Shown: piece after piece, positions 1 through 64,000 of the stretch
Layout of the letters: each line of letters opens with the position of its first letter
Numbering within the stretch: position 1 is the stretch's first letter
DNA from: Telmatospirillum siberiense
GTDB lineage: Bacteria > Pseudomonadota > Alphaproteobacteria > Rhodospirillales > Magnetospirillaceae
Direction: 5' to 3'
DNA: 64,000 nucleotides
Assembly (NCBI RefSeq): GCF_002845745.1
Contig: NZ_PIUM01000030.1
Span: 1 to 64,000, forward strand
Translations under genes and position numbers: made by a program
The notes under the pieces: model-generated
What the model saw: the letters and a program-made list of their open reading frames with translations, nothing else
Told to the model about the DNA's origin: nothing
Databases searched by the model: none

Positions 1-51
1 CAAACGCTCGCGGTCTTCGACGGAAAGCAGGATGCAGACGGTCTGAGCCAT
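1..51 (-). CDS. IS630-family transposase, N-terminal fragment cut by the window edge
   Basis: Reading leftward from the ATG at 51, the 17 visible residues begin MAQTVCILLSVEDRERL. This resembles the usual start of IS630-family transposases (M-x-x-TVCI-L-x-x-EDR-x-RL) found in many alphaproteobacteria. The gene runs off the left edge, so neither its integrity nor the far end of the element can be judged. A short palindrome, GAATC-4-GATTC, lies just outside the start at 59-72. The call rests on a short peptide and on memory of the family, so it is tentative. Confidence 0.5.
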   Translation of the reverse strand, partial: MAQTVCILLSVEDRERL

Positions 52-107
52 GCCGAGAGAATCGCATGATTCAGGCTGCCTGTGAATCCTCCGTTTGCGT
101 CAATGCA

Positions 108-596
108 CTAGCGATCCAGATCGCCCCAGCCGACCACCTTCCAGCGGCCGTCGGTCTGGCGTTGCAGATGGAACCCGCTTGACGGCGCCGTCGCCGGGCC
201 GATGACTTGGCCTGCGGACATTTCCTGCTGTTCGATGATGATCTCGACGTCCTGGTCCGGGGTGACGCTGCGCTCGGAGATGACCCGGTAGGCCAGGTAT
301 TTCGTCGGATCCGCGGGGTCGCTGAAAATTCCGGCATATTGCTCTTCGTCATCGTCGACCATGCGGCACAGGTCCGGCCGGCCCCATTCGAAACAGGCCA
401 GCAAGGTTTCGACGGCGCAAAGCGGCGTTTCGGCGCGACCGATGCAGCGGCTGGAGGTGGCGCGTTCGTCGGTGCCGATGATGCGCCACGGGACTGCGCC
501 GTCATGGTCCCGCTGCTCGCCCGCCATCACGGCGCTGGCCGATGCGGCGGATAAGACGGCGGCGAAGCAGATTGTTATGACGACATGTCGAAGCAT
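108..596 (-). CDS. Small exported protein of unknown function
   Basis: This 162-residue protein opens with a clear Sec signal: a positively charged MLRH, a hydrophobic stretch, and an Ala-rich cleavage region ending near VMAGE at about residue 26. The mature part is acidic and carries four cysteines (within SRCIG, PLCAV, LACFE and DLCRM), which suggests disulphide bonds in the periplasm. I recognise no domain. The C-terminus (DGRWKVVGWGDLD) is typical of small secreted proteins with a beta-sheet end strand. It is transcribed toward the transposase fragment and shares no obvious operon with the hemerythrin-fusion gene on the other strand. Confidence 0.7.
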   Translation of the reverse strand: MLRHVVITICFAAVLSAASASAVMAGEQRDHDGAVPWRIIGTDERATSSRCIGRAETPLCAVETLLACFEWGRPDLCRMVDDDEEQYAGIFSDPADPTKYLAYRVISERSVTPDQDVEIIIEQQEMSAGQVIGPATAPSSGFHLQRQTDGRWKVVGWGDLDR

Positions 597-886
597 GGGG
601 AATGGCTACCATAGGCGTTTGATCGGGGCCAGCCTGAACTTCCTTTTTCAATTCCGGGGCGCGGGGCAGTCAATGAGTGGAGCCGCCGGTGGTCGCGGAT
701 ATTTTTGGAATTATCCGTAGATCAGGGATGGCTCTTGAAAATACATCGTGATCAATGTGTCGAGATTGGTTAAGACATATTGTTGAGTATGTGATGTCTT
801 GCTTTGATATTCACGTCGAATTCCAAACATATTGCGGATGTAATATTTTATTGTTCGCAATGCAGGCTGTTTTCCTGGGGAAACGG
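597..886. other. AT-rich intergenic region upstream of the MBL/hemerythrin fusion
   Basis: About 290 bases lie between the divergent small exported protein and the fusion gene. The half from about 720 to 870 is clearly richer in A and T than its surroundings, as expected for a promoter region. I see no convincing coding sequence. The reading frame stays open upstream of 887 as far as 755 but has poor codon character. Confidence 0.5.
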
Positions 887-3496
887 ATGCGCGTTGTAAA
901 AGTTGCCACAGGCATTCATTGGGTGGATCTTCCTGAGGTAGACCTCAGAATCCTATGCGGTTGCCCGGCGGATGCCATCAAACATCTGATGAAACGCGGG
1001 CTGGTGCAAAAAACGGACATCGACGGTTCGGCCTGCGAGACGGGGCCGAATGCCATTCTTCTCTCGGACGTGGCCGTACAGAACGGCGAGTTCAGCAACC
1101 TGTCCGAATTTCCCATCCTGCAGATGCTCTACCGGCAGGGGATGATTCTTCCCGGTCATCCCAACAACAAGGGGGCGAGGCCGCTGCTGATCGGCCTCAA
1201 GGAGCAGGTCGCGGCGCAACTCGCCTACATTCATCGAGGCAATTACGGTTTGACCTCGAAAGAGGAGCTGATCGCCGCCGGTGTGCCGGAGGCCGAGGCC
1301 GTCGAATGGATGCGCGTAAAGCAGCGCTTCGCCTTTGGTCGGATACGGGCATCGCATGAACTGATCGACAGTTGCATCATCGGCGAGACGCCAGTGGATA
1401 TAAGGCCCGGGGTGACCATCCGGCGGCTCGACCTCAATGTCTACGAGATCCGCCACGGAACGGACGGCGTGGTGATTAATCTCAATCTTGAACCCTTTGA
1501 AACCTATGAGCCGCCCTATCCGCTCAATTATCACAATTTGCGGCGCGAATATTTCGCGGTGGTCCATTCGGGGGAGGGGGACGGCTGGGACGTCAACCGG
1601 CCCACCATGTCGAGCGTCCTGATGTTCCAGGGGAAAGTTTTCCTGATCGACGCCGGTCCCAATCTGCATGCGGTGTTGAAGTCGCTGGGGATCAGCATCA
1701 ATGAGGTCGAGGGGATCTTCCAGACGCATAGTCATGACGATCATTTCTGCGGGCTGACCACCCTGATCCGGGCCGATCGGCGCATCCGCTATTTTGCGAC
1801 TGCCGCGGTGCGCGCGGCAGTCACCAAAAAGCTGGCCGCGCTGATGTCCATCACCGAGGCCAGCTTCGAGGAATATTTCGACGTCCGCGATTTGGAAATC
1901 GACCGTTGGAACGACGTGGACGGATTGAACGTCAAGCCGATGTTCTCTCCCCATCCGGTGGAAACGACGATCTTCGCCTTTCAGGCCCTGTCCGAATCCG
2001 GGGTGATGTCTTACGGGCATTATGCCGATATTGTCTCCTTCGACGTTCTTGACCAGATGACCACGGAGGATCCGAACCTGTCCGGGATCTCCCCGGCGCT
2101 GGCGGCCAAGGTCCGCGACAGTTATCTGATGCCCGTCGACGTCAAGAAGATCGATATCGGCGGCGGCCTGATCCACGGTTCGGCCGAGGATTTCGCGGAG
2201 GACCGCTCGAGCAGGATCATTCTCGCCCATACGGCGGTGGAATTGTCCAACACCCAGCGCAAGATCGGATCGGGCGCTCCATTCGGGACGGTGGACGTCC
2301 TGATTCCCTCGGTGCGCGATTACGCCTTGCAAAAGGCGCATGGTTTTCTGACCGCCTATTTTCCGGACGTGCCGTCCAACGACCTGGAAATGCTGCTCAA
2401 CCGGCCGATCCTCGACATCAACGCCGAGGCCATCGTTTTGCGCCAGGGGGAGTTGTGCGGTGCGGTGACCATGTCCTTGACCGGTTTGATGGAGGTGGTC
2501 GACAACGAGGGCGACAGCCGTTATCTGCTGTCATCGGGCATTCTGATCGGCGAATGCGCCTGCCTTCATGAACGTCCGGTCACCAAGACCTACCGCGCGG
2601 CCAGCTTCGTCAAGGCGCTCACCTGGCCGGCCGAGTTTTACCGCAACTTCATCCGGCATAATCACCTGATGGAAACCATTCTGGCCACGGCCGACATGCG
2701 CGGCATTTTCGCCCGCACGCGGCTGTTCGGTGAAAATGTCTCCATCCCCGTGTTGAACCGCCTGGTGCGGGTCTCCTCGACGCTCTCGCTCAAGCCCGGC
2801 GAAGCGGTGGACGAAGGCGGCGATTGCCTGTTCCTCATCCGCTCCGGACTGCTGGATCGGCGGATCGGGGGAAAAGTCGCGGAGGTTCTCGAGCCTGGAG
2901 ATTTCTTCGGCGAATCCATGGTCTTGCATGGCCGGCGACCGCTCAGCCGCATCATCGCCCATAAGGCCTGCGACCTGATTGCCATACCGGGGGCGATGCT
3001 GCGGGACATTCCCATCGTTCGCTGGAAATTGTTCGAGACCTATCTCCGCCGTCTCAGCGTGCTGGTGGCGCCGTCCGGAGTGGGGTCGGTTTTTCCATGG
3101 AGTGCCGATTATGCGGTGGGGGTGCCGCTGATCGATCACCAGCATCAGAAACTCTTCGAAATCGCCAACCGGGTCATTTTGGCGTTTGACCGCGGGGATG
3201 TCGCCGAAACGAGCCGGACCCTGTTCGAGCTTTTTGAATATAATAAGTATCATCTCGATGAAGAGATAAAATATCTCAAAAAGATCGCATTTCCTGACGT
3301 GGAACAGCACGAAATAATACATGCTAAATTCCGGAAAGATATCGTTGTGGGGATGGCTGTGTGGAAAAATGGTGATGCGATGGAACTGATTGATCGGTCG
3401 GAATTTATCGAATTTTTCCATGCCTGGATCATTGACCATATCTTCAAAGAGGATAGAAAGTTCGCGCGATATCTGTACGGTGGATATGCCGAATAG
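887..3496 (+). CDS. MBL-fold / cyclic-nucleotide-binding / hemerythrin fusion protein
   Basis: An 869-residue soluble multidomain protein. An N-terminal region of about 200 residues, which I do not recognise, is followed by a metallo-beta-lactamase fold with the metal motif THSHDDH (H281, H283, D285, H286). A cNMP-binding-like beta-barrel follows (about 615-725, with EPGDFFGES). A complete bacteriohemerythrin domain ends the protein (about 735-869), with its iron ligands in IDHQHQKLFE, YHLDEE, HEIIH and HIFKED. Hemerythrin domains bind O2 at a di-iron site, so the protein probably couples oxygen or redox state and nucleotide binding to a metallohydrolase-like domain. The ATG at 887 follows GGGG at 877-880; the frame stays open to 755, so a longer form is possible. 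It stands alone in transcription. Confidence 0.8.
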   Translation: MRVVKVATGIHWVDLPEVDLRILCGCPADAIKHLMKRGLVQKTDIDGSACETGPNAILLSDVAVQNGEFSNLSEFPILQMLYRQGMILPGHPNNKGARPLLIGLKEQVAAQLAYIHRGNYGLTSKEELIAAGVPEAEAVEWMRVKQRFAFGRIRASHELIDSCIIGETPVDIRPGVTIRRLDLNVYEIRHGTDGVVINLNLEPFETYEPPYPLNYHNLRREYFAVVHSGEGDGWDVNRPTMSSVLMFQGKVFLIDAGPNLHAVLKSLGISINEVEGIFQTHSHDDHFCGLTTLIRADRRIRYFATAAVRAAVTKKLAALMSITEASFEEYFDVRDLEIDRWNDVDGLNVKPMFSPHPVETTIFAFQALSESGVMSYGHYADIVSFDVLDQMTTEDPNLSGISPALAAKVRDSYLMPVDVKKIDIGGGLIHGSAEDFAEDRSSRIILAHTAVELSNTQRKIGSGAPFGTVDVLIPSVRDYALQKAHGFLTAYFPDVPSNDLEMLLNRPILDINAEAIVLRQGELCGAVTMSLTGLMEVVDNEGDSRYLLSSGILIGECACLHERPVTKTYRAASFVKALTWPAEFYRNFIRHNHLMETILATADMRGIFARTRLFGENVSIPVLNRLVRVSSTLSLKPGEAVDEGGDCLFLIRSGLLDRRIGGKVAEVLEPGDFFGESMVLHGRRPLSRIIAHKACDLIAIPGAMLRDIPIVRWKLFETYLRRLSVLVAPSGVGSVFPWSADYAVGVPLIDHQHQKLFEIANRVILAFDRGDVAETSRTLFELFEYNKYHLDEEIKYLKKIAFPDVEQHEIIHAKFRKDIVVGMAVWKNGDAMELIDRSEFIEFFHAWIIDHIFKEDRKFARYLYGGYAE

Positions 3497-3510
3497 AGCC
3501 CCGTCCGGAT

Positions 3511-3529
3511 CCGAGACTTCCCGTCTCGG
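3511..3529 (+). terminator. Stem-loop after the hemerythrin fusion gene
   Basis: A perfect 7-bp inverted repeat, CCGAGAC and GTCTCGG with a 5-base loop, lies 15 bases past the stop codon. It is not followed by a T-run, so it is at best a weak or Rho-assisted terminator, or an mRNA 3' end structure. Confidence 0.4.
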
Positions 3530-3641
3530 CGCCTTGCGCCTTGGTGTGGAAGATGAACCTTATTGGGGTTGCAGGCGCGATCTTGGAGCATGATTCGACG
3601 GAATCGTATCCTGTTCCGGAAAGGCGGGAAGGGGAGCGCCG

Positions 3642-4916
3642 GTGAATATCGTCTTTTTTGTCCTGATCGCCGCGGCTTTCGGGGTTGCCGGGTGGCGCCA
3701 GGTGACGCAATCGCCCACGGCGGCCGGCGTCCCGATGGAGGCTCTGGGACAAGCCGCCCTGAAGTCGGCGGAAGGGGCCGTCACCCTCGGGCTGGGGTTG
3801 ATCGGCACCATGGCCCTGTTCCTCGGCATCATGAGGATCGCCGAGGCCGGCGGCCTGATGCGGGTGCTGGCCCGTCTGCTCAGGCCTTTGCTGCATCGGC
3901 TGTTTCCCGAGATTCCACCTGATCATCCGGCGATGGGCGCCATGGTGATGAATGTCGCCGCCAATGTCCTGGGCCTGTCCAATGCCGCGACGCCCTTCGG
4001 TGTTCGGGCCATGCAGGCACTCGACCGGCTCAATCCGCGCAAGGGTGTGGCGACCGACGCCATGGTGCTGTTCCTCGCGCTTAACACCGCCAACGTCACC
4101 TTGCTGCCGACCCATGTGATGGCGCTTCGCACGGCGATCGGTTCGCATGATCCGGCGGCGGTGATTCCCACGACCTTGTTCGCGACCCTATGGTCGACCG
4201 GTTTCGCCATCCTTTTTGCCAAATGGGGGGCCCGCTGGTTTCCGGCGGACGGCGCCGTTTCCTCCGAACGGACGGATGAGATGGCGGACGAGCCCGTTCC
4301 GGAAGAGGTGCCTCCGGCTTATCCGCTTTGGGTATCGGTCCTGGCGGGGGTGGTCTGTCTTTTGGTGATCCCCGTGACGGTGATCTGGGGGCGTGTCGTC
4401 TCGCCATGGATCATTCCGTCCATGCTGGTCGGCGTTCTGGGCTACGGCCTGATCCGCCGGGTCGCCGTCTACGAGGCCTTCGTCGAAGGGGCGAAGGACG
4501 GCCTGGCCGTTTCCTTGCGCATCCTTCCCTATCTGGTGGCGATCCTGGTCGCGGTCGGGATGTTCCGCGACAGCGGGGCGATGGAGTTGCTGATCGTCCC
4601 GCTCGGCCGGCTCACCGGCGCCTTGGGTCTGCCGCCGGAAGCTCTCAGCATGGCCGTTCTGCGGTCGCTGTCCGGTTCGGCGTCCTTCGGTTATCTGGCC
4701 GCCCTGCTCAAGGATCCCGCCATCGGGCCGGATGGTTATCTGGGTATGCTGGTCAGCACCATCTACGGTTCGTCCGAGACGACCTTTTACGTCCTGGCCG
4801 TCTATTTCGGCGCCGCCGGCGTCAAGCGCATCCGTCACGCCCTGCTGGCCGGGCTGCTGGCCGACCTGGGCGGGACGGTATTCTCGGTGTTGATCTGCGG
4901 ATGGCTTTACGGATAG
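3642..4916 (+). CDS. SpmA-SpmB-type nucleoside recognition (Gate) domain membrane protein
   Basis: A 424-residue polytopic membrane protein with a GTG start. It has two related halves. The first (about 1-200) matches SpmA, with NVAANVLGLSNAATPFG and ALNTANVTLLPT. The second (about 225-424) matches SpmB, with SLSGSASFGYLAAL and YGSSETTFYVLAVYFG. In endospore formers SpmA and SpmB are separate spore core dehydration proteins. In Gram-negative bacteria a fused form is common and its role is unknown, possibly transport of a small solute. A charged loop at about 205-225 links the halves. A terminator hairpin begins two bases past its stop. Confidence 0.85.
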   Translation: MNIVFFVLIAAAFGVAGWRQVTQSPTAAGVPMEALGQAALKSAEGAVTLGLGLIGTMALFLGIMRIAEAGGLMRVLARLLRPLLHRLFPEIPPDHPAMGAMVMNVAANVLGLSNAATPFGVRAMQALDRLNPRKGVATDAMVLFLALNTANVTLLPTHVMALRTAIGSHDPAAVIPTTLFATLWSTGFAILFAKWGARWFPADGAVSSERTDEMADEPVPEEVPPAYPLWVSVLAGVVCLLVIPVTVIWGRVVSPWIIPSMLVGVLGYGLIRRVAVYEAFVEGAKDGLAVSLRILPYLVAILVAVGMFRDSGAMELLIVPLGRLTGALGLPPEALSMAVLRSLSGSASFGYLAALLKDPAIGPDGYLGMLVSTIYGSSETTFYVLAVYFGAAGVKRIRHALLAGLLADLGGTVFSVLICGWLYG

Positions 4917-4917
4917 T

Positions 4918-4937
4918 CCCCGTTCAGCGGGGCTTTT
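4918..4937 (+). terminator. Rho-independent terminator after the SpmA-SpmB-type gene
   Basis: CCCCG, a five-base loop and CGGGG are followed by CTTTTC. The stem begins 2 bases after the stop codon and overlaps the stop codon of the convergent DUF4405 gene, so one hairpin separates the two transcripts. Confidence 0.6.
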
Positions 4938-5472
4938 CGTCCAGGATAACGCGGAGCAGGTTCGGAAGCCTGGTTTGCCCGGCGGCGGCGATTTCCGCCA
5001 GGGAATCATCGGGGCCGGACACGGGGTAGCCGGCGGATCGCAGCCGTTCGATCATCTGGTCCGCAGGTTGGCCGAGGACCGGGGCTACCGCCGATAACGG
5101 AGCCCGCTCGACGGCTTTGACGACCCGGGCCATGGGGTTGCCTTCTCCGCCGGTCCCGCTCGCGGAGGCGATGAACCCGCCGGTGATCGCCATGACCACG
5201 ATGAAAATCGCCAGAGAGCGTCTCTTCGTCACCAGATTGGCGAAGGCGCTCCAGTTGCGCGCCACATGGAAGGCCGCGCCCGCCACGAATATCAGGCCCA
5301 GCCATTCATGGGCGGATTTCACCAGGCGCTCTTGAAGATGAAAGAACATCAGGATGCCGGTGACCGCGATCACCGCGAACAAGGCGGTGGTGATGGCCGT
5401 GGCATATTGGCGCAACAGCCGCGTGGTCAGGGGAAGCGTGGGAGTGAGGGGGGCGGATTGGATATGCGACAC
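4924..5472 (-). CDS. DUF4405 / cytochrome b561-like small membrane protein
   Basis: This 182-residue protein has three or four membrane helices (about 22-45, 55-75 and 85-107). Histidines sit in helix-embedded positions (FFHLQ, AHEWLG, FHVARNW), the pattern of DUF4405 proteins, which resemble the haem-b-binding helices of cytochrome b561 and formate dehydrogenase gamma subunits. A C-terminal soluble tail (about 115-182) carries a repeat-like stretch, LRSAGYPV/DSLAEIAAA, similar to the small helical domain often found behind DUF4405. A role in membrane electron transfer is inferred from the family, and no partner dehydrogenase lies next to it. Confidence 0.7.
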   Translation of the reverse strand: MSHIQSAPLTPTLPLTTRLLRQYATAITTALFAVIAVTGILMFFHLQERLVKSAHEWLGLIFVAGAAFHVARNWSAFANLVTKRRSLAIFIVVMAITGGFIASASGTGGEGNPMARVVKAVERAPLSAVAPVLGQPADQMIERLRSAGYPVSGPDDSLAEIAAAGQTRLPNLLRVILDEKPR

Positions 5473-5647
5473 CGTCGAAATTCCTGTCAGGATGAAACGT
5501 TGACGAAGAGTCTCATGACTCTGTTGCGTGATTGCGTCATCGAGGGGGCTTTATGTAACGAATGGTTGCGTTCAGCTAGCTTGTTTTTCAAGCCCTTGGC
5601 CTTAGCGCACGCATCCGCGTGCTTGGCCGCGGCCTCAATGGCCGCTT

Positions 5648-8470
5648 CTAATGAATTGTCTCTTCCACGCTCCGGTGTGCGAAGAGCTCGAAACTTTCCA
5701 CAGGCAGCGGTCGGCTGAAATAGTATCCCTGGTAATGATGGCAGCCATGGGAGGAGAGAAATGCGCGTTGCGCTTCCGTTTCCACCCCTTCTGCCATGAC
5801 CGACAGACCGAGACTCTGCGCCAGGGCGACGATGGTCCGGGCGATCGCCGCATCATTGGGATCGGTCAGCACGTCGCGAACGAACGATTGATCGATCTTC
5901 AGCTGATCGAGCGGCAGGCGCTTCAGATAGGACAGGGAGGAATAGCCGGTGCCGAAATCGTCAAGGGAGAAGCTCACTCCGGCTCTTTTCAATGCCGACA
6001 TTTTTTCGATGATGTCCTCCACATTGTCGACGAGCATGCTCTCGGTCAGTTCCAGTTTGAGCCTTTGCGGATTGGCTCCGGTGCGTTTCAACACGCCCTG
6101 CACTTTTTCGACGAAATCGGTTTGACGAAACTGGCGGGCACTGACGTTGACCGCCAGGCTGAGATGAGCCATGCCCGGTTGGTGTGACCAGGCGACGATC
6201 TGGCTGCAAGCGGTTTCCAGGACCCACTCGCCCAGCGGCAGGATCAATCCTGTCTCCTCGGCCAGGGGGATGAATTCGTGGGGGGAGACCATGCCGCGGT
6301 CGGGGTGGTGCCAGCGGACCAGGGCTTCCGCACCGACCGATTGGCCGGCGCCGTCCACCTGGGGCTGGTAGTAGAGCAGAAGCTGATTGTCCCTGATTCC
6401 TTGGCGTAAGGTCGCTTCCATGGCGGCGCGCGCCTGGACGGCGGCCTGCAGCTCGGGATCGAAGAAGCGCAGCGTGTTCCTGCCTGCGGCCTTCGCCTGG
6501 TACAAGGCGATATCGACCTGCTTCAGCAACTCCTCCACGCTTTCCTGATGGTCTCCGAACAAGGCTGCGCCGACACTGGCCGTACCATGATGTTCATGTT
6601 CGGAAACGCTGTAACGAGAGGAGAGGGCTGCGAGGATTTTCTCGCCGATCGTCTTGATCTGGGCCGCCGCCTCTTCCGGGTTTTCACTCAGATTTTCCAC
6701 CATGACGACGAACTCGTCGCCTCCCAGGCGGGCCACGGTATCGCCTTTACGGACGCAATTGGACAGGCGTTCCGCCACCTGTCGAAGCAACTGATCTCCG
6801 GTTTCATGACCGAACGTGTCGTTCAGCGTTTTGAAGTTGTCCAGATCGATGAGCATCAGCGCCCCTCCGCATTTGGTGCGTTCGCGGGACGCCAGGGTCC
6901 GGTGGAGCCGATCGAGGAGAAGCCGGCGGTTGGGCAGGTCCGTCAACGGGTCGTGATAGGCGAGATATTCGATTTCAGTCTGCGCCGTTTTGATCTGGCT
7001 GCGCGTCCGCAGGGTTTCCATGCCGAAGACGAGGTTGCGTGCCAACTCCTCCAGCAGCGCGATTTCTTCGGTGCCGAACGCGTCGGATTCCGCGGCATAT
7101 ATGGTGAGAGCGCCTATCGTCTGCGCATGGCTGACCAAGGGGAGCGCGATGCTGGCGGTGTAGCCGCGCTTGATCGCGGCTTCTCGCCACGGTGCCAAGG
7201 TCGGATTGGTCAGGATATTCTGGTTGACTTGGCATTTTCCGGTGTCGATGGCCTTGCCGGTAGGACCTCGGCCGATGGCAAGCTCGGAACTCCATGAAAT
7301 CCGGGTGTTCTCCAGATAGCCGTCCTCATAACCCGATTGGGCGACGGGCCGGACCGTTTTTTCCTCGTCATTTTCGGCAAATCCGACCCAGGCCATCAGA
7401 TATCCCCCCACCTCGACGACCAGTCGGCAGATATCGGATAGAAGCGCCGGCTCGTCCGCGGCGCGTGCCAAGCTCAGGTTGCCTTCGCTTAAAAGCCGCA
7501 AGGCCCGGGTAAGGCGTTGCCGCTCCTTCTCCGCCCGTTCGCTTTTTTTGATGCCGATTCCGGTGATGGTGACGACCAGAACCATCAGGATGATCGTCAT
7601 GACCGATTGCTTGTGCCAATCGCCGAGGAAGTCGTCGTTGGCGATACCGACAAAAATATAGCCGGGATAATTGTCGACTTTGCGGTACGACATGACGCGG
7701 GCGGTCTTGTCCAGCCAACTCGTTACATCATATGCGCCGGTTTCCGGGGCTTTTTGGAGAGCCCTGGTTAACGCTTCCTGCGTGATCCTGGTGCCTGTCG
7801 ACGAATAACGGCCTTTCGCTTCCGGATGGCGGGCGACGATTTCCATGTCGAGGTCGAGCAAGGTGACGACGCCCTTGGGGCCGATATCGATGGCTCTGAA
7901 CAGCTTCTGGAATTGCTCAAGCGTGATCAGCGCCAAAACCGCGCCCCCGAACGAACCGTCGGGACGATTGATGCGCCGGCCCAGGGCGATCGACCACTTT
8001 CCGCTGATCCGTCCGATCACCGGCTTGGAGACGAACAGGCCGGAATCCGGGTCGTCGCGGGCACGGATGAAATAATCGCGGTCGGCAACGCTGCTGCTGG
8101 TCGTGTTGCCCGCCGCCTCCCCGATTCCGTAGCGAAGATGGCCCGTCTCATCGACGATCCTGAGCGCGTCGAGTTCCGGATGATGTTTGATCTGACGATG
8201 GAGAAAAACGTTGATCGATGTTTCATCGATCCCCTTGGCAAGCTCGCTCTCCATTTCCTCGACGGTATCGAGCAAGGTGATGTCGATGCGATAAACCATG
8301 GCGGAAATGGTCTGTTCGAGAACCTGCGCCAAACCGTCCACCAACGTTGCCGCCCGGTCATGGGCCTGCTGGCGGCTTTGGAATAGCGCAGCGATCACGA
8401 TGAACGCGATCAACAGATCGACAAGGACGAAGACGACGATCCTGTGCGTCAGATAGGGCGGGCGTGCCAT
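5648..8470 (-). CDS. Membrane-anchored Cache-GAF-GGDEF-EAL c-di-GMP protein
   Basis: A 940-residue protein. A membrane helix (about 9-30) leads into a periplasmic double-Cache domain (to about 280, with DRDYFIRA and the motif RRINRPDGSFGG), followed by a second helix (about 288-305). A cytoplasmic GAF domain spans about 345-500. The GGDEF domain has an intact RLGGDEF near 582-586, so cyclase activity is plausible. The EAL domain has an intact GAEALVRW near 713-715 together with VNVSARQF, ELTES, DDFGTGYSS, KIDQSF, EGVET and HHYQGYYFSRP, so phosphodiesterase activity is also plausible. Which activity dominates cannot be told from sequence. It likely senses a small external ligand through Cache. 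Confidence 0.93.
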   Translation of the reverse strand: MARPPYLTHRIVVFVLVDLLIAFIVIAALFQSRQQAHDRAATLVDGLAQVLEQTISAMVYRIDITLLDTVEEMESELAKGIDETSINVFLHRQIKHHPELDALRIVDETGHLRYGIGEAAGNTTSSSVADRDYFIRARDDPDSGLFVSKPVIGRISGKWSIALGRRINRPDGSFGGAVLALITLEQFQKLFRAIDIGPKGVVTLLDLDMEIVARHPEAKGRYSSTGTRITQEALTRALQKAPETGAYDVTSWLDKTARVMSYRKVDNYPGYIFVGIANDDFLGDWHKQSVMTIILMVLVVTITGIGIKKSERAEKERQRLTRALRLLSEGNLSLARAADEPALLSDICRLVVEVGGYLMAWVGFAENDEEKTVRPVAQSGYEDGYLENTRISWSSELAIGRGPTGKAIDTGKCQVNQNILTNPTLAPWREAAIKRGYTASIALPLVSHAQTIGALTIYAAESDAFGTEEIALLEELARNLVFGMETLRTRSQIKTAQTEIEYLAYHDPLTDLPNRRLLLDRLHRTLASRERTKCGGALMLIDLDNFKTLNDTFGHETGDQLLRQVAERLSNCVRKGDTVARLGGDEFVVMVENLSENPEEAAAQIKTIGEKILAALSSRYSVSEHEHHGTASVGAALFGDHQESVEELLKQVDIALYQAKAAGRNTLRFFDPELQAAVQARAAMEATLRQGIRDNQLLLYYQPQVDGAGQSVGAEALVRWHHPDRGMVSPHEFIPLAEETGLILPLGEWVLETACSQIVAWSHQPGMAHLSLAVNVSARQFRQTDFVEKVQGVLKRTGANPQRLKLELTESMLVDNVEDIIEKMSALKRAGVSFSLDDFGTGYSSLSYLKRLPLDQLKIDQSFVRDVLTDPNDAAIARTIVALAQSLGLSVMAEGVETEAQRAFLSSHGCHHYQGYYFSRPLPVESFELFAHRSVEETIH

Positions 8471-8642
8471 CTCGGATCACTACTCTCAGATGGGCGGCTC
8501 CTCCGCCCGTATCCCAGGGTAGCTTAACGCCAATGCCGATGTTGCAAAAGCGAGATCACCCCTCTGGTTGATTCAATTGTTAATGGATCAACGCGGGGTG
8601 GTCTTGTCTTGAGGAATCCCTTCCGACGGCGGTACTTCGCTA

Positions 8643-9356
8643 TCAATAAGCGCTGACGATTTCTCCGGTGCGTTGGCAATCGGGAGCGGCCAGGTCGACA
8701 AAAACCTCGGTGACGGCCTCGGGTGGCGTGAGGGTTTGTGGATTTTCACCAGGAAACGCCTCGACCCGCATGCGGGTGCGGACGACGCCCGGATCGACCA
8801 GATTGACCTTCAGCGGGCTGGTGGTGGCCGCTTCCGCCGCCCAGGTCCGGGCCAGCGTTTCCAGGGCCGCCTTGCTGGCGGCGTAGGCCCCCCAATAGGG
8901 ATGGGCGCCCTTGGTTATGCCCGAGGTGACGAAGATCGCCCGACCGGCATCCGATTGGCGCATCAAGGCGTCGAACCCGCGGATCAGCCGCCAGTTGGCG
9001 GTGACATTGACGGCCATCACTTCCGTCCAGTCGGACAAGGCGAAATGGCCGACGGGGCTGAGGCCGCCCAGGACGGCGGCATTGCCGACCAGAATGTCGA
9101 GACGTCCAAAGCGTTGATAAAGCGCCGCGCCCATCTGGTCGATGGCGTCGGCGTTCCTGAGGTCGAGCGGCACCAGCGTCGCCTGGTTGCCGTCCTTGCG
9201 GATCTGGTCGTCGATCTCTTCCAGCGCGCCTTGGGTGCGGGCCAGAAGGATGACATGCGCCCCCTCCGCGGCGAAACGGCGGGCGACGGCCGCGCCGATG
9301 CCGCGCGAGGCCCCGGTGACGAGGGCGACCCGCCCTTGCAGCCGCTTGAGGGACAT
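8643..9356 (-). CDS. SDR-family oxidoreductase
   Basis: A 237-residue short-chain dehydrogenase. It shows the NAD(P) motif TGASRGIG at residues near 12-19, the NNAG-equivalent GNAAVLGG, a catalytic Ser in FVTSGITKG and the YxxxK motif as YAASK. The start MSLKRLQGR at 9356 lies 5 bases past the purF stop, so the gene is the last member of the purF operon. The open frame extends further upstream into purF, but that extension has no SDR character. The substrate is unknown. Such SDRs often follow purF in Rhodospirillales and are annotated only by family. Confidence 0.9.
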   Translation of the reverse strand: MSLKRLQGRVALVTGASRGIGAAVARRFAAEGAHVILLARTQGALEEIDDQIRKDGNQATLVPLDLRNADAIDQMGAALYQRFGRLDILVGNAAVLGGLSPVGHFALSDWTEVMAVNVTANWRLIRGFDALMRQSDAGRAIFVTSGITKGAHPYWGAYAASKAALETLARTWAAEAATTSPLKVNLVDPGVVRTRMRVEAFPGENPQTLTPPEAVTEVFVDLAAPDCQRTGEIVSAY

Positions 9357-9361
9357 CGCCG

Positions 9362-10819
9362 TTAAAGGCCTTCGGTCATCAATGACAGGCCTTCCTGGCC
9401 CTGGCCGCCATTCTGGTCGGCCAGCATCACCGGATAATCGCCGGTGAAACAGGCGTCGCAATATTTGGGATGCTTGGCGTTGCGTTCGCTCTCTCCGACC
9501 GCCCGGTAAAGGCCGTCCAGCGAGATGAAGGCGAGGCTGTCGACGCCGATCAGCTTGGCCATTTGTTCGACGTCGTGATTGAAGGCCAGCAGCTTTTCGC
9601 GTTCAGGCGTATCGATGCCATAGAAACAGGAATGCGTCGTCGGCGGCGAGGAGATGCGCATATGCACCTCGGTGGCGCCCGCCTGGCGGACCATTTCGAC
9701 GATCTTCGTCGAGGTGGTGCCGCGCACGATGGAATCGTCGACCAGGATGACCCGTTTTCCAGCGATGTGGGCCCGATTGGCGTTGTGTTTCAGCTTGACG
9801 CCCAGATGCCGGATGGTATCGGTCGGTTCGATGAAGGTGCGTCCGACATAATGATTGCGGATGATCCCCAACTCGAACGGAATATTGGCCTCCGCCGCGT
9901 AGCCGAGTGCCGCCGGCACGCCGGAATCGGGAACGGGAATGACCACGTCGGCCTCGACGGCGCTCTCGCGGGCCAATTCGCGGCCGATCTGCTTCCTGAC
10001 CGAATAGACGCTGGTCCCTTCCATGACGCTGTCGGGACGGGCGAAATAAATATATTCGAAAATGCAGAAGCGGCTGCGGGTCTTGACGAAGGGCTTGATG
10101 CTTCTGAGGCCGTTGTGGTCGAGGATGATCAATTCGCCGGGTTCGACGTCGCGGACGAAATTGGCGCCGACGATGTCGAGGGCGCAGGTCTCCGAGGCCA
10201 GAATCCAGGCGCCGCTCGGCAACTGGCCGAGAACCAGCGGGCGAATTCCCAAGGGATCGCGGACGCCGATCACCGAGTTCTGGGTCAGGGCCACCAGCGA
10301 ATAGGCGCCTTCGACCTGGCGTAGCGCGTCGATCATGCGCTCCTCCACGGTCGAATAGAGGCTGATGGCGATCAGGTGGACGATCACCTCGGTATCGGTC
10401 GTCGATTGGAACAGGCAGCCGCGGCGCACCAGTTGTTTCCGGATGGTCAGCGCGTTGGTCAGGTTGCCGTTGTGGCCGATGGCCAGTCCGCCGAATTCAA
10501 AATCGGCGAACAGGGGCTGCACATTGCGCAGCATGGTTTCGCCCGTCGTCGAATAGCGGACGTGACCGATGGCCATATGGCCGTGCAGGGTCTTGATGAT
10601 GGCTTCCGAGCCGAAGTTGTCGGCGACGTGGCCAAGTCCGCGGTGGCTGTGGAAATGCTCGCCATCGAAGGCGACGATGCCTGCCGCCTCCTGGCCACGA
10701 TGCTGCAGGGCGTGCAGCCCCAGAGCCGTATGGGAGGCGGCGTCGGAATGGCCGTAGATGCCGAACACCCCGCACTCTTCGTGCAGATGATCGTCGTCGA
10801 AGGGATGGGTGGTCAGCAT
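9362..10819 (-). CDS. purF: Amidophosphoribosyltransferase
   Basis: This 485-residue enzyme catalyses the first committed step of purine synthesis, converting PRPP and glutamine to 5-phosphoribosylamine. The N-terminal class II glutamine amidotransferase domain begins after a short propeptide-like leader, with the nucleophile Cys in HEECGVFGI. The C-terminal phosphoribosyltransferase domain has the PRPP loop RVILVDDSIVRGTT. Length is normal for the family. It is preceded by cvpA, a classical purF partner, and followed by an SDR gene. Confidence 0.97.
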   Translation of the reverse strand: MLTTHPFDDDHLHEECGVFGIYGHSDAASHTALGLHALQHRGQEAAGIVAFDGEHFHSHRGLGHVADNFGSEAIIKTLHGHMAIGHVRYSTTGETMLRNVQPLFADFEFGGLAIGHNGNLTNALTIRKQLVRRGCLFQSTTDTEVIVHLIAISLYSTVEERMIDALRQVEGAYSLVALTQNSVIGVRDPLGIRPLVLGQLPSGAWILASETCALDIVGANFVRDVEPGELIILDHNGLRSIKPFVKTRSRFCIFEYIYFARPDSVMEGTSVYSVRKQIGRELARESAVEADVVIPVPDSGVPAALGYAAEANIPFELGIIRNHYVGRTFIEPTDTIRHLGVKLKHNANRAHIAGKRVILVDDSIVRGTTSTKIVEMVRQAGATEVHMRISSPPTTHSCFYGIDTPEREKLLAFNHDVEQMAKLIGVDSLAFISLDGLYRAVGESERNAKHPKYCDACFTGDYPVMLADQNGGQGQEGLSLMTEGL

Positions 10820-10838
10820 TATGACGGCGAGCTCCTGG

Positions 10839-11495
10839 CTACTTGCTACCTGTCGTTTCGATCAGCCGCTCAAGGCTATGGCTGTCGTAGGCAGGTTGTT
10901 TGTCGTTCTGGGATTGGTCGGCGGATTTCGGTTTCGGCATCGACAGTCGTTCGTACATTTCCTTGGCCTGGCGGGCCTGGTTGACGGCGTTGCTGGCGTC
11001 CGAAGCCTTCTCATCGATACCGGTCACATAAGCCGGTACCAGCGATTGTATCATGTTCGCCCCGGCCTTCAGCAGGGGACGTGTCTTGGCATTGGTCAGA
11101 AGCTGCGGCTCTTCCGGGGCCATCAGCTTGGTCACCACCATGAAGCACAGACTGGCCAGAACCAGACCGCGCAGCAGGCCGAAGGCGAAGCCTAAGGAGC
11201 GGTCGACGGAGCTGATCGCGCTTTTCTGCACACGCCGGGAAATGGCGTGGGTGATGAAAGAGGAAATCAACAGGGCGACCAGAAAAATGGCGACGCCACC
11301 GGCAATATCGGCCAGGGTCTGACTGGCAATGTAGGGATGAACGAGGGGCCGGACAATCGGCAATCCCCACAAGGCGGCGAGACCGGCGGCAATCCAGCCG
11401 GTCATGGCCAGCACTTCGTAGACGAAGCCGCGCATCAGGGCGAACACCCCGGAAGCAAGCAGCACGACGACGACGGCAATGTCGACAGCGTTCAC
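10839..11495 (-). CDS. cvpA: CvpA family membrane protein
   Basis: A 218-residue protein with four predicted membrane helices in the first about 140 residues and the family pattern AVDIAVVVVLLASGVFALMR at the start. CvpA proteins are named for a role in colicin V production and are linked to envelope homeostasis. The cvpA-purF order is conserved across proteobacteria. The C-terminal tail (about 160-218) is hydrophilic and probably cytoplasmic. The gaps to radA (25 bases) and purF (19 bases) support one transcript. Confidence 0.92.
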   Translation of the reverse strand: MNAVDIAVVVVLLASGVFALMRGFVYEVLAMTGWIAAGLAALWGLPIVRPLVHPYIASQTLADIAGGVAIFLVALLISSFITHAISRRVQKSAISSVDRSLGFAFGLLRGLVLASLCFMVVTKLMAPEEPQLLTNAKTRPLLKAGANMIQSLVPAYVTGIDEKASDASNAVNQARQAKEMYERLSMPKPKSADQSQNDKQPAYDSHSLERLIETTGSK

Positions 11496-11520
11496 GGTTC
11501 TTTATCCCGTCAATGACACT

Positions 11521-12921
11521 TTAAGCCTTGCCGCCCGGGCGGAACAAGGACACCAAATCCTGCACATGGCCGACGCGGCGAATGCCGATCGACCCTACAC
11601 CAGCGTTTTTGCCGGATGTCCTGCCCGCCGGCGAGGACTGCCTGCGGACCACCGGCATCAAAGCCTGGGCGAAGCCCAGTTTCGTCGCCTCCTTCAGACG
11701 ACCATCCATCTGGCTGACGGCGCGAATTTCGCCGGACAGCCCGATTTCGCCGAAGACCACCAGATCGGCTTCCACCGGCACGTCGTTGGCCGAGGACAGC
11801 AAAGCGGCGGCCACCGCCAGATCAGCCGCCGGCTCGCTGATACGCAAACCGCCGGCGACGTTCAAATAAACGTCATTTCCCGCCAAAGCAAGACCGCAAC
11901 GCGCATCGAGCACGGCAAGAACCATGGCGAGGCGTCCACCATCCCAACCGATTACCGCCCGGCGCGGCGTGCCGAGCGCGGACGGAGCCACCAAAGCCTG
12001 GATCTCCACCAGCATCGGCCGGCTTCCCTCAATGCCGGCGAACACGCATGAGCCGCTTACGTTACCGCGCCGTTCGGCGAGAAACAGGGCCGACGGATTG
12101 GCTACACCGGCCAAGCCGGCATCGCCCATCTCGAAGACGCCGATTTCATCGGTGGCGCCGAACCGGTTTTTTACCGAGCGCAGAATGCGGAACGGATGAC
12201 CTCGTTCGCCTTCGAAATAAAGGACGGTATCGACCATATGTTCGAGAACGCGAGGGCCGGCGATCTGCCCGTCCTTGGTCACATGGCCGACGAGAAACAA
12301 CGTAAAACCCCGGCGTTTGGCCAACCGGATCAGCTCGCTGGCGCAACTGCGCACCTGTGCGACGGTGCCTGGCGCCGAATCGAGACTGTCCAGATACATA
12401 GTTTGAATCGAGTCGATGACAACCACTGCGGGGGACTCGCCATGGTCGAGACTGGCTACGATATCACGCAGGGCGGTGGCCGAGGCCAATTGCACGGGCG
12501 CGCCTTGCAGGCCGAGGCGCCTGGCCCGCAGACGAACCTGTTCGATCGCTTCTTCGCCGGAAATGTAGATACAGGTGGCTTGGCTGGCCAAGGCGGCGAC
12601 GGCCTGCAGCAGCAGGGTCGATTTGCCGATGCCGGGATCGCCGCCAACCAGAAGGGCGGAACCGGGGACCAGCCCGCCGCCACAGACCCGGTCCAATTCG
12701 GCGATTCCGGTGAGCCGCCGGGGTGGCGGCTCCGATCCGCCGTCGAGGCCGACGAAATCGATGTGCCGGCCGCCCTTGCCGCTCAGGCCTTTGGGAACGG
12801 ATTCGGCGGGGGCCTCCTCGGTGATCGAATTCCACGCGCCGCACGCTTCGCACTTGCCGGCCCAGCGCACATGGGTGGCGCCGCATTCCTGGCAGACGTA
12901 GCGGGGGGAGTTTTTGGCCAA
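11521..12921 (-). CDS. radA: DNA repair protein RadA
   Basis: This 466-residue branch-migration helicase acts in recombination. It has an N-terminal four-cysteine zinc finger (YVCQECG and CEACGAW), a RecA-like ATPase core with Walker A GGDPGIGKST, the RadA-specific KNRFG motif (VKNRFGATDEIGVFEM) and a C-terminal Lon-protease-like domain. Length and order match the family. It lies between the lipid transport genes and cvpA in a long minus-strand operon. Confidence 0.97.
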   Translation of the reverse strand: MAKNSPRYVCQECGATHVRWAGKCEACGAWNSITEEAPAESVPKGLSGKGGRHIDFVGLDGGSEPPPRRLTGIAELDRVCGGGLVPGSALLVGGDPGIGKSTLLLQAVAALASQATCIYISGEEAIEQVRLRARRLGLQGAPVQLASATALRDIVASLDHGESPAVVVIDSIQTMYLDSLDSAPGTVAQVRSCASELIRLAKRRGFTLFLVGHVTKDGQIAGPRVLEHMVDTVLYFEGERGHPFRILRSVKNRFGATDEIGVFEMGDAGLAGVANPSALFLAERRGNVSGSCVFAGIEGSRPMLVEIQALVAPSALGTPRRAVIGWDGGRLAMVLAVLDARCGLALAGNDVYLNVAGGLRISEPAADLAVAAALLSSANDVPVEADLVVFGEIGLSGEIRAVSQMDGRLKEATKLGFAQALMPVVRRQSSPAGRTSGKNAGVGSIGIRRVGHVQDLVSLFRPGGKA

Positions 12922-12981
12922 ACAGAAGGCTCCGTCATTTCCTGTCCCTCGTCCGCAACATGGACGGGGGGAATGATTTTA

Positions 12982-13755
12982 TTACCGCCGCAGTTCCATC
13001 TTGATCGGACCGTCGGCCCGGCCATGGATGAATTGATCGACATAAGGGTTGTCGGCGCGATCGACGTCGACGGTGGCGCCGGTCCAGATCAGACGGCCAT
13101 GATAAAGCATGGCCATCCGGTCGCTGATTTTGCGGGCCGAGTGCATGTCATGGGTGATCGAGACGGCGGTGGCGCCCAATTCCTTGACGCATTTGACGAT
13201 CAGATCATTGATGACGTCGGCCATGATCGGGTCGAGGCCGGTGGTCGGCTCGTCGAAAAAGATGATCTCCGGCTCGGCGGCGATGGCGCGGGCCAGGGCG
13301 ACGCGCTTTTGCATGCCGCCCGACAATTCCGACGGGGACAGGTCGGCGACGTCCGCGGCCAGGCCGACCTGAGCCAGCTTTTCAACCGCCTTCTTCCGGG
13401 CTTTCCGGCGGTCCATGCGCAATCCCTGGATCAGGCCGAAGGCGACGTTTTCCCAGACGGGCAGAGAATCGAACAGGGCGCCCCCCTGAAACAACATGCC
13501 GAACTTCTTCATCACCCGCTCATGGTCGCGGGCCGACATGTCGACGACATCCTCTCCATCGACCAGAATCCGGCCCCGATCGGGGCGCATCAGGCCGAGG
13601 ATGCATTTCAGCGTCACCGATTTTCCGGTTCCCGATCCGCCGATGATGACGAAGGATTCGCCTCGGGCGATGTCCACGGTGACACCGTCCAGCACCGTCT
13701 TCGGACCGAAGCTCTTGTGGACGTCGATCAGTTGGATCTTGGGCTGGTCGGTCAT
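12982..13755 (-). CDS. mlaF: MlaF-like ABC transporter ATPase
   Basis: A 257-residue ATPase of the Mla/Ttg2A type, which powers phospholipid movement between the inner and outer membranes. Walker A is GGSGTGKS, the signature is LSGGMQKR and Walker B is IIFFDEPTTGLDP. The gene overlaps the permease gene upstream by 4 bases. No MlaD (MCE domain) gene follows here, so the substrate-binding subunits must be encoded elsewhere or may differ. Confidence 0.92.
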   Translation of the reverse strand: MTDQPKIQLIDVHKSFGPKTVLDGVTVDIARGESFVIIGGSGTGKSVTLKCILGLMRPDRGRILVDGEDVVDMSARDHERVMKKFGMLFQGGALFDSLPVWENVAFGLIQGLRMDRRKARKKAVEKLAQVGLAADVADLSPSELSGGMQKRVALARAIAAEPEIIFFDEPTTGLDPIMADVINDLIVKCVKELGATAVSITHDMHSARKISDRMAMLYHGRLIWTGATVDVDRADNPYVDQFIHGRADGPIKMELRR

Positions 13756-14525
13756 TTGTTGAAGAACAATGCTGTCAGAACGTAATTGGTGGTCAGGATC
13801 AGGATCGAGGCCGAAACCACGGCGTTGGTCGTCGCCTGGCCGACGCCCTGGGCGCCGCCGCGTGAATGATAGCCGTTGTAACAGCCCATCAGCGAGATGA
13901 CGAAGCCGAACACCGAGGCCTTCACCAGGCCCGACAGCACATCGATCGGCTTCAGATATTCCCAGGTGCTGTGGATATAGGTCGCCGGATTGTAGCCCAA
14001 CTGATAGGCCCCGACCAGGAACCCGCCGAAAACGCCGATGATGTCGGCGATCAATACCAGGCAGGGGACCATCAGGATCCCGGCGATGAGGCGCGGCGCC
14101 ACCAGATATTTATAAGGATTGGTCGATAGGGTGGCCAGGGCGTCGATCTGTTCGGTGACCTGCATGGTGCCGATTTCCGCCGCCATCGCCGCGCCGATGC
14201 GCCCCGCCACCATCAGGCCCGCGAGCACGGGCCCCAATTCGCGGGTCATCGAGATCACGACCACTGTGGCGACTGCTCCCTCCGCTTGGAAGCGGGCGAA
14301 CCCGGTATGGCTTTGCAGGGCGAGAACCATGCCGGTGAAGATCGCCGTCAGGCCGACCACCGGCAGCGAAAAATAGCCGATTTCGAGCATCTGCCGGCCG
14401 ATCAGCCGATGATAGATCGGTGGGCGCAGGCAATGCGACAGGGCAACCGCGGTGAAGACCGACAGGCGCCCGGTATGTTCCAGGAAACTCAGAAAGACGC
14501 GCCCAACGGCGGCGAGCAGGTTCAT
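13752..14525 (-). CDS. mlaE: MlaE-like ABC transporter permease
   Basis: A 257-residue integral membrane protein of the MlaE/DUF140 family. Its conserved parts include PVVGLTAIFTGMVLALQS, RELGPVLAGLMVAGRIGAA and TEQIDALATLSTNP. It forms the membrane channel of a lipid transporter with the MlaF-like ATPase encoded directly downstream. Four-base overlaps with alr upstream and mlaF downstream show tight translational coupling. Confidence 0.93.
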   Translation of the reverse strand: MNLLAAVGRVFLSFLEHTGRLSVFTAVALSHCLRPPIYHRLIGRQMLEIGYFSLPVVGLTAIFTGMVLALQSHTGFARFQAEGAVATVVVISMTRELGPVLAGLMVAGRIGAAMAAEIGTMQVTEQIDALATLSTNPYKYLVAPRLIAGILMVPCLVLIADIIGVFGGFLVGAYQLGYNPATYIHSTWEYLKPIDVLSGLVKASVFGFVISLMGCYNGYHSRGGAQGVGQATTNAVVSASILILTTNYVLTALFFNK

Positions 14526-15673
14526 CGCGGCGATCCGTTCAGATAGTGGCGATGATAGCGGCGCCCGAGCGATGTCAGGATTTCATAGCCGATGGTGCCG
14601 GCGGCGCGGCCCAGATCATCGACGGAATTGTGCAGACCGATCAGAGAGATGGTGGCGCCGGGCGTGGCGAGTTCATTGGGGAGGCCTGTGACATCGAAAA
14701 TCACCAGATCCATCGATACGCGTCCAACCAGCGGCACTCGATGTTCTCCCAAATATCCACAGCCCCGGTTACCCAGCGTACGGAACAATCCGTCGGCGTA
14801 TCCCGCCGCGACCACCGCCAATCTGCCGGGAGTCCGGGCAAGATGCGTCGCACCATAGCCAACGCTCTCCCCGGCGTCAACGTCGCGCACCTGAATGATC
14901 CTGGCATCCAGCCTGACCACCGGGCGCATCGGATTGTCCCCGGTTGCGGTGGGTTGGACACCGTAGAGGGCGGCTCCCGGACGGCACCAGTCGGCTTGCC
15001 AATCGGAGCCGAGAAAGATACCCGACGAGGCTGCCAGGCTACCGGGCAGACCGGGAAACAGCGCACGGGCGGACCGGAAGGCTTCGAGTTGCTTCCTGTT
15101 CAAGGGATGAGCCGGTTCGTCGGCGCAGGCCAGATGGCTGATCAGCAGGATTGGCCGGATGGCCGCCAGCGTCTCGGCGTCTCCGGCAAGAAGGCGAGCT
15201 TCATCCGCGCACAAGCCGAGACGGGACATGCCGGTGTCGACATGCAGCACCGAGGGCAGGGGGCGGCCGAGGCGGTTCGCCGCCGCCCGCCAGCGGGCGA
15301 TCTGTTCGGTGGAGTTCAAGACGGGGGTGACGCCGGCGGCGGGGAATTCCTCCTCGCAACCGGAGAAAGGCCCGCTCAACACGAAGATCTCGGCCTCGGG
15401 CAGAAGGGGGCGAAGGACCAGCGCCTCATCCAGGGTGGCAACGACGAAGCGGCGGCAGCCGGCATCATAAAGGGCGGGCGTGACGCGGGCCGCTCCCAGT
15501 CCATAGGCATCGGCCTTGACCACCGCGGCGCAACGGGACGCCGGGGCGACCTTCGCATTGAGGAAACGCCAGTTGGCCACGATGGCGTCCAGGTCGATGG
15601 TGAGGATCGCTCCGGCGCGCGCCGCGCCGTGATCGACGCTTGGACCGGCCAAGCGTCCGTCGGACTCCGTCAT
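14522..15673 (-). CDS. alr: Alanine racemase
   Basis: This 383-residue PLP enzyme makes D-alanine for peptidoglycan. The PLP lysine lies in VVKADAYGLG and the second catalytic base (Tyr) in GYGATHLAR. Length is standard. The gene overlaps mlaE by 4 bases and follows dnaB after about 100 bases that contain a strong stem-loop, so it may be expressed partly separately from dnaB. Confidence 0.95.
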   Translation of the reverse strand: MTESDGRLAGPSVDHGAARAGAILTIDLDAIVANWRFLNAKVAPASRCAAVVKADAYGLGAARVTPALYDAGCRRFVVATLDEALVLRPLLPEAEIFVLSGPFSGCEEEFPAAGVTPVLNSTEQIARWRAAANRLGRPLPSVLHVDTGMSRLGLCADEARLLAGDAETLAAIRPILLISHLACADEPAHPLNRKQLEAFRSARALFPGLPGSLAASSGIFLGSDWQADWCRPGAALYGVQPTATGDNPMRPVVRLDARIIQVRDVDAGESVGYGATHLARTPGRLAVVAAGYADGLFRTLGNRGCGYLGEHRVPLVGRVSMDLVIFDVTGLPNELATPGATISLIGLHNSVDDLGRAAGTIGYEILTSLGRRYHRHYLNGSPR

Positions 15674-15702
15674 GGTTGCTCGTTACCCATTATTTTGAAA
15701 TG

Positions 15703-15736
15703 CGTCATCGCTTCGTCCGCGGACAAGGCGATGACG
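15703..15736 (-). terminator. Long stem-loop in the dnaB-alr gap
   Basis: A 9-bp outer stem (CGTCATCGC with GCGATGACG) encloses an inner palindrome GTCCGCGGAC. Read along the minus strand it is followed by only a short T stretch, so it may be a leaky terminator or an attenuator that lowers alr expression relative to dnaB. Confidence 0.45.
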
Positions 15737-15775
15737 ACAAAAGCGGCGGGGGAGATATCGGTCTCAAGGTGACTG

Positions 15776-17293
15776 TCATTCCGTCGGAATCTCGGTGCCG
15801 TGCCAGTTGTCCAGGTCACCGAACCGGGTGTATTGGCCGTCGAAGAACAGGCGGACGGAACCGACGGGGCCGTGACGCTGTTTGGCGACGATGGCCTCGG
15901 CGGTGTTGAAGACCTCCGAGCATCGCTTCTGCCAGTCGGCGTAACGGGTATTGAACTTCTCTTCGTTTTCTTCGGGACGGCGTCCCGGTTCGGCGCGTTC
16001 CAGATAATACTGTTCGCGGAACACGAACATGACCACGTCGGCGTCCTGCTCGATCGAGCCCGATTCTCGCAAGTCCGAGAGCAGGGGGCGCTTGTCCTCA
16101 CGGCTTTCGACCTGGCGGGACAACTGGGACAGGGCCAGCACCGGTATGTTCAGTTCCTTGGCCAGTGCTTTCAGGCTGCGGGTGATGTCCGAAATTTCCT
16201 GGACGCGGTTTTCCACCCGCTTGCCGGTGGTCCCGGCCAGCAATTGCAGATAGTCGACGACGATCATGCCCAGGCCGTGGGTCCGGGCCAGGCGTCGCGA
16301 CCGGGTGCGGACGGCCGAGACCGACAGCGCCGGCGTGTCGTCGATATAAAGCGGCAGTTGGTGCAGTTCCTGCGAAACGATCACCAGGCGCTCGAATTCC
16401 TCGTGCGACAGTTCGCCCTGACGAATCTTGTGCGAGGCGATCTCCGCCCGTTCGGCCAGGATACGGGTGGCCAGCTGTTCGGCCGACATTTCCAGGGAGA
16501 AGAAGGCGACCTTGGCGCCGTCGATGACCTTTTTCTCGCCTCCGGGGCCGATTTCCTCGCGGTAAGCCTTGGCGGCGTTGAAGGCGATGTTGGTGGCCAG
16601 CGCCGTTTTTCCCATCGACGGACGTCCGGCGAGGATCAGCAGATCCGAAGAGTGGAGGCCGCCCAACTTCTGATCGAGGTCGCGCAAGCCGGTGGTGACA
16701 CCGGAAAGTTTGCCTTCGCGCTTATGGGCGGTTTCGGCCTGCTCGATGGCTTCGATCAGGGCGACGCGGAATTCCTTGAGCCCCCCTTCCGCCTGACCCG
16801 CCGTCGCCAGGTCGAACAGCTTCTTTTCCGCCGTTTCGATCTGGCCCTTGGCGTCGCTTTCGATTTCGGTTTCGAAGGCGTCGTTGACCATATCCTCGCC
16901 GACGGCGATCAATTCCCGGCGTAAATGCAGATCGAAAATCAGCCGTCCGTAGTCTTCGGCGTTGATGATGGATGCCGCCGCCGCCGCTAATCGGGTCAGG
17001 TAGGCGTCTCCGCCCAGTTCCTGCAGGCCGGGGGCGTTGCTCAGATAGGTTTTCAAGGTGACCGGATTGGCGATCTGGTTCTTTCCCACCAGAAGCTGGC
17101 AGGCCGCGTAGATCTGGCCATGCACCGGATCGGCGAAATGCTCGGCCAGCAGAAATTCCGAAACGCGCTCCAGGGCGCGGTTGTTCATCAGAATCGCGCC
17201 CAGCAGGGCCTGCTCGGCCTCGTAATTCAGGGGAGGCGTGCGGGAAATGGCGCCCGCGTCGGGCGCCATATCGGGGGTCACCGGTTTCAGCAT
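15776..17293 (-). CDS. dnaB: Replicative DNA helicase
   Basis: This 505-residue hexameric helicase unwinds DNA at the replication fork. An N-terminal DnaB domain starts at about residue 22 (NYEAEQALLGAIL). The RecA-like C-terminal domain has Walker A AGRPSMGKTALA, Walker B MIVVDYLQLL, and LSQLSRQVESR plus DLRESGSIEQDADVV. No intein is present. The gene lies in the conserved ribosomal protein-dnaB-alr neighbourhood, here with cfa placed between rplI and dnaB. Confidence 0.97.
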   Translation of the reverse strand: MLKPVTPDMAPDAGAISRTPPLNYEAEQALLGAILMNNRALERVSEFLLAEHFADPVHGQIYAACQLLVGKNQIANPVTLKTYLSNAPGLQELGGDAYLTRLAAAAASIINAEDYGRLIFDLHLRRELIAVGEDMVNDAFETEIESDAKGQIETAEKKLFDLATAGQAEGGLKEFRVALIEAIEQAETAHKREGKLSGVTTGLRDLDQKLGGLHSSDLLILAGRPSMGKTALATNIAFNAAKAYREEIGPGGEKKVIDGAKVAFFSLEMSAEQLATRILAERAEIASHKIRQGELSHEEFERLVIVSQELHQLPLYIDDTPALSVSAVRTRSRRLARTHGLGMIVVDYLQLLAGTTGKRVENRVQEISDITRSLKALAKELNIPVLALSQLSRQVESREDKRPLLSDLRESGSIEQDADVVMFVFREQYYLERAEPGRRPEENEEKFNTRYADWQKRCSEVFNTAEAIVAKQRHGPVGSVRLFFDGQYTRFGDLDNWHGTEIPTE

Positions 17294-17373
17294 GGCGACA
17301 TGGTAGCAGAAGGCGGGGGGCTCGTCAGGGCGAAGTGGCGTCCGGCCTTGTGGAAAACGGGAAAAGTGCCCTG

Positions 17374-18594
17374 TTAACTATGGGGATAACTCGTCTCGGC
17401 GAAGGCCATGTAATCGCGTGTCGCCGGCAAAACTTCGGCATGGTGGGCCAACTGCATCTGCCAGACCATCAAGCCTTGATGACGGAAGGCACTCTCCGAT
17501 CCTGAAAGGTAGAATTCCCACATGCGGCAGAAACGCTCATCGTAGAGTGCCGCCGCCTTTGCCCGCTGTTGCTCGAAGCGCATCCGCCAATGCCGCAGGG
17601 TGTCGGCGTAATGCGTGGGGCGCAGGATCTCGATGTCGGTGGCGCGCAGGCCGCTCACCTCCACCGCCGACAGCACTTCCGAAAGCGCCGGCGAATAACC
17701 ACCGGGAAAGATGTATTTGCGGATCCAGGCGTTGGTGGCCCCCGATCCGTAACTGCGGCCGATCGCGTGCAGCAGGGCGATACCCTTGTCGTTCAGCAAT
17801 TCGCCCATCCGGCGGAAAAAAGTCCCATAGTTGCCGACGCCGACATGTTCGAACATGCCGACCGAAACGATCCGATCGAAGCGGTCGGCGAGTTGCCGGT
17901 AATCGGCGAGTATGAACTTGACCCGGTGGGAAAGCTGCTCTTCCTCGGCGCGGCGCCGGGCCACGGCCAGTTGCTGCTCGGACAAGGTGATGCCGGTCAC
18001 CTCGACATCGTGATGGCGGGCGATGCTGAGGGCCAGGCCGCCCCATCCGCAGCCGATATCGAGAATACGTTGCCCCGGCTCCAGCAGCAGCTTGCTCATG
18101 ATGTGATATTTCTTCGCCTGTTGCGCTTCTTCCAGGGTCGTGTCGGAGGCGGTAAAGTAAGCGCAGGAATACTGGCGATCGGGATCCAGGAAGAGCTTAT
18201 AAAGCTCGTCCGAAAGATCGTAATGATGGGCGACGTTGCGCCGGCTCGTCTGCACCCGGTTCCATTGCTGCAGGCGGCGGACGAGAAAGGAAAGCCGCTC
18301 CTGGAAACTGAAACGGGGATTGGCGCGAGTCATATTCTCGCTGGCCAGGGCGATGAAATCGTGGAGGGTGCCTTCCTCGATGGTGAGCGTGCCGTTCATA
18401 TAGGCTTCGCCGACGGCCAGCGATGGCTCGATGACGATGCGCCAGTGAAGGCGTCTGTCGTGAAGGCGTACAGTAACGGGACGGAATTCCGGCAGTGGCT
18501 TTCCGTCGAACAGGTGGGGCCGTCCCGAGGCATCGATTACCGTCAGGCGGCCATAGCGCACGAGATGGCGCAGAAATGGCACGAACAACAGCAT
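17374..18594 (-). CDS. cfa: Cyclopropane-fatty-acyl-phospholipid synthase family protein
   Basis: This 406-residue SAM-dependent enzyme methylenates unsaturated acyl chains of membrane phospholipids. The SAM motif is LDIGCGWGGLALSIA. Family motifs HHYDLSDELYKLFLD, SCAYF and SVGMFEHVG are all present. The N-terminal part matches the lipid-binding domain. Length is normal. It sits alone between the rplI terminator and dnaB. Confidence 0.93.
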   Translation of the reverse strand: MLLFVPFLRHLVRYGRLTVIDASGRPHLFDGKPLPEFRPVTVRLHDRRLHWRIVIEPSLAVGEAYMNGTLTIEEGTLHDFIALASENMTRANPRFSFQERLSFLVRRLQQWNRVQTSRRNVAHHYDLSDELYKLFLDPDRQYSCAYFTASDTTLEEAQQAKKYHIMSKLLLEPGQRILDIGCGWGGLALSIARHHDVEVTGITLSEQQLAVARRRAEEEQLSHRVKFILADYRQLADRFDRIVSVGMFEHVGVGNYGTFFRRMGELLNDKGIALLHAIGRSYGSGATNAWIRKYIFPGGYSPALSEVLSAVEVSGLRATDIEILRPTHYADTLRHWRMRFEQQRAKAAALYDERFCRMWEFYLSGSESAFRHQGLMVWQMQLAHHAEVLPATRDYMAFAETSYPHS

Positions 18595-18652
18595 GACAAA
18601 TGAAACATAGGAACAAAGACCGCCTTTTTCCAGGCGTCTTTGGTCATGCTGT

Positions 18653-18696
18653 TAAAAAATCTAACACGCCCTTCGGTAAAGCTACCGAAGGGCGTG
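18653..18696 (-). terminator. Rho-independent terminator of the rpsF-rplI operon
   Basis: A perfect 14-bp stem (18665-18678 with 18683-18696, CACGCCCTTCGGTA and its complement) with a 4-base loop is followed on the minus strand by TTAGATTTTTT. It ends the ribosomal protein transcript just before cfa and is the strongest terminator in the window. Confidence 0.88.
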
Positions 18697-18732
18697 CCAT
18701 ATGTCAGGCAGCGGAACGTTGGAAAAGCCTTC

Positions 18733-19308
18733 TCAGGCCTCGGTTTCGGCTTCGGCCTCGACCTCGGCGTCATCCGTCTGGACGGCGTCGACGACCTCTT
18801 CCTCGTCCTCGGCGGGGGCCTCGACGTTCGTGCTCGCAGCCCGTGCCGCACGTTCGGCTTCTTCCTGCGACCGGGCGACGGTGACCTTCACCAGCACCGA
18901 GACTTCCGGATGCAGGGAGACGCGAACCTGGGAGGATCCCAAGCTCTTGATCGGATGATCCAGGGCGACCTGGCGGCGTTCGACGGTGAACCCTGCCTCC
19001 TTGACCGCGTCGGCGACGTCACGGCCCGAAACCGAACCGTAGAGCATGCCGCCCTCACCGGCCTGGCGGATGATCAGGATGGCGAGACCATCCAGCTTGA
19101 CGGCCACGGCCTGGGCCTCTTCGCGGCGTTGCAGATTCTGCGCCTCGAGCTGAACCCGCTGCGATTCGAAACGAATCTGGTTTTCCTTGGTGGCGCGCAG
19201 AGCCTTTTTCTGCGGCAACAAATAATTACGGGCGAATCCAGGCTTCACCTTCACGGTGTCGCCCATCTGGCCCAGCTTCTCAATGCGCTCAAGCAGGATG
19301 ACGTCCAT
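18733..19308 (-). CDS. rplI: 50S ribosomal protein bL9
   Basis: This 191-residue ribosomal protein has the bL9 start [17 protein letters not shown] and the motif [17 protein letters not shown] strong Shine-Dalgarno (GGAGGAG) precedes the ATG at 19308, whose A is shared with the TGA of the upstream DUF2232 gene. The final about 40 residues are an acidic, low-complexity tail rich in Glu, Asp, Ala and Val, longer than the about 150 residues usual in other groups but common in alphaproteobacteria. Confidence 0.97.
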
Positions 19309-20246
19309 CACTTCTCCTCCTGGCGGCCAACGACCTGAAGTCGCCGCAGCCTCGTCCAATGCCTAACCAATCCCAGTCCCGCAACGGCGACCTGCGCCCA
19401 GCCGAACAACACAAAAAACGCCACATAGAAAAACGCGAGCATCATACCCGCGTTGGACCGGCGGCGCAGCGTTTGATGCACCACCGCCAATCCCACAAAC
19501 ATTTGCGGCCACATCAATACCACGGCGGCGTTACGCGCGAGGTATCCGACATTACCACCGGCCGTTAGGCCGATAATCGCCGCGCCGACCAGAGCCGCCA
19601 ACATCCAAAGCGGCAATTCCAGCGCACCGTAGTCCGGCGACGACCGCAACGCATGTCCGGCCTTCGCCACCGTCCATTGCGCCAGCATCCCGTTCAGCAC
19701 CGCCATGATCAACCATGCGCTTCCCAGCATGGCGGGAAACAAGGCGGACCACAAAGCGACGGCACCGTCGCGAACTTCCACCGGCGTCAAGGGCCCCATC
19801 TGATCGAGGAGCTGCGTCACATAACGCCGCGCCTGCTCCTCGAAACCGGTCCCGGAGCCCATGATCAGGGACGTACCCAAGACCATCAGGACGACCGCCG
19901 CGGCAGCAAGCCAAGCCAGTAACGAGCCCGGCGGATACCAAACGACTCCTCCCTGAGGAACCGGTCGATATTGCACGGCGAGCCGCACCAGAATGACCGC
20001 CGGCAACAGCGCCGCTGCGGCGAATACCGGTGCCGCCGATGGTGCCGCAGCCACGATCACGGCCAAACCCAAGCCGCTTCCCAGCAAGGTCCGTCCAAAC
20101 CCCCAACTGAGGCCGATCATCACAAGCGGTAAGGGCATTACATACGCCAGAACCGCGCCCAGTCCTCCTCCTCCGGTTAGAACCGAAAGATAAACTAGCG
20201 CGCTGGCCACCCCTGCGACGATCGACAGACCGAGGTCTTTGGACAT
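19308..20246 (-). CDS. DUF2232 membrane protein
   Basis: A 312-residue very hydrophobic protein with about eight membrane helices. It matches the DUF2232 family often encoded between rpsR and rplI in alphaproteobacteria. No catalytic motif is seen and its function is unknown. Related Gram-positive YybS proteins occupy the same place beside rplI. Its stop overlaps the rplI start (TGATG), so translation is coupled. Confidence 0.9.
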
Positions 20247-20300
20247 GCATTCCCCGGATGGCGGAACGATCGCCCGGCAGGCCGGGCGATCGTGCCAGCC

Positions 20301-20570
20301 TTACTTCACGACGTAGGGCAGCAGACCAAGGAAGCGGGAACGCTTGATGGCCCGGGCCAATTCGCGCTGCTTCTTCGCCGAAACCGCGGTGATGCGGCTC
20401 GGGACGATCTTGCCGCGCTCGGAAATGAAGCGCTGCAGGAGCTTGACGTCCTTGTAGTCGATCTTCGGAGCGCCTTCGCCCGAGAACGGGCAGGTCTTGC
20501 GGCGACGGAAGAAGGGTCTGCGCGGAGCGGCGCTGGCGCCGGCACCCGGCGTACGGGTTTCGGTCTTCAT
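20301..20570 (-). CDS. rpsR: 30S ribosomal protein bS18
   Basis: This 89-residue protein has the family motifs [22 protein letters not shown] and [20 protein letters not shown]. It binds 16S rRNA as a heterodimer with bS6. It overlaps rpsF by 4 bases, in line with the need for equal amounts of both proteins. Confidence 0.98.
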
Positions 20571-21007
20571 GCCTCACCTCCTTCGGTGGCGCGGGGTGCA
20601 CGGCTGTAACCGCCCTCGCGGCCATAGCCACCTTCACGGCGCGGACGATCGTCGCCGTCGCGGCGCGGACGCTCGTCTCGCTGATTTTTACTGAGCATCA
20701 CGGCGGACGGCCCTTCTTCAAGCTCGTCGACGCGAACCGACAGATAGCGCAAGACGTCTTCGTTGATCGACATCTGACGCTCGAACTCCTTCACGGCAGG
20801 TGCCGGAGCGTCGACGTTGAACAGGACGTAATGGCCCTTGCGGTTCTTTTTGACGCGGTAGGCGATATTACGCAGGCCCCAATATTCACGCTTGGAAACC
20901 TGGCCGCCGTTGGAAATGATGATGTTGGCCAATTCTTCGGTCAGGGTTTCCACCTGAGGGGTGGCAAGATCCTGGCGCGCGATGACCACGCACTCGTAAA
21001 GCGACAT
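20567..21007 (-). CDS. rpsF: 30S ribosomal protein bS6
   Basis: This 146-residue protein begins [14 protein letters not shown] and contains the core [19 protein letters not shown]. The tail is rich in Arg, Asp and Gly (about 105-146), as in other alphaproteobacterial bS6 proteins. A strong AAGGAG lies seven bases before the ATG. It is the first gene of the operon rpsF-rpsR-DUF2232-rplI. Confidence 0.98.
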
Positions 21008-21104
21008 TCAAGCACTCCTTATGGCTTGTCTCTTCTCGTCGCGCCCCATGTCGAAGGCGTGCGAGCATAGCCGGCCCCTGCCGGCAAGGAGCAAGAAGGC
21101 GCGC

Positions 21105-21132
21105 AATATACACGAATCCTTTTGGCATGCAA
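21105..21132 (-). promoter_or_regulatory. Candidate sigma-70 promoter of the rpsF operon
   Basis: On the minus strand, TTGCAT (21132-21127) is separated by 16 bases from TATATT (21110-21105). This would give a leader of about 90 bases before rpsF. The leader contains a GCCGG/CCGGC hairpin at 21070-21085 that could be the bS6-bS18 autoregulatory site known from other bacteria. Confidence 0.55.
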
Positions 21133-21398
21133 GCGGGGCGTCGAAAGCGCGGAAACCCGAGTCCGGGAGCGCGTTCGGGCTCCGGGGCGTTCTTGGGGGA
21201 TCTGCCTTAGGGAGGGGTGTTCCTGAATCATTCGCTGATGTATATAGATGGCCATAGGTTTTTCATTACAAGAATGATCGATGTTAATTGGTTAATTGAT
21301 CGTTTTTAAGTAAAAATATAATCCTTTTTGTTAAAGATTAATTGCCTTTCATGCGAAGGTTTTTAGTGCTGCATGTTGTGCTGAGATGGGGTGTGGCC
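21133..21398. other. AT-rich divergent region before the chemoreceptor
   Basis: No gene is seen between the rpsF promoter and the chemoreceptor. The last about 100 bases are strikingly AT-rich and contain the direct repeat GTTAATTGGTTAATTG near 21283-21298, which could be a regulator or flagellar sigma target, though I cannot match a known consensus. The chemoreceptor frame remains open back to a TTG at 21342. Confidence 0.45.
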
Positions 21399-23480
21399 AT
21401 GTCGTTGCGCGTGGGGACGTTGATGCAGATCCTGTTCGGCGCGGTGCTGCTGATCATTACCGGGGTCCTGCTGTCCGATGTCTGGGCGATCGTGCTGGAG
21501 CGTCACTCCGCGGAACGGGCCGTTGAGGTGAATAAAGCCGGTCAGTCCATCTTTTCCGCCGTGCAAAGCCTGCGGATCGAGCGCGGGCGGGCGCGTGTCG
21601 GTTTGCAGGGGGCGTCGCCGGCAAGCGAGAGGATCCGCGGCGACATCGTCGCGATGCGCGCGGGCGCCAATCCCGCGATGGACCAACTGCTGGCCATCTG
21701 CTCGACCATTGTTTGCGCCGAACCGGAGGAGATGGACGCGCTTCGGCGCAACCGGGCGGATGTGGACAAGGTGCGGGAGGAGGCGGATCGCGATCTCGCT
21801 CTCCCGCTCGAGCAGCGCAACACCGGTATCGCCGAGCGCTGGAACAAGACCGCCAGCGTACTGATCAGCCGCCTGGAGATCCTGTCTAACCATCTGTCGA
21901 CGGAGGTTCGTCTGGTCGATCCGGTCATCGGCGAGGCGATGGCGATCAAGCAGGCCGGATGGATCTTTCGGGATTCGGCCGGCTTCATGGGGACGCTGTT
22001 CAGCGAGGCCATACAAAACGGCGCCATTTCGCAAGCGAACGCCGCCAAAATCGCAGACTATGATTCGCGAATCGACGTGGCCTGGTCGATCATTGCCGAT
22101 CTGACTGCCAGGCCGGGGGCGCCGGCCGGGGTCGTCGAGGCGGTAAAGAGGACCCAGGCGGAATATTTTGACGGTTTTCGGCCGCTGCTGAAGCGCATTC
22201 GCACGGCGCTGATCGCGGGGAGTCCTTCCCCCGTTGGAATGGACGAGGTCATGGCGGGATCCGACAAGGCCTTGACGGCGATCATCGGGATTCCCGCGCA
22301 GGCCTTGGCGGCCGCCCGTGAACACGCCGAAGACCAGGCGGCGACGGCGAACCGTCATTTGATTGCCGAATTGGCTCTGCTCGTGGCGGCTCTGGGAGTG
22401 GGAATCCTCGCTATCGCCGTTATCCGGCGGCGTATCGTTCGGCCGATCCACGGCATCGTTTCGGCCATGCAGACCGTCGCGGCGGGGGATCTGTCGACCG
22501 AGATCCCCTATCGCGATCGGCGTGACGAAGTCGGCGATCTTTCGGATGCCTTGGCCGTGTTCAAGGAGCAAGCCCTCGAAAAGGAACGGCTGGCCGCCAG
22601 CCAGAAAGAGGCGCAGGCGCAGAAGGAACGCCGGCAGGCGGCCGTCGAAAGCGCCATCGCCGATTTCGAGAAGGCGGCGACCGAGGCGCTGGAGGCTTTT
22701 TCGACGGCGGCCGGACAACTGACGGCCATGTCGGACGGTATGTCGCGGTCGGCCGGGGATACCAGCGTACAGGCTTCGGCTGTCGTTTCCGCCTCCGACA
22801 TGACTTCCGAGAGCGTGCAGACGGTCGCCGGCGCCACCGAGGAACTGTCCAGTTCGATCAGCGAGATCTCGCGGCAGGTAACACAGTCGGCGTCGGTTTC
22901 CGGGCGTGCCGTCGAACAGGCGCAGCGGACCGACAAAACAGTGAATGGTCTGGCTGAGGCGGCGCAAAGAATCGGCGATGTGGTGAAAATGATTCAAGAC
23001 ATCGCCTCGCAGACCAATTTGCTGGCATTGAACGCCACGATCGAGGCGGCTCGCGCCGGCGAGGCGGGCAAAGGATTCGCCGTGGTGGCCGGAGAGGTGA
23101 AAAGCCTGGCCAATCAAACCGCCAAGGCGACGGAGGATATCACCGCGCAGATATCCCTGATGCAGGCGGTGACCGGCGAATCCGTCGAGGCGATTCGCGA
23201 GATCGGCGTGACCATCTCCGAAATCAGCGGCATTTCGGCCGCCATCGCCTCGGCGGTGGAGGAGCAGGGGGCGGCAACCCAGGATATCGCCCGCAATGTG
23301 CAGCAGGCGGCGCTGAGCGTCCAGGAGGTCTCCAGCAATATCGCCGGCGTCAGTCGGGCCGCCGGGGAAACGGGGAATGCCGCGGCCGGCGTCCGGACCG
23401 CGGCCGGAGAGTTGAACGAGCGTGCCGATATGCTGCGACGGCAGGTGGCTTCCTTCCTGGCGGGTATTCGCTCTTTATAA
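21399..23480 (+). CDS. Methyl-accepting chemotaxis protein
   Basis: A 693-residue chemoreceptor starting [10 protein letters not shown]. Membrane helix 1 lies at about 8-30. A long helical periplasmic domain (about 31-318) has an [11 protein letters not shown] motif reminiscent of nitrate/nitrite-sensing NIT domains, a weak resemblance. Helix 2 lies at about 320-341, a HAMP domain follows ([15 protein letters not shown]), and the signalling domain has the conserved hairpin tip [20 protein letters not shown] near 535-555. In-frame earlier starts at 21342 and 21351 exist but are less likely. Confidence 0.93.
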
Positions 23481-23509
23481 GTGAGTGAGCCCGAGCGGCG
23501 TTTATGCCA

Positions 23510-24478
23510 TCAGCCGGCGTTCAGAACCCCGGGGTTGGCGACATTGGCCGGTTGCCCGCGATCGAAGGCCAGGATGTTTTCGAAGGCTTTGGAAAAATAG
23601 AGTTCATAGCTGTTTCTCTCGACATAGCCGATGTGCGGTGTGCACAGCACATTGGGCATGAGAAGCAGCGGGTGGTGCGGATCGTAAACCGGTTCCTCGT
23701 CGAAGACGTCAACGGCGGCGTACCCCGGACGTCCGGCGGCCAGGGCTGATTCCAGGGCGCCGGGGGCGATCAGGCCGGAACGGCTGGTGTTGACCAGGAG
23801 AGCGCTGGATTTCATGCGGGCCAGATCATCCGCGCCGATCAGGCCGGCTGTCCCCGCCGCGAGACGGAGATGCAGGCTGAGCACGTCGGAGCCCTCGAAA
23901 AGAGCCTGACGCGACGGGAAAAGCCTGAAACCGTCGGCGGCGGCGCGTTCCCGGGATGCCTCGCTTCCCCAAACGGCGACGTCCATGCCGAAGGCCTTGC
24001 CGTAGCGGGCGATCATCTGACCGATTTTGCCATAGCTCCAGATGCCCAGCACCTGGCCGTGCAGGCATTCGCCAAGCGTGGTTTGCCAAAGGCCCTGGCG
24101 AAGATCCCGGGCCGCCGTCAGCAGTTGGCGGCGGGCGGCCATGATCAGCGCCCAGGTCAGTTCGGCCGGAGCGATGGGCGATCCGACACCCTCGAGAACG
24201 GCGACGCCGGCCGCCGTGCAGGCGGCGAGATCGACATGTCCGGCGATCTTTCCCGTCTGGCTGATGCAGCGCAATCGGGGGGTGCCCTTGAGAAAGGCCT
24301 CATCGACTTTCGTCCGCTCGCGGATGAGAACCAAGGCCTCCGCTTCGGCAAGACAGCGGGGAGAGTCCGTCTCCCTGGCCAGATCGCCCAGAATGCTCAC
24401 CCGATGCCCCCGCAGAAGCTTCAGGCAGGAAAGGCCGGCGACGGCATGCTGATAATCATCGGGAATCACGATCCGCAT
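23510..24478 (-). CDS. D-2-hydroxyacid dehydrogenase family protein
   Basis: A 322-residue NAD-dependent dehydrogenase. The Rossmann motif appears as GIWSYGKIG. Catalytic Arg lies in NTSRSGLI, Glu in FDEEP and His in CTPHIGY, so the active site is intact. The nearest subgroup would be phosphoglycerate-dehydrogenase-like or hydroxypyruvate/glyoxylate reductase-like enzymes, and the substrate cannot be assigned. It is a monocistronic gene convergent with the chemoreceptor and divergent from fabD. Confidence 0.88.
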   Translation of the reverse strand: MRIVIPDDYQHAVAGLSCLKLLRGHRVSILGDLARETDSPRCLAEAEALVLIRERTKVDEAFLKGTPRLRCISQTGKIAGHVDLAACTAAGVAVLEGVGSPIAPAELTWALIMAARRQLLTAARDLRQGLWQTTLGECLHGQVLGIWSYGKIGQMIARYGKAFGMDVAVWGSEASRERAAADGFRLFPSRQALFEGSDVLSLHLRLAAGTAGLIGADDLARMKSSALLVNTSRSGLIAPGALESALAAGRPGYAAVDVFDEEPVYDPHHPLLLMPNVLCTPHIGYVERNSYELYFSKAFENILAFDRGQPANVANPGVLNAG

Positions 24479-24582
24479 TTCTCGCTCCTGTCGTTTCGGC
24501 CGAAGAGTGAAAGTTCAAGGGTAGCCGCGGCGGAAACCCCTGACAATGATCACGTGGCGCCGCATCTTCGACGGCTGCATGC

Positions 24583-24610
24583 TTGACACCACCGAAGTAC
24601 GCGCTATTCC
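24583..24610 (+). promoter_or_regulatory. Candidate sigma-70 promoter of the fab operon
   Basis: TTGACA at 24583-24588 and TATTCC at 24605-24610 have a 16-base spacer, 28 bases upstream of the fabD ATG. A GAGGGGG ribosome binding site lies between. Confidence 0.6.
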
Positions 24611-24638
24611 TTGTCGCCGATTTAGATGAGGGGGCTAT

Positions 24639-25577
24639 ATGTCGCGTGCAATCGTCTTTCCGGGCCAAGGGTCGCAAGCGGTCGGAATGGGCCGTGAGCT
24701 GGCCGACGCTTTCACCGTCGCTCGCGATGTCTTCAGCGAGGTCGATGAGGCTCTGAAGCAGAAGCTGTCCAAGCTGATGTGGGAGGGGCCGGACAGCGAG
24801 TTGATCCTGACCGAGAACGCGCAGCCGGCGTTGATGGCGGTCAGCATGGCGGTCATGCGGGTGCTTTCCGAACAGGGCAACTGGACCATCGCCGACAAAG
24901 CCGCCCTGGTCGCCGGGCACAGTCTGGGCGAATATTCGGCGCTGGCCGCCGCTGGCACCTTCAGTCTGGCCGATACTGCGCGGCTTCTGAAAACGCGCGG
25001 CCAGGCCATGCAGAAGGCCGTTCCGGTCGGCGTCGGCGCGATGGCGGCGCTTCTGGGCGTGGAAATCGACCAGGCCCGCGAGATCGCCGCCGAGGCGGCG
25101 CAGGGAGAGGTGTGCGAGGCGGCCAATGATAACGCCCCCGGCCAGGTCGTGGTCAGCGGGGCGAAGGCCGCGGTCGAGCGCGCCATGGCCCTGTCGGCGG
25201 CCAAGGGCTTCAAGCGTTCCGTTCTGCTTCCCGTATCGGCGCCCTTCCACTGTTCCCTGATGCAGCCGGCGGCTGACGTCATGGCCGAGGCGCTCGCCCA
25301 GGTGGCGATGAAGGCCCCCGTGGTCCCCCTGGTGGCCAATGTGACGGCGAGCCAGACCCGCGATCCGGAAGAGATCCGCAAGTTGCTGGTGGCCCAGGTC
25401 ACCGGGACGGTGCGCTGGCGCGAAAGCATTCTGGCGATGAAGGCCGCCGGTGTCGATAACCTGGTCGAGGCGGGGTCAGGCAAGGTGCTGGCTGGTTTGG
25501 CCAAACGTATCGACAAGGAGATATCGGCCGTCTCGCTGCAAACGCCGGCCGACATCGAAGCCTTCCTCAAGGCCTGA
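24639..25577 (+). CDS. fabD: Malonyl-CoA:ACP transacylase
   Basis: This 312-residue enzyme loads malonate from CoA onto acyl carrier protein for fatty acid synthesis. It has the oxyanion-hole motif FPGQGSQ at the start, the catalytic serine in AGHSLGEYSAL and the catalytic His in SAPFHCSLM. Length is typical. It starts the fabD-fabG-acpP-fabF-mltG cluster. Confidence 0.97.
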   Translation: MSRAIVFPGQGSQAVGMGRELADAFTVARDVFSEVDEALKQKLSKLMWEGPDSELILTENAQPALMAVSMAVMRVLSEQGNWTIADKAALVAGHSLGEYSALAAAGTFSLADTARLLKTRGQAMQKAVPVGVGAMAALLGVEIDQAREIAAEAAQGEVCEAANDNAPGQVVVSGAKAAVERAMALSAAKGFKRSVLLPVSAPFHCSLMQPAADVMAEALAQVAMKAPVVPLVANVTASQTRDPEEIRKLLVAQVTGTVRWRESILAMKAAGVDNLVEAGSGKVLAGLAKRIDKEISAVSLQTPADIEAFLKA

Positions 25578-25590
25578 CAGGAGCGCACCC

Positions 25591-26328
25591 ATGTTCGATT
25601 TGACAGGCAAGACGGCGCTGGTGACCGGCGCTTCGGGGGACATCGGGGGGGCGATCGCCCGGGCCTTGCAGGCGCAAGGGGCCGTCGTCGCTCTTTCGGG
25701 CACCCGCCGGCCCGCCCTGGAGGCGCTTGCCGCCGAATTGGGCGGAACTTCCCCTGTGCTTACGTGCGATCTGTCTGACGGATCATCGGTGGAGCAGTTG
25801 GCCAAGGACGCCGAGCAGGCCCTGGGGTCGCTCGATATCCTGGTGAACAACGCGGGATTGACCCGGGACGGTCTGGTTCTGCGGATGAAGGACGACGACT
25901 GGCAGAAGGTTCTGGATGTCAATCTGAGCGCCGCCTTCCGGCTGTCCCGCGCGGTCGTCAAGGGGATGATGAGGCGGCGCTTCGGGCGCATCGTCAACAT
26001 CACCTCGATCGTCGGCGTCACGGGAAATCCCGGACAGGTGAACTACGCCGCCTCGAAGGCCGGCCTGATCGGCATGTCGAAGGCCCTGGCCCAGGAGGTC
26101 GCGTCGCGGGGCATCACCGTCAACTGCATCGCGCCGGGCTTCGTCACCTCCGCCATGACCCAGGTGCTCACCGACGAACAAAAGTCGAAGTTGCTTGCCG
26201 GGGTTCCCTTAGGAAGAATGGGGGATCCTGCCGAAATCGCCGCGGCGGCCGTTTATTTGGCGAGCGGCGAAGCGTCATACGTCACCGGTCAGACATTGCA
26301 TGTCAATGGCGGTATGGCGATGATATAA
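25591..26328 (+). CDS. fabG: 3-oxoacyl-ACP reductase
   Basis: This 245-residue SDR enzyme reduces 3-ketoacyl-ACP with NADPH. The motifs are TGASGDIGG, NNAGLTRDGL, NITSIVG and YAASKAG, plus GFVTSAMT and the C-terminal HVNGGMAM typical of FabG. The ATG at 25591 follows a GACAGGAGCG ribosome binding site 13 bases after fabD; the open frame upstream of it overlaps fabD and is not coding. Confidence 0.97.
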   Translation: MFDLTGKTALVTGASGDIGGAIARALQAQGAVVALSGTRRPALEALAAELGGTSPVLTCDLSDGSSVEQLAKDAEQALGSLDILVNNAGLTRDGLVLRMKDDDWQKVLDVNLSAAFRLSRAVVKGMMRRRFGRIVNITSIVGVTGNPGQVNYAASKAGLIGMSKALAQEVASRGITVNCIAPGFVTSAMTQVLTDEQKSKLLAGVPLGRMGDPAEIAAAAVYLASGEASYVTGQTLHVNGGMAMI

Positions 26329-26486
26329 GGGTTTCGGGCCGTTTCGGATGCCTCGCCTATGCGCTAGTCAGGCTGAAAAAAGTATGCTACGTAACGGCTC
26401 TTTTTCCGGACGGGGGGGGATCGGCTTGCCTCGACCGCCTAAGTCCCAAGTTCCTGCCCACCTAAGATTTTCGAGGGGTTTTACAA

Positions 26487-26720
26487 ATGTCTGATGTCGC
26501 CGAGCGGGTTAAGAAGATCGTTGTCGAGCACCTGGGCGTCGAGGAGTCCAAGGTCACTGAGACGGCCAGCTTCATCGACGATCTGGGAGCCGATAGCCTG
26601 GACACCGTTGAATTGGTGATGGCTTTCGAAGAAGAGTTTGGCTGTGAGATTCCGGATGACGCCGCCGAAAAGATTTTGACGGTCAAGGACGCCATCGACT
26701 TCATTTCGTCGCATAGTTAA
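26487..26720 (+). CDS. acpP: Acyl carrier protein
   Basis: This 77-residue acidic protein carries the growing acyl chain on a phosphopantetheine attached to Ser in [10 protein letters not shown]. It is preceded by 158 bases of non-coding sequence, so it may have its own promoter, as usual for this highly expressed gene. Acyl-ACPs made here are the expected substrates of the RpfF-like enzyme encoded about 5 kb away. Confidence 0.98.
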
Positions 26721-26797
26721 GGCGATACCCACCGCGCTGGCCTGCTTGTGGCCGGTCGGCGCGGATGTCTTCCTTTCGGAACGGATAAGCGGAACGC

Positions 26798-28057
26798 ATG
26801 AGACGAGTTGTCATCACCGGGCTCGGGATGGTCACGCCGCTTGGCGTCGGCGTCACGGCCAATTGGGATCGCTTGACGAAGAGCGAATCCGGCATTCGTG
26901 CCATCGAACATTTTGATACGTCGGATTTGCCGGCGAAGATCGCAGGGCTCGTGCCGACCGGCACCGGGGATCCGCATCTCTTCAATCCTGATGATGTGTG
27001 TTCGTCCAAGGACCGCCGGAGGATGGACGATTTTATCGTCTATGCTCTTTGCGCCGCGATCGAGGCCGTCGAGGATTCGGGCTGGAAGCCCGAAGCCGAA
27101 GAGGACCGCGAACAGACCGGCGTGATGATCGGTTCGGGGATCGGCGGGTTGCCGGCGATTGCCAATGGCGCCCTGGTTCTGAAGGAAGGCGGTCCGCGCA
27201 AGCTGTCGCCCTTCTTCATTCCGGCCAGCCTGATCAATCTTGCCTCGGGCCACGTATCGATCAAATACGGTTTCAAGGGACCCAACCATGCGGTGGTCAC
27301 CGCTTGTTCGACCGGAGCGCACGCCATCGGCGACGCCTCTCGGCTGATCATGTTCGGTGACGCCGATGTGATGGTCGCCGGCGGTGCCGAAGCGGCGGTC
27401 TGCCGCCTCGGGGTTGCCGGATTCTGCGCCGCGCGTGCTTTGTCGACCGGATTCAACGACACGCCTACCAAAGGATCCCGTCCCTGGGACAAGGATCGTG
27501 ACGGCTTCGTCATGGGCGAGGGCGCCGGTGTCCTGGTTCTTGAGGAATACGAGCATGCCAAGGCTCGTGGCGCCAAGATCTATGGCGAAATCATCGGCTA
27601 CGGTATGTCGGGCGATGCCCATCATATCACGGCTCCGGCCGAAGACGGCAACGGCGCCTTCCGTGCGATGCGGGCGGCTGTCAAACGGGCCGGCATCGCT
27701 CTCGAAGAGATCGATTACATCAATGCCCACGGCACTTCGACGCCTCTCGGCGACGAAATCGAACTGGGTGCGGTGAAGCGGTTGTTCGGCGACCACGCCT
27801 ATAAGTTGGCGATGTCGTCGACGAAATCGGCGATTGGTCATTTGCTGGGGGCCGCCGGGAGCGTCGAAGCGATTTATTCGCTCATGGCGATCAACCATGG
27901 TGTGGTTCCCCCGACGCTGAACCTCGACAACCCCTCCGAAGCTTGCGACATCAACTTGGTTCCGCATGTGGCGCAACAGCGCAAGGTGCGGGTTGCTCTG
28001 TCCAACTCCTTCGGTTTCGGCGGCACCAACGCTTCTCTGATTTTCAGGGCTGTTTGA
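26798..28057 (+). CDS. fabF: 3-oxoacyl-ACP synthase II
   Basis: This 419-residue condensing enzyme elongates acyl-ACP. It has the catalytic Cys in TACSTGAHAIGDA, His in NAHGTSTPLGD and His in KSAIGHLLGAAG, and the C-terminal NSFGFGGTNAS. It starts RRVVITGLGMVTPLG, as is typical. It lies between acpP and mltG, the classical order. Confidence 0.98.
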   Translation: MRRVVITGLGMVTPLGVGVTANWDRLTKSESGIRAIEHFDTSDLPAKIAGLVPTGTGDPHLFNPDDVCSSKDRRRMDDFIVYALCAAIEAVEDSGWKPEAEEDREQTGVMIGSGIGGLPAIANGALVLKEGGPRKLSPFFIPASLINLASGHVSIKYGFKGPNHAVVTACSTGAHAIGDASRLIMFGDADVMVAGGAEAAVCRLGVAGFCAARALSTGFNDTPTKGSRPWDKDRDGFVMGEGAGVLVLEEYEHAKARGAKIYGEIIGYGMSGDAHHITAPAEDGNGAFRAMRAAVKRAGIALEEIDYINAHGTSTPLGDEIELGAVKRLFGDHAYKLAMSSTKSAIGHLLGAAGSVEAIYSLMAINHGVVPPTLNLDNPSEACDINLVPHVAQQRKVRVALSNSFGFGGTNASLIFRAV

Positions 28058-28064
28058 TGCATCG

Positions 28065-29078
28065 ATGAACCGCTGGCTGGCCCGTTTCCTGGTCGTTCTG
28101 GTCATCATCATCGCGATGGCCGGGACGGCGTTGTGGTGGGGGCGAGCCAAAATCGCTCAACCGGGGCCGGCTATGGAGTCTGCCTCGGTGGTGATTCCCA
28201 GGGGAACGGGAACCGCCGACATCGCCTCGCTCTTGCAAGAGGCGGATGTCATCGATCATCCGTGGCTGTTTCTGACAGCCGTCCATCTGTCGGGCCATCA
28301 AGCCCTGATGGCCGGAGAGTATAATTTCCCGGCCCATGCCAGCATAGCCACCATCATGGATATGATGCGCCGTGGGCAGACCGTCGTCCATAAGCTGACC
28401 ATCGCCGAAGGCCTGACGGTCTATCAGGTCATGGCGCAGATGCGACAGGCCGGCGGATTGACAGGCAACGCCGCACAGAGCCCGGAAGAGGGAAGTCTGC
28501 TGCCGCAAACCTATTTTTATTCGCTGGGAGATACCCGTGACGCCTTGCTGGCGCGGATGACCCACGCGATGAACGAACTGATCGACGAGTTGTGGCGGCG
28601 TCGCGCACCCGACCTGCCGTTCAACAATAAGATCGAAGCCCTCATCCTGGCCTCGGTGGTCGAACGTGAGACCGCCATCCCAGAGGAGCGGCCCCATATC
28701 GCCGCCGTTTTTCTCAACCGGCTGCGGCTGCATATGAAGCTGCAATCGGATCCGACGGTCATTTTTGCCGTGAGCAATGCCGAGGGCATTCTCGACCGGC
28801 CGTTGACCCGCGATGATCTGGCGGTGAAAAGCCCCTACAACACCTATCAGGTCGAAGGGTTGCCGGCCGGTCCCATCTGTAATCCGGGTCGAGCCAGTCT
28901 GGAGGCCGTCCTTCATCCGATGGCCGTCGATGATCTCTATTTCGTCGCTGACGGATCGGGGGGGCACGTCTTTTCGAAATCGCTTACCGATCACAACAGG
29001 AACGTCGGCAATCTACGGCGTCTGGAGAATGGACAGGTCGTCCCTCCCGCTGTCAAGAAGAGCAAATCGCCTCGTTGA
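28065..29078 (+). CDS. mltG: Endolytic transglycosylase MltG
   Basis: This 337-residue inner-membrane lytic transglycosylase cuts nascent glycan strands. It has an N-terminal membrane helix (about 7-25), a LysM-like segment and the YceG domain. The catalytic Glu lies in ASVVERET, with conserved SPYNTYQVEGLPAGPICNPG and YFVADGSGGHVFS. The gene begins 7 bases after fabF. Confidence 0.97.
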   Translation: MNRWLARFLVVLVIIIAMAGTALWWGRAKIAQPGPAMESASVVIPRGTGTADIASLLQEADVIDHPWLFLTAVHLSGHQALMAGEYNFPAHASIATIMDMMRRGQTVVHKLTIAEGLTVYQVMAQMRQAGGLTGNAAQSPEEGSLLPQTYFYSLGDTRDALLARMTHAMNELIDELWRRRAPDLPFNNKIEALILASVVERETAIPEERPHIAAVFLNRLRLHMKLQSDPTVIFAVSNAEGILDRPLTRDDLAVKSPYNTYQVEGLPAGPICNPGRASLEAVLHPMAVDDLYFVADGSGGHVFSKSLTDHNRNVGNLRRLENGQVVPPAVKKSKSPR

Positions 29079-29135
29079 TCGCTGAACAATGGCGGTACGC
29101 CGATCGCAAAGCCAGTACCCAAACCGAGGTGCCGC

Positions 29136-31607
29136 ATGACAGGTTTCGCGAAGGCGTTTCACCTGTTACTCGAACGATTGAGCAAACGTTCCGATAGCGA
29201 ACATGAGCAGGCGCTGATCCGCGTAGCGCTCGTCGGCGGTCTGTATCTCTATTTCCGATTGGTCGATGGAGCCCTTCCGATCCCGGGCATCGATCTCGAT
29301 GCTCCCAGTTGGATTTTCGGCTTCTACGAGTTTCTGTCGATTGGCTACGTCCTGTGGATCCTTGCCAGCCCTGCGCGGAATCCCTTGCGGCGTTTCCTGG
29401 CCATGTCGACGGATTTCGGCATGATTTCCGTGAATATATTTCTTGGCGGAGAAGCCGGCACGGCCCTCTACCCCCTTTATTTGTGGGTTATTCTCGGCAA
29501 TGGCTTTCGCTTTGGTCTGAAATATCTTTTGATTTCCGCGGCGATGGGCGTCGGCGGGTTCACCCTGATCATCGCTTTCACCTCGCCATGGAAAGATCAT
29601 CCGGCGTTGTCATTCGGCTTGCTGGGCGGTCTGGTGGCTATTCCGGGCTATGCGGCATCGCTCATTCGCAAGTTGACGGAAGCCAAGGCGCAAGCGGAGG
29701 CGGCGAGTCGCGCGAAAAGTCGTTTCCTGGCAATTATCAGCCATGAACTGAGGACACCGTTGAATGCGATCATCGGCATGTCCGATCTCTTGTTCCGGAC
29801 CAGGCTGGACGACGATCAGTTCGACATGGCTCGCACCACCTATCTGTCCGGACAGGCTTTGCTTTCCCTGATCGATTCCGTTCTGGATTTTTCGCGGATC
29901 GAGGCCGGCAAGACCGTGATCGTCCGCGAGACCATCGATCTGCATCGCAATCTGGTCGAATTGGTTGCGGTTCTGCGTCATCAGGCGACCGAAAAGGGCT
30001 TGTCTCTGCTGGTCTTCCTTGGATCTGACGTTCCTCCGGTGCTTCAGGCCGACTGGCCCCATATCCGACAGATCTTGACCAACCTTCTGGTCAATGCCGT
30101 CAAATTCACCGACAGCGGCCGCATCATGCTGCGGGTGCAGGTCCGTCCTTCGTTATCGGGGGACAGGCTGTTCTTCGAAGTGGAGGATACCGGTATCGGT
30201 ATCGCCGAAGAAAAGCTCGAGGTGATCTTCGACGCTTTCGCCCAGGCCGAGGATACGATGAACCGCCGGTTTGGCGGAGCGGGTTTGGGATTGGCCATTT
30301 CCCGGCAACTGACCGAATTGATGGGAGGTGCCCTGGCGGTGGAAAGCAGGGTGGGCGAAGGCAGCCGTTTTTCCTTTGATCTACCGCTTATGCCGGTCGC
30401 TTACGAACCGGTTCTGCCGTTTCCCTTGCATGTGATCGCCTTCTGCAAAGACCGTGCGATAGCCTCACGCGTCAGTGGGCTGGTAGAGCGGGTCAGCTTC
30501 CCCGCCGCCGCGAGTCAGGTCAAGGCGGCTCTGGCCACGGCGAGTATCCGCAAGCAGACGGCTTTGCTGCTGGACGAGACAGAGGGGCGCGAGGTGGAAG
30601 ATCTTATCGCGACAGCGCATATCCAGGGCGTCCCTATCCTGGTCGTCGGTGATCCCACTGGTCGTTTGACCGGCGCATTGGTTTCCATCAACGCCGATGC
30701 GGCGGAGCCGGTGTTGATCAACGCCTTGCGTGCCTGCCGGATTTTCGCGGGACGGGGGTTCTACGTCGATGAGGGGATTCCGGGGGCCGCCGAAATGTCA
30801 CGTCGGGTGCTCATCGCCGAGGATAACCGGGTGAACATCAAAGTGATCCGCATGATTCTCGAAAAGGCGGGGCATCAGGTAACCATCGTGGAAACCGGCG
30901 ATGCGTTGCTGGATGCGATGGCCGAGGGGGCTTGGGATATCGTGGTGGCCGATGTCAATATGCCTGGCATTCCGTTGACCGAGGTCGTCAAACTGCATCG
31001 GATGGCGACGCCGCATTTGCCTGCTTTACCCATTGTCGCCCTGAGTGCGGATGCGACTATCGAGACGCGTCGCGAATGCGAGGCGGCGGGTATTGATGAC
31101 TACCTGACCAAGCCGGTGGTGGCGGGGCTTCTGCTTTCGACGATAGACCGGCTGACTCGTGACGCCTTTCCGTTGGGCGAAGTCGGAGAGCTTGCCAACG
31201 TGTCTGATCTGACCAGACACCCGTCCTATTCCGGCCCGGACGATCTGCCGGTCGACTGGCCGACCATCGATGCGCTGGTGGAACTGGGGGACCGGCAGTT
31301 GGTGCGCGAACTGTCTGCGGATTTCATCGAAGATGCTTCGAATCTGATCGATGCCATGGAGCGTTCCGCCGCCAGTGGCGACAATTTGCAGTTTCGAGCC
31401 GATTGTCATGCCTTGCGAAGTTGCGCCGCCAACGTCGGTGCCCGGGGGGTTACCCGCCTTTGCCAGGATAGTGTTTACAAAACGGGGGATTTTACCCGCG
31501 TCGGACCATCCTTTTGTGTTCGCGCGCGGGAAGAGTTAACGATTTTCCGTAGGGAGATGGCGCATTATCTCGAACAAAATACGCCATCCGCCCAACGGCT
31601 TTGCTGA
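29136..31607 (+). CDS. rpfC: RpfC-like hybrid sensor histidine kinase
   Basis: An 823-residue DSF-type sensor. The N-terminal cytoplasmic segment (RLSKRSDSEHEQALIRV) and five-helix membrane region (about 28-180) strongly resemble Xanthomonas RpfC, including SPLY-like TALYPLYLW, GNGFRFG and LLGGLVAIPGY. Then come HisKA (ISHELRTPLN, H203), HATPase (NLLVNAVKF, DTGIGI, GGAGLGLAIS), an extra degenerate receiver-like segment (about 430-545), a true receiver (RVLIAEDN, VVADVNMPG with D606, YLTKPVVAG) and a C-terminal Hpt domain (CHALRSCAANVGA, H758). It is convergent with the RpfF-like gene. It is predicted to sense cis-2-unsaturated fatty acids and pass phosphate to the RpfG-like receiver nearby. 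Confidence 0.85.
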   Translation: MTGFAKAFHLLLERLSKRSDSEHEQALIRVALVGGLYLYFRLVDGALPIPGIDLDAPSWIFGFYEFLSIGYVLWILASPARNPLRRFLAMSTDFGMISVNIFLGGEAGTALYPLYLWVILGNGFRFGLKYLLISAAMGVGGFTLIIAFTSPWKDHPALSFGLLGGLVAIPGYAASLIRKLTEAKAQAEAASRAKSRFLAIISHELRTPLNAIIGMSDLLFRTRLDDDQFDMARTTYLSGQALLSLIDSVLDFSRIEAGKTVIVRETIDLHRNLVELVAVLRHQATEKGLSLLVFLGSDVPPVLQADWPHIRQILTNLLVNAVKFTDSGRIMLRVQVRPSLSGDRLFFEVEDTGIGIAEEKLEVIFDAFAQAEDTMNRRFGGAGLGLAISRQLTELMGGALAVESRVGEGSRFSFDLPLMPVAYEPVLPFPLHVIAFCKDRAIASRVSGLVERVSFPAAASQVKAALATASIRKQTALLLDETEGREVEDLIATAHIQGVPILVVGDPTGRLTGALVSINADAAEPVLINALRACRIFAGRGFYVDEGIPGAAEMSRRVLIAEDNRVNIKVIRMILEKAGHQVTIVETGDALLDAMAEGAWDIVVADVNMPGIPLTEVVKLHRMATPHLPALPIVALSADATIETRRECEAAGIDDYLTKPVVAGLLLSTIDRLTRDAFPLGEVGELANVSDLTRHPSYSGPDDLPVDWPTIDALVELGDRQLVRELSADFIEDASNLIDAMERSAASGDNLQFRADCHALRSCAANVGARGVTRLCQDSVYKTGDFTRVGPSFCVRAREELTIFRREMAHYLEQNTPSAQRLC

Positions 31608-31661
31608 CTCATTGAAACGAGGCGGTGCACCAGGTCTCATCCAGCGGAAAGGTCTAGCATA

Positions 31662-32618
31662 TTAGGCGCTGGCCCGGTGGGTTTCGTCCTCTACGATATC
31701 GGTGCGCGCGACGCGTCTCTCCTGCGCGGCTACCAGGTGCTGCATCTTGCGCAAATCGCGCGGATCCAGGGTCAATGCCGTCTCAACCCAAAGATCGGTG
31801 ATATTCATCATCTCCTCCAACGTCACCGGGGAGACCATGTCGCGCACTTTGGCGATGGCCATTCTTGATTTCGAAGCCCTTCTGTGCTGTTCGATGTAGC
31901 GAGATACCGCGAGTGTGCCGGCCCCATCCTCGGCGAGGACGTCGACAATCCCCATGTCGTACATATCCTGGGCCGAATAAAGTTGCCCGCTGGTCATCAG
32001 GCGTTCGGCGCGAGCCCCGTCCAATCGGCGCGAAAGGAAGCTGTATGCGCCCATGCCCGGGAAGAGGTTGAAAAGAATTTCCGGAAGCCCGAACTTCGCG
32101 CTTTTCTCGGCGATGATGACATCATGAGCCAGTGCGACCTCGAAACCGCCGCCCAACGCGTCGCCCTGGACCAGGGCAATCGTGCAAATAGGCAAATTCA
32201 TGCGGCTGGCACGCCGATGCTGCACGTGAATGCAACTGTGCGCATAATGGCGCAGGCCTTCCCGGTCGCCTATTTTGATCATTTCCTGGAACCGGGTGAG
32301 GTCACCCCCCAAGTTATAGATTCCCGCAAGGCGGGAGGCGAGAATCATGTACTGTATTGGTGAGTGTTCCGAGGAAAGGTGGGACTTTTCGACGGCATCG
32401 AGCACTGCGGCGAGATCGCGGAGCAATCCGAGGGTGAAACTCGGACGGCCCGCCGGTTTCATATATTGCCAAAGGATCTTTTCCTCCGCTTCGTAGCAAA
32501 CGTCCAACTCCGGCAAATCGGAGATGGAGGTTAGCCATGATCCGCTGTCCTGTTGTCCGGACGTTTGATCGAGAGCAGTCTGATAGTTGATGACTTGGGA
32601 ACGAGCGTGGTTTTGCAT
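31662..32618 (-). CDS. rpfF: RpfF-like DSF synthase (crotonase fold)
   Basis: A 318-residue crotonase-family protein matching RpfF rather than ordinary enoyl-CoA hydratases. It has NLGGDLTRFQEMI, IALVQGDALGGGFEVAL, LPEILFNLFPGMGAYSF and LEEMMNITDLWV near the end. The two catalytic glutamates known in Xanthomonas RpfF (E141 and E161) appear as E160 and E180 with the same 20-residue spacing. RpfF dehydrates 3-hydroxyacyl-ACP and releases the cis-2-unsaturated acid by thioesterase action. An N-terminal extension of about 19 residues (Gln and Ser rich) is unusual. The ribosome binding site is GAGAGG, seven bases before ATG. It is divergent from the RpfG-like gene. Confidence 0.88.
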   Translation of the reverse strand: MQNHARSQVINYQTALDQTSGQQDSGSWLTSISDLPELDVCYEAEEKILWQYMKPAGRPSFTLGLLRDLAAVLDAVEKSHLSSEHSPIQYMILASRLAGIYNLGGDLTRFQEMIKIGDREGLRHYAHSCIHVQHRRASRMNLPICTIALVQGDALGGGFEVALAHDVIIAEKSAKFGLPEILFNLFPGMGAYSFLSRRLDGARAERLMTSGQLYSAQDMYDMGIVDVLAEDGAGTLAVSRYIEQHRRASKSRMAIAKVRDMVSPVTLEEMMNITDLWVETALTLDPRDLRKMQHLVAAQERRVARTDIVEDETHRASA

Positions 32619-32812
32619 TGTTGCCTCTCAATGACGATATTTGACGTGTGATGAAAGGATGCGTTTTTGCAGCATCGGTGAGTGTTTTTGGGGAAGTCCA
32701 TCCATTGCTGCATTGCATAAAATAGCATAGAATTAACATTCATAAGTATAAAAACGAGTTATTCATTTTTATTTAAAATAAAATTTGAACAATATGCGGT
32801 TGGGGGTCGGTT
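32619..32812. promoter_or_regulatory. AT-rich divergent promoter region of the rpf-like module
   Basis: These 194 bases between rpfF and the RpfG-like gene are far richer in A and T than the surrounding genes, chiefly from 32700 to 32795. Both genes must start here, so co-regulation is likely. I cannot assign promoter boxes with confidence. The RpfG-like gene uses a TTG at 32813 behind GGGGG at 32802-32806. Confidence 0.5.
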
Positions 32813-34951
32813 TTGTCATTTATAGTTGTTGTTGATGATCGTGCCACAAATCGAAATATACTGTGTCGTCTGGCGAGGTCATTAGAGGCGGGGGCTGAGG
32901 CCGTAGCGTTCGATCGTCCGGCATTGGCTCTGGCGGCCATGAGGGAACGGCTGCCGGATCTGATCATTACCGATTTCAATATGCCGGAGATGGATGGCGC
33001 GGAGTTCGTGACGCGATGCCGCCGCGATCTCGCCGATCCGGAAATTCCGATCGTCGTCATCACCGCCTATGAGGATCGGGATTTTCGGTACCGGGCTCTT
33101 GAAGCCGGAGCCACCGACTTTCTGCTTTCTCCGATAGATCACCGGGAATTCCGGACGCGGACGGGCAATCTTCTGACGATCGGCCGTCAACGCCGGATCA
33201 TTCGCCAGCGTGCCACCTTGCTCGAACGTGAACTTGACGAGGCCTTGCGTCAGCAGGCCGAGGCGTTGCGGCGCAGCGAGATGAAGTTGCGGCGTCTGAT
33301 CGATACGGTTCCCGCTCTTATCGTCACCAGCGACGGCGAGGGGCGCTGTCTGATGGTCAACAGTTACCGCAATCTTCTGGCGTCGGGCCCGGACGTGCAG
33401 AACGGCACCGTCGAAGGCCTATTTGGGTCCGACTATTGGCGTCGTCACGCGCCGCTGGATCGGCGCGTGCTGGAGACGGGGCAAATGCAGCCCCCCTTTG
33501 AGGAATATCTATCGGACGCTTTCGGCCACGAACGTGTCTTTTTGACCTCAAAGACGCCATTGTTCGCCAACGACGGTCGAATCGACGCCGTGGTTACCGT
33601 CTCCCTCGACGTCACCGACCGTAAGGAGGCGGAGGATTGCCTGGTCTATCCGGCGGATTACGACCATGTGAGCGGCCTGCCCAACCGCCGGATGGCGATC
33701 GATCGCCTGTCGCAAGAGATGGTGCGTGCCCTTCCCGATGAGACCCGGGTCGCCCTGCTTTATGTCGATCTCGATAGCTTCAAAAAGGTGAACGACCTTG
33801 TCGGCCGCGCTGTGGGCGATCGTCTACTGGTCAATGCCGCGGCACGCTTATCCGATTGCGTGGGAACCGCTGATACGGTCGCCAGGCTGTCCGGCGACGA
33901 ATTCCTGGCCATATTGCCGGATTGTAAGCGCGATCATCCGTTGGACGCGGTGGCCCACCGGATGATTGATGCGCTGGACAGGCCCTTTTTAATCGATGGT
34001 GAGGAATTTCATATCGGCGCCAGCGTCGGTATATCGATATTTCCCGAAAACGGTTCGGCGCCCGAGGACTTGATTCAGCATGCGAAAGCGGCGATGTATC
34101 GGGCAAAAGCCGCCGGCGGCGCATGCTATCGCTTCTTCTCCGAAGAAATGACCGAGAGCGCCGCGCGCCGGGTCGAAATGGAGGCGTTGCTTCAGCACGC
34201 CTTGGAGCGCCAGGAGTTCCACTTGGCCTACCAGCCCATCGCCGACGTCCGGACGGGCGATGTCATCGGAATGGAGGCGCTGCTGCGGTGGAACAGCCGT
34301 GAATTGGGCACCGTGCCGCCGGACTCCTTCATTCCGCTGGCCGAGGAAACCGGGCTGATTGTCCCCATCGGCCGATGGGCCCTCAAAGCCGCCTGCCGTC
34401 AAGCCGCCGACTGGCAGCGCGCGTCAGGGAAAGCCGTGACCATCGCGGTCAACGTTTCCTATCGTCAATTCGTGGGGAACGATTTTGTCGCGGAGACCGC
34501 CGCGGCATTGGCCGAAACCGGGCTGCCCCCAGAGACCCTGGTGCTGGAAATTACCGAACGGCTGCTCATGCGGGATGTCCGTCACGCCCTCGATGCCCTT
34601 GATCGCCTGCGAAAAATGGGAGTCCGGCTGGCTCTGGACGATTTTGGCTCCGGCTATGCGTCCATCATGTATTTGAAGCGTTTCCCCTTCAACGCCCTGA
34701 AGATCGACAAGGCTTTCATCGCCGATGCGCCGGACAATCCCGATGGCGGAGCGCTCGTCTCGGCGATCATCGGCATGGCCCAGAGCCTCGGTCTGGAAAT
34801 CGTTGGAGAAGGTGTGGAGACGAAGGCCCAACTGGATTTTCTCAAAATCCATGGTTGTCATCATTATCAGGGGTATCTGATCAGCCGTCCGTCGGAAGCG
34901 GAGGCCTTCGAACGTCTGATGGCGAACGGGCGCGCGGCCGAATCACCCTGA
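32813..34951 (+). CDS. RpfG-like receiver fused to PAS-GGDEF-EAL
   Basis: A 712-residue response regulator. The receiver (1-125) resembles RpfG ([21 protein letters not shown] with D54, [14 protein letters not shown]). The usual Lys after beta-5 is replaced by Ser106. A helix (about 130-165) and a PAS domain (about 165-275) follow. The GGDEF domain has SGDEF near 361-365, a variant that may still be active. The EAL domain is complete: GMEALLRW (EAL near 487-490), [34 protein letters not shown] and HHYQGYLIS. In known DSF systems RpfG carries HD-GYP, so here the output is EAL-type hydrolysis, GGDEF synthesis or both. Its stop overlaps the convergent ROK-kinase gene by 9 bases. Confidence 0.85.
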
Positions 34952-36796
34952 TGGAGGCGGGTCTTCTTGCTGGGGCGCCAGGGGCAGGGTGATGCTGAAG
35001 ACCGATCCACGACCGAGGCGCGAAGCCACCCAGACATTCTGGCCGAGAAGATGGGCCGTCCTCTGGACGATCGAAAGACCCAGGCCCAGACCCTTCGTCT
35101 TGTCGCGCGACGGATTGTCCAACTGGTAGAAGTCTTCGAAAATCATCTGCAGCTTGTCGGTCGGGATGCCGGGACCGGTATCGTATACCTGGATGAGGAG
35201 ACGGTTGCCCCTCCGGCGACAGCCGATCAGAATTCCTCCCTTCTGCGTGTAGCGGAAGGCATTGTGCACCAGATTCCGGCACATGCGTTTGGCGAGGACG
35301 CGGTCTGTTTCGACCAGGGCCCCGATCGCATGGGTGCGAAAGCTCAAACCCCGTTCGTCGGCCAGGTTGCGGTATTCGTCGGCCAGTTCGTGCAAGATCT
35401 CGGTCACCGGAAAAACCGTGACATGGGATGAAACCATGCCGGCTTCGAACGCGGAAATATCGAGCAGCGCCTTGAGCAATTCCTCACCGGCCATCATCGA
35501 ATTATGCAGCAGCGAGAGCGCCGTCCTGGCGCGTGGTTCGAGATTGCTCATCTCAAGAACCTGTAGATAGAGATTCATCGCCTGGAAGGGTTGCCGCAGG
35601 TCGTGGCTGGCGGCGGCCAGGAAGCGAGATTTGGCGGCGTCCGCCAAGGCGGCTTCGGTCTTGGCGACCATCAATTCCCGCTGGGTCAACAACAGGTTGA
35701 TTTCCATCTGGGAAAGGCTGTCCGTCTCGGGGCGGGGGCTTTCCGCCTCTCCCTCTCCGCGAAGCGGAGGCAGCGGTCGTTCCGGCAGCGGTGGCGTATC
35801 CGGATCCGGAGGGTCGCGGGTCAACCAGATAGTCTCGGGGATCGGGTCGCAATCTTGCGCAACCGATGGTTCTGTCGTGACCGCAAATCCGCTTTCCGGC
35901 TCGCCTCCCGGTGCCGGCCAGAGCCATGCGGCTCCCCGGACTCCGCTTGAATCGCCATGTTTGGGGGGGCGAAGACTGGTGTGGACGGTATCGGAAAAGA
36001 CCCACTGCCCCCAGAGCCTTGGAACGGTTTCGTAAAGGCGGGCGATGTTGGACATCCCCCCTCCGAGCACGATGACGTGGGGGTCGATGATATTGATGAC
36101 ATGGGCCAGCGCGCGGGCAAGACGCTGTTCATAGCGTGCCAGGCTGACCTCGGTCTGGGCATCGCCGGCGGCCAAAATGTCCCGGGCGGAAAGACCGCGT
36201 CCGTCGTCGCGGGAGAAAGCGGGGCCGGACAGGAAGGTTTCGATGCAGCCCGCGCGCCCGCAATAGCAAGTGGGCCCGGGACGCTCTCCGTCCGTGGGCC
36301 ATGGCAGCGGATTGTGGCCCCATTCCCCGGCGATGGTGTTGGGGCCGGACAGCAACCGGCCGTTGATAACGATGCCGCCGCCCACGCCGGTGCCGAGGAT
36401 GACGCCGAAAACCACAGGGGCGCCTTTGGCGGAGCCATCCGTGGCTTCGGAGAGGGCGAAGCAATCGGCATCGTTGGCCAGGCGGATGGGACGCTTCAGG
36501 ACGTCGGCCAGATCGCGGTCGAGCGGACGGCCGATCAGACAGGTGGAATTGGCGTTTTTGACCAGTCCGGTGGCCTGTGATAGAGCGCCCGGGATGCCGA
36601 CGCCGACTGATGCCCCCTCTCCCAGCCGGGCCTCCATGTCCTCGACCAGCGAACGGATCGCGGACAACGTGCCGTGATAGTCGCCGGCAGGGGTCGAAAC
36701 GCGGAGACGGAGGTTTTCCCGACCATGGGCATCGATTGCCAGCCCCTCGATCTTCGTTCCTCCGAGATCGATGCCGATTCGCCAGTTCTTATTCAC
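34943..36796 (-). CDS. ROK sugar kinase fused to a histidine kinase
   Basis: A 617-residue fusion. Residues 1-about 300 are a full ROK kinase ([38 protein letters not shown], and the zinc cluster [10 protein letters not shown] near 177), of the fructokinase or glucokinase type. A Pro-rich linker of about 80 residues joins a complete histidine kinase: [11 protein letters not shown] with H398, [17 protein letters not shown] and GLGLGLSIV. No membrane helix is seen, so it is a soluble kinase that could sense a sugar or sugar phosphate. GTG at 36796 fits the ROK start and overlaps the stop of the upstream gene (GTGAATAA). An earlier ATG at 36856 would add a segment without ROK character. Confidence 0.82.
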
Positions 36797-37793
36797 TTGC
36801 TGCCCATGATTCCCTAGACGCGTCCGGCGGCTCGAATGCGGCGACGATCGGGGCATGGTAACTGTCGGGAGGCCGGTGTACCAGTGCGGGCGACATCAAT
36901 TCATCACCCAGAGCCTCGTTATGCGCTTCGGTCGCCACATACCAGCCGAGGAGCGAGCGCGACACGAGAATGTGATCCAGCATGAGGGGGCGTCCGTGAT
37001 GAATGGCCGAGTAGCGCCGGCTTTCGGGAAGGCTGCGATCGATTGGCACCAGGGTGCGCATGGCCAGATGCCCGTTGCCGGTGTCTTCCTCGTCGCCCCG
37101 GATGGCACGGACCGGGACCTCGCTGTCCCGTGCGTTGAAGTCGCCGCAAACCGCGATCAAAGCCTGAGGGTCCTCATCGAAGATCTCATCGATCAAAAGT
37201 CGCGCCTCCAAGGCCTGACCGGCTTGTTTGACCGCGGCCAGGAAGAATCCCTGCGCCCATCCTCCGACGCTTTTCCAGACGCCGTGATCCTTTTGCCCGG
37301 CGACGAAGGCGGCACGGGGCGCGCGCAAATGCAGATTGAGGACATGCAGATGGCACTGTCCCGCGTCGATTCTGACATAGAGCAACGGCCGATCCCACTC
37401 AACGGCGATCCCCTCGCCTCCGAAGACGGGAGAATATTGGGGGGGAGAGACCAGATCGTGCCAAAGCTGACGGTGCCGGCCGATGGGCCAGCGGGACAAA
37501 ACGATCAGGTTGTGGCGATCCGAAGGTCGTTTCCCGGCGCGATTGGTGCTGACGGTTCTGTGAAAATCGGCGTAAGGAGTGCCCTCAAGCAGCTGGTCAA
37601 GAGCGCCGAGGTCGCGAGGGCCGCGACGGCTGACGGCGCGGGCGTTGACCTCCTGGAGGCAGAGAACGTCGGCGCGCAGTCTTGCCAACTGGGGGCGCAG
37701 AATGGCCAGGCGATCCGGAAAATCGCTTTCGCAGCACGGCCGGTCGTCGAGGCTTTCAAGATTGAAAGTAGCGATCTTCAGCCTGGAGGTCAT
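36789..37793 (-). CDS. Endonuclease/exonuclease/phosphatase family protein
   Basis: A 334-residue EEP-fold hydrolase. It opens LKIATFNLESLDD, continues with LCLQEVNARAV, and has AVCGDFNARDSE and MLDHILVSRSL. These are the metal and catalytic positions of the DNase I/EEP fold. The substrate is unknown; the family includes nucleases, sphingomyelinases and phosphoinositide phosphatases. The ATG at 37793 is preceded by GGGAGGGGAT, an excellent ribosome binding site. The ROK-histidine kinase gene starts inside its 3' end, so the two are translationally coupled. Confidence 0.85.
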   Translation of the reverse strand: MTSRLKIATFNLESLDDRPCCESDFPDRLAILRPQLARLRADVLCLQEVNARAVSRRGPRDLGALDQLLEGTPYADFHRTVSTNRAGKRPSDRHNLIVLSRWPIGRHRQLWHDLVSPPQYSPVFGGEGIAVEWDRPLLYVRIDAGQCHLHVLNLHLRAPRAAFVAGQKDHGVWKSVGGWAQGFFLAAVKQAGQALEARLLIDEIFDEDPQALIAVCGDFNARDSEVPVRAIRGDEEDTGNGHLAMRTLVPIDRSLPESRRYSAIHHGRPLMLDHILVSRSLLGWYVATEAHNEALGDELMSPALVHRPPDSYHAPIVAAFEPPDASRESWAASE

Positions 37794-38059
37794 CTGATCC
37801 CCTCCCGCATGGCGCTCAGTATTCCACCATTCTGGCGCCAATCGGTTCTTTTGGCCAGAAGAAGGGCGTTCAAGGACTTCCTGGATGTTGCTGGCAAACA
37901 GCGAACTAGTGTATGGGGAAGCGCCGATGTGTCTGACAGGTGCGGCTGTTCCGGTCTTCTCCGCCGGATCAACGGTTCTGCACAGGGATGGCGGGGTTGC
38001 GCGACCTGTTTCAGGAAGGGCGACGGGGATTTTTTCAACAAGGTGCGGGGGCGCCCGGA

Positions 38060-38497
38060 ATGTCTTTGATTCGCTGGCAGGACACGTTCACCATCGGTGT
38101 GGCCGACATCGATGCCGATCATCAGGTTCTGATCAGCTTGCTCAACCAACTCTCCGAAACACGTGAAGAAGGGCAGTCGCGGGATGTCGTCGGCAGCGTT
38201 TTTAATGTTCTGATCGAATACACAATCAAACATTTCGCTCGTGAAGAGCGGTTGATGGAATTATGCGGCTTTTCCGGTTTGGCAGAGCATCGCCAGCAAC
38301 ATCAACGAATTGCCGAGCGTGTACAAAAATATCAGCGGCAATATGAGGCCGGTTGTCACACGGCGGTAGACGAATTGTTGGATTTCCTGAACAATTGGCT
38401 TGTCGAACACATCATCGGCGAAGACACTCACATCAGATCGTGGGTGGAGGGGGCTTGTATCGCCCCCAGGGAATTGGCGCCAGCCGTTCAGGAGTGA
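38060..38497 (+). CDS. Bacteriohemerythrin
   Basis: A 145-residue single-domain O2-binding di-iron protein beginning MSLIRWQDTFTIGV. Ligands occur in DADHQVL, KHFAREE, HRQQH and HIIGEDTH. The frame stays open upstream to 37940, but that extension is not hemerythrin-like. It is a second hemerythrin in this window. Such proteins are abundant in microaerobic and magnetotactic bacteria, where they are thought to store or deliver O2. CheZ follows 74 bases later. Confidence 0.9.
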   Translation: MSLIRWQDTFTIGVADIDADHQVLISLLNQLSETREEGQSRDVVGSVFNVLIEYTIKHFAREERLMELCGFSGLAEHRQQHQRIAERVQKYQRQYEAGCHTAVDELLDFLNNWLVEHIIGEDTHIRSWVEGACIAPRELAPAVQE

Positions 38498-38571
38498 GCC
38501 GACTTTGAAGGTCGGCATTCCGGTGGAGCTAGGCCGTTTCCGTTTGTTACTTGTCATGAGGGACCGGCAAG

Positions 38572-39303
38572 GTGGCTGAAAAAAAACTGTTCACTGCGGA
38601 GATGCAACGGCTCAAGACCATGGGAATGGCGCTTGCCGCGCCTCCCATCAGTGGCGACCTCTCTGAGGTCCTGGCCGCGATCAACGCCTTGCGGGAAGAA
38701 GTTCGGGGCATCAAACAGGGCGCTGGTGGCGAGGAAATCGTCGAGCAGGTGATTTCGGAAACCCCGAACGAGCGCAGCCGCGCCGAGGTGAACATGCTGA
38801 AGAACGAGGTCCGGGCCCTGTCCCTGGCCATTCAGCACACCAAGGCCGAAATCGCGGCGCTCCGTCCGCAGAATTCGGATGACGATCGACTGATCGCCGT
38901 CACCAACGAGTTGGACGCCATCGTCACTTCCACCGAGAGCGCGACCAACGGTATCCTGGAAGCGGCCGAGAAGATCGATACCTTGGCCGGGCAATTGCAG
39001 GCCCAGGCGACCGACGGCTTCGCCGGCCATGTTTCGGAAGACATCCGCGAGGCCGTGGTGGCGATTTTCGAGGCATGCAATTTCCAGGACATCACCGGTC
39101 AACGCATCACCAAGGTGGTGAAGACGCTCCAGTACATCGAAGATCGGGTCAATAAGATGATCGAGATCTGGGGGGCCGATACCTTCGAGGAACTGGATAC
39201 TCCGGCGGAGGTCAGTCCCGACGACGAGTCCCGTCTGCTTAACGGTCCCCAGTTGGAAAATCAGGGCGTCAGCCAGGACGATATCGACAAACTGTTCGGC
39301 TAG
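38572..39303 (+). CDS. cheZ: CheZ-type protein phosphatase
   Basis: A 243-residue mostly helical protein. The core ACNFQDITGQRITKVVKTLQ carries the CheZ Asp/Gln catalytic motif, and the tail SQDDIDKLFG resembles the C-terminal CheY-binding peptide. It would dephosphorylate CheY-P and reset chemotaxis. Starts at a GTG after a GGCAAGG sequence. CheZ occurs only in some alphaproteobacteria, so it is a useful lineage marker. No other che genes lie in the window apart from a chemoreceptor at 21.4 kb. Confidence 0.9.
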   Translation: MAEKKLFTAEMQRLKTMGMALAAPPISGDLSEVLAAINALREEVRGIKQGAGGEEIVEQVISETPNERSRAEVNMLKNEVRALSLAIQHTKAEIAALRPQNSDDDRLIAVTNELDAIVTSTESATNGILEAAEKIDTLAGQLQAQATDGFAGHVSEDIREAVVAIFEACNFQDITGQRITKVVKTLQYIEDRVNKMIEIWGADTFEELDTPAEVSPDDESRLLNGPQLENQGVSQDDIDKLFG

Positions 39304-39439
39304 TACCGCTGCTGCGGCCGGTTTCCGTCGTGGTGGCAAGGACTTGTTCCTCGCACCCTACTTTAGGTGGGAATGGCGGATTGCAATTCGCCATGGTATC
39401 TTGGTGACACCGAGATTGCACCAAAGAGAGGGGGCTGCC

Positions 39440-40123
39440 ATGCCCGACGTCCAAGAAGCAATCCAGGCCATCGTCAGCACAATCAACACCAGCGACGGCT
39501 CGCGTCTCGTTTCCCCGGAGCGGCCTGTTGTCTGTATTTCGCGCGATTGTGGAACCGGCGGCGACGAAGTCGCGCGGCTTCTGGCTGAACGACTAGGCGT
39601 TGACGTTTACGACCGCATCATTGTCGAGCGGATTTCCCAGCGTCTCGACGCCGAGCCGGAAACCATGCGGGCTCTCGACGCGGGGGCCAGTCATCTGCGG
39701 GATCTTTGGCTCTATTCGCTGGTGACGGGGCAAAATCTCAATGCGGACCACTATAAACGTCATCTGATCAACGTCATCGTCAGTATCGGGCGTAGTGGGG
39801 GCGTCATCCTGGGGCGGGGGGCGCATCTGATTCTGGCGAACAGCGGTGCGCTGCGCGTGCGGATCACCGGGTCGCACGACATCTGTGCCAGGCGGATCGC
39901 CGAAACCGAGGGCATCGATATCGAAGCTGCCCGTAAGCGGGTCGAGGAGGTCAATCACCATCGCGGAAAGTTTGTCTGGGACCATTTTCAGGAACGCTCG
40001 AACGATCCCCGGACTTTCGATCTGATCATCAATACCGATCATATTTCCGATCTTCAAAAGGTGGTGGACATGCTGATCGATGCGATGAAAATGATCCGTC
40101 CGCCGGTTCCGCAGCCGGTCTGA
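39440..40123 (+). CDS. Cytidylate-kinase-like P-loop protein
   Basis: A 227-residue protein with a P-loop-type start VVCISRDCGTGGDEVARLLA near residue 30-50 and the cytidylate-kinase-like fold. It also has VYDRIIVERISQRL, GGVILGRGAHLIL, and VEEVNHHRGKFVWDHF. The family (cytidylate kinase-like, Pfam CMK-2) is widespread in proteobacteria, but substrates are undetermined, and a true Cmk would be expected elsewhere. ATG at 39440 follows AGAGAGGGGGC, a strong site; the in-frame extension upstream is not conserved-looking. Confidence 0.8.
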   Translation: MPDVQEAIQAIVSTINTSDGSRLVSPERPVVCISRDCGTGGDEVARLLAERLGVDVYDRIIVERISQRLDAEPETMRALDAGASHLRDLWLYSLVTGQNLNADHYKRHLINVIVSIGRSGGVILGRGAHLILANSGALRVRITGSHDICARRIAETEGIDIEAARKRVEEVNHHRGKFVWDHFQERSNDPRTFDLIINTDHISDLQKVVDMLIDAMKMIRPPVPQPV

Positions 40124-40187
40124 GGCGGAAGCACCCGGGGCGAGGGCTGGCCGGCGGCTTTACGATGATGATGAAAGGCCCCAGCCG

Positions 40188-41201
40188 TTGGACTATCCGT
40201 TTGCCGACCCGCCTTCCTCCGGTCAGGTCATTGCGCTCGCGCCGGGGCTCCTGTGGTTGCGCATGCCGTTGCCGTTCGCTCTCGATCATATCAATCTCTG
40301 GCTGATCGAGGATGGCGGTTCCTGGGCCGTGGTCGATACCGGTGTTCCCGACGACAGGACAAGGAACTTATGGCGCGGCGTATTGGCTGGCCCCATGGCG
40401 GGGCGTCCCGTCTCCCGACTGCTCGTCAGTCATTTCCATCCCGATCATATGGGGCTGGCCGCCTGGTTCACCCGTAAATTCCCGGTCGTGATGGAAACGA
40501 CGCAGGCGGAGTGGCTTTATGGCCGCATGCTGAGCCTCGATACCGGAGAGGCCTTTCGGGAAGCATCGCTGAATTTTTACCGTGGGGCGGGGTTCGGTCC
40601 CGACCTGTTGACGCTTGTCGCCGAGCGGGGCAATGCCTACGGCGCGCGGATAAAACATATTCCAACGGTCTGCCGACGGCTTCGCGATGGCGACCGGCTG
40701 CACCTGGGCCCGCATGTCTGGCGGGTCATGGTGGGTGAGGGGCATGCCCCGGAAATGGCCTGCCTGTGGTGCGAAGAGAGGAATGTGTTGATCTCGGGCG
40801 ATCAGCTCCTGCCGTCGATCAGCCCCAATGTCAGTGTCTGGCCCAGCGAACCTGACGCCAATCCCCTCGGTCTGTTCTTGAAGTCTCTGGAAAAGTTCCG
40901 GGAACTGCCTGCCGATTGTCTGGTGCTTCCGTCGCATGGCCGGCCGTTTTTCGGGCTGCATGAGCGGATCGACGCTCTGCTTCGGCATCATCAGGACCGG
41001 CTGGCGGAAACGCTGGACGCCTGCAGGCGTCCGATATCGGCCTACGATTTACTGGCCATCATGTTTCCCCGCGAGCTCGATCACCACCAGCTTTTCTTCG
41101 CGATCGGGGAAAGCCTCGCCCATCTCCATTATCTGGTGGAGGGAGGCCTGCTTGGCCGTACCATCGATGGAATGGGCATTCACCGGTTTCATCGGATCTG
41201 A
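40188..41201 (+). CDS. MBL-fold metallohydrolase
   Basis: A 337-residue hydrolase with the dinuclear metal motif SHFHPDHMG near 85, GEGHAPEMACLW and GDQLLPSISPNV, then a C-terminal helical region (SHGRPFFGLHERIDALLRHHQDRL) that appears in glyoxalase/lactonase-like MBL proteins. The TTG at 40188 is the only in-frame start near the domain; the three ATGs at 40165-40173 are in another frame. Substrate unknown. Confidence 0.85.
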   Translation: MDYPFADPPSSGQVIALAPGLLWLRMPLPFALDHINLWLIEDGGSWAVVDTGVPDDRTRNLWRGVLAGPMAGRPVSRLLVSHFHPDHMGLAAWFTRKFPVVMETTQAEWLYGRMLSLDTGEAFREASLNFYRGAGFGPDLLTLVAERGNAYGARIKHIPTVCRRLRDGDRLHLGPHVWRVMVGEGHAPEMACLWCEERNVLISGDQLLPSISPNVSVWPSEPDANPLGLFLKSLEKFRELPADCLVLPSHGRPFFGLHERIDALLRHHQDRLAETLDACRRPISAYDLLAIMFPRELDHHQLFFAIGESLAHLHYLVEGGLLGRTIDGMGIHRFHRI

Positions 41202-41243
41202 GGGCGAGAGCGGTTTTCGATCGTATTGGATCATCGTTTTTTC

Positions 41244-41303
41244 CGTCACCCCCGGACTTGATCCGGGGGTCCATGGATTGCCGGGTCAAGCCCGGCAATG
41301 ACG
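41244..41303. repeat. Double-hairpin intergenic repeat
   Basis: A 60-base unit bounded by CGTCA/TGACG and made of two perfect 9-bp hairpins: ACCCCCGGA-5-TCCGGGGGT and ATTGCCGGG-5-CCCGGCAAT. It lies between two convergent genes and could also act as a transcription end. Elements of this form are common in Rhodospirillales genomes. Confidence 0.75.
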
Positions 41304-41362
41304 GTTTTGGGTTGTGCTCACCACTCAAATGAGGCGACGCACGATCCGTGCCGGACAGCCGT

Positions 41363-41383
41363 GGGTCAAGCCCGGCAATGACG
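41363..41383. repeat. Partial second copy of the intergenic repeat
   Basis: A 21-base exact copy of the right end of the neighbouring element (41283-41303), ending CAATGACG. It suggests local duplication or decay of a second unit in the same gap. Confidence 0.7.
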
Positions 41384-41459
41384 AAAGGGTAAGTGACCCA
41401 ACGTGGTCGCAAATTGCTCGAGCCCCCCGCCCGCCGCAACGGAGGCGGGGGGGAACCGA

Positions 41460-43373
41460 TCAGGCCCTCGCCGGGGCCTGGATGCCGGATTGTCCGATGG
41501 TGGCCAGAACCTGGGCGACGATATTGGAGGCGTTCAGGCCCGCCTTGTCATACTGGACATGGGGTGAGTCATGATCGAGGAAGACGTCGGGCAGAACCAT
41601 CGGGCGCACCTTGAGACCGGTTTCCAGCAGCCCGGCATGGGCGAGGAAATGCAGGACCTGGCTTGAGAAGCCTCCGATCGACCCCTCCTCGACGGTGATG
41701 AGCAAGGCGTGATTCATCGCCAGACGGCGAATGAGATCCTCGTCCAGGGGTTTGGCGAAGCGGGCGTCCGCCACCGTCGTCGACAGGCCGCGCGCGGCCA
41801 GTTCGTCGGCGGCCTTCAGACATTCGCCCAGGCGCGTGCCCAGCGACAACAGGGCGACCGTGGTCCCTTCCTGGATGATCCGGCCCTTGCCGATGGGCAG
41901 CACCTGACCGCGTTCCGGCAATTCGACGCCGACCCCCTCGCCCCGCGGATAGCGGAAGGCCGAGACCCGGTCGTCGATGGCCGCGGCGGTGGCCACCATA
42001 TGCATCAGTTCGGCCTCGTCGGCCGGCGACATCAGGACGATATCGGGCAGACAACTCAGAAAGGCCAGGTCGAAGCTGCCGGCATGGGTGGCTCCATCAG
42101 CGCCGACCAGTCCGGCGCGGTCGATGGCGAAACGCACCGGCAGATGTTGCAGGACCGCGTCATGGACCAACTGGTCATAGCCGCGCTGCAGGAAGGTCGA
42201 ATAAAGCGCGCAGAACGGCTTGAAGCCTTCGCTGGCCAAGCCGGCGGCGAAAGTTACCGCATGTTGTTCGGCGATGCCGACATCGAAACAGCGCTTCGGG
42301 TAGGCCGTCTGGAACTTGTCCAATCCGGTTCCCGCCGGCATCGCCGCGGTGATGGCGACGATTCTCTCGTCATGCCGGGCTTCTTCCAGCAATGCCTTGG
42401 AAAAGACCGAGGTATAGGAGGGGGCATTGGCCTTCGGCTTGGCCAGCGCGCCGGTCACCACATCGAACTTGCCGACGCCGTGATATTTGTCGCTCGCCGC
42501 TTCGGCCGGAGCGTAGCCATGCCCCTTCTTGGTCACCACATGCACCAAAATCGGCGCCGCATCGCCGGCATTGCGCACGTTCTTCAGCACGGGAACCAGA
42601 TGCTCAAGGTTATGCCCGTCGACCGGGCCGACATAATAGAATCCCAGTTCCTCGAACAAGGTGCCGCCGGCAACCATGCCGCGGGCAAATTCCTCGGCAC
42701 GGCGCGCCGCCCGTTCCAGCGGCGGCGGGAACATGGAGGCCAGATCCTTGAGCAAATGGCGCAGCGAACGGTAGGATTTCGACGACAGCAGACGCGAGAG
42801 ATAGTTGCTCATCGCGCCGACCGGCGGGGCGATCGACATGTCGTTGTCGTTCAGGATGACCACCAGGCGCGAATGCATGGCGCCGGCATTGTTCAAGGCC
42901 TCATAGGCCATTCCCGCACTCATCGCGCCATCGCCGATCACGGCGACGACATGGTTCGAGGCGCCTTTCAGATCGCGGCCGACGGCCATACCCAGTCCAG
43001 CGGAAATGCTGGTCGAGGAGTGTCCGGCGCCGAAGGGGTCGTAGGCGCTTTCCGTGCGCTTGGTGAAGCCCGACAGTCCGCCGCCTTGACGCAGCGTGCG
43101 CATCCTTTCGCGCCGGCCGGTCAAAATCTTATGCGGATAGGCTTGATGGCCGACATCCCAGATTATCCGGTCATCCGGCGTGGCGAACACGTGATGCAAG
43201 GCCACCGTCAGTTCGACGACGCCGAGACCCGCGCCCAGATGTCCTCCGGTCAGCGAGACGGATTCGATCATGTCGTGGCGAACCTCGTCCGCCAACTGGG
43301 TCAGTTCCTCAATGCTCATGCCCCGGATATCAGAGGGGTCCAGAACCTTGTCCAACAATGGTCTCTTGCTCAT
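41460..43373 (-). CDS. dxs: 1-deoxy-D-xylulose-5-phosphate synthase
   Basis: This 637-residue thiamine-diphosphate enzyme makes DXP from pyruvate and glyceraldehyde 3-phosphate, the entry to the MEP isoprenoid pathway. It begins [13 protein letters not shown]. It has [31 protein letters not shown], and [20 protein letters not shown], the ThDP site. [15 protein letters not shown] is also present. ATG at 43373 is the most natural start. Downstream of ispA by 16 bases. Confidence 0.97.
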
Positions 43374-43389
43374 CGGTGTCACCAACTCA

Positions 43390-44277
43390 TCACAGGCTGC
43401 GTTCTACGACGAAGCGTGCGGCCTCGCGCAGCAGATCGGCCTTGTCATCGAAACAGTCGAGGTGCTGAGCCGCTTGCCGCGACAGCATCTCGGCCTGAGC
43501 TCGAGCCCGTTCGATACCCAGTAGCGAAACGAAGGTCGCCTTGCCCGCCTCGGCGTCCTTGCGTAAACCCTTGCCCACTTTTTCCGGATCGCCTTCGACG
43601 TCCAGAAGATCGTCGGCGATCTGGAACGCCAATCCGAGATCGTGGGCATAGGCCTTGAGGGCCTGACGCAATTGCCAGGCGGCCTTGCCGAGGATGGCGC
43701 CGGCTTCGCAGGAAAAATCGATCAGGCGACCGGTCTTCAGATTTTGCAGCCGGGTCACCGCCTGGACGTCCATGTCGAGTTCCGCGGCCCGAAGGTCGAA
43801 CATCTGCCCGCCGACCATGCCTTGGCCGCCGGCGGCCAGCGCCAGCTCCCGGACCAGTTCGCAACGAACCTGGGGGTCGGAATGGGTGTTGGGGCCGGCC
43901 ACGACCTCGAACGACTTGGTCAGCAGGGCATCCCCGGCCAAAATCGCCGTGGCCTCGTCGAAGGCCTTGTGACAGGTGGGGCGTCCGCGCCGCAAATCGT
44001 CGTCGTCCATGGCAGGCAAGTCGTCATGGACCAATGAATAACAGTGGACCATTTCAATGGCTGCGGCGACACGGATGGCCGCCTCCTCGGCGACGTTGAA
44101 CAGGCGCGACGTCTGCAGAACGAAAAACGGACGAAGCCGCTTGCCGCCGTCGAGCGTCGAATAACGCATGGCCTCGATGAGGCGGTTTTCCGGTCCTTCG
44201 ACCAACGGCAATAGTCGGTCGAGTTCCGCATTAACCGCAGTGGCGGTGTCAGCGAGGGCGGCCTTCAATGTGGTCAC
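43390..44277 (-). CDS. ispA: Polyprenyl (farnesyl) diphosphate synthase
   Basis: This 295-residue prenyltransferase extends isoprenoid chains. The first Asp-rich motif is [17 protein letters not shown] and the second is [13 protein letters not shown]. The length and motif spacing match FPP/GGPP synthases of proteobacteria. It lies between xseB and dxs, a conserved proteobacterial arrangement. Confidence 0.96.
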
Positions 44278-44292
44278 AGCGATTTACTTCCT

Positions 44293-44538
44293 TTACCCGA
44301 TATCGGCGGGTTGGGTGGAGAGGATGCCTTCCGGGCCGAGCACGATACTTTCGACGCGCGCCTGGGCTTCCGCCAGTTTGCCTTCGCAATGGCGTTTCAG
44401 GGCGATGCCGCGGGTATAGGCATCGATCGCCTCGTCGAGCCGGCCTTTGCCCTCCTCCAACTGGCGGACGATGCGCTCAAGCTCGCCGAGCGCGTCTTCG
44501 AAGCTCAAGGCCGCAATGTCGGTGGGCAACTCTACCAA
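44293..44538 (-). CDS. xseB: Exodeoxyribonuclease VII small subunit
   Basis: An 81-residue helical protein with ALSFEDALGELERIVRQLE and the RLDEAIDAYTRGIALKRHCE motif typical of XseB, which partners with XseA for single-stranded DNA degradation. The large subunit gene is not in the window. The gap to ispA is 15 bases. Confidence 0.95.
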   Translation of the reverse strand: MVELPTDIAALSFEDALGELERIVRQLEEGKGRLDEAIDAYTRGIALKRHCEGKLAEAQARVESIVLGPEGILSTQPADIG

Positions 44539-45047
44539 CGCTCCACTCCCGGATGAAAGGGCGGCAGTTTACGCCGTCGTGTCAAAGCCCGCAACAAGGG
44601 CGGGCGGAAAAGTCACAATGTGATCGATTTGCTGCTGGGCGCTGCTGGCTGGGGCACAGCGCGCGCGAAAAGGTCATAACTCTCTTCGGTGGCGGATGCC
44701 AGCCAGATTTAAAAAATGTGACAATTCGGACGTCTTTTTTGCCGATCACTCGGGGCGGTGGGCGCTCGGGGCGGGGGGGGCTGGTGGTTCCGGGCGATAT
44801 GGACATTTAAAGTTCCGCATGGAGTCTGTCGTGGAGATAAAATTGCCGGATTATCTGTTTTTACGCAATTTATAAAAATTTTATGACGTCCTGCTGTTCG
44901 GATTCTGACGGATGGTGACCATATCCTCCGTCAGAATCCGAACACTATTCAATGAGTTGGTGGGTCTATTCACCCGACGCTTGGGAAACAGGCGTCGGGA
45001 TCGGACCACTAGCCATTCGGCCACGGCTTCGGCATCATGCGCCGATC
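44539..45047. other. Gene-free gap between xseB and tlyA
   Basis: About 510 bases without a gene I can support. The stretch 44820-44890 is AT-rich. It contains a striking perfect inverted repeat near 44896-44943 and otherwise nothing recognisable. The tlyA frame stays open up to 44952 but without S4-domain character. Promoters for both xseB and tlyA should lie here. Confidence 0.45.
44896..44943. repeat. Perfect 17-bp inverted repeat with 14-base loop
   Basis: GTTCGGATTCTGACGGA at 44896-44912 pairs exactly with 44927-44943. The loop contains GGTGACC, so the whole unit is nearly two-fold symmetric. It is not followed by a T-run. It may be a transposon remnant, an RNA structure or a protein binding site. 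Confidence 0.7.
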
Positions 45048-45794
45048 ATGACGAAGAAAAGATTGGACCAATTGCTTGTCGACCGTGGTCTGGTGGAAAG
45101 CCGGGCCCGCGCACAAGCCCTGGTGATGGCGGGCTTGGTGTTTTCGGGCGAGAGGCGTCTCGACAAGCCGGGGGTGTCCGTGGCCGAAGAGCTCGCCATC
45201 GAATTGCGAGGCCAGGATCATCCGTGGGTATCGCGCGGTGGTTTGAAGCTCGCCAAAGCCATCGAGGCGTTCACCATCGATCCGACGGGGCTGACCGCCA
45301 TCGATGTCGGGGCCTCGACCGGGGGCTTCACGGACGTGCTGCTGACCCATGGCGCGGCCAAGGTTTATGCGGTCGACGTCGGACATGGCCAGCTGGCCTG
45401 GAAGCTGCGGAATGATCCCAGGGTGGTGGTGCTGGAACGGGTTAACGCCCGCCATCTGTCCGTCGAGCAGATTCCCGAGCCGGTCGACATGGTCGTCTGC
45501 GACGCGAGTTTCATCGGGCTTGAAGTGGTGCTGCCGGCCGCGCTCGCCCTGACCAAGCCGCATGCCTGGCTGGCCGCCTTGATCAAGCCGCAGTTCGAGG
45601 TGGGGAAGGGGCGGGTCGGCAAGGGCGGCGTGGTGAGGGAACCCGAGCTTCATGCCGAGGTCTGCGAGCGCATCCGCGACTGGTTGTCGGCCCTTCCCGA
45701 GTGGACGGTGCGGGGCATCGTCGAAAGCCCGATCACCGGCCCCGAGGGAAACAAGGAATTCCTCATCGTCGGTCAAAAGTCGCCGCCGGGGTGA
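45048..45794 (+). CDS. tlyA: TlyA family rRNA (cytidine-2'-O)-methyltransferase
   Basis: This 248-residue protein pairs an N-terminal S4 RNA-binding domain (KRLDQLLVDRGLVESRARAQ) with a SAM-dependent FtsJ-like methyltransferase (IDVGASTGGFTDVLL, VVCDASFIGL). Relatives 2'-O-methylate rRNA in both subunits, or are hemolysin-annotated. The 45048 ATG begins MTKKRLDQLL and matches the domain start. The usual length is 240-270. Confidence 0.93.
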   Translation: MTKKRLDQLLVDRGLVESRARAQALVMAGLVFSGERRLDKPGVSVAEELAIELRGQDHPWVSRGGLKLAKAIEAFTIDPTGLTAIDVGASTGGFTDVLLTHGAAKVYAVDVGHGQLAWKLRNDPRVVVLERVNARHLSVEQIPEPVDMVVCDASFIGLEVVLPAALALTKPHAWLAALIKPQFEVGKGRVGKGGVVREPELHAEVCERIRDWLSALPEWTVRGIVESPITGPEGNKEFLIVGQKSPPG

Positions 45795-45797
45795 GAT

Positions 45798-47087
45798 CTA
45801 TTCCGCCGCCTGCTGCGCCGGCGTGGGGCGTCGCGTGAGATGCGCGGTGCCCAGCAGGACCAGGGCGATGGCCACGCAAGCGGCGCCGGCGATCAGGAAT
45901 GCGTGCAGATAGGTGTCGAGTTCCGCGCGCAGCAGCCCCGCGCCGAAGGCCGCCGCCGCCGCCCCCATCTGATGGCCGGCGGAAATCCAGCCGAACAGGA
46001 TGGCCGCGTCGCGATCGCCGAATTCCTCCGTGGCGAGCCGGACCGTCGGCGGTACCGTGGCGATCCAATCCAGTCCGTAGAAGACGGCGAAGATCGACAA
46101 TTCGAAGAAATTGAAATCGGAGAAGGGCAGGAAGAGCAGGGAAAGGCCCCGAAGCCCGTAATACCAGGCCAGCAGCATCCGATTGTTGTAGCGATCGGAA
46201 AGCCAGCCCGACACCGTCGTGCCGACCAGGTCGAACAGGCCCATGGCCGCCAGCAACCCCGCCGCCCTGACTTCCGGCAGGCCGTGGTCCAGGCAAAGAG
46301 CGATGAGGTGGGTGCCGATCAGCCCATTCGTGGACAGGCCGCAGATGAAGAAACTGCTCCATAACAGCCAGAAAACCGGTTTGCGGATGCCGCGTCCCAA
46401 GGCCTGGAAGGCGTTGGCCAGCGGATTGCCCTGACTTGGCGGGTCCCGGTCGTTTTCTTCCGCCCCATAGGCCCGCAGCCCAACATCGGACGGTCGTTCG
46501 GGGACCAGCAGGAACACCACGGGAATCACCAGGGCGGTGGCGCCCGCCACGATCAGGGTGGCCAGCCGCCAGCCCTCGATTTCGATCATGTGGGCCAGCA
46601 GGGGGAGAAAGACCAGTTGGCCGGTCGCGGTGCTGGCCGTCAGCAAGCCCATGGCCAGGCCTCGACGCTTTCTGAACCAGCGGTTCACCACCGTCGCGCC
46701 GAGGACCAGGGCGACGGTTCCCGTTCCCAAGCCGGTCAGGACACCCCAGGTCAGGACCATCTGCCAGGGAGTCCGAACCAATGTCGTCGAGGCCACGGCC
46801 AGCGACAGCATGGTAAGCGCGCCCAGCAGCGTTTTCCGAATGCCGAAACGTTGCATGACGGCGGCCGCGAAGGGGCCGGTGAGGCCGTAAAGGGCGATGC
46901 CGACCGATATGGCGAAGGAGATGGTCGTGCGGTCCCATCCCATGTCGTTCATCAGGGGCACCAGCAGAACGCCTGGGGTGCCGCGCACTCCGGCGGCCGT
47001 CAGCAGGGCCAGGAAAACGACTCCGGCGACGATCCAGGCATAGTGGAATTTCCGTTCAATCCGGCGCGCCAGAGCCTGTATCGGCAT
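45798..47087 (-). CDS. MFS transporter
   Basis: A 429-residue 12-helix major facilitator superfamily protein. Motif-like positions include GLTGPFAAAVMQRFGIRKT after helix 2 and GLFDLVGTTVSGWLSDRYNNR between helices 8 and 9. The substrate is unknown; the group resembles oxalate/formate-antiporter-like (OFA/monocarboxylate) carriers. Its stop lies 4 bases from the tlyA stop. It is divergent from a MarR regulator with a palindrome between them, so it is probably MarR-controlled. Confidence 0.88.
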   Translation of the reverse strand: MPIQALARRIERKFHYAWIVAGVVFLALLTAAGVRGTPGVLLVPLMNDMGWDRTTISFAISVGIALYGLTGPFAAAVMQRFGIRKTLLGALTMLSLAVASTTLVRTPWQMVLTWGVLTGLGTGTVALVLGATVVNRWFRKRRGLAMGLLTASTATGQLVFLPLLAHMIEIEGWRLATLIVAGATALVIPVVFLLVPERPSDVGLRAYGAEENDRDPPSQGNPLANAFQALGRGIRKPVFWLLWSSFFICGLSTNGLIGTHLIALCLDHGLPEVRAAGLLAAMGLFDLVGTTVSGWLSDRYNNRMLLAWYYGLRGLSLLFLPFSDFNFFELSIFAVFYGLDWIATVPPTVRLATEEFGDRDAAILFGWISAGHQMGAAAAAFGAGLLRAELDTYLHAFLIAGAACVAIALVLLGTAHLTRRPTPAQQAAE

Positions 47088-47112
47088 TCGGGGGAATCCT
47101 TGACCGCTGATT

Positions 47113-47130
47113 TATGTGCATATACACATA
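47113..47130. promoter_or_regulatory. Candidate MarR operator
   Basis: TATGTG-6-CACATA, a symmetric 18-base site 26 bases before the MFS start and about 100 bases before the MarR gene. The spacing and symmetry suit a winged-helix MarR dimer acting on both promoters. Confidence 0.6.
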
Positions 47131-47231
47131 TTCATCGGCGGGGAAGGCGTCAATCCTTGTTTCGAACACATTTTCTGATTCGATTGAGCCATTATGGCGA
47201 TGACGCGGTGATTTCCGGATGGCATTCCAGG

Positions 47232-47675
47232 ATGATGGGTGAAGCGGCCCCCAAAGGGTGCACTTGTTTTCGGTTGCGGCGGACCACCCGGTCGATGACG
47301 CGGCTCTACGATGCTCATCTGAAGGTGGTGGATCTGACGCTTACGCAATATTCCGTACTTGCCAAGCTGACCGGCGATGTGGCGCCGGACATGCATCGGC
47401 TGGCGGCGGTGATGGGAATGGATCGGACGTCCCTGTCCCGGACGTTGGCGCCGTTGGAGGCTCGGGGATTGATCGAATCGGCGCCGGGAGACGATCGCCG
47501 GAGCAGGATCGTCCGCCTCACCGAAACCGGGAAGCTCCTCCACCGGGAGGCGGAACACCATTGGCGGGCCGCGCAGGACGAAATCCGTGAGCGCATGGGG
47601 GGGCGGGATCTCGCCCAGTTGCATCGGTTGCTTGATCTGGTGTGCGAACGACTGGCCGCCGATCCATCGGAATGA
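47232..47675 (+). CDS. MarR family transcriptional regulator
   Basis: A 147-residue winged-helix repressor. It starts MMGEAAPKGCTCFRLRR, where the CTCFRLRR pattern occurs in a group of MarR proteins. The recognition part is VMGMDRTSLSRTLAPLEARGLI and the wing APGDDRRSRIVRLTETG. The exact start is unclear (47208 GTG, 47232 or 47235), as none has a good ribosome binding site. It likely regulates the divergent MFS transporter and itself. Confidence 0.87.
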   Translation: MMGEAAPKGCTCFRLRRTTRSMTRLYDAHLKVVDLTLTQYSVLAKLTGDVAPDMHRLAAVMGMDRTSLSRTLAPLEARGLIESAPGDDRRSRIVRLTETGKLLHREAEHHWRAAQDEIRERMGGRDLAQLHRLLDLVCERLAADPSE

Positions 47676-47679
47676 TGGG

Positions 47680-48585
47680 TTATTCGGCTTCGAGGTGTCC
47701 CATCTGGCTTTTCCAGCGGCGCAGCGCGCGCAGGAACTCCGCCAGGACGGGCGAGGCTTCCTGTTTCCGGTAAGCGATGTAGAGTTCCGTGCGTGGCGCG
47801 GGTTTCACGGCCAGATCGCGGACGGCGACGGTGGGCGGGGTGAATTCGCGGACGAAATCGCTGAGGATGGTGAAGCCGAGCCCGGAGCCGACGAGGCTGA
47901 ACTGATCGAACAGGCTGTCGCGTTCGCCCGATCCCGAGGCGTCCACCGGCTTGAAGTTCAGGGGGCCGAACATCTGCTCCAGCTCCATCTTCAAGGGCGT
48001 GCTCACCTCGACGAAGGGGAGGGCCGACAGTTCGGTCAAGGTTACCGCCGTCTTTTCAGCGAGGGGATGGGCGGCGGGAAGGAGGACGACGAGATTTTCG
48101 CGAAGAATGACTTCTTTAACGATATCCTCGTCATCGACCCCTTTTCGTATAAACGCAATATCTATGCACTCATTCTTGAGTGCTGTTATTTGAAGTTCGC
48201 TAGAAATATTCTTTAATATTGGATAAATATCTGGATTATTATTTTGAAGATAAGGTAGAAAAAATGGGAATATTTTTGATGCCGCTGTTGGTATATATCC
48301 TATCGTAATGCTTTTCTTGTTTCCATGAGACGCGGATCTTGTCTTGGAGATGGCGTCGTTAATATCGGACAATATATTTTTTGACCGGGCCAGGAAAATT
48401 TCTCCCGCCTGGGTGAGCGTCAGTCGGCGATTCTTCCTGCTGAATAACGGAACGCCGATAAATTCTTCAAGACTTTGAATTTGCCGGCCCAGCGACGGTT
48501 GCGATGTATGAAGTCGCCGAGCTGCTTGCGATATATTTAAATCTTCAGCAACTGCAACGAAATATTTTATCTGTCGGAGTTCCAT
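47680..48585 (-). CDS. LysR family transcriptional regulator
   Basis: A 301-residue LysR regulator beginning MELRQIKYFVAVAEDLN, with the helix-turn-helix ISQAARRLHTSQPSLGRQIQ. The C-terminal effector domain resembles the HcaR/CatR/CbnR group. The C-terminal third of the gene is GC-rich like the rest of the chromosome, while the part encoding residues about 1-160 is markedly AT-rich with many AAA, ATT and ATA codons. It is divergent from the MFS exporter at 48869. Confidence 0.88.
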   Translation of the reverse strand: MELRQIKYFVAVAEDLNISQAARRLHTSQPSLGRQIQSLEEFIGVPLFSRKNRRLTLTQAGEIFLARSKNILSDINDAISKTRSASHGNKKSITIGYIPTAASKIFPFFLPYLQNNNPDIYPILKNISSELQITALKNECIDIAFIRKGVDDEDIVKEVILRENLVVLLPAAHPLAEKTAVTLTELSALPFVEVSTPLKMELEQMFGPLNFKPVDASGSGERDSLFDQFSLVGSGLGFTILSDFVREFTPPTVAVRDLAVKPAPRTELYIAYRKQEASPVLAEFLRALRRWKSQMGHLEAE

Positions 48586-48868
48586 GGCCATATTGTCAGT
48601 GATGGTCAGTCTTTTCTATTTGCAAGAATATTTTATAATATGCCTTTTGTAATAATTTTGGGGGCCGCGGTCAAATGATAAATTTCGGCGCCATCCCGAT
48701 GCTCCTGGCAGAGACTGATGGTCCTGCGGGACCCATCTCCATGCCTTGAAGGACTGATGTTAGGCGTGGAAAGCAGTTACCGGCCATTCATCGGCGCGGT
48801 AGCATCCTCCCGCTGCGGCGTGGCCTTTGGCGCCGTCCGCAAAAGTTGGAAAGAGGATCGCTTCATCC

Positions 48869-50158
48869 ATGCCCAGGCCGTCGCTGGCGCAGTCGCCCGG
48901 GTTCCGCCTGATCTCCCGTCGCAAGGCTTTGTGGCCCGTATTGGCCGATGGCGACGTCTGCTGGTTTCTTGGCGGACAGCTCTTGTCGACGGCGGGAAGC
49001 TGGATGACCAGGGTGGCCATCGGGTGGCTGATTTTCCGCCTGACGGGGTCGGCGCTTTGGCTCGGCGTCGCCGGCTTCGCCGGGCAGATGCCGGTGTTGT
49101 TGCTGGCGCCGTTGTCGGGCGCGATCATCGATCGCTTTGATCGTCGGCGCATTCTCGCCGTCACTTATGGCTTGGCCTCCGCTCAGGCGGTGGGGTTGGC
49201 CGCTCTTTCCTGGACGGGTTATCTCGATATCGCGACATTGCTGGGAATGGCGGTGGTCAGAGGGGGGGTCGCGGCCTTCGAACTGCCGGCCCGGCAGGCC
49301 TTTCTGTGCCGGACGGCGGTCGACGGAGAGGCCTGTCTGCCCGCCTTGGCCGCCGATTCCCTGGTGGTCAATATCGGCCGGCTGCTGGGGCCGTCGCTGG
49401 CGGGTCTGTTCATCGCGCTTGGCGGCGAGGCTCTGTGTTTCCTTCTTGATGGCCTCAGTTACGCCGCCCCTCTTCTGGCGTTGGTCTTCCGGCCCGGAAG
49501 ACTGGTTCGGCGCGAAACCGGCCCGAGAAACGGTCTCCGCTTGTCGGAGGGCTGGGCGTGGATCCGGCAGCGCTCCGACGCGCGAAAAGCGTTTCTGCGG
49601 CTCTGTCTTCTCAGTCTGACCGGCCTGCCTTTTACCGTTCTGCTCCCCGCCTATGTTCATGGCGTGCTGACCGCCGGTGCGGAAATGCTGGGCTGGATGA
49701 TCAGTATGTCCAGTCTCGGGGCGATCGCGGCCTCCTGTCTGGTCGGACGGGAAATTCGGGAGGGGGCGCCGGGACGGCAGTGGCCCTTATGCCTGGGTGC
49801 TTCGGCCTGTCTCATGCTGCTGGGGGTGTCCCGCTGGTGGGAGCTGTCGTTGTTCGGCGTGTTCGGAGCCAGCTTCTGCCTGATGTGGCAGATCGTCACG
49901 GCCAGCGCCGCTTTGCATCTGCAGATCCCCGAGGCCATGCGCGGGCGTCTGGCCGCCTGTTGCGCCGTCGCTTTCTGGGGCATGGTTCCTTTCGGCGGCC
50001 TGATGCTGGGGGCGGCGGCGCGATTTCTTCCCGTTTCTTCGGTTCTTTGCCTGTCGGGGCTGATTTGTCTCGTGGTTGCCTTCCTGCCCGAGGGCGAGGC
50101 GCGCCGGATCGTCTTCTTCAGGCGGCGGGCGGGGTTCTCTGACATGGATGCCTTCTAG
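48869..50158 (+). CDS. MFS transporter of the EntS-like exporter group
   Basis: A 429-residue 12-helix transporter of the MFS_3 type. It has LSTAGSWMTRVAIGWLIFRL, LLAPLSGAIIDRFDRRRIL, and the pattern GGVAAFELPARQAFL, which occurs in the enterobactin-exporter EntS group. The ATG at 48869 has AAAGAGGA upstream. The substrate is unknown; no siderophore genes are visible nearby. Possibly controlled by the divergent LysR gene. Confidence 0.87.
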   Translation: MPRPSLAQSPGFRLISRRKALWPVLADGDVCWFLGGQLLSTAGSWMTRVAIGWLIFRLTGSALWLGVAGFAGQMPVLLLAPLSGAIIDRFDRRRILAVTYGLASAQAVGLAALSWTGYLDIATLLGMAVVRGGVAAFELPARQAFLCRTAVDGEACLPALAADSLVVNIGRLLGPSLAGLFIALGGEALCFLLDGLSYAAPLLALVFRPGRLVRRETGPRNGLRLSEGWAWIRQRSDARKAFLRLCLLSLTGLPFTVLLPAYVHGVLTAGAEMLGWMISMSSLGAIAASCLVGREIREGAPGRQWPLCLGASACLMLLGVSRWWELSLFGVFGASFCLMWQIVTASAALHLQIPEAMRGRLAACCAVAFWGMVPFGGLMLGAAARFLPVSSVLCLSGLICLVVAFLPEGEARRIVFFRRRAGFSDMDAF

Positions 50159-50251
50159 GCATGGAACAAACGTTTAAAAGCATTATCCCATATGAAAAAT
50201 ATGGCTATTGTTTAGGTCAGGACTGAGCTGGCCAAAGGCCCGGGGGCTGCG

Positions 50252-50272
50252 TGAGAATATCCTGTATTCTCA
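50252..50272. promoter_or_regulatory. Inverted repeat upstream of the flavocytochrome genes
   Basis: TGAGAATA-5-TATTCTCA, 117 bases before the flavin-subunit start and about 94 past the MFS stop. AT-rich stem and tight spacing favour an operator for a dimeric regulator over a terminator. No known consensus was recognised. Confidence 0.45.
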
Positions 50273-50388
50273 TGGTTTTGTTCCGTCCGCGTTCGCACGC
50301 GCGGCGCTTCAAAAATAAATTTTAAATATTTGAAAGACATCCCGGGCGCTGACTGGCGACGTTCCTCGGTAATGTGAGGAGTGAGTAT

Positions 50389-51828
50389 ATGTTCGGAAAG
50401 TATAGATTGAGGGCTGGTTTGGCGGCCTTATGTCTGGTGAGCGGGGGCTCGGCCTTCGCCGGGCAGGATGCGCCGGAACGGGTCATATCCAGCGACGTCC
50501 TCGTGATCGGCGCCGGTGGCGCCGGATTGAACGCGGCGGTAACCGCGGCGATGGCCAATGCCAAGGTGATCGTTCTGGAAAAGCAGCCGACGGTCGGCGG
50601 CGCCACGATCATTTCGGGTGGTTCGATGAACTTCCCCGACCCGCTGCGCCAGGAAAAGATGGGAATCAAGGATTCTCCCGATCTGATGTATCAACAGGTA
50701 CTGGCCGCCGGCGACTACCGTAACGATCCGGCGTTGGTTCGCACGCTGGTCGACAACGCCCCCGATCTGATGGGCTGGTACGAATCGCTGGGCGTCAAGT
50801 GGGCCGACCGCGTCTTCGAGCCGTTCGGCGGTCTTTTTCCGCGCGGGCACAACACCGGCGCCGCAGCCGCAGGCCGCGACTATGTTCGCGTCCTTTACAA
50901 CGCCGCCAAGGCGCATAACGTCGATATCCATATGAACACCCGGGCCGTCGACCTGATCAGGGACGGGGCCTCCGGACCTGTCACCGGCGTGAAGGCCGTC
51001 GATGAGGACGGGGCGATTACCTTCCGTGCGAAAGCCGTGGTCATCGCCACCGGCGGCTTTGCCGGCAACGTCAAGATGCGGATGAAATATGACCCGCGTC
51101 TCAACGAAAGCTTCCGGACGACGGCCAATCCGGCCGGAACCGGCCCGGCCTTCAACACCGGCGACGGCATCACGATGGCCCAGAAGATCGGCGGGGATGT
51201 CGTCGGCATGGACTACATCCAGTTGATTCCCTTCACCGGCGGTCGTGTCACCGACTATGTCGGCGCGGATATCTGGCTCAATTCCGACGGCAAGCGCTTC
51301 GTCAACGAAGGCGGACGGCGTGACGTCATCACCGAGGCCATCATGCGCCAGAAGGGCCAGATGTGCTGGGTGATCACCGACGAGCAGTCAGTGAAGGGCG
51401 CGACGACCGAAGGCAAGATCCGCAGCGGCGTGGTTTTCAAGCTGAACAGCCTCAAGGAAGTGGCCGAGAAGATCGGCGTCGATGCCAAGGCTCTCCAGGC
51501 CACCTTGGACGCCTACAACAAGATGGCTGCCCAGAAGAAGGATCCCGAATTCGGCCGGACCACCTTCACGCAGCTTATCAACAAGCCGCCTTACTACGTC
51601 GGCGTCGAGCGTGAAAGCGTCCACTTCACCCAGGGCGGCCTGCACATCAATTCTCAGACCCAGGTTCTGGATTTCGATGGAAACGCCATTCCCGGCTTGT
51701 TCGCGGCGGGGGAAACCACCGGTGGCATCCACGGCACCAACCGTGCCGGCGGCAATTCGTTGACGGCGATTTCGGTGTTCGGCCGGATCGCGGGAAAGAA
51801 CGCCGCTGCGTTGGCGCAGGCCCAGTGA
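50389..51828 (+). CDS. Periplasmic flavocytochrome c / fumarate reductase flavoprotein subunit
   Basis: A 479-residue FAD enzyme with a signal peptide (MFGKYRLRAGLAALCLV...AFAGQ). It has the dinucleotide motif VLVIGAGGAGLNAAVTAA and EKQPTVGGATIISGG, then GGFAGN and a C-terminal AGETTGGIHGTNRAGGNSLT FAD motif. This is the flavin domain of the Shewanella Fcc3 type, without its own haem domain. A GGAG site sits upstream of ATG 50389. The adjacent tetraheme cytochrome probably delivers electrons. The natural acceptor may be fumarate or another alkene acid such as urocanate or methacrylate. Confidence 0.87.
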   Translation: MFGKYRLRAGLAALCLVSGGSAFAGQDAPERVISSDVLVIGAGGAGLNAAVTAAMANAKVIVLEKQPTVGGATIISGGSMNFPDPLRQEKMGIKDSPDLMYQQVLAAGDYRNDPALVRTLVDNAPDLMGWYESLGVKWADRVFEPFGGLFPRGHNTGAAAAGRDYVRVLYNAAKAHNVDIHMNTRAVDLIRDGASGPVTGVKAVDEDGAITFRAKAVVIATGGFAGNVKMRMKYDPRLNESFRTTANPAGTGPAFNTGDGITMAQKIGGDVVGMDYIQLIPFTGGRVTDYVGADIWLNSDGKRFVNEGGRRDVITEAIMRQKGQMCWVITDEQSVKGATTEGKIRSGVVFKLNSLKEVAEKIGVDAKALQATLDAYNKMAAQKKDPEFGRTTFTQLINKPPYYVGVERESVHFTQGGLHINSQTQVLDFDGNAIPGLFAAGETTGGIHGTNRAGGNSLTAISVFGRIAGKNAAALAQAQ

Positions 51829-51877
51829 GGCGCGTCGTCGCATCCGAAATCGTTCGGGACTAGGGGAATCGAAAGAC

Positions 51878-52234
51878 ATGTTTTTCAGAAAGATAATGAT
51901 GGTGCTGGTGGCCGCCGGTCTCGCGGCGGCGCTCCATGGCGTGTCCTTTGCCGAGGAGGGCAAGTCGTCCTTCATGGCGGACAAGCATCAGGCCGAGGGC
52001 GTCAAATGCGCCGCCTGCCATGACGAGGGCGAGAAGAAGAGCAAGGTCTCGATGGACAAATGCGTCAAATGCCACGAGTCCTACGAGAAGGTCGCCTTGA
52101 AGACCGCGAATATGGAAAGAAACCCGCATCAGGGCCATTTCGTCGATCTGCAATGCACGACCTGCCATCGCGGCCATAAGCAGTCCGAGAATTATTGCGG
52201 GACCTGCCACAAGGCCGAACCGATGAAGGAGTAA
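51878..52234 (+). CDS. Periplasmic tetraheme cytochrome c
   Basis: A 118-residue exported cytochrome with a signal peptide (cleavage near AFA/EEG) and four CxxCH haem motifs: CAACH, CVKCH, CTTCH and CGTCH. Spacing and size match the haem domain of flavocytochrome c3 and the small tetraheme cytochromes. It begins 50 bases after the flavin subunit and is expected to pass electrons from a quinol dehydrogenase to it. No CymA-like quinol oxidase lies next door. Confidence 0.9.
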   Translation: MFFRKIMMVLVAAGLAAALHGVSFAEEGKSSFMADKHQAEGVKCAACHDEGEKKSKVSMDKCVKCHESYEKVALKTANMERNPHQGHFVDLQCTTCHRGHKQSENYCGTCHKAEPMKE

Positions 52235-52245
52235 GGGCCCGTTGA

Positions 52246-52284
52246 CCGCCGTGCCGCGAGGGTGGGTTCCCGGCGGCACGGCGG
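52246..52284. terminator. Strong stem-loop between cytochrome gene and sppA
   Basis: A perfect 12-bp stem, CCGCCGTGCCGC with its complement and a 15-base loop, sits between convergent genes. It has no T-run on either side, so it could be a bidirectional Rho-assisted end or an mRNA stabiliser. Confidence 0.5.
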
Positions 52285-52310
52285 ACCATCATCGGGCGCG
52301 GCTGATCTCC

Positions 52311-54068
52311 TTATTTCATCTCGATCGGAGCCATTCTGAGTTCCGATCCACCCGATTCCATCAACACGGTCAGCGGCTTCAGAACGGCAGCCACTTTGGC
52401 GATCCGGGCTTCCGCGGCGAAGGTGCCGACCAGCCCGTCGGGCAGGCGGCCGTGCGCCATGTCGAGCAGATAATCCAAAGGCTGTTTGGCGCGGGGAAAT
52501 TGCACCAGATCGACCGGCATCTGCGATGGAAGCCTGGCCAATTCGCGAATTTGGACGATGGCGGTGGCATAACCGCCGTTCAGGTCGACCAGTCCGACGC
52601 GCTTGGCTTCATCGCCCGGCCAGATACGTCCACGGGCCAGCTTGTCCATGTCCTCGGTCTTCAATTTCCGGCCTTGCTGGGCCTTCTCGGTGAAGTCGGC
52701 GTAGATATGGTCCAAAATGGCGTTGGCCCGTTCCCAGCCGGTGGCCGAGAAATCGCTGTTGCTGCTCCACAGGGTGGCGTTCTGGCCGTTGTGGATCTCA
52801 TCCCAGGAGACGCCGAGCTTTTTCCAGAAATCGGCGAGGACCATCTTGCCCATGAAGACGCCGATGGATCCGGTGATGGTTCCCGGTTCGGCGACGATGC
52901 GATCGGCCGCCATGGCGGCGAAATAACCGCCCGAGGCGGCCATGTCTCCCATGGAGACGACGACCGGCTTGCCGGCGGCACGGGCGTTGCCGACCTCCCG
53001 CCAGATGGAATCCGACGCGCTGTAGGATCCCCCGGGGCTATTGATGCGGAACAGGATCGCCTTGACCTCCGGATCCTTCGCCGCATCACGGAAAGCCTTG
53101 GTGATCCGCTCCGACGACATGACATTGCCTTCGGCCAACGGGCTGGCGTCCCCCTCGCCTCGCTGCACGGCGCCGACACCATAAATCAGGGCGATCTTGA
53201 CCGCGTTGGGTTCGTCTTGAAGCCGGTCCTCGTAGCGATGCAGGCCGACCAGCTTGGCACCTCCTCCGGTGACGCTTTTTTCCACCTCGTCCCAATAGGC
53301 CAGACGGTCGACCAAACCGCCCGCCTTGGCTTCGTCGGCCAGTAGGGGCGCGCGATCGATCAGGGTCTTGACCTGGGCGACGGAAAGCCCGCGTCCCTCG
53401 GCAATTCCGCCGGTGGCCTGCCGGGTCCAGGAATCGAGCAGCAATTGCAGGGACTCTCGGCTTTCCTTGGTGAATTTGGTCTGGGTGAAGACCTCGATGG
53501 CCGATTTATATTCATGGCGGGCGCCGAATTCGGCCTTGACGCCCAACAGGTCCAGGGCGCCCTTGAAAAAGGGGCTTTCCGCGGCGAAACCCGTCAGACC
53601 GATATCCCCCGAGGGCTGCAGCCAGATTTCCTGAAAGGCCGAGGCGATATAATAGGGGATCGTGCCATTGCCCGATTCCCCGAGGCCCGAGGAAAACAGC
53701 ACGGTCCGCTTGTTCGACTTGCGGAAGGCGAGAACGGCGTCGCGAATCTCCTGCGCCCGGGCCATGCCGATGGCGCCGCCGTCGAGACGCGCCACCAGGG
53801 CCGTCACCCTGGGATCGTGCGCCGCCCGGTCGAGGCTCTCGACCATGTCTTTCAGCACATAGGCATGGCCCATCTCCAGCTGGGCGAAAGGACCGTCCGG
53901 CGTCGTTTCCGCGACGCCGGCATTCAAGTCCAACACCAGGGCCATCTGCTTGGGCAGCGGCTCGGGCCTCTGTTTCAGGGCGGCGAAGGTACCAAGGCCG
54001 GCAAGCGCCAGCGTCAAGGTTCCGATGATTGCCAGAATCACGAGAATGATGCGACCGAACAGCCGCAT
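52311..54068 (-). CDS. sppA: Signal peptide peptidase SppA, 67-kDa type
   Basis: A 585-residue membrane-anchored serine protease that degrades cleaved signal peptides. It has an N-terminal membrane helix (about 7-28) and two tandem protease domains. The catalytic Lys lies in HEYKSAIEVF and the Ser in MAASGGYFAA, both conserved. ATG at 54068 follows GGGAGATC; the frame extends further upstream without matching the family. Confidence 0.95.
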   Translation of the reverse strand: MRLFGRIILVILAIIGTLTLALAGLGTFAALKQRPEPLPKQMALVLDLNAGVAETTPDGPFAQLEMGHAYVLKDMVESLDRAAHDPRVTALVARLDGGAIGMARAQEIRDAVLAFRKSNKRTVLFSSGLGESGNGTIPYYIASAFQEIWLQPSGDIGLTGFAAESPFFKGALDLLGVKAEFGARHEYKSAIEVFTQTKFTKESRESLQLLLDSWTRQATGGIAEGRGLSVAQVKTLIDRAPLLADEAKAGGLVDRLAYWDEVEKSVTGGGAKLVGLHRYEDRLQDEPNAVKIALIYGVGAVQRGEGDASPLAEGNVMSSERITKAFRDAAKDPEVKAILFRINSPGGSYSASDSIWREVGNARAAGKPVVVSMGDMAASGGYFAAMAADRIVAEPGTITGSIGVFMGKMVLADFWKKLGVSWDEIHNGQNATLWSSNSDFSATGWERANAILDHIYADFTEKAQQGRKLKTEDMDKLARGRIWPGDEAKRVGLVDLNGGYATAIVQIRELARLPSQMPVDLVQFPRAKQPLDYLLDMAHGRLPDGLVGTFAAEARIAKVAAVLKPLTVLMESGGSELRMAPIEMK

Positions 54069-54184
54069 GATGGGATCTCCCCTGTGCTGTTGACTGCCTT
54101 GGTTATGGGGGGTGAGGACCTGGGGGTCAATCCAATAGACGGGCTTGTGTTGCGATGCCGGCGATGGCGGCCTAAAATCCATCC

Positions 54185-55288
54185 ATGAGCGACAGCCTTT
54201 CGCCCGTTCCGGCGCGTCACTGGCACCGGCTGTCCGATGGACGGCTGCAATGCGATGTCTGTCCGCGGTATTGCAAACTGCACGATGGGCAGAAGGGCTT
54301 GTGTTTCGTCCGAGAGCGGCAGGGCGCGGAAATGGTTCTCGCCACCTATGGCCGTTCGTCCGGTTTTTGTGTCGATCCCATCGAGAAGAAACCGCTCAAC
54401 CATTTCCTGCCCGGCACGCCCGTTTTGTCCTTCGGGACCGCCGGCTGCAATCTGACCTGCAAATTCTGCCAGAACTGGGATATCAGCAAAGCGCGCGAGG
54501 TCGATCGGCTGAATGATGCCGCCTCGCCCGAGGCGATCGCCGAAGCGGCGGTGCGCCTGGGATGCCGCTCGGTCGCCTTCACCTACAACGATCCTGTGGT
54601 TTTTCTGGAATATGCCGCCGATGTCGCCGATGCCTGCCGTGCCCGCGGACTGAAGACGGTGGCGGTAACCGCCGGCTATATGACGGCGGCGGCGCGATCG
54701 GATTTCTTCTCCCACATGGATGCCGCCAACGTTGATCTGAAAGCATTCAGCGAGAGCTTCTACCAGCGGCTTTGTTCGGCGGAGCTGGCGCCTGTGCTGG
54801 AAACGCTCGACTATCTGCGCCATCGGACGGAGGTGTGGCTGGAGATCACCACCTTGCTGATTCCCGGCGAGAATGATGGTGACGACGAGTTGCGCGCTTT
54901 GGCGCGATGGATCGCCGATCGTTTGGGCGGCGACGTGCCCTTGCATTTCAGCGCTTTTCATCCCGATTGGAGGATGACCGACACGCCCGCCACGCCCCCT
55001 TTGACCCTGACCAGGGCGCGGACCATCGCCATGGGGGAGGGCTTGCGTTTCGTCTATACGGGCAATGTGCATGATCCCCGGGGCGGATCGACCTGGTGCC
55101 CGGGATGCGGCGCCTTGCTCATCGAGCGGGACTGGTACCGCCTGGGGCGATGGAACCTTGCCGTCACGCCGGAGGGGGCGGGGAGCTGCCGTTCGTGCGG
55201 CACGGTCGTTTCCGGCCATTTCGAAGCCGAGGCGGGAACCTGGGGGGCCCGGCGACAGCCGGTGCGTTTGCGGCAAGGGCCCGTTTGA
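54185..55288 (+). CDS. amrS: AmmeMemoRadiSam system radical SAM enzyme
   Basis: A 367-residue radical SAM protein with the 4Fe-4S motif CNLTCKFCQ near 94-102. It has an N-terminal Cys pair (CDVCPRYC) and a C-terminal set (CPGCG and CRSCG) as in AmrS. The protein is known to work with AmrA and AmrB, whose genes are not visible in this window. The family has recently been linked to modification chemistry of uncertain substrate. Confidence 0.87.
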   Translation: MSDSLSPVPARHWHRLSDGRLQCDVCPRYCKLHDGQKGLCFVRERQGAEMVLATYGRSSGFCVDPIEKKPLNHFLPGTPVLSFGTAGCNLTCKFCQNWDISKAREVDRLNDAASPEAIAEAAVRLGCRSVAFTYNDPVVFLEYAADVADACRARGLKTVAVTAGYMTAAARSDFFSHMDAANVDLKAFSESFYQRLCSAELAPVLETLDYLRHRTEVWLEITTLLIPGENDGDDELRALARWIADRLGGDVPLHFSAFHPDWRMTDTPATPPLTLTRARTIAMGEGLRFVYTGNVHDPRGGSTWCPGCGALLIERDWYRLGRWNLAVTPEGAGSCRSCGTVVSGHFEAEAGTWGARRQPVRLRQGPV

Positions 55289-55415
55289 AAAGCATAAAGT
55301 CGGGACCGCTTGCGCCTCTTTCCTTGCCAATGTGGCCTGCCTTGGCTAGGGTCCGCAACTTGTCGGATCGACGCCTCGGAGCGATGCCGGCGTCATGGCT
55401 AGGCGACATTGGTGA

Positions 55416-56372
55416 ATGATTAAACGTTGGGCCTCCTGGGCGGTGAAGATCGCTCTGACCGGCGGTGCGCTCTGGTACCTCCAGGCAAAGGTTGACCTCG
55501 GTGCCGCCTGGAACGTCGGCAAGTCCATTTCGCCACTTATGTTCCTCGCAGCCTTCCTACTGCAGGTGGTTCAGGTGCTGATCTGCGGGGGGCGCTGGCG
55601 GCTGGTGCTGCGCGGGCTCGGCGCCGATCTGCCGTTTCGTCAGGCTTGCGAACTCTTCTGTATCGGTAATTTCTTCGGACAGATCCTCCCCGGAGCGGTG
55701 GGGGGAGACGCCGTGCGTATGTGGAGGACCCACCGGGCGGGTTTGTCGCTGACGGCGGCGGTCAATTCGGTGGTGATTGAACGGATCGCGACCGTTTTCG
55801 GCCTCATTTTGCTGGCTGCCGCCTGTGAACCGCTGCTGTTCGATCGTCTGGAAGGGCGTTTCCCCGAATGGGTGTTCCCCGGGCTGGCGGTGGCTAGTGC
55901 CGCCGGCATCGCGGTTTTCAGCCTGCTCGATCGTCTGTCCGTCGTCCTGCCCGGATGGCGTCTCGTCCGCGGCTTCATTCAGTTGGCCAACGACAGCCGC
56001 CGTATATTTTTCCGGCCTTTCCGGGCCGTGCCGATTTTGGCTGTCGTCGTGCTTGGCCATATCAACTTGGCCTTCGTGGTTTATGTTCTGGCCCTGGGCC
56101 TCAATATCGACGTCAGCGTCGTGGACTGCCTGGTGCTTGTTCCTCCGGTCATTCTGGTGGCGACATTGCCCATTTCCATGGCCGGCTGGGGGCCGCGCGA
56201 AATGGCGATGATCACCGCCTTTGGCTTCATCGGCGTTTCGAAAGAGCATGCCACGGCGTTGTCCGTGCTGTTTGGAGCCGTTGGCGTTCTGATTTCCCTG
56301 CCCGGTGGTGTCTTCTGGCTTTTGTCCAAGCGCGAAGCCGCGGGAGAGAGCCCGCAGGCAAGCGATCCTTGA
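55416..56372 (+). CDS. LPG-synthase TM-domain / UPF0104 flippase-like protein
   Basis: A 318-residue integral membrane protein with about eight helices. It resembles the membrane flippase part of lysylphosphatidylglycerol synthase (PF03706), with QILPGAVGGDAVRMW and the conserved MAGWGPREMAMITAF. No aminoacyltransferase domain is attached, so it is not MprF. Relatives are thought to move lipids across the inner membrane. The next gene starts 84 bases later. Confidence 0.87.
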   Translation: MIKRWASWAVKIALTGGALWYLQAKVDLGAAWNVGKSISPLMFLAAFLLQVVQVLICGGRWRLVLRGLGADLPFRQACELFCIGNFFGQILPGAVGGDAVRMWRTHRAGLSLTAAVNSVVIERIATVFGLILLAAACEPLLFDRLEGRFPEWVFPGLAVASAAGIAVFSLLDRLSVVLPGWRLVRGFIQLANDSRRIFFRPFRAVPILAVVVLGHINLAFVVYVLALGLNIDVSVVDCLVLVPPVILVATLPISMAGWGPREMAMITAFGFIGVSKEHATALSVLFGAVGVLISLPGGVFWLLSKREAAGESPQASDP

Positions 56373-56456
56373 TCCAAGGGCCCCCTTTTCATGGATGGGG
56401 CTGGTGTTACAGTGATCCAACAAAATGCAATTTCCTGATTTGAGGACATCCATTCG

Positions 56457-57953
56457 ATGAAGATCTCCTTTGCCAAGGCGGCCTTGCCGACCGAGGGTGC
56501 GCTGGTTGTCGGTATCCTGGAAAATCGCGAATTGACGGCGACCGCCCGACTGATCGATGAACAGACCGGCGGGCTGATCGCCCGGGCCATGGCTGGCAGC
56601 CGCTTCGAGGGCAAGAAGGATCAGTCCCTGTTGCTGCAAGCCCCCGCAGGCCTCCCGGCGCAGCGTCTGCTGCTGCTGGGGTTGGGGAAGTCTCAATCCT
56701 TTGATGTCCTGGCTGCTCAGGCTTTCGGCGGAAACGCCCTGGCTCATTTACAGGCGGCCGGCGATCATATCGTCACCCTGGCCGTCGATGGGATCGAAGG
56801 CGCGCCGACCGGTGCCGCTGATCTGGCCGCACATGCCGCTTTCGGCGCCAAGCTGCGGTCTTATCGGTTCGATAAATACCGGACCAAGGAAAAGAAGGAA
56901 GACAAGCCCAGCGTCAAGAAGCTGGTCGTCACCCTTGCCGAACCAGCTGCGGCCAAGCGGTTGTTCGCACCGCTGGAGGGGATCTCCGAAGGCGTGTTCC
57001 TGACCCGCGATCTGGCTTCCGAGCCTGCCAATGTCATCTATCCGGAAAGTCTGGCGACCCAGGCCAAGGCCTTGAGCGATCTCGGCGTCGAGATCGAGGT
57101 GCTGGGCGAAAAGCAGATGCGCAAGCTGGGCATGGGGGCGTTGCTGGGCGTCGGCCAGGGCAGCGAGCGGGAATCGCAGCTGGTGGTGATGCGTTGGATG
57201 GGCGCGGGTGACGACAGCCAGGCGCCGGTTGCCTTCATCGGCAAGGGCGTGACTTTCGATTCGGGCGGAATCTCCATCAAGCCGGCCGGCGGCATGGAGG
57301 ACATGAAGTGGGACATGGGCGGCTCCGCCGTGGTCATCGGCCTGATGAAGGCACTGGCCCTGCGCAAGGCCAAGGTCAATGTCGTCGGTGTCGTCGGGCT
57401 GGTGGAGAATATGCCGTCCGGCACCGCGCAGCGTCCGGGCGACGTGGTGACCACCATGTCAGGCCAGACGGTGGAGGTGATCAACACCGATGCCGAGGGA
57501 CGCCTGGTGTTGGCCGATGCGCTTTGGTACACCCAGGACCGATTCAAGCCTCGGATCATGGTCGATCTGGCGACCCTGACCGGGGCCATCATCATTTCGC
57601 TGGGCGATCATTATGCCGGCCTTTTCGCCAACGATGACGATCTGGCCGCAAAACTGCTGGCCGCCGGCAAGTCGTCGGGCGAGCCGCTGTGGCGGATGCC
57701 GCTCGACGACCCTTACGACAAGCAGATCAAGTCCGAGATCGCCGATATGAAGAATACCGGCGGGCGCGAGGGTGGAAGCATTACCGCCGCCATGTTCCTG
57801 AAGCGCTTCGTCAAGGATACCAAATGGGCCCATCTCGATATCGCCGGCGTGACCTGGGCGAAGAAGGACGGGCCGGTGACGCCGAAAGGGGCGACGGCCT
57901 TCGGCGTCCGCCTGCTGGATCGTCTGGTGGCGGAAAACTACGAGCAGAAGTAA
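56457..57953 (+). CDS. pepA: Leucyl aminopeptidase
   Basis: A 498-residue M17 metallo-aminopeptidase. Two-zinc ligands lie in GKGVTFDSGG, KWDMGGSA and INTDAEGRLVLAD, all conserved. The N-terminal macro-like domain has low complexity and normal length. It releases N-terminal amino acids and can also bind DNA in some species. A second M17 gene starts 4 bases downstream. Confidence 0.97.
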   Translation: MKISFAKAALPTEGALVVGILENRELTATARLIDEQTGGLIARAMAGSRFEGKKDQSLLLQAPAGLPAQRLLLLGLGKSQSFDVLAAQAFGGNALAHLQAAGDHIVTLAVDGIEGAPTGAADLAAHAAFGAKLRSYRFDKYRTKEKKEDKPSVKKLVVTLAEPAAAKRLFAPLEGISEGVFLTRDLASEPANVIYPESLATQAKALSDLGVEIEVLGEKQMRKLGMGALLGVGQGSERESQLVVMRWMGAGDDSQAPVAFIGKGVTFDSGGISIKPAGGMEDMKWDMGGSAVVIGLMKALALRKAKVNVVGVVGLVENMPSGTAQRPGDVVTTMSGQTVEVINTDAEGRLVLADALWYTQDRFKPRIMVDLATLTGAIIISLGDHYAGLFANDDDLAAKLLAAGKSSGEPLWRMPLDDPYDKQIKSEIADMKNTGGREGGSITAAMFLKRFVKDTKWAHLDIAGVTWAKKDGPVTPKGATAFGVRLLDRLVAENYEQK

Positions 57954-57957
57954 TGTC

Positions 57958-59421
57958 TTGCTGACCATCGGCTTTTCTGCGACGGCCGGGACGGGTGCCC
58001 GGGCCGTGGGAATTCGTCCCGATGAGGAACTGCTGCCGTCGGCCCGGGCGGCCGACGCGGAGACGGGGGTGATTGGCTGCGTTCTTGCCGGCAAGCATCA
58101 CTTCGGCGGCGATGACGACGATGTCTTGCCCGTTTGCACGCCCTCCGGTTGGCTTGTCCTGGTCGGCATGGGACCGGAGGCCGGACAGGATGGCCGGCGG
58201 TTGCGTCGGATCGGCGGTAATCTGTTCGCCGAATTGGCGGAAAGCGGCATCGAGCATCTGGACGTGGTGCTCGATCTTTCCCCCGCCGAGGCCGCCGAAT
58301 TGGCTTATGGCATGCGCCTCAGGGCTTGGCGCCCACCGGCGCGCTACAAATCCAAAGTCGATCCGGACGAGGCATGGAGCTTCGTTTCGGCGAGCATCGT
58401 GACCAGCGATCCGGCTGCCGCGTCGGCGCATTTCGCCCGCCTCGCTCCATGTGCCGATGGTGTTGCCCTGGCCCGCGATCTGGTGGTGGCGCCCGCCAAC
58501 GAACTCACTCCCTCGCATTTCATCGAGCGATTGGAGCTTTTGCGTGAGCAGGGGGTTACCTGCGACGTCTTCGATCCCCTAGAACACGATCTGGGTCTTC
58601 TACAGGCCGTCGGACAGGGGAGCATCCACCGCCCGCGCCTCGCCGTGCTGCGGTGGTCGGGGCGCCGTCGGCGGACGTCGCCCATCGCCCTGGTCGGCAA
58701 GGGGGTTACTTTCGATTCCGGGGGATTGGGCATCAAGCCGTCGGAAGACATGGAGGAAATGAAGGGAGACATGGCCGGCGCCGCGGCGGTGGTCGGCGCC
58801 CTTTACGCCCTGGCGGCGCGGCGCGCTCCCGTCGAGGTGATCGGCGTTCTGGCGCTGACGGAAAACATGCCGTCCGGTTCGTCCTGCCGTCCGGGCGACG
58901 TGGTGTCCAGTCACGCAGGGCTCAGTGTCGAGATCGTCGATACCGACGCCGAGGGGCGGCTCATCCTGGCCGATGCCCTGTCTTTCACGGCCAGCCGCTA
59001 TCGGCCGCGCCAGATCATCGATCTGGCCACTCTGACCGGTGCTGTGGAAGTGGCGCTCGGCCGCCACCGGGCCGGACTGTTTTGCACCGACGATGTCCTG
59101 GCGGAACGGCTCATGGCCATCGGCGAGGCCGAGGACGAGCCCTTGTGGCGACTACCCCTGACCGAGGCTTATGATGAGGATCTGAAGAGTCCGGTGGCCG
59201 ATCTCCGCAATTGCGGCCCGGATGACGACGGACCCGATGCCCTGCATGCCGCGCGTTTCTTGCAGCATTTCGTTCCTCGGGCTATTCCTTGGGCGCATTT
59301 GGATATTGCAGGCCTGTCCGAGGCCGAGGAGGATGGGCCGCTGGCCGCCGAAGGGCCAACCGGCTTCGGGGTGCGCCTCCTCGATCATCTGGTCGCCGAT
59401 CTTTTCGCAAGGATAGAATGA
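57958..59421 (+). CDS. Second leucyl aminopeptidase family (M17) protein
   Basis: A 487-residue paralogue of the gene before it with a TTG start. It keeps all metal ligands (GKGVTFDSGGLG, GDMAGAA, VDTDAEGRLILAD) but is clearly diverged (for example IVDTDAEGR rather than INTDAEGR). The N-terminal part is shorter and poorly conserved. It could have shifted substrate preference. Its close spacing to pepA and holC indicates one transcript. Confidence 0.92.
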   Translation: MLTIGFSATAGTGARAVGIRPDEELLPSARAADAETGVIGCVLAGKHHFGGDDDDVLPVCTPSGWLVLVGMGPEAGQDGRRLRRIGGNLFAELAESGIEHLDVVLDLSPAEAAELAYGMRLRAWRPPARYKSKVDPDEAWSFVSASIVTSDPAAASAHFARLAPCADGVALARDLVVAPANELTPSHFIERLELLREQGVTCDVFDPLEHDLGLLQAVGQGSIHRPRLAVLRWSGRRRRTSPIALVGKGVTFDSGGLGIKPSEDMEEMKGDMAGAAAVVGALYALAARRAPVEVIGVLALTENMPSGSSCRPGDVVSSHAGLSVEIVDTDAEGRLILADALSFTASRYRPRQIIDLATLTGAVEVALGRHRAGLFCTDDVLAERLMAIGEAEDEPLWRLPLTEAYDEDLKSPVADLRNCGPDDDGPDALHAARFLQHFVPRAIPWAHLDIAGLSEAEEDGPLAAEGPTGFGVRLLDHLVADLFARIE

Positions 59422-59425
59422 ACCG

Positions 59426-59929
59426 ATGACACCGCGTATCGGCTTTTACCACTTGCAGAAGACCTCGCTGGAGCAGGCGTTGCCCAAGCTTCTTGAAAAG
59501 GTGCTGCAGTCCGGTCAAAGGGCGGTGGTCATGGCCGGTTCGGTGGAACGCATCGCCTTTCTCGATCAGTTGCTGTGGACGAGCGAACCCGAATCGTGGA
59601 TTCCGCATGGTACCGCGAGGGACGGAGAGGCGAGCCTGCAGCCCATCTATTTGACGGCGGAAGACGAAAACCCCAACAACGCCAAAATTCTGTTGCTGAC
59701 TGATGGGGTGGTTTCTACTCATTTGACCGATTTCGAACGGTGCCTCACTTTGTTCGACGGTAACGACGAGGCGGCAGTCCAGGCGTCGAGAGTTTTGTGG
59801 AAGGAATGGAAAGGCCTTGGCTTTGATCTCACTTACTATCAACAGACCGATCGTGGTGGGTGGCAGGAGAAAGCCAGGGCGAATGCACCGGATGGTGCCG
59901 TGGTTGGCGGGGCTGCCGGCGCCGACTGA
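59426..59929 (+). CDS. holC: DNA polymerase III chi subunit
   Basis: A 167-residue clamp-loader accessory protein. It has FYHLQKTSLEQALPKLLEK, LDQLLWTSEPESWIPHG and ILLLTDG, the standard HolC pattern. It is often found after pepA in proteobacteria. The last about 15 residues are Gly/Ala-rich and variable. It starts 4 bases after the second M17 gene. Confidence 0.93.
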   Translation: MTPRIGFYHLQKTSLEQALPKLLEKVLQSGQRAVVMAGSVERIAFLDQLLWTSEPESWIPHGTARDGEASLQPIYLTAEDENPNNAKILLLTDGVVSTHLTDFERCLTLFDGNDEAAVQASRVLWKEWKGLGFDLTYYQQTDRGGWQEKARANAPDGAVVGGAAGAD

Positions 59930-59960
59930 AATGATCTGAGACCGTGGCAGGAGGAGAGCA

Positions 59961-61181
59961 ATGTTGAAAGGCAAGTTGTTGGTGGCCCAAGGGGGTGGGC
60001 CAACCGCGGTGATCAATCAGTCCATGGTTGGGGCGGTTCTCGAATCGCGGAAATTCCTTAATGTCGAGTTGGTTTATGGCGCCTTGAACGGCGTCCGCGG
60101 CATCGTTGACGAGAATTTTCTCGATCTGACGCGGGAAACCACTCACAACCTGGAGATGGTGGCGCAGACGCCGTCGTCGGCCCTGGGGTCGACGCGCGAC
60201 AAGCCCGATCTCAAATATTGTCAGGAAATTTTCAAGGTCCTGCGGGCACACGGCGTCGCCTATTTCTTCTACATCGGCGGAAACGACAGCTCGGACACCG
60301 TGCGTATCGTCAGCGAGGAGGCGCAAAGGGAAGGCTATCCGCTGCGCACCATTCACATCCCGAAGACCATCGACAACGATCTGGTGCTGAACGACCATAC
60401 GCCGGGCTTTCCTTCCGCCGCGCGTTTCGTCGCCCAGGCTTTCACGGGGGCCAATCTCGACAACTGGGCCTTGCCGGGGGTCTATCTGGCGGTGGTGATG
60501 GGGCGCCACGCCGGTTTTCTGACTGCGGCCTCGGCGCTCGGCAAGAAATTTCCCGACGATGGACCGCATCTGATCTATCTGCCGGAGCGGGATTTCGACG
60601 TCGATCGTTTCCTGTCCGACGTCAAGGATACCTATGAACGTTTCGGTCGCTGCGTGATTGCCGTTTCCGAAGGGATCCACGATTCCTCGGGCGTGCCGAT
60701 CGCCGTCAAGCTGGCCAAGGTGCAGGAGCGCGACGCCCATGGCAATGTCCAGCTTTCCGGGACCAGCAGTCTGGCCGATCTGTTGACCGAGACGATTCGG
60801 ACCAAGCTCAACATCAAGCGGGTGCGCGGCGATACCTTGGGATATCTGCAACGTTCCTTCATCGGCTGCGTCTCCGATGTCGATCAGCGCGAGGCTCGCG
60901 AAGCCGGGGAAAAGGCCGTGCAATATGCCATGTGGGGCGAAAATGACGGCTCGGTGACCATCCAGCGCACCGGCTTTTATTCCGTGGACTATAAATTGGC
61001 GCCGCTGGCCGCGGTCGCCGGCAAGACGCGGACGATGCCCGATGAGTTCATCGCGTCGTCCGGCACCGACATCACCGACGCCTTCCGCATGTATCTGCGT
61101 CCGCTATTGGGATCGCGTATGCCTGACGCCTATCGTCTGCGCAGCGAGAGCAACAGCGTGCCGAAGATTTTGACGAAGTAG
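59961..61181 (+). CDS. pfp: Phosphofructokinase, probably diphosphate-dependent
   Basis: A 406-residue PfkA-family enzyme. The active site shows GGNDSSDT and PKTIDNDL, the pattern of PPi-using enzymes; the ATP type has GGDGS and PGTIDND. MGRHAGFL and a fructose-6-phosphate site (HIPKTID..., RVRGDTLGYLQR) are present. A PPi enzyme can also work in the gluconeogenic direction. It starts 31 bases past holC after an AGGAGAG site. Confidence 0.9.
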   Translation: MLKGKLLVAQGGGPTAVINQSMVGAVLESRKFLNVELVYGALNGVRGIVDENFLDLTRETTHNLEMVAQTPSSALGSTRDKPDLKYCQEIFKVLRAHGVAYFFYIGGNDSSDTVRIVSEEAQREGYPLRTIHIPKTIDNDLVLNDHTPGFPSAARFVAQAFTGANLDNWALPGVYLAVVMGRHAGFLTAASALGKKFPDDGPHLIYLPERDFDVDRFLSDVKDTYERFGRCVIAVSEGIHDSSGVPIAVKLAKVQERDAHGNVQLSGTSSLADLLTETIRTKLNIKRVRGDTLGYLQRSFIGCVSDVDQREAREAGEKAVQYAMWGENDGSVTIQRTGFYSVDYKLAPLAAVAGKTRTMPDEFIASSGTDITDAFRMYLRPLLGSRMPDAYRLRSESNSVPKILTK

Positions 61182-61505
61182 GAAAACCACCCCGGCCGGC
61201 GTTTGGGTCCCTGGAGCAGTTTGCGCTCCGCTTGAAATACTCAAACGCCGCCCAGGTAAGAGGGGCAAAAAGCGACGATCTTCACCGCCTTCTCCCTCGC
61301 CCCTTGTGGGAGAGGGAGGGGGCCGCGTTAGCGGGAGGGTGAGGGGGAAGTCGCATAAAACCTGAGTATTTTCTTCCGCCTGTCGGCGGGATGCCCCCTC
61401 ATCCCAACCCTTCTCCCGCGAGAGGAGAAGGGCTTCTTGACCGCCCTTTTGCCCCTCTCACCCGCTCAGGCTAACGAGCGCGATGCAGTCCAAACGCAAC
61501 GCGCT
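61182..61505. other. Gap containing a GC-rich palindromic repeat
   Basis: 324 bases without a gene between convergent pfp and the ABC-F gene. Most of the span is a mosaic of inverted repeats (see the repeat at 61289-61437). No ORF with coding character is present. Confidence 0.6.
61289..61437. repeat. Pyrimidine-rich interspersed repeat with inverted arms
   Basis: Arms such as CTCCCTCGCCCC / GGGAGAGGGAGG and GCGGGAGGGTGAGGGGG versus CCCCCTCATCCCAACCCTTCTCCCGC form an imperfect inverted unit. Repeats of this kind are widely dispersed in Rhodospirillales and Rhizobiales genomes. The whole gap may form strong structure ending both flanking transcripts. Confidence 0.6.
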
Positions 61506-63386
61506 CTAACCCGCCGCCTCGTCGAGCGCCGTCTGCGCTTCCAGCCATTCATCCTCGGCATCCGCCAAGGCCTTGCCGATTTCGCCGAGCTCCCGCTGCA
61601 AGGCGGCCACCTTGTCGGGAGGGCCTTCGTAAAGCTTGGGGTCGGCCAGTTTTTCCTGCAGTGCGGACTGCTTTCCGGTCAATTGCTCGACACGTTTTTC
61701 GGCCTGTTGGGCGGCCTTGCGCAAGGGGGCGAGCATTGAACGCAATTCCGCCGCCGCCCGGCGTTCATCCTTGCGATTGGGGCCGGCCTCCTTGGGGTCG
61801 CGGCCTTCCCGCCGGGCTTCGCGGGCCCGGTCGAGCAGCATCCGCTTGTAGGCGTCCAGATCACCTTCGAAGGGCGAAACCTGGCCGTCGGCCACCAGCC
61901 AGAGGCGGTCGGCCGCCAGTTCGATGAGATGCGGGTCATGGCTGATCAGCACCACGGCGCCTTCATAGGCGTTCAGCGCCGAAACCAGGGCTTCGCGGCT
62001 GTCGATGTCGAGATGGTTGGTCGGCTCGTCGAGAATCATCAGATGCGGAGCGTCGCGACTCATCAAGGCGAACAGCAGCCGGGATTTTTCTCCGCCCGAG
62101 AGATTGGCGACCTTGACGTCGGCACGCTCCTGGCCGAACCCGAAACGGCCCAACTGAGCCCGCACCTTCGATTCCAGGGCTTGCGGCATGAGGGCGCGCA
62201 TATGGTCGAAGGGGGTTTCCTCGGTATTCAGTTCTTCGGTCTGATGTTGGGCGAAATAGCCGATGCGCAGTTTCGGCGACCGGCGCAAGTCGCCCTCCAT
62301 CAGGTCCAGCCGGCCCGACAATATCTTTGCCAGGGTGGACTTGCCGTTGCCGTTGGCGCCCAGGAGCGCGATGCGGTCGTCCATATCGATGCGCAAGGAG
62401 AGTTGCCGCAGGATGGTTTTGCCCGGTCCATAGCCGGCGACCCCGTGATCGATGGCGATGATGGGGGGCGACATCGGTTCCGGGTCGGGAAATTCGAAGC
62501 TGACCGGGCGCTCCTCGATCACCGAGATGGGAGGGCCCAAACGTTCAAGCATTTTGACGCGGCTTTGCGCTTGGGCTGCCTTGGTCGCCTTGGCCCGGAA
62601 GCGGTCGATGAAAGATTGCAGCTTGCGCCGCTGTTCCAACTGCTTGCCGGCAGCCTTGGCCGCCAACTCGCTCTTTTCCCGGCGGATCTGTTCGAAACGG
62701 TCGTAATTTCCGCCATAGGAGACCAGTTTGTTCTGGTCGATATGGATGATGCGCTGGGCAACCACATTGAGCAGGCCGCGGTCGTGGCTGATGACGAGCA
62801 GGGTGCCGGGATAGGATGCCAGATAGGATTCCAGCCACAGGCTGGCCTCCAGGTCGAGATGGTTGGTCGGCTCGTCCAGCAGCAGCAGTTCGGGATTGGC
62901 GAACAGGGCGCCGGCCAAGGCCACGCGCATCCGCCAGCCGCCCGAGAAGCTGCCCACGGGCCTTGCCTGCGCTTCCGGCGAAAAGCCCAGTCCGGCGAGA
63001 ATGGCGGAGGCCCTGGCGGGGGCCGAATGAGCATCGATGGCCGTCATCCGTTCGTGCAGTTCGGCCAGGCGTCCGGCGTCCGTGCTGTGTTCCGCCTCGG
63101 CCAGCAGTGCGGTTCTTTCCGTGTCGTGGGCCAGCACGCAGTCGAGCAGCGAGTCCTCGCCTTCCGGCGCTTCCTGGGCCACGCAGCCGACGCGGGCGCG
63201 CGGGCGCAGGGCGATGGATCCCGCATCGGCGTGCAGATCACCGAGAATGAGCTTCAGGAGGGTGGATTTGCCCGAACCGTTGCGGCCGACAAGGCCGACC
63301 CTTTGACCCTGGGCGACGTGCGCCGTCGCATTGTCGAGCAGAACCCGTCCGCCGATACGATAGGTGAGATCATTGATATGCAGCAT
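61506..63386 (-). CDS. ABC-F family ATPase
   Basis: A 626-residue protein with two ATP-binding domains and no membrane helices. Walker A motifs are GRNGSGKST and GANGNGKST, signatures SGGWRM and SGGEKSR, and Walker B LLLDEPTNHLDL and LILDEPTNHLDI. Between them is the linker typical of ABC-F, and a coiled-coil tail (about 530-626) as in Uup/YheS. These proteins act on the ribosome or in DNA transposition events rather than transport. The start MLHINDLTYRIGG at 63386 matches the family. Confidence 0.93.
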   Translation of the reverse strand: MLHINDLTYRIGGRVLLDNATAHVAQGQRVGLVGRNGSGKSTLLKLILGDLHADAGSIALRPRARVGCVAQEAPEGEDSLLDCVLAHDTERTALLAEAEHSTDAGRLAELHERMTAIDAHSAPARASAILAGLGFSPEAQARPVGSFSGGWRMRVALAGALFANPELLLLDEPTNHLDLEASLWLESYLASYPGTLLVISHDRGLLNVVAQRIIHIDQNKLVSYGGNYDRFEQIRREKSELAAKAAGKQLEQRRKLQSFIDRFRAKATKAAQAQSRVKMLERLGPPISVIEERPVSFEFPDPEPMSPPIIAIDHGVAGYGPGKTILRQLSLRIDMDDRIALLGANGNGKSTLAKILSGRLDLMEGDLRRSPKLRIGYFAQHQTEELNTEETPFDHMRALMPQALESKVRAQLGRFGFGQERADVKVANLSGGEKSRLLFALMSRDAPHLMILDEPTNHLDIDSREALVSALNAYEGAVVLISHDPHLIELAADRLWLVADGQVSPFEGDLDAYKRMLLDRAREARREGRDPKEAGPNRKDERRAAAELRSMLAPLRKAAQQAEKRVEQLTGKQSALQEKLADPKLYEGPPDKVAALQRELGEIGKALADAEDEWLEAQTALDEAAG

Positions 63387-63485
63387 CGCGAAGCCACATA
63401 TCACGTCGGACCGGGCACGGTAAAGCGTTGCGGACGGTTCGGCGCCCGTTCCGTTCAGAGCGGATGACGGTGAACAACCTCTCCG

Positions 63486-63514
63486 TTGCCAGCCTTGCGG
63501 CGAGAGGGTATAAC
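63486..63514 (+). promoter_or_regulatory. Candidate sigma-70 promoter of ndk
   Basis: TTGCCA at 63486-63491 and TATAAC at 63509-63514 have a 17-base spacer, about 90 bases before the ndk start, close to the ideal promoter layout. Confidence 0.65.
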
Positions 63515-63602
63515 CGCGTTCCTCCGCTTAAGGGCGGACTTGGGATAACGAGGCGCGCGCCGGGGGAAAGAGCGCGCCCGATCAGACAAGGACAATCGAG
63601 AT

Positions 63603-64000
63603 ATGGCCGTTGAGCGCACTCTGTCGATCATCAAGCCCGATGCCACCCGCCGGAATCTGACGGGTAAGATCAATGCTCGTTTCGAAGATGCCGGTTTGCG
63701 GATCGTCGCGCAGAAGCGCCTGCAACTGACCAGGGAGCAGGCCGAGAAGTTTTATGCCGTCCACGCGGAGCGTTCCTTCTTCAATGACCTGTGCACCTTC
63801 ATGACCTCCGGTCCGGTGGTGGTGCAGGTTCTGGAAGGCGAAGGCGCCGTGTTGCGCAACCGTGAAATCATGGGGGCGACCAATCCCGCCAATGCGGCAC
63901 CCGGCACCATCCGTGCCGATTTCGCCGAATCGGTTGAGGCCAATTCCGTTCACGGATCCGACTCGCCGGAAAATGCCGCGAACGAAATCGCCTTCTTCTT
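63603..64000 (+). CDS. ndk: Nucleoside diphosphate kinase (truncated by window end)
   Basis: The visible 132 residues start [17 protein letters not shown] and contain [14 protein letters not shown] and [11 protein letters not shown] with the catalytic His. The family is about 140 residues long, so only a few residues are missing. It interconverts nucleoside di- and triphosphates. A good promoter lies upstream. Confidence 0.97.

Follow-up and report, generated by a model that had tools for sequence, protein, structure and literature searches.

The window analysed here is a 64,000-nucleotide stretch of DNA from Telmatospirillum siberiense. It contains an rpfC-like gene, an rpfF gene predicted by homology to encode a synthase of diffusible signal factor (DSF) family signals, a response-regulator gene and a gene for a ROK-histidine kinase fusion (Table 1). 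The first three reading frames, which the initial annotation had already placed here, were confirmed as open and intact. The rpfF gene is convergent with rpfC, and 54 bp separate their stop codons. The divergent gap between rpfF and the response-regulator gene has a GC content of 35.6%, versus 61.4% in the window, and is probably the promoter region for both genes. A promoter and terminator scan detected no strong site, and promoter-like matches in this gap were weak only. The order fabG-fabF-mltG-rpfC was also found in two congeners (L040 and L111). The ROK-kinase gene is tail to tail with the response-regulator gene, with a 9-nt overlap. Among 61 genomes, such a fusion beside the module was found only in the window's genus. 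Further, in one relative (L039), a close relative of the kinase part of the ROK protein is fused to the Rpf receiver. It is possible that the ROK-HisKA-HATPase fusion is a further input to the module.

Table 1. Positions of the genes and other features of the locus in the window
Feature	Position	Strand	Size or remark
fabF and mltG (YceG)	26798..29078	+	57 bp upstream of rpfC
rpfC-like hybrid sensor kinase gene	29136..31607	+	823 aa
RxDSExxQ segment of RpfC (R18, D20, S21, E22, Q25)	29187..29210	+	
rpfF, putative DSF-family signal synthase (by homology)	31662..32618	-	318 aa
A+T-rich divergent gap between rpfF and response-regulator gene	32619..32812	none	
Response-regulator gene, REC-PAS_4-GGDEF-EAL	32813..34951	+	712 aa
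ROK-HisKA-HATPase fusion gene	34943..36856	-	637 aa

The signal synthase and the sensor kinase

In a phylogenetic tree of the crotonase, a 100* branch separated 67 RpfF rows, including two PDB chains, from 8 hydratase rows; this tree has long branches and, like the others made here, is a quick one with many open forks. The window crotonase belongs to the RpfF clade and does not group with ordinary enoyl-CoA hydratases. When it was compared with solved structures, the top four matches were 7zq7 (labelled crotonase family), 3m6m and 6dgn (both RpfF) and 5fus (putative enoyl CoA hydratase), at 177-201 bits, and the next match scored 58 bits. The protein scored 360.8 bits with the broad family model NF006452 (PRK08788; cut-off 177). 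With the curated RpfF model NF053515 it scored 235.5 bits, below the cut-off of 550, and thus it is not an equivalog in this narrow sense. Within the order, 12 of 248 genomes exceeded the 177-bit cut-off, all with at least 334.6 bits, and the next match scored 99.1. The catalytic glutamates E160 and E180, which had been read as RpfF-type, are present at the reported spacing of 20 residues. However, the pair occurs in 18/18 ordinary hydratase rows as well as in 66/66 RpfF rows, and it therefore has no diagnostic value for RpfF. An ordinary enoyl-CoA hydratase adjoining RpfC by chance would explain the match to the ECH_1 family, the shared glutamates and the missed NF053515 cut-off, but this identity is very improbable and was rejected on the 100* branch and the linkage to RpfC in relatives, to which the 119 bits between the fourth RpfF-group structure and the next match can be added.

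RpfC comprises an N-terminal sensor with a five-helix input, HisKA (H203), HATPase, REC (D606) and Hpt (H758) domains. In a hydropathy plot, residues 25-178 contained four distinct membrane segments, with a further, weaker one at about 86-125; this is compatible with five helices. The residues H203, D563, D606 and H758 were kept in 43/43 aligned RpfC rows. Further, the REC domain matched 3m6m_D at 84 bits; this chain is an RpfC receiver, and the same entry also holds RpfF. The earlier description of a five-helix RpfC-type hybrid kinase with Hpt thus held, with the fifth helix weak by hydropathy.

The available part of a study of Xanthomonas RpfC describes five membrane-near residues that are needed for DSF sensing (Cai et al., 2017; PMC5391125). 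All five are kept in the window RpfC (R18, D20, S21, E22 and Q25), with the spacing of R15, D17, S18, E19 and Q22 given there for RpfC of X. campestris. None of 927 other ORFs of the same loci (at least 300 aa, first 330 residues searched) carried this RxDSExxQ motif, and its presence in RpfC is therefore not due to chance. The membrane input, one of the points on which the proposed module depended, is by its sequence of RpfC type and retains the DSF-sensing residues. In three loci (L053, L092 and L093), these residues are broken although the module is kept.

The response regulator and its counterparts in relatives

The response regulator possesses a REC domain (D8, D9, D54 and T84), PAS_4, GGDEF (as SGDEF) and EAL; HD-GYP is absent. 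The EAL signature motifs EALLRW, DDFGSGY, LKID, EGVE and QGY are all found. A profile of the order's receivers scored 104-140 bits on REC-HD-GYP receivers beside RpfF; no other receiver of these loci exceeded 56 bits. By its kinship to REC-HD-GYP receivers inside and outside Rpf clusters, the receiver is of RpfG type, in a sense wider than strict orthology to RpfG. The earlier label of an RpfG-like protein is thus apt for the receiver but not for the whole protein: RpfG identity was rejected because the protein lacks the defining HD-GYP output of RpfG and has PAS_4-GGDEF-EAL in its place. The receiver has Ser106 at the position where receivers usually have Lys. In the alignment, this position is occupied by Ser or Thr in the 34 non-HD-GYP receivers and by Lys or Arg in the 10 HD-GYP receivers. 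The lack of the customary switch Lys raises the question of how such a receiver passes phosphorylation on. An AlphaFold model of the regulator, based on a three-sequence alignment, was poor (mean pLDDT 51).

RpfF was detected in 24 of 385 sampled genomes of the class, including that of the window. In the same-class RpfF loci examined, RpfC was nearby in 33 of 46, each time with a receiver protein; here "same class" is the label in the genome set, its equation with Alphaproteobacteria is based on the Telmatospirillum record and on named relatives, and the genes of all compared loci are ORF calls made in the present analysis. The 33 receiver proteins comprised 17 REC-histidine kinases, 15 REC-PAS-GGDEF-EAL proteins and one REC-HD-GYP protein. 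In 15 loci of other classes, eight receiver proteins were found with RpfC, all REC-HD-GYP; the survey of the phylum examined 23 of 63 RpfF places (20 of them hand-picked for spread) and left out 40, including 31 from one family (f216). The variation in regulator outputs among loci with RpfF and RpfC argues for a swappable REC-PAS output opposite RpfC.

Within the order, 12 of 14 RpfF places have RpfC and a receiver protein around rpfF, with other genes between rpfC and rpfF in two of the twelve (L050 and L051). The RpfC input domain was found in 13 of 119 relatives, of which 12 also have RpfF; the match in the thirteenth is a 59-bit one in a GGDEF protein. This co-occurrence supports a DSF-type module. 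In two relatives (L039 and L049), the output of the Rpf receiver is a histidine kinase. Among the GGDEF-EAL regulators, incomplete output motif patterns were observed in L044 (no EAL pattern), L046 and L047; the GGDEF pattern was not found in the congeners L040 and L111, and L111 also lacked the DDFG pattern. The module was not found in another congener (G986), probably owing to a contig end. The 8454-base contig C465 of G986 equals the L003 contig in size, and the ROK-kinase gene is present on each; the L003 contig also carries a 97%-identical receiver and, at its end, the first 54 residues of rpfF. From size and content, we infer that the two are one contig. No match was obtained in a third member of the genus (G043) within its 0.9 Mb, too small to judge.

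The initial annotation had proposed a DSF-type module in an alphaproteobacterium, and the grouping of the crotonase, the type of sensor input and the linkage of the three genes among relatives bore this out; the findings that it had named as evidence against the module were looked for, and none came out that way. On the sequence evidence, the window holds a real, if predicted, DSF-type quorum-sensing module of RpfF, RpfC and a non-RpfG regulator. Judging from these genes, the bacterium could both produce and perceive a fatty-acid signal between cells, much as some plant pathogens do.

Proposed signal flow and comparison with known systems

We consider it likely that a signal made by RpfF acts through RpfC and D54 of the neighbouring regulator to change c-di-GMP. 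Membership of RpfF and RpfC in their families, the sensing and phosphorelay residues, the linkage in relatives and the EAL motifs of the window support this reading, and we infer from it the identity of the signal, the relay partner, the direction of the c-di-GMP change and the binding of RpfF by RpfC. RpfF would convert an intermediate of fatty-acid synthesis into a cis-2-unsaturated fatty acid. RpfC would bind it at the N-terminal RxDSExxQ segment and autophosphorylate at H203, and the phosphate would pass via D606 and H758 to D54 of the regulator. The phosphorylated regulator would then alter c-di-GMP, most likely through a switched-on EAL phosphodiesterase, and its GGDEF domain may be only regulatory. 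In Xanthomonas, RpfC restrains RpfF through REC before the signal accumulates, and RpfC of the window probably does the same. Several observations count against the whole reading: the missed NF053515 cut-off, Ser106 for Lys, an unlinked REC-HD-GYP protein that could be the true partner, the inconstant output (a kinase in 17/33, and incomplete motif patterns in five loci with GGDEF-EAL), the sensing residues broken in three loci and the poor AlphaFold model of the regulator.

It is unlikely, though conceivable, that the regulator itself senses DSF through PAS_4, like RpfS or RpfR, with phosphorylation by RpfC secondary. PAS_4 lies behind the receiver in seven of eight non-HD-GYP regulators scanned with Pfam (window, L049, L054, L055, L060, L071 and L092), and the available part of one review describes DSF binding by PAS_4 of Xanthomonas RpfS and BDSF binding by PAS of RpfR (PMC4504480). 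However, L039 keeps the module without PAS, the tree does not derive the GGDEF-EAL parts from RpfR, and a profile of the window-type PAS, which was made with sequences of the order and hence favours them, gave no match in RpfR-type proteins at E 1e-3. For the same reasons, namely the separate grouping of GGDEF-EAL and the unmatched PAS, an RpfR with an added receiver is unsupported.

Less probable still is that RpfC signals mainly to an unlinked REC-HD-GYP protein, the adjacent REC-PAS-GGDEF-EAL protein being a separate c-di-GMP enzyme. The genome does encode a REC-HD-GYP protein (367 aa by our ORF call), and its receiver scored second best at 102.5 bits (window's own, 225.4; next, 69.1), close to the 104-140 bits of REC-HD-GYP receivers beside RpfF elsewhere. 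On the other hand, its gene is on another contig (C75), its receiver is basal to the Rpf-linked receivers in the tree, and a receiver protein accompanies RpfC and RpfF in 33/33 same-class loci, with a non-HD-GYP output in 32.

The relay from RpfC to the neighbouring regulator, if true, would be a third DSF wiring beside RpfC-RpfG and RpfR, the two core pathways in the available parts of the reviews (PMC4504480; PMC13220807), and suggests a broader occurrence and greater modularity of DSF-type signalling than these describe. Among the literature matches listed, none described a DSF module with such an output, as far as their available text goes. A search for RpfF and Rhodospirillales returned unrelated work only, and one for RpfF, "diffusible signal factor" and Alphaproteobacteria returned no such system, as judged from titles and the opening lines of abstracts, which fits the earlier remark that these systems are little described in Rhodospirillales. 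Since the sensor and synthase are kept and the output is exchanged, these loci are natural chimeras for testing partner choice by RpfC. More tentatively, Alphaproteobacteria may possess a third core DSF architecture, in which RpfF and RpfC drive a dedicated family of Lys-to-Ser receivers, mostly with PAS_4, and interchangeable outputs (either a histidine kinase or GGDEF-EAL, the latter probably acquired on two or more occasions). Such a regulator would integrate RpfC phosphate and a PAS ligand, perhaps DSF, and in the window's genus the ROK-sugar-kinase/histidine-kinase fusion would feed carbon status into this receiver as well.

Like the Rpf system of Xanthomonas campestris, the locus has homologous RpfF and RpfC with kept sensing and phosphorelay residues, rpfF convergent with rpfC, and a third protein whose receiver is kin to REC-HD-GYP receivers. 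In contrast, its output is PAS-GGDEF-EAL instead of HD-GYP, the receiver Lys is replaced by Ser, and the regulator gene is on the far side of rpfF. In Burkholderia and Cronobacter, RpfF also adjoins a PAS-GGDEF-EAL protein, RpfR, but this has neither REC nor an RpfC partner and differs in GGDEF-EAL grouping and PAS as noted above. Other comparisons draw on the available parts of published accounts. The rpfFCG cluster of Leptospirillum is likewise an environmental DSF system with RpfC, but it keeps an HD-GYP RpfG, with rpfR candidates elsewhere (PMC8357829). Xanthomonas RpfS resembles the window regulator, at the domain-family level, as a soluble DSF-linked signalling protein with PAS_4, but is a histidine kinase with PAS_4 at the N-terminus (PMC4504480). 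PA1396 of Pseudomonas aeruginosa has a five-helix DSF input domain related to that of RpfC, but it senses DSF of other species, and helices IV and V are required for binding (PMC6536496).

Identity of the synthase and the sensor

The three genes that the initial annotation grouped as a DSF (diffusible signal factor) module had uninterrupted, intact reading frames, as listed in the table. The convergent rpfC and rpfF were spaced by 54 bases, and a 194-base gap with a GC content of 35.6% (vs 61.4% in the window) separated rpfF from the divergent response-regulator gene. Further, mltG preceded rpfC by 57 bases. The order fabG-fabF-mltG upstream of rpfC was the same in two congeners (loci L040 and L111), whereas neither fabF nor mltG was detected in the 13 further loci that were checked.

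Features of the rpf region in the window
Feature	Position	Strand	Remarks
rpfC-like	29136-31607	+	823 aa, intact reading frame
rpfF	31662-32618	-	318 aa, intact reading frame
response regulator	32813-34951	+	712 aa, TTG start, intact reading frame
ROK domain-histidine kinase fusion	34943-36856	-	tail to tail with the response regulator; ROK is a sugar-kinase domain

Among solved structures, the window RpfF matched 7zq7, 3m6m, 6dgn and 5fus best (177-201 bits; two of the four are labeled RpfF), and the next match scored 58 bits. The match to NF006452 scored 360.8 bits (cut-off 177), and that to the narrower RpfF equivalog NF053515 235.5 bits, below the cut-off of 550. In a tree of 75 rows, a branch (100*) divided the 67 RpfF rows, including two PDB chains, from 8 ordinary hydratases. 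Thus, the crotonase belonged to the RpfF group and not to ordinary enoyl-CoA hydratases, as initially proposed. The window RpfF and four rows of its own family formed a group (99*) nested in 22 same-class rows (97*); the RpfFs of L073 and L113, of the same class, were placed among other-class rows. The glutamate pair that had been taken as characteristic of RpfF was present but was not specific, because it was common to 18/18 ordinary hydratases. The T. siberiense genome contained 11 crotonase-family places, one of which was RpfF. Separately, a 100-kb Escherichia coli plasmid (NZ_CP060058.1, 22430-23068) carried a crotonase with an RpfF-like match and 36% identity to the window RpfF.

The Pfam domains of the window RpfC were HisKA, HATPase, REC and Hpt, and its REC scored 84 bits against the RpfC receiver 3m6m_D (62 bits for the next receiver solved alone). 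According to Cai et al. (2017; PMC5391125), DSF sensing by Xanthomonas RpfC requires R15, D17, S18, E19 and Q22. The window RpfC possessed R18, D20, S21, E22 and Q25 with identical spacing, and RxDSEHEQ was present in all 12 RpfC rows of the order that were compared. Of 43 RpfC rows, all had the sensing residue E, 41 the D, 40 the R and 40 the Q; S was kept in 36 and replaced by T in 3. Each of the phosphorelay residues H203, D606 and H758 was kept in 43/43. Judged by its distance from the kinase His (H198 in Xanthomonas RpfC), A183, kept in 43/43 rows, would correspond to A178 of that study. Strict RxDSExxQ occurred in 28/33 same-class and 7/10 other RpfCs, and in 0/927 other ORFs within the first 330 residues; it was missing outright in L053, L092, L093, L088 and L089, and T replaced S in L069, L084 and L113.

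The RpfC input domain was present in 13/119 relatives, twelve of which possessed RpfF. The thirteenth genome, G993, encoded a weak RpfC-type input (59 bits) ahead of GGDEF (L114), and none of its crotonases scored above the RpfF cut-off. In L076 and L077, one RpfC protein with two RpfC-type membrane inputs adjoined REC-HD-GYP, which looks like an RpfH-RpfC fusion.

Distribution of the module

RpfF above the family cut-off was detected in 12/248 genomes of the order, 24/385 of the class and 62/398 of the phylum, T. siberiense being counted in each, and in 3/9 further relatives. The small-genome family f216 accounted for 33 of the 62; RpfC was present in all three f216 genomes examined, two of which showed no receiver protein next to it.

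We examined 46 distinct same-class RpfF loci (17 from the order and relatives, 24 from the class survey and 5 from the phylum survey, in which one further genome, G967, was left out). In 33 of these, rpfC was close to rpfF and was accompanied by a receiver protein, consistent with the claim that the three genes occur together in relatives. The receiver protein was a REC-histidine kinase in 17 loci, REC-PAS-GGDEF-EAL in 15 and REC-HD-GYP in one (L113). L113, a MAG contig of 12.7 kb from a member of this family (G988), holds RpfF, RpfC and REC-HD-GYP; its RpfF groups with another class, so the module may reflect transfer or contamination. The regulator gene lay past rpfF in 12/12 places with RpfC in the order and ahead of rpfC in 15/16 RpfC-bearing loci of the class survey. 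In L050 and L051, rpfC and rpfF were about 3-4 kb apart, with other genes between them.

Among the 13 loci lacking RpfC, L052, L070 and L074 stopped at a contig end (an RpfC tail was visible in L052), and L042 and L045 were second RpfF copies in genomes that also carry a full module (G113 and G097, respectively). L055 encoded a REC-PAS-HisKA_2 protein, and L073, L091 and L095 a GGDEF-EAL protein without REC, about 6 kb off in L073. Neither RpfC nor a partner was recognised near RpfF in L061, L072, L075 and L094. Named plasmids from the genera Methylobacterium, Methylorubrum and Sphingomonas had rpfF next to a REC-less GGDEF-EAL gene, which is the RpfR arrangement. RpfC was present in 10 of 15 other-class loci, with REC-HD-GYP in 8 and no receiver protein found in 2.

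Receiver and output of the response regulator

The third gene, described initially as RpfG-like, encoded REC-PAS_4-GGDEF-EAL; the likeness applied to the receiver, which resembled those of REC-HD-GYP proteins, but not to the output. When the T. siberiense genome was searched with a profile built from ten receivers of this kind, that of the window regulator scored 225.4 bits, followed at 102.5 bits by the receiver of a REC-HD-GYP protein encoded on a different contig; all others reached 69.1 or less. With a similar profile, receivers of REC-HD-GYP proteins adjoining RpfF in other loci scored 104-140 bits, and RpfC receivers and others at most 56. We conclude from these scores that the window receiver is related to the receivers found in REC-HD-GYP regulators, although the output differs. 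The unlinked REC-HD-GYP protein (L115:5273-6376, plus strand; contig C75 around 155272-156375) is a possible stand-in for RpfG.

In an alignment of 44 receivers, D8, D9 and D54 were kept in 44/44 and T84 in 43, with S in one. Position 106 is where the conserved Lys of receivers usually stands (CheY K109). It was Lys in 9 and Arg in 1 of the 10 receivers joined to HD-GYP, and Ser in 33 and Thr in 1 of the 34 without HD-GYP; Ser/Thr was found with both non-HD-GYP output types. The GGDEF motif of the window regulator was SGDEF, and its EAL domain carried the EAL motifs. Among relatives, motif patterns matched incompletely in L040 (GGDEF), L111 (GGDEF and DDFG) and L044 (EAL), as well as in L046 and L047, where the later EAL motifs were affected.

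In a GGDEF-EAL tree of 38 rows, one T. siberiense paralogue formed a group (92) with the 13 regulators from the order, among which L003 was counted, and the remaining three same-class regulators grouped elsewhere (99*). RpfR-type rows formed two groups, one with four members (99*) and one with six (95*), and a single long row stood alone. By these groupings, whose supporting forks are partly unstarred, the Rpf receiver probably acquired GGDEF-EAL at least twice, and not from RpfR. The output label required 8 changes when placed on the receiver tree.

Proposed mechanism and the adjacent ROK-kinase

According to published work, the RpfF substrate comes from fatty-acid synthesis (PMC4542539, PMC13220807), and the RpfC REC represses RpfF at low signal (PMC13220807). 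In the window module, RpfC would relay phosphate to the neighbouring regulator, which would have EAL activity and whose PAS may bind a ligand. Reviews describe two core DSF pathways, RpfC-RpfG and RpfR (PMC4504480, PMC13220807). A search of mostly open-access literature, by titles, opening lines of abstracts and selected passages, showed neither a same-class RpfC module nor a REC-PAS-GGDEF-EAL or REC-PAS-kinase partner of RpfC, which is weak evidence of novelty.

Near full-length matches to the ROK-kinase encoded next to the regulator were found in 4/5 genomes of the genus (the copy of G986 has a flagged in-frame stop) and in none of the 56 genomes beyond the genus among 61 searched; scoring was limited to 20 candidates per genome. 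In L039, from another genus of the same family, a close relative of its kinase part, with 71% identity over 257 residues, was fused to the Rpf receiver; the next best match by score was 29% identical. This fusion suggests that the ROK-kinase and the Rpf receiver may act together.
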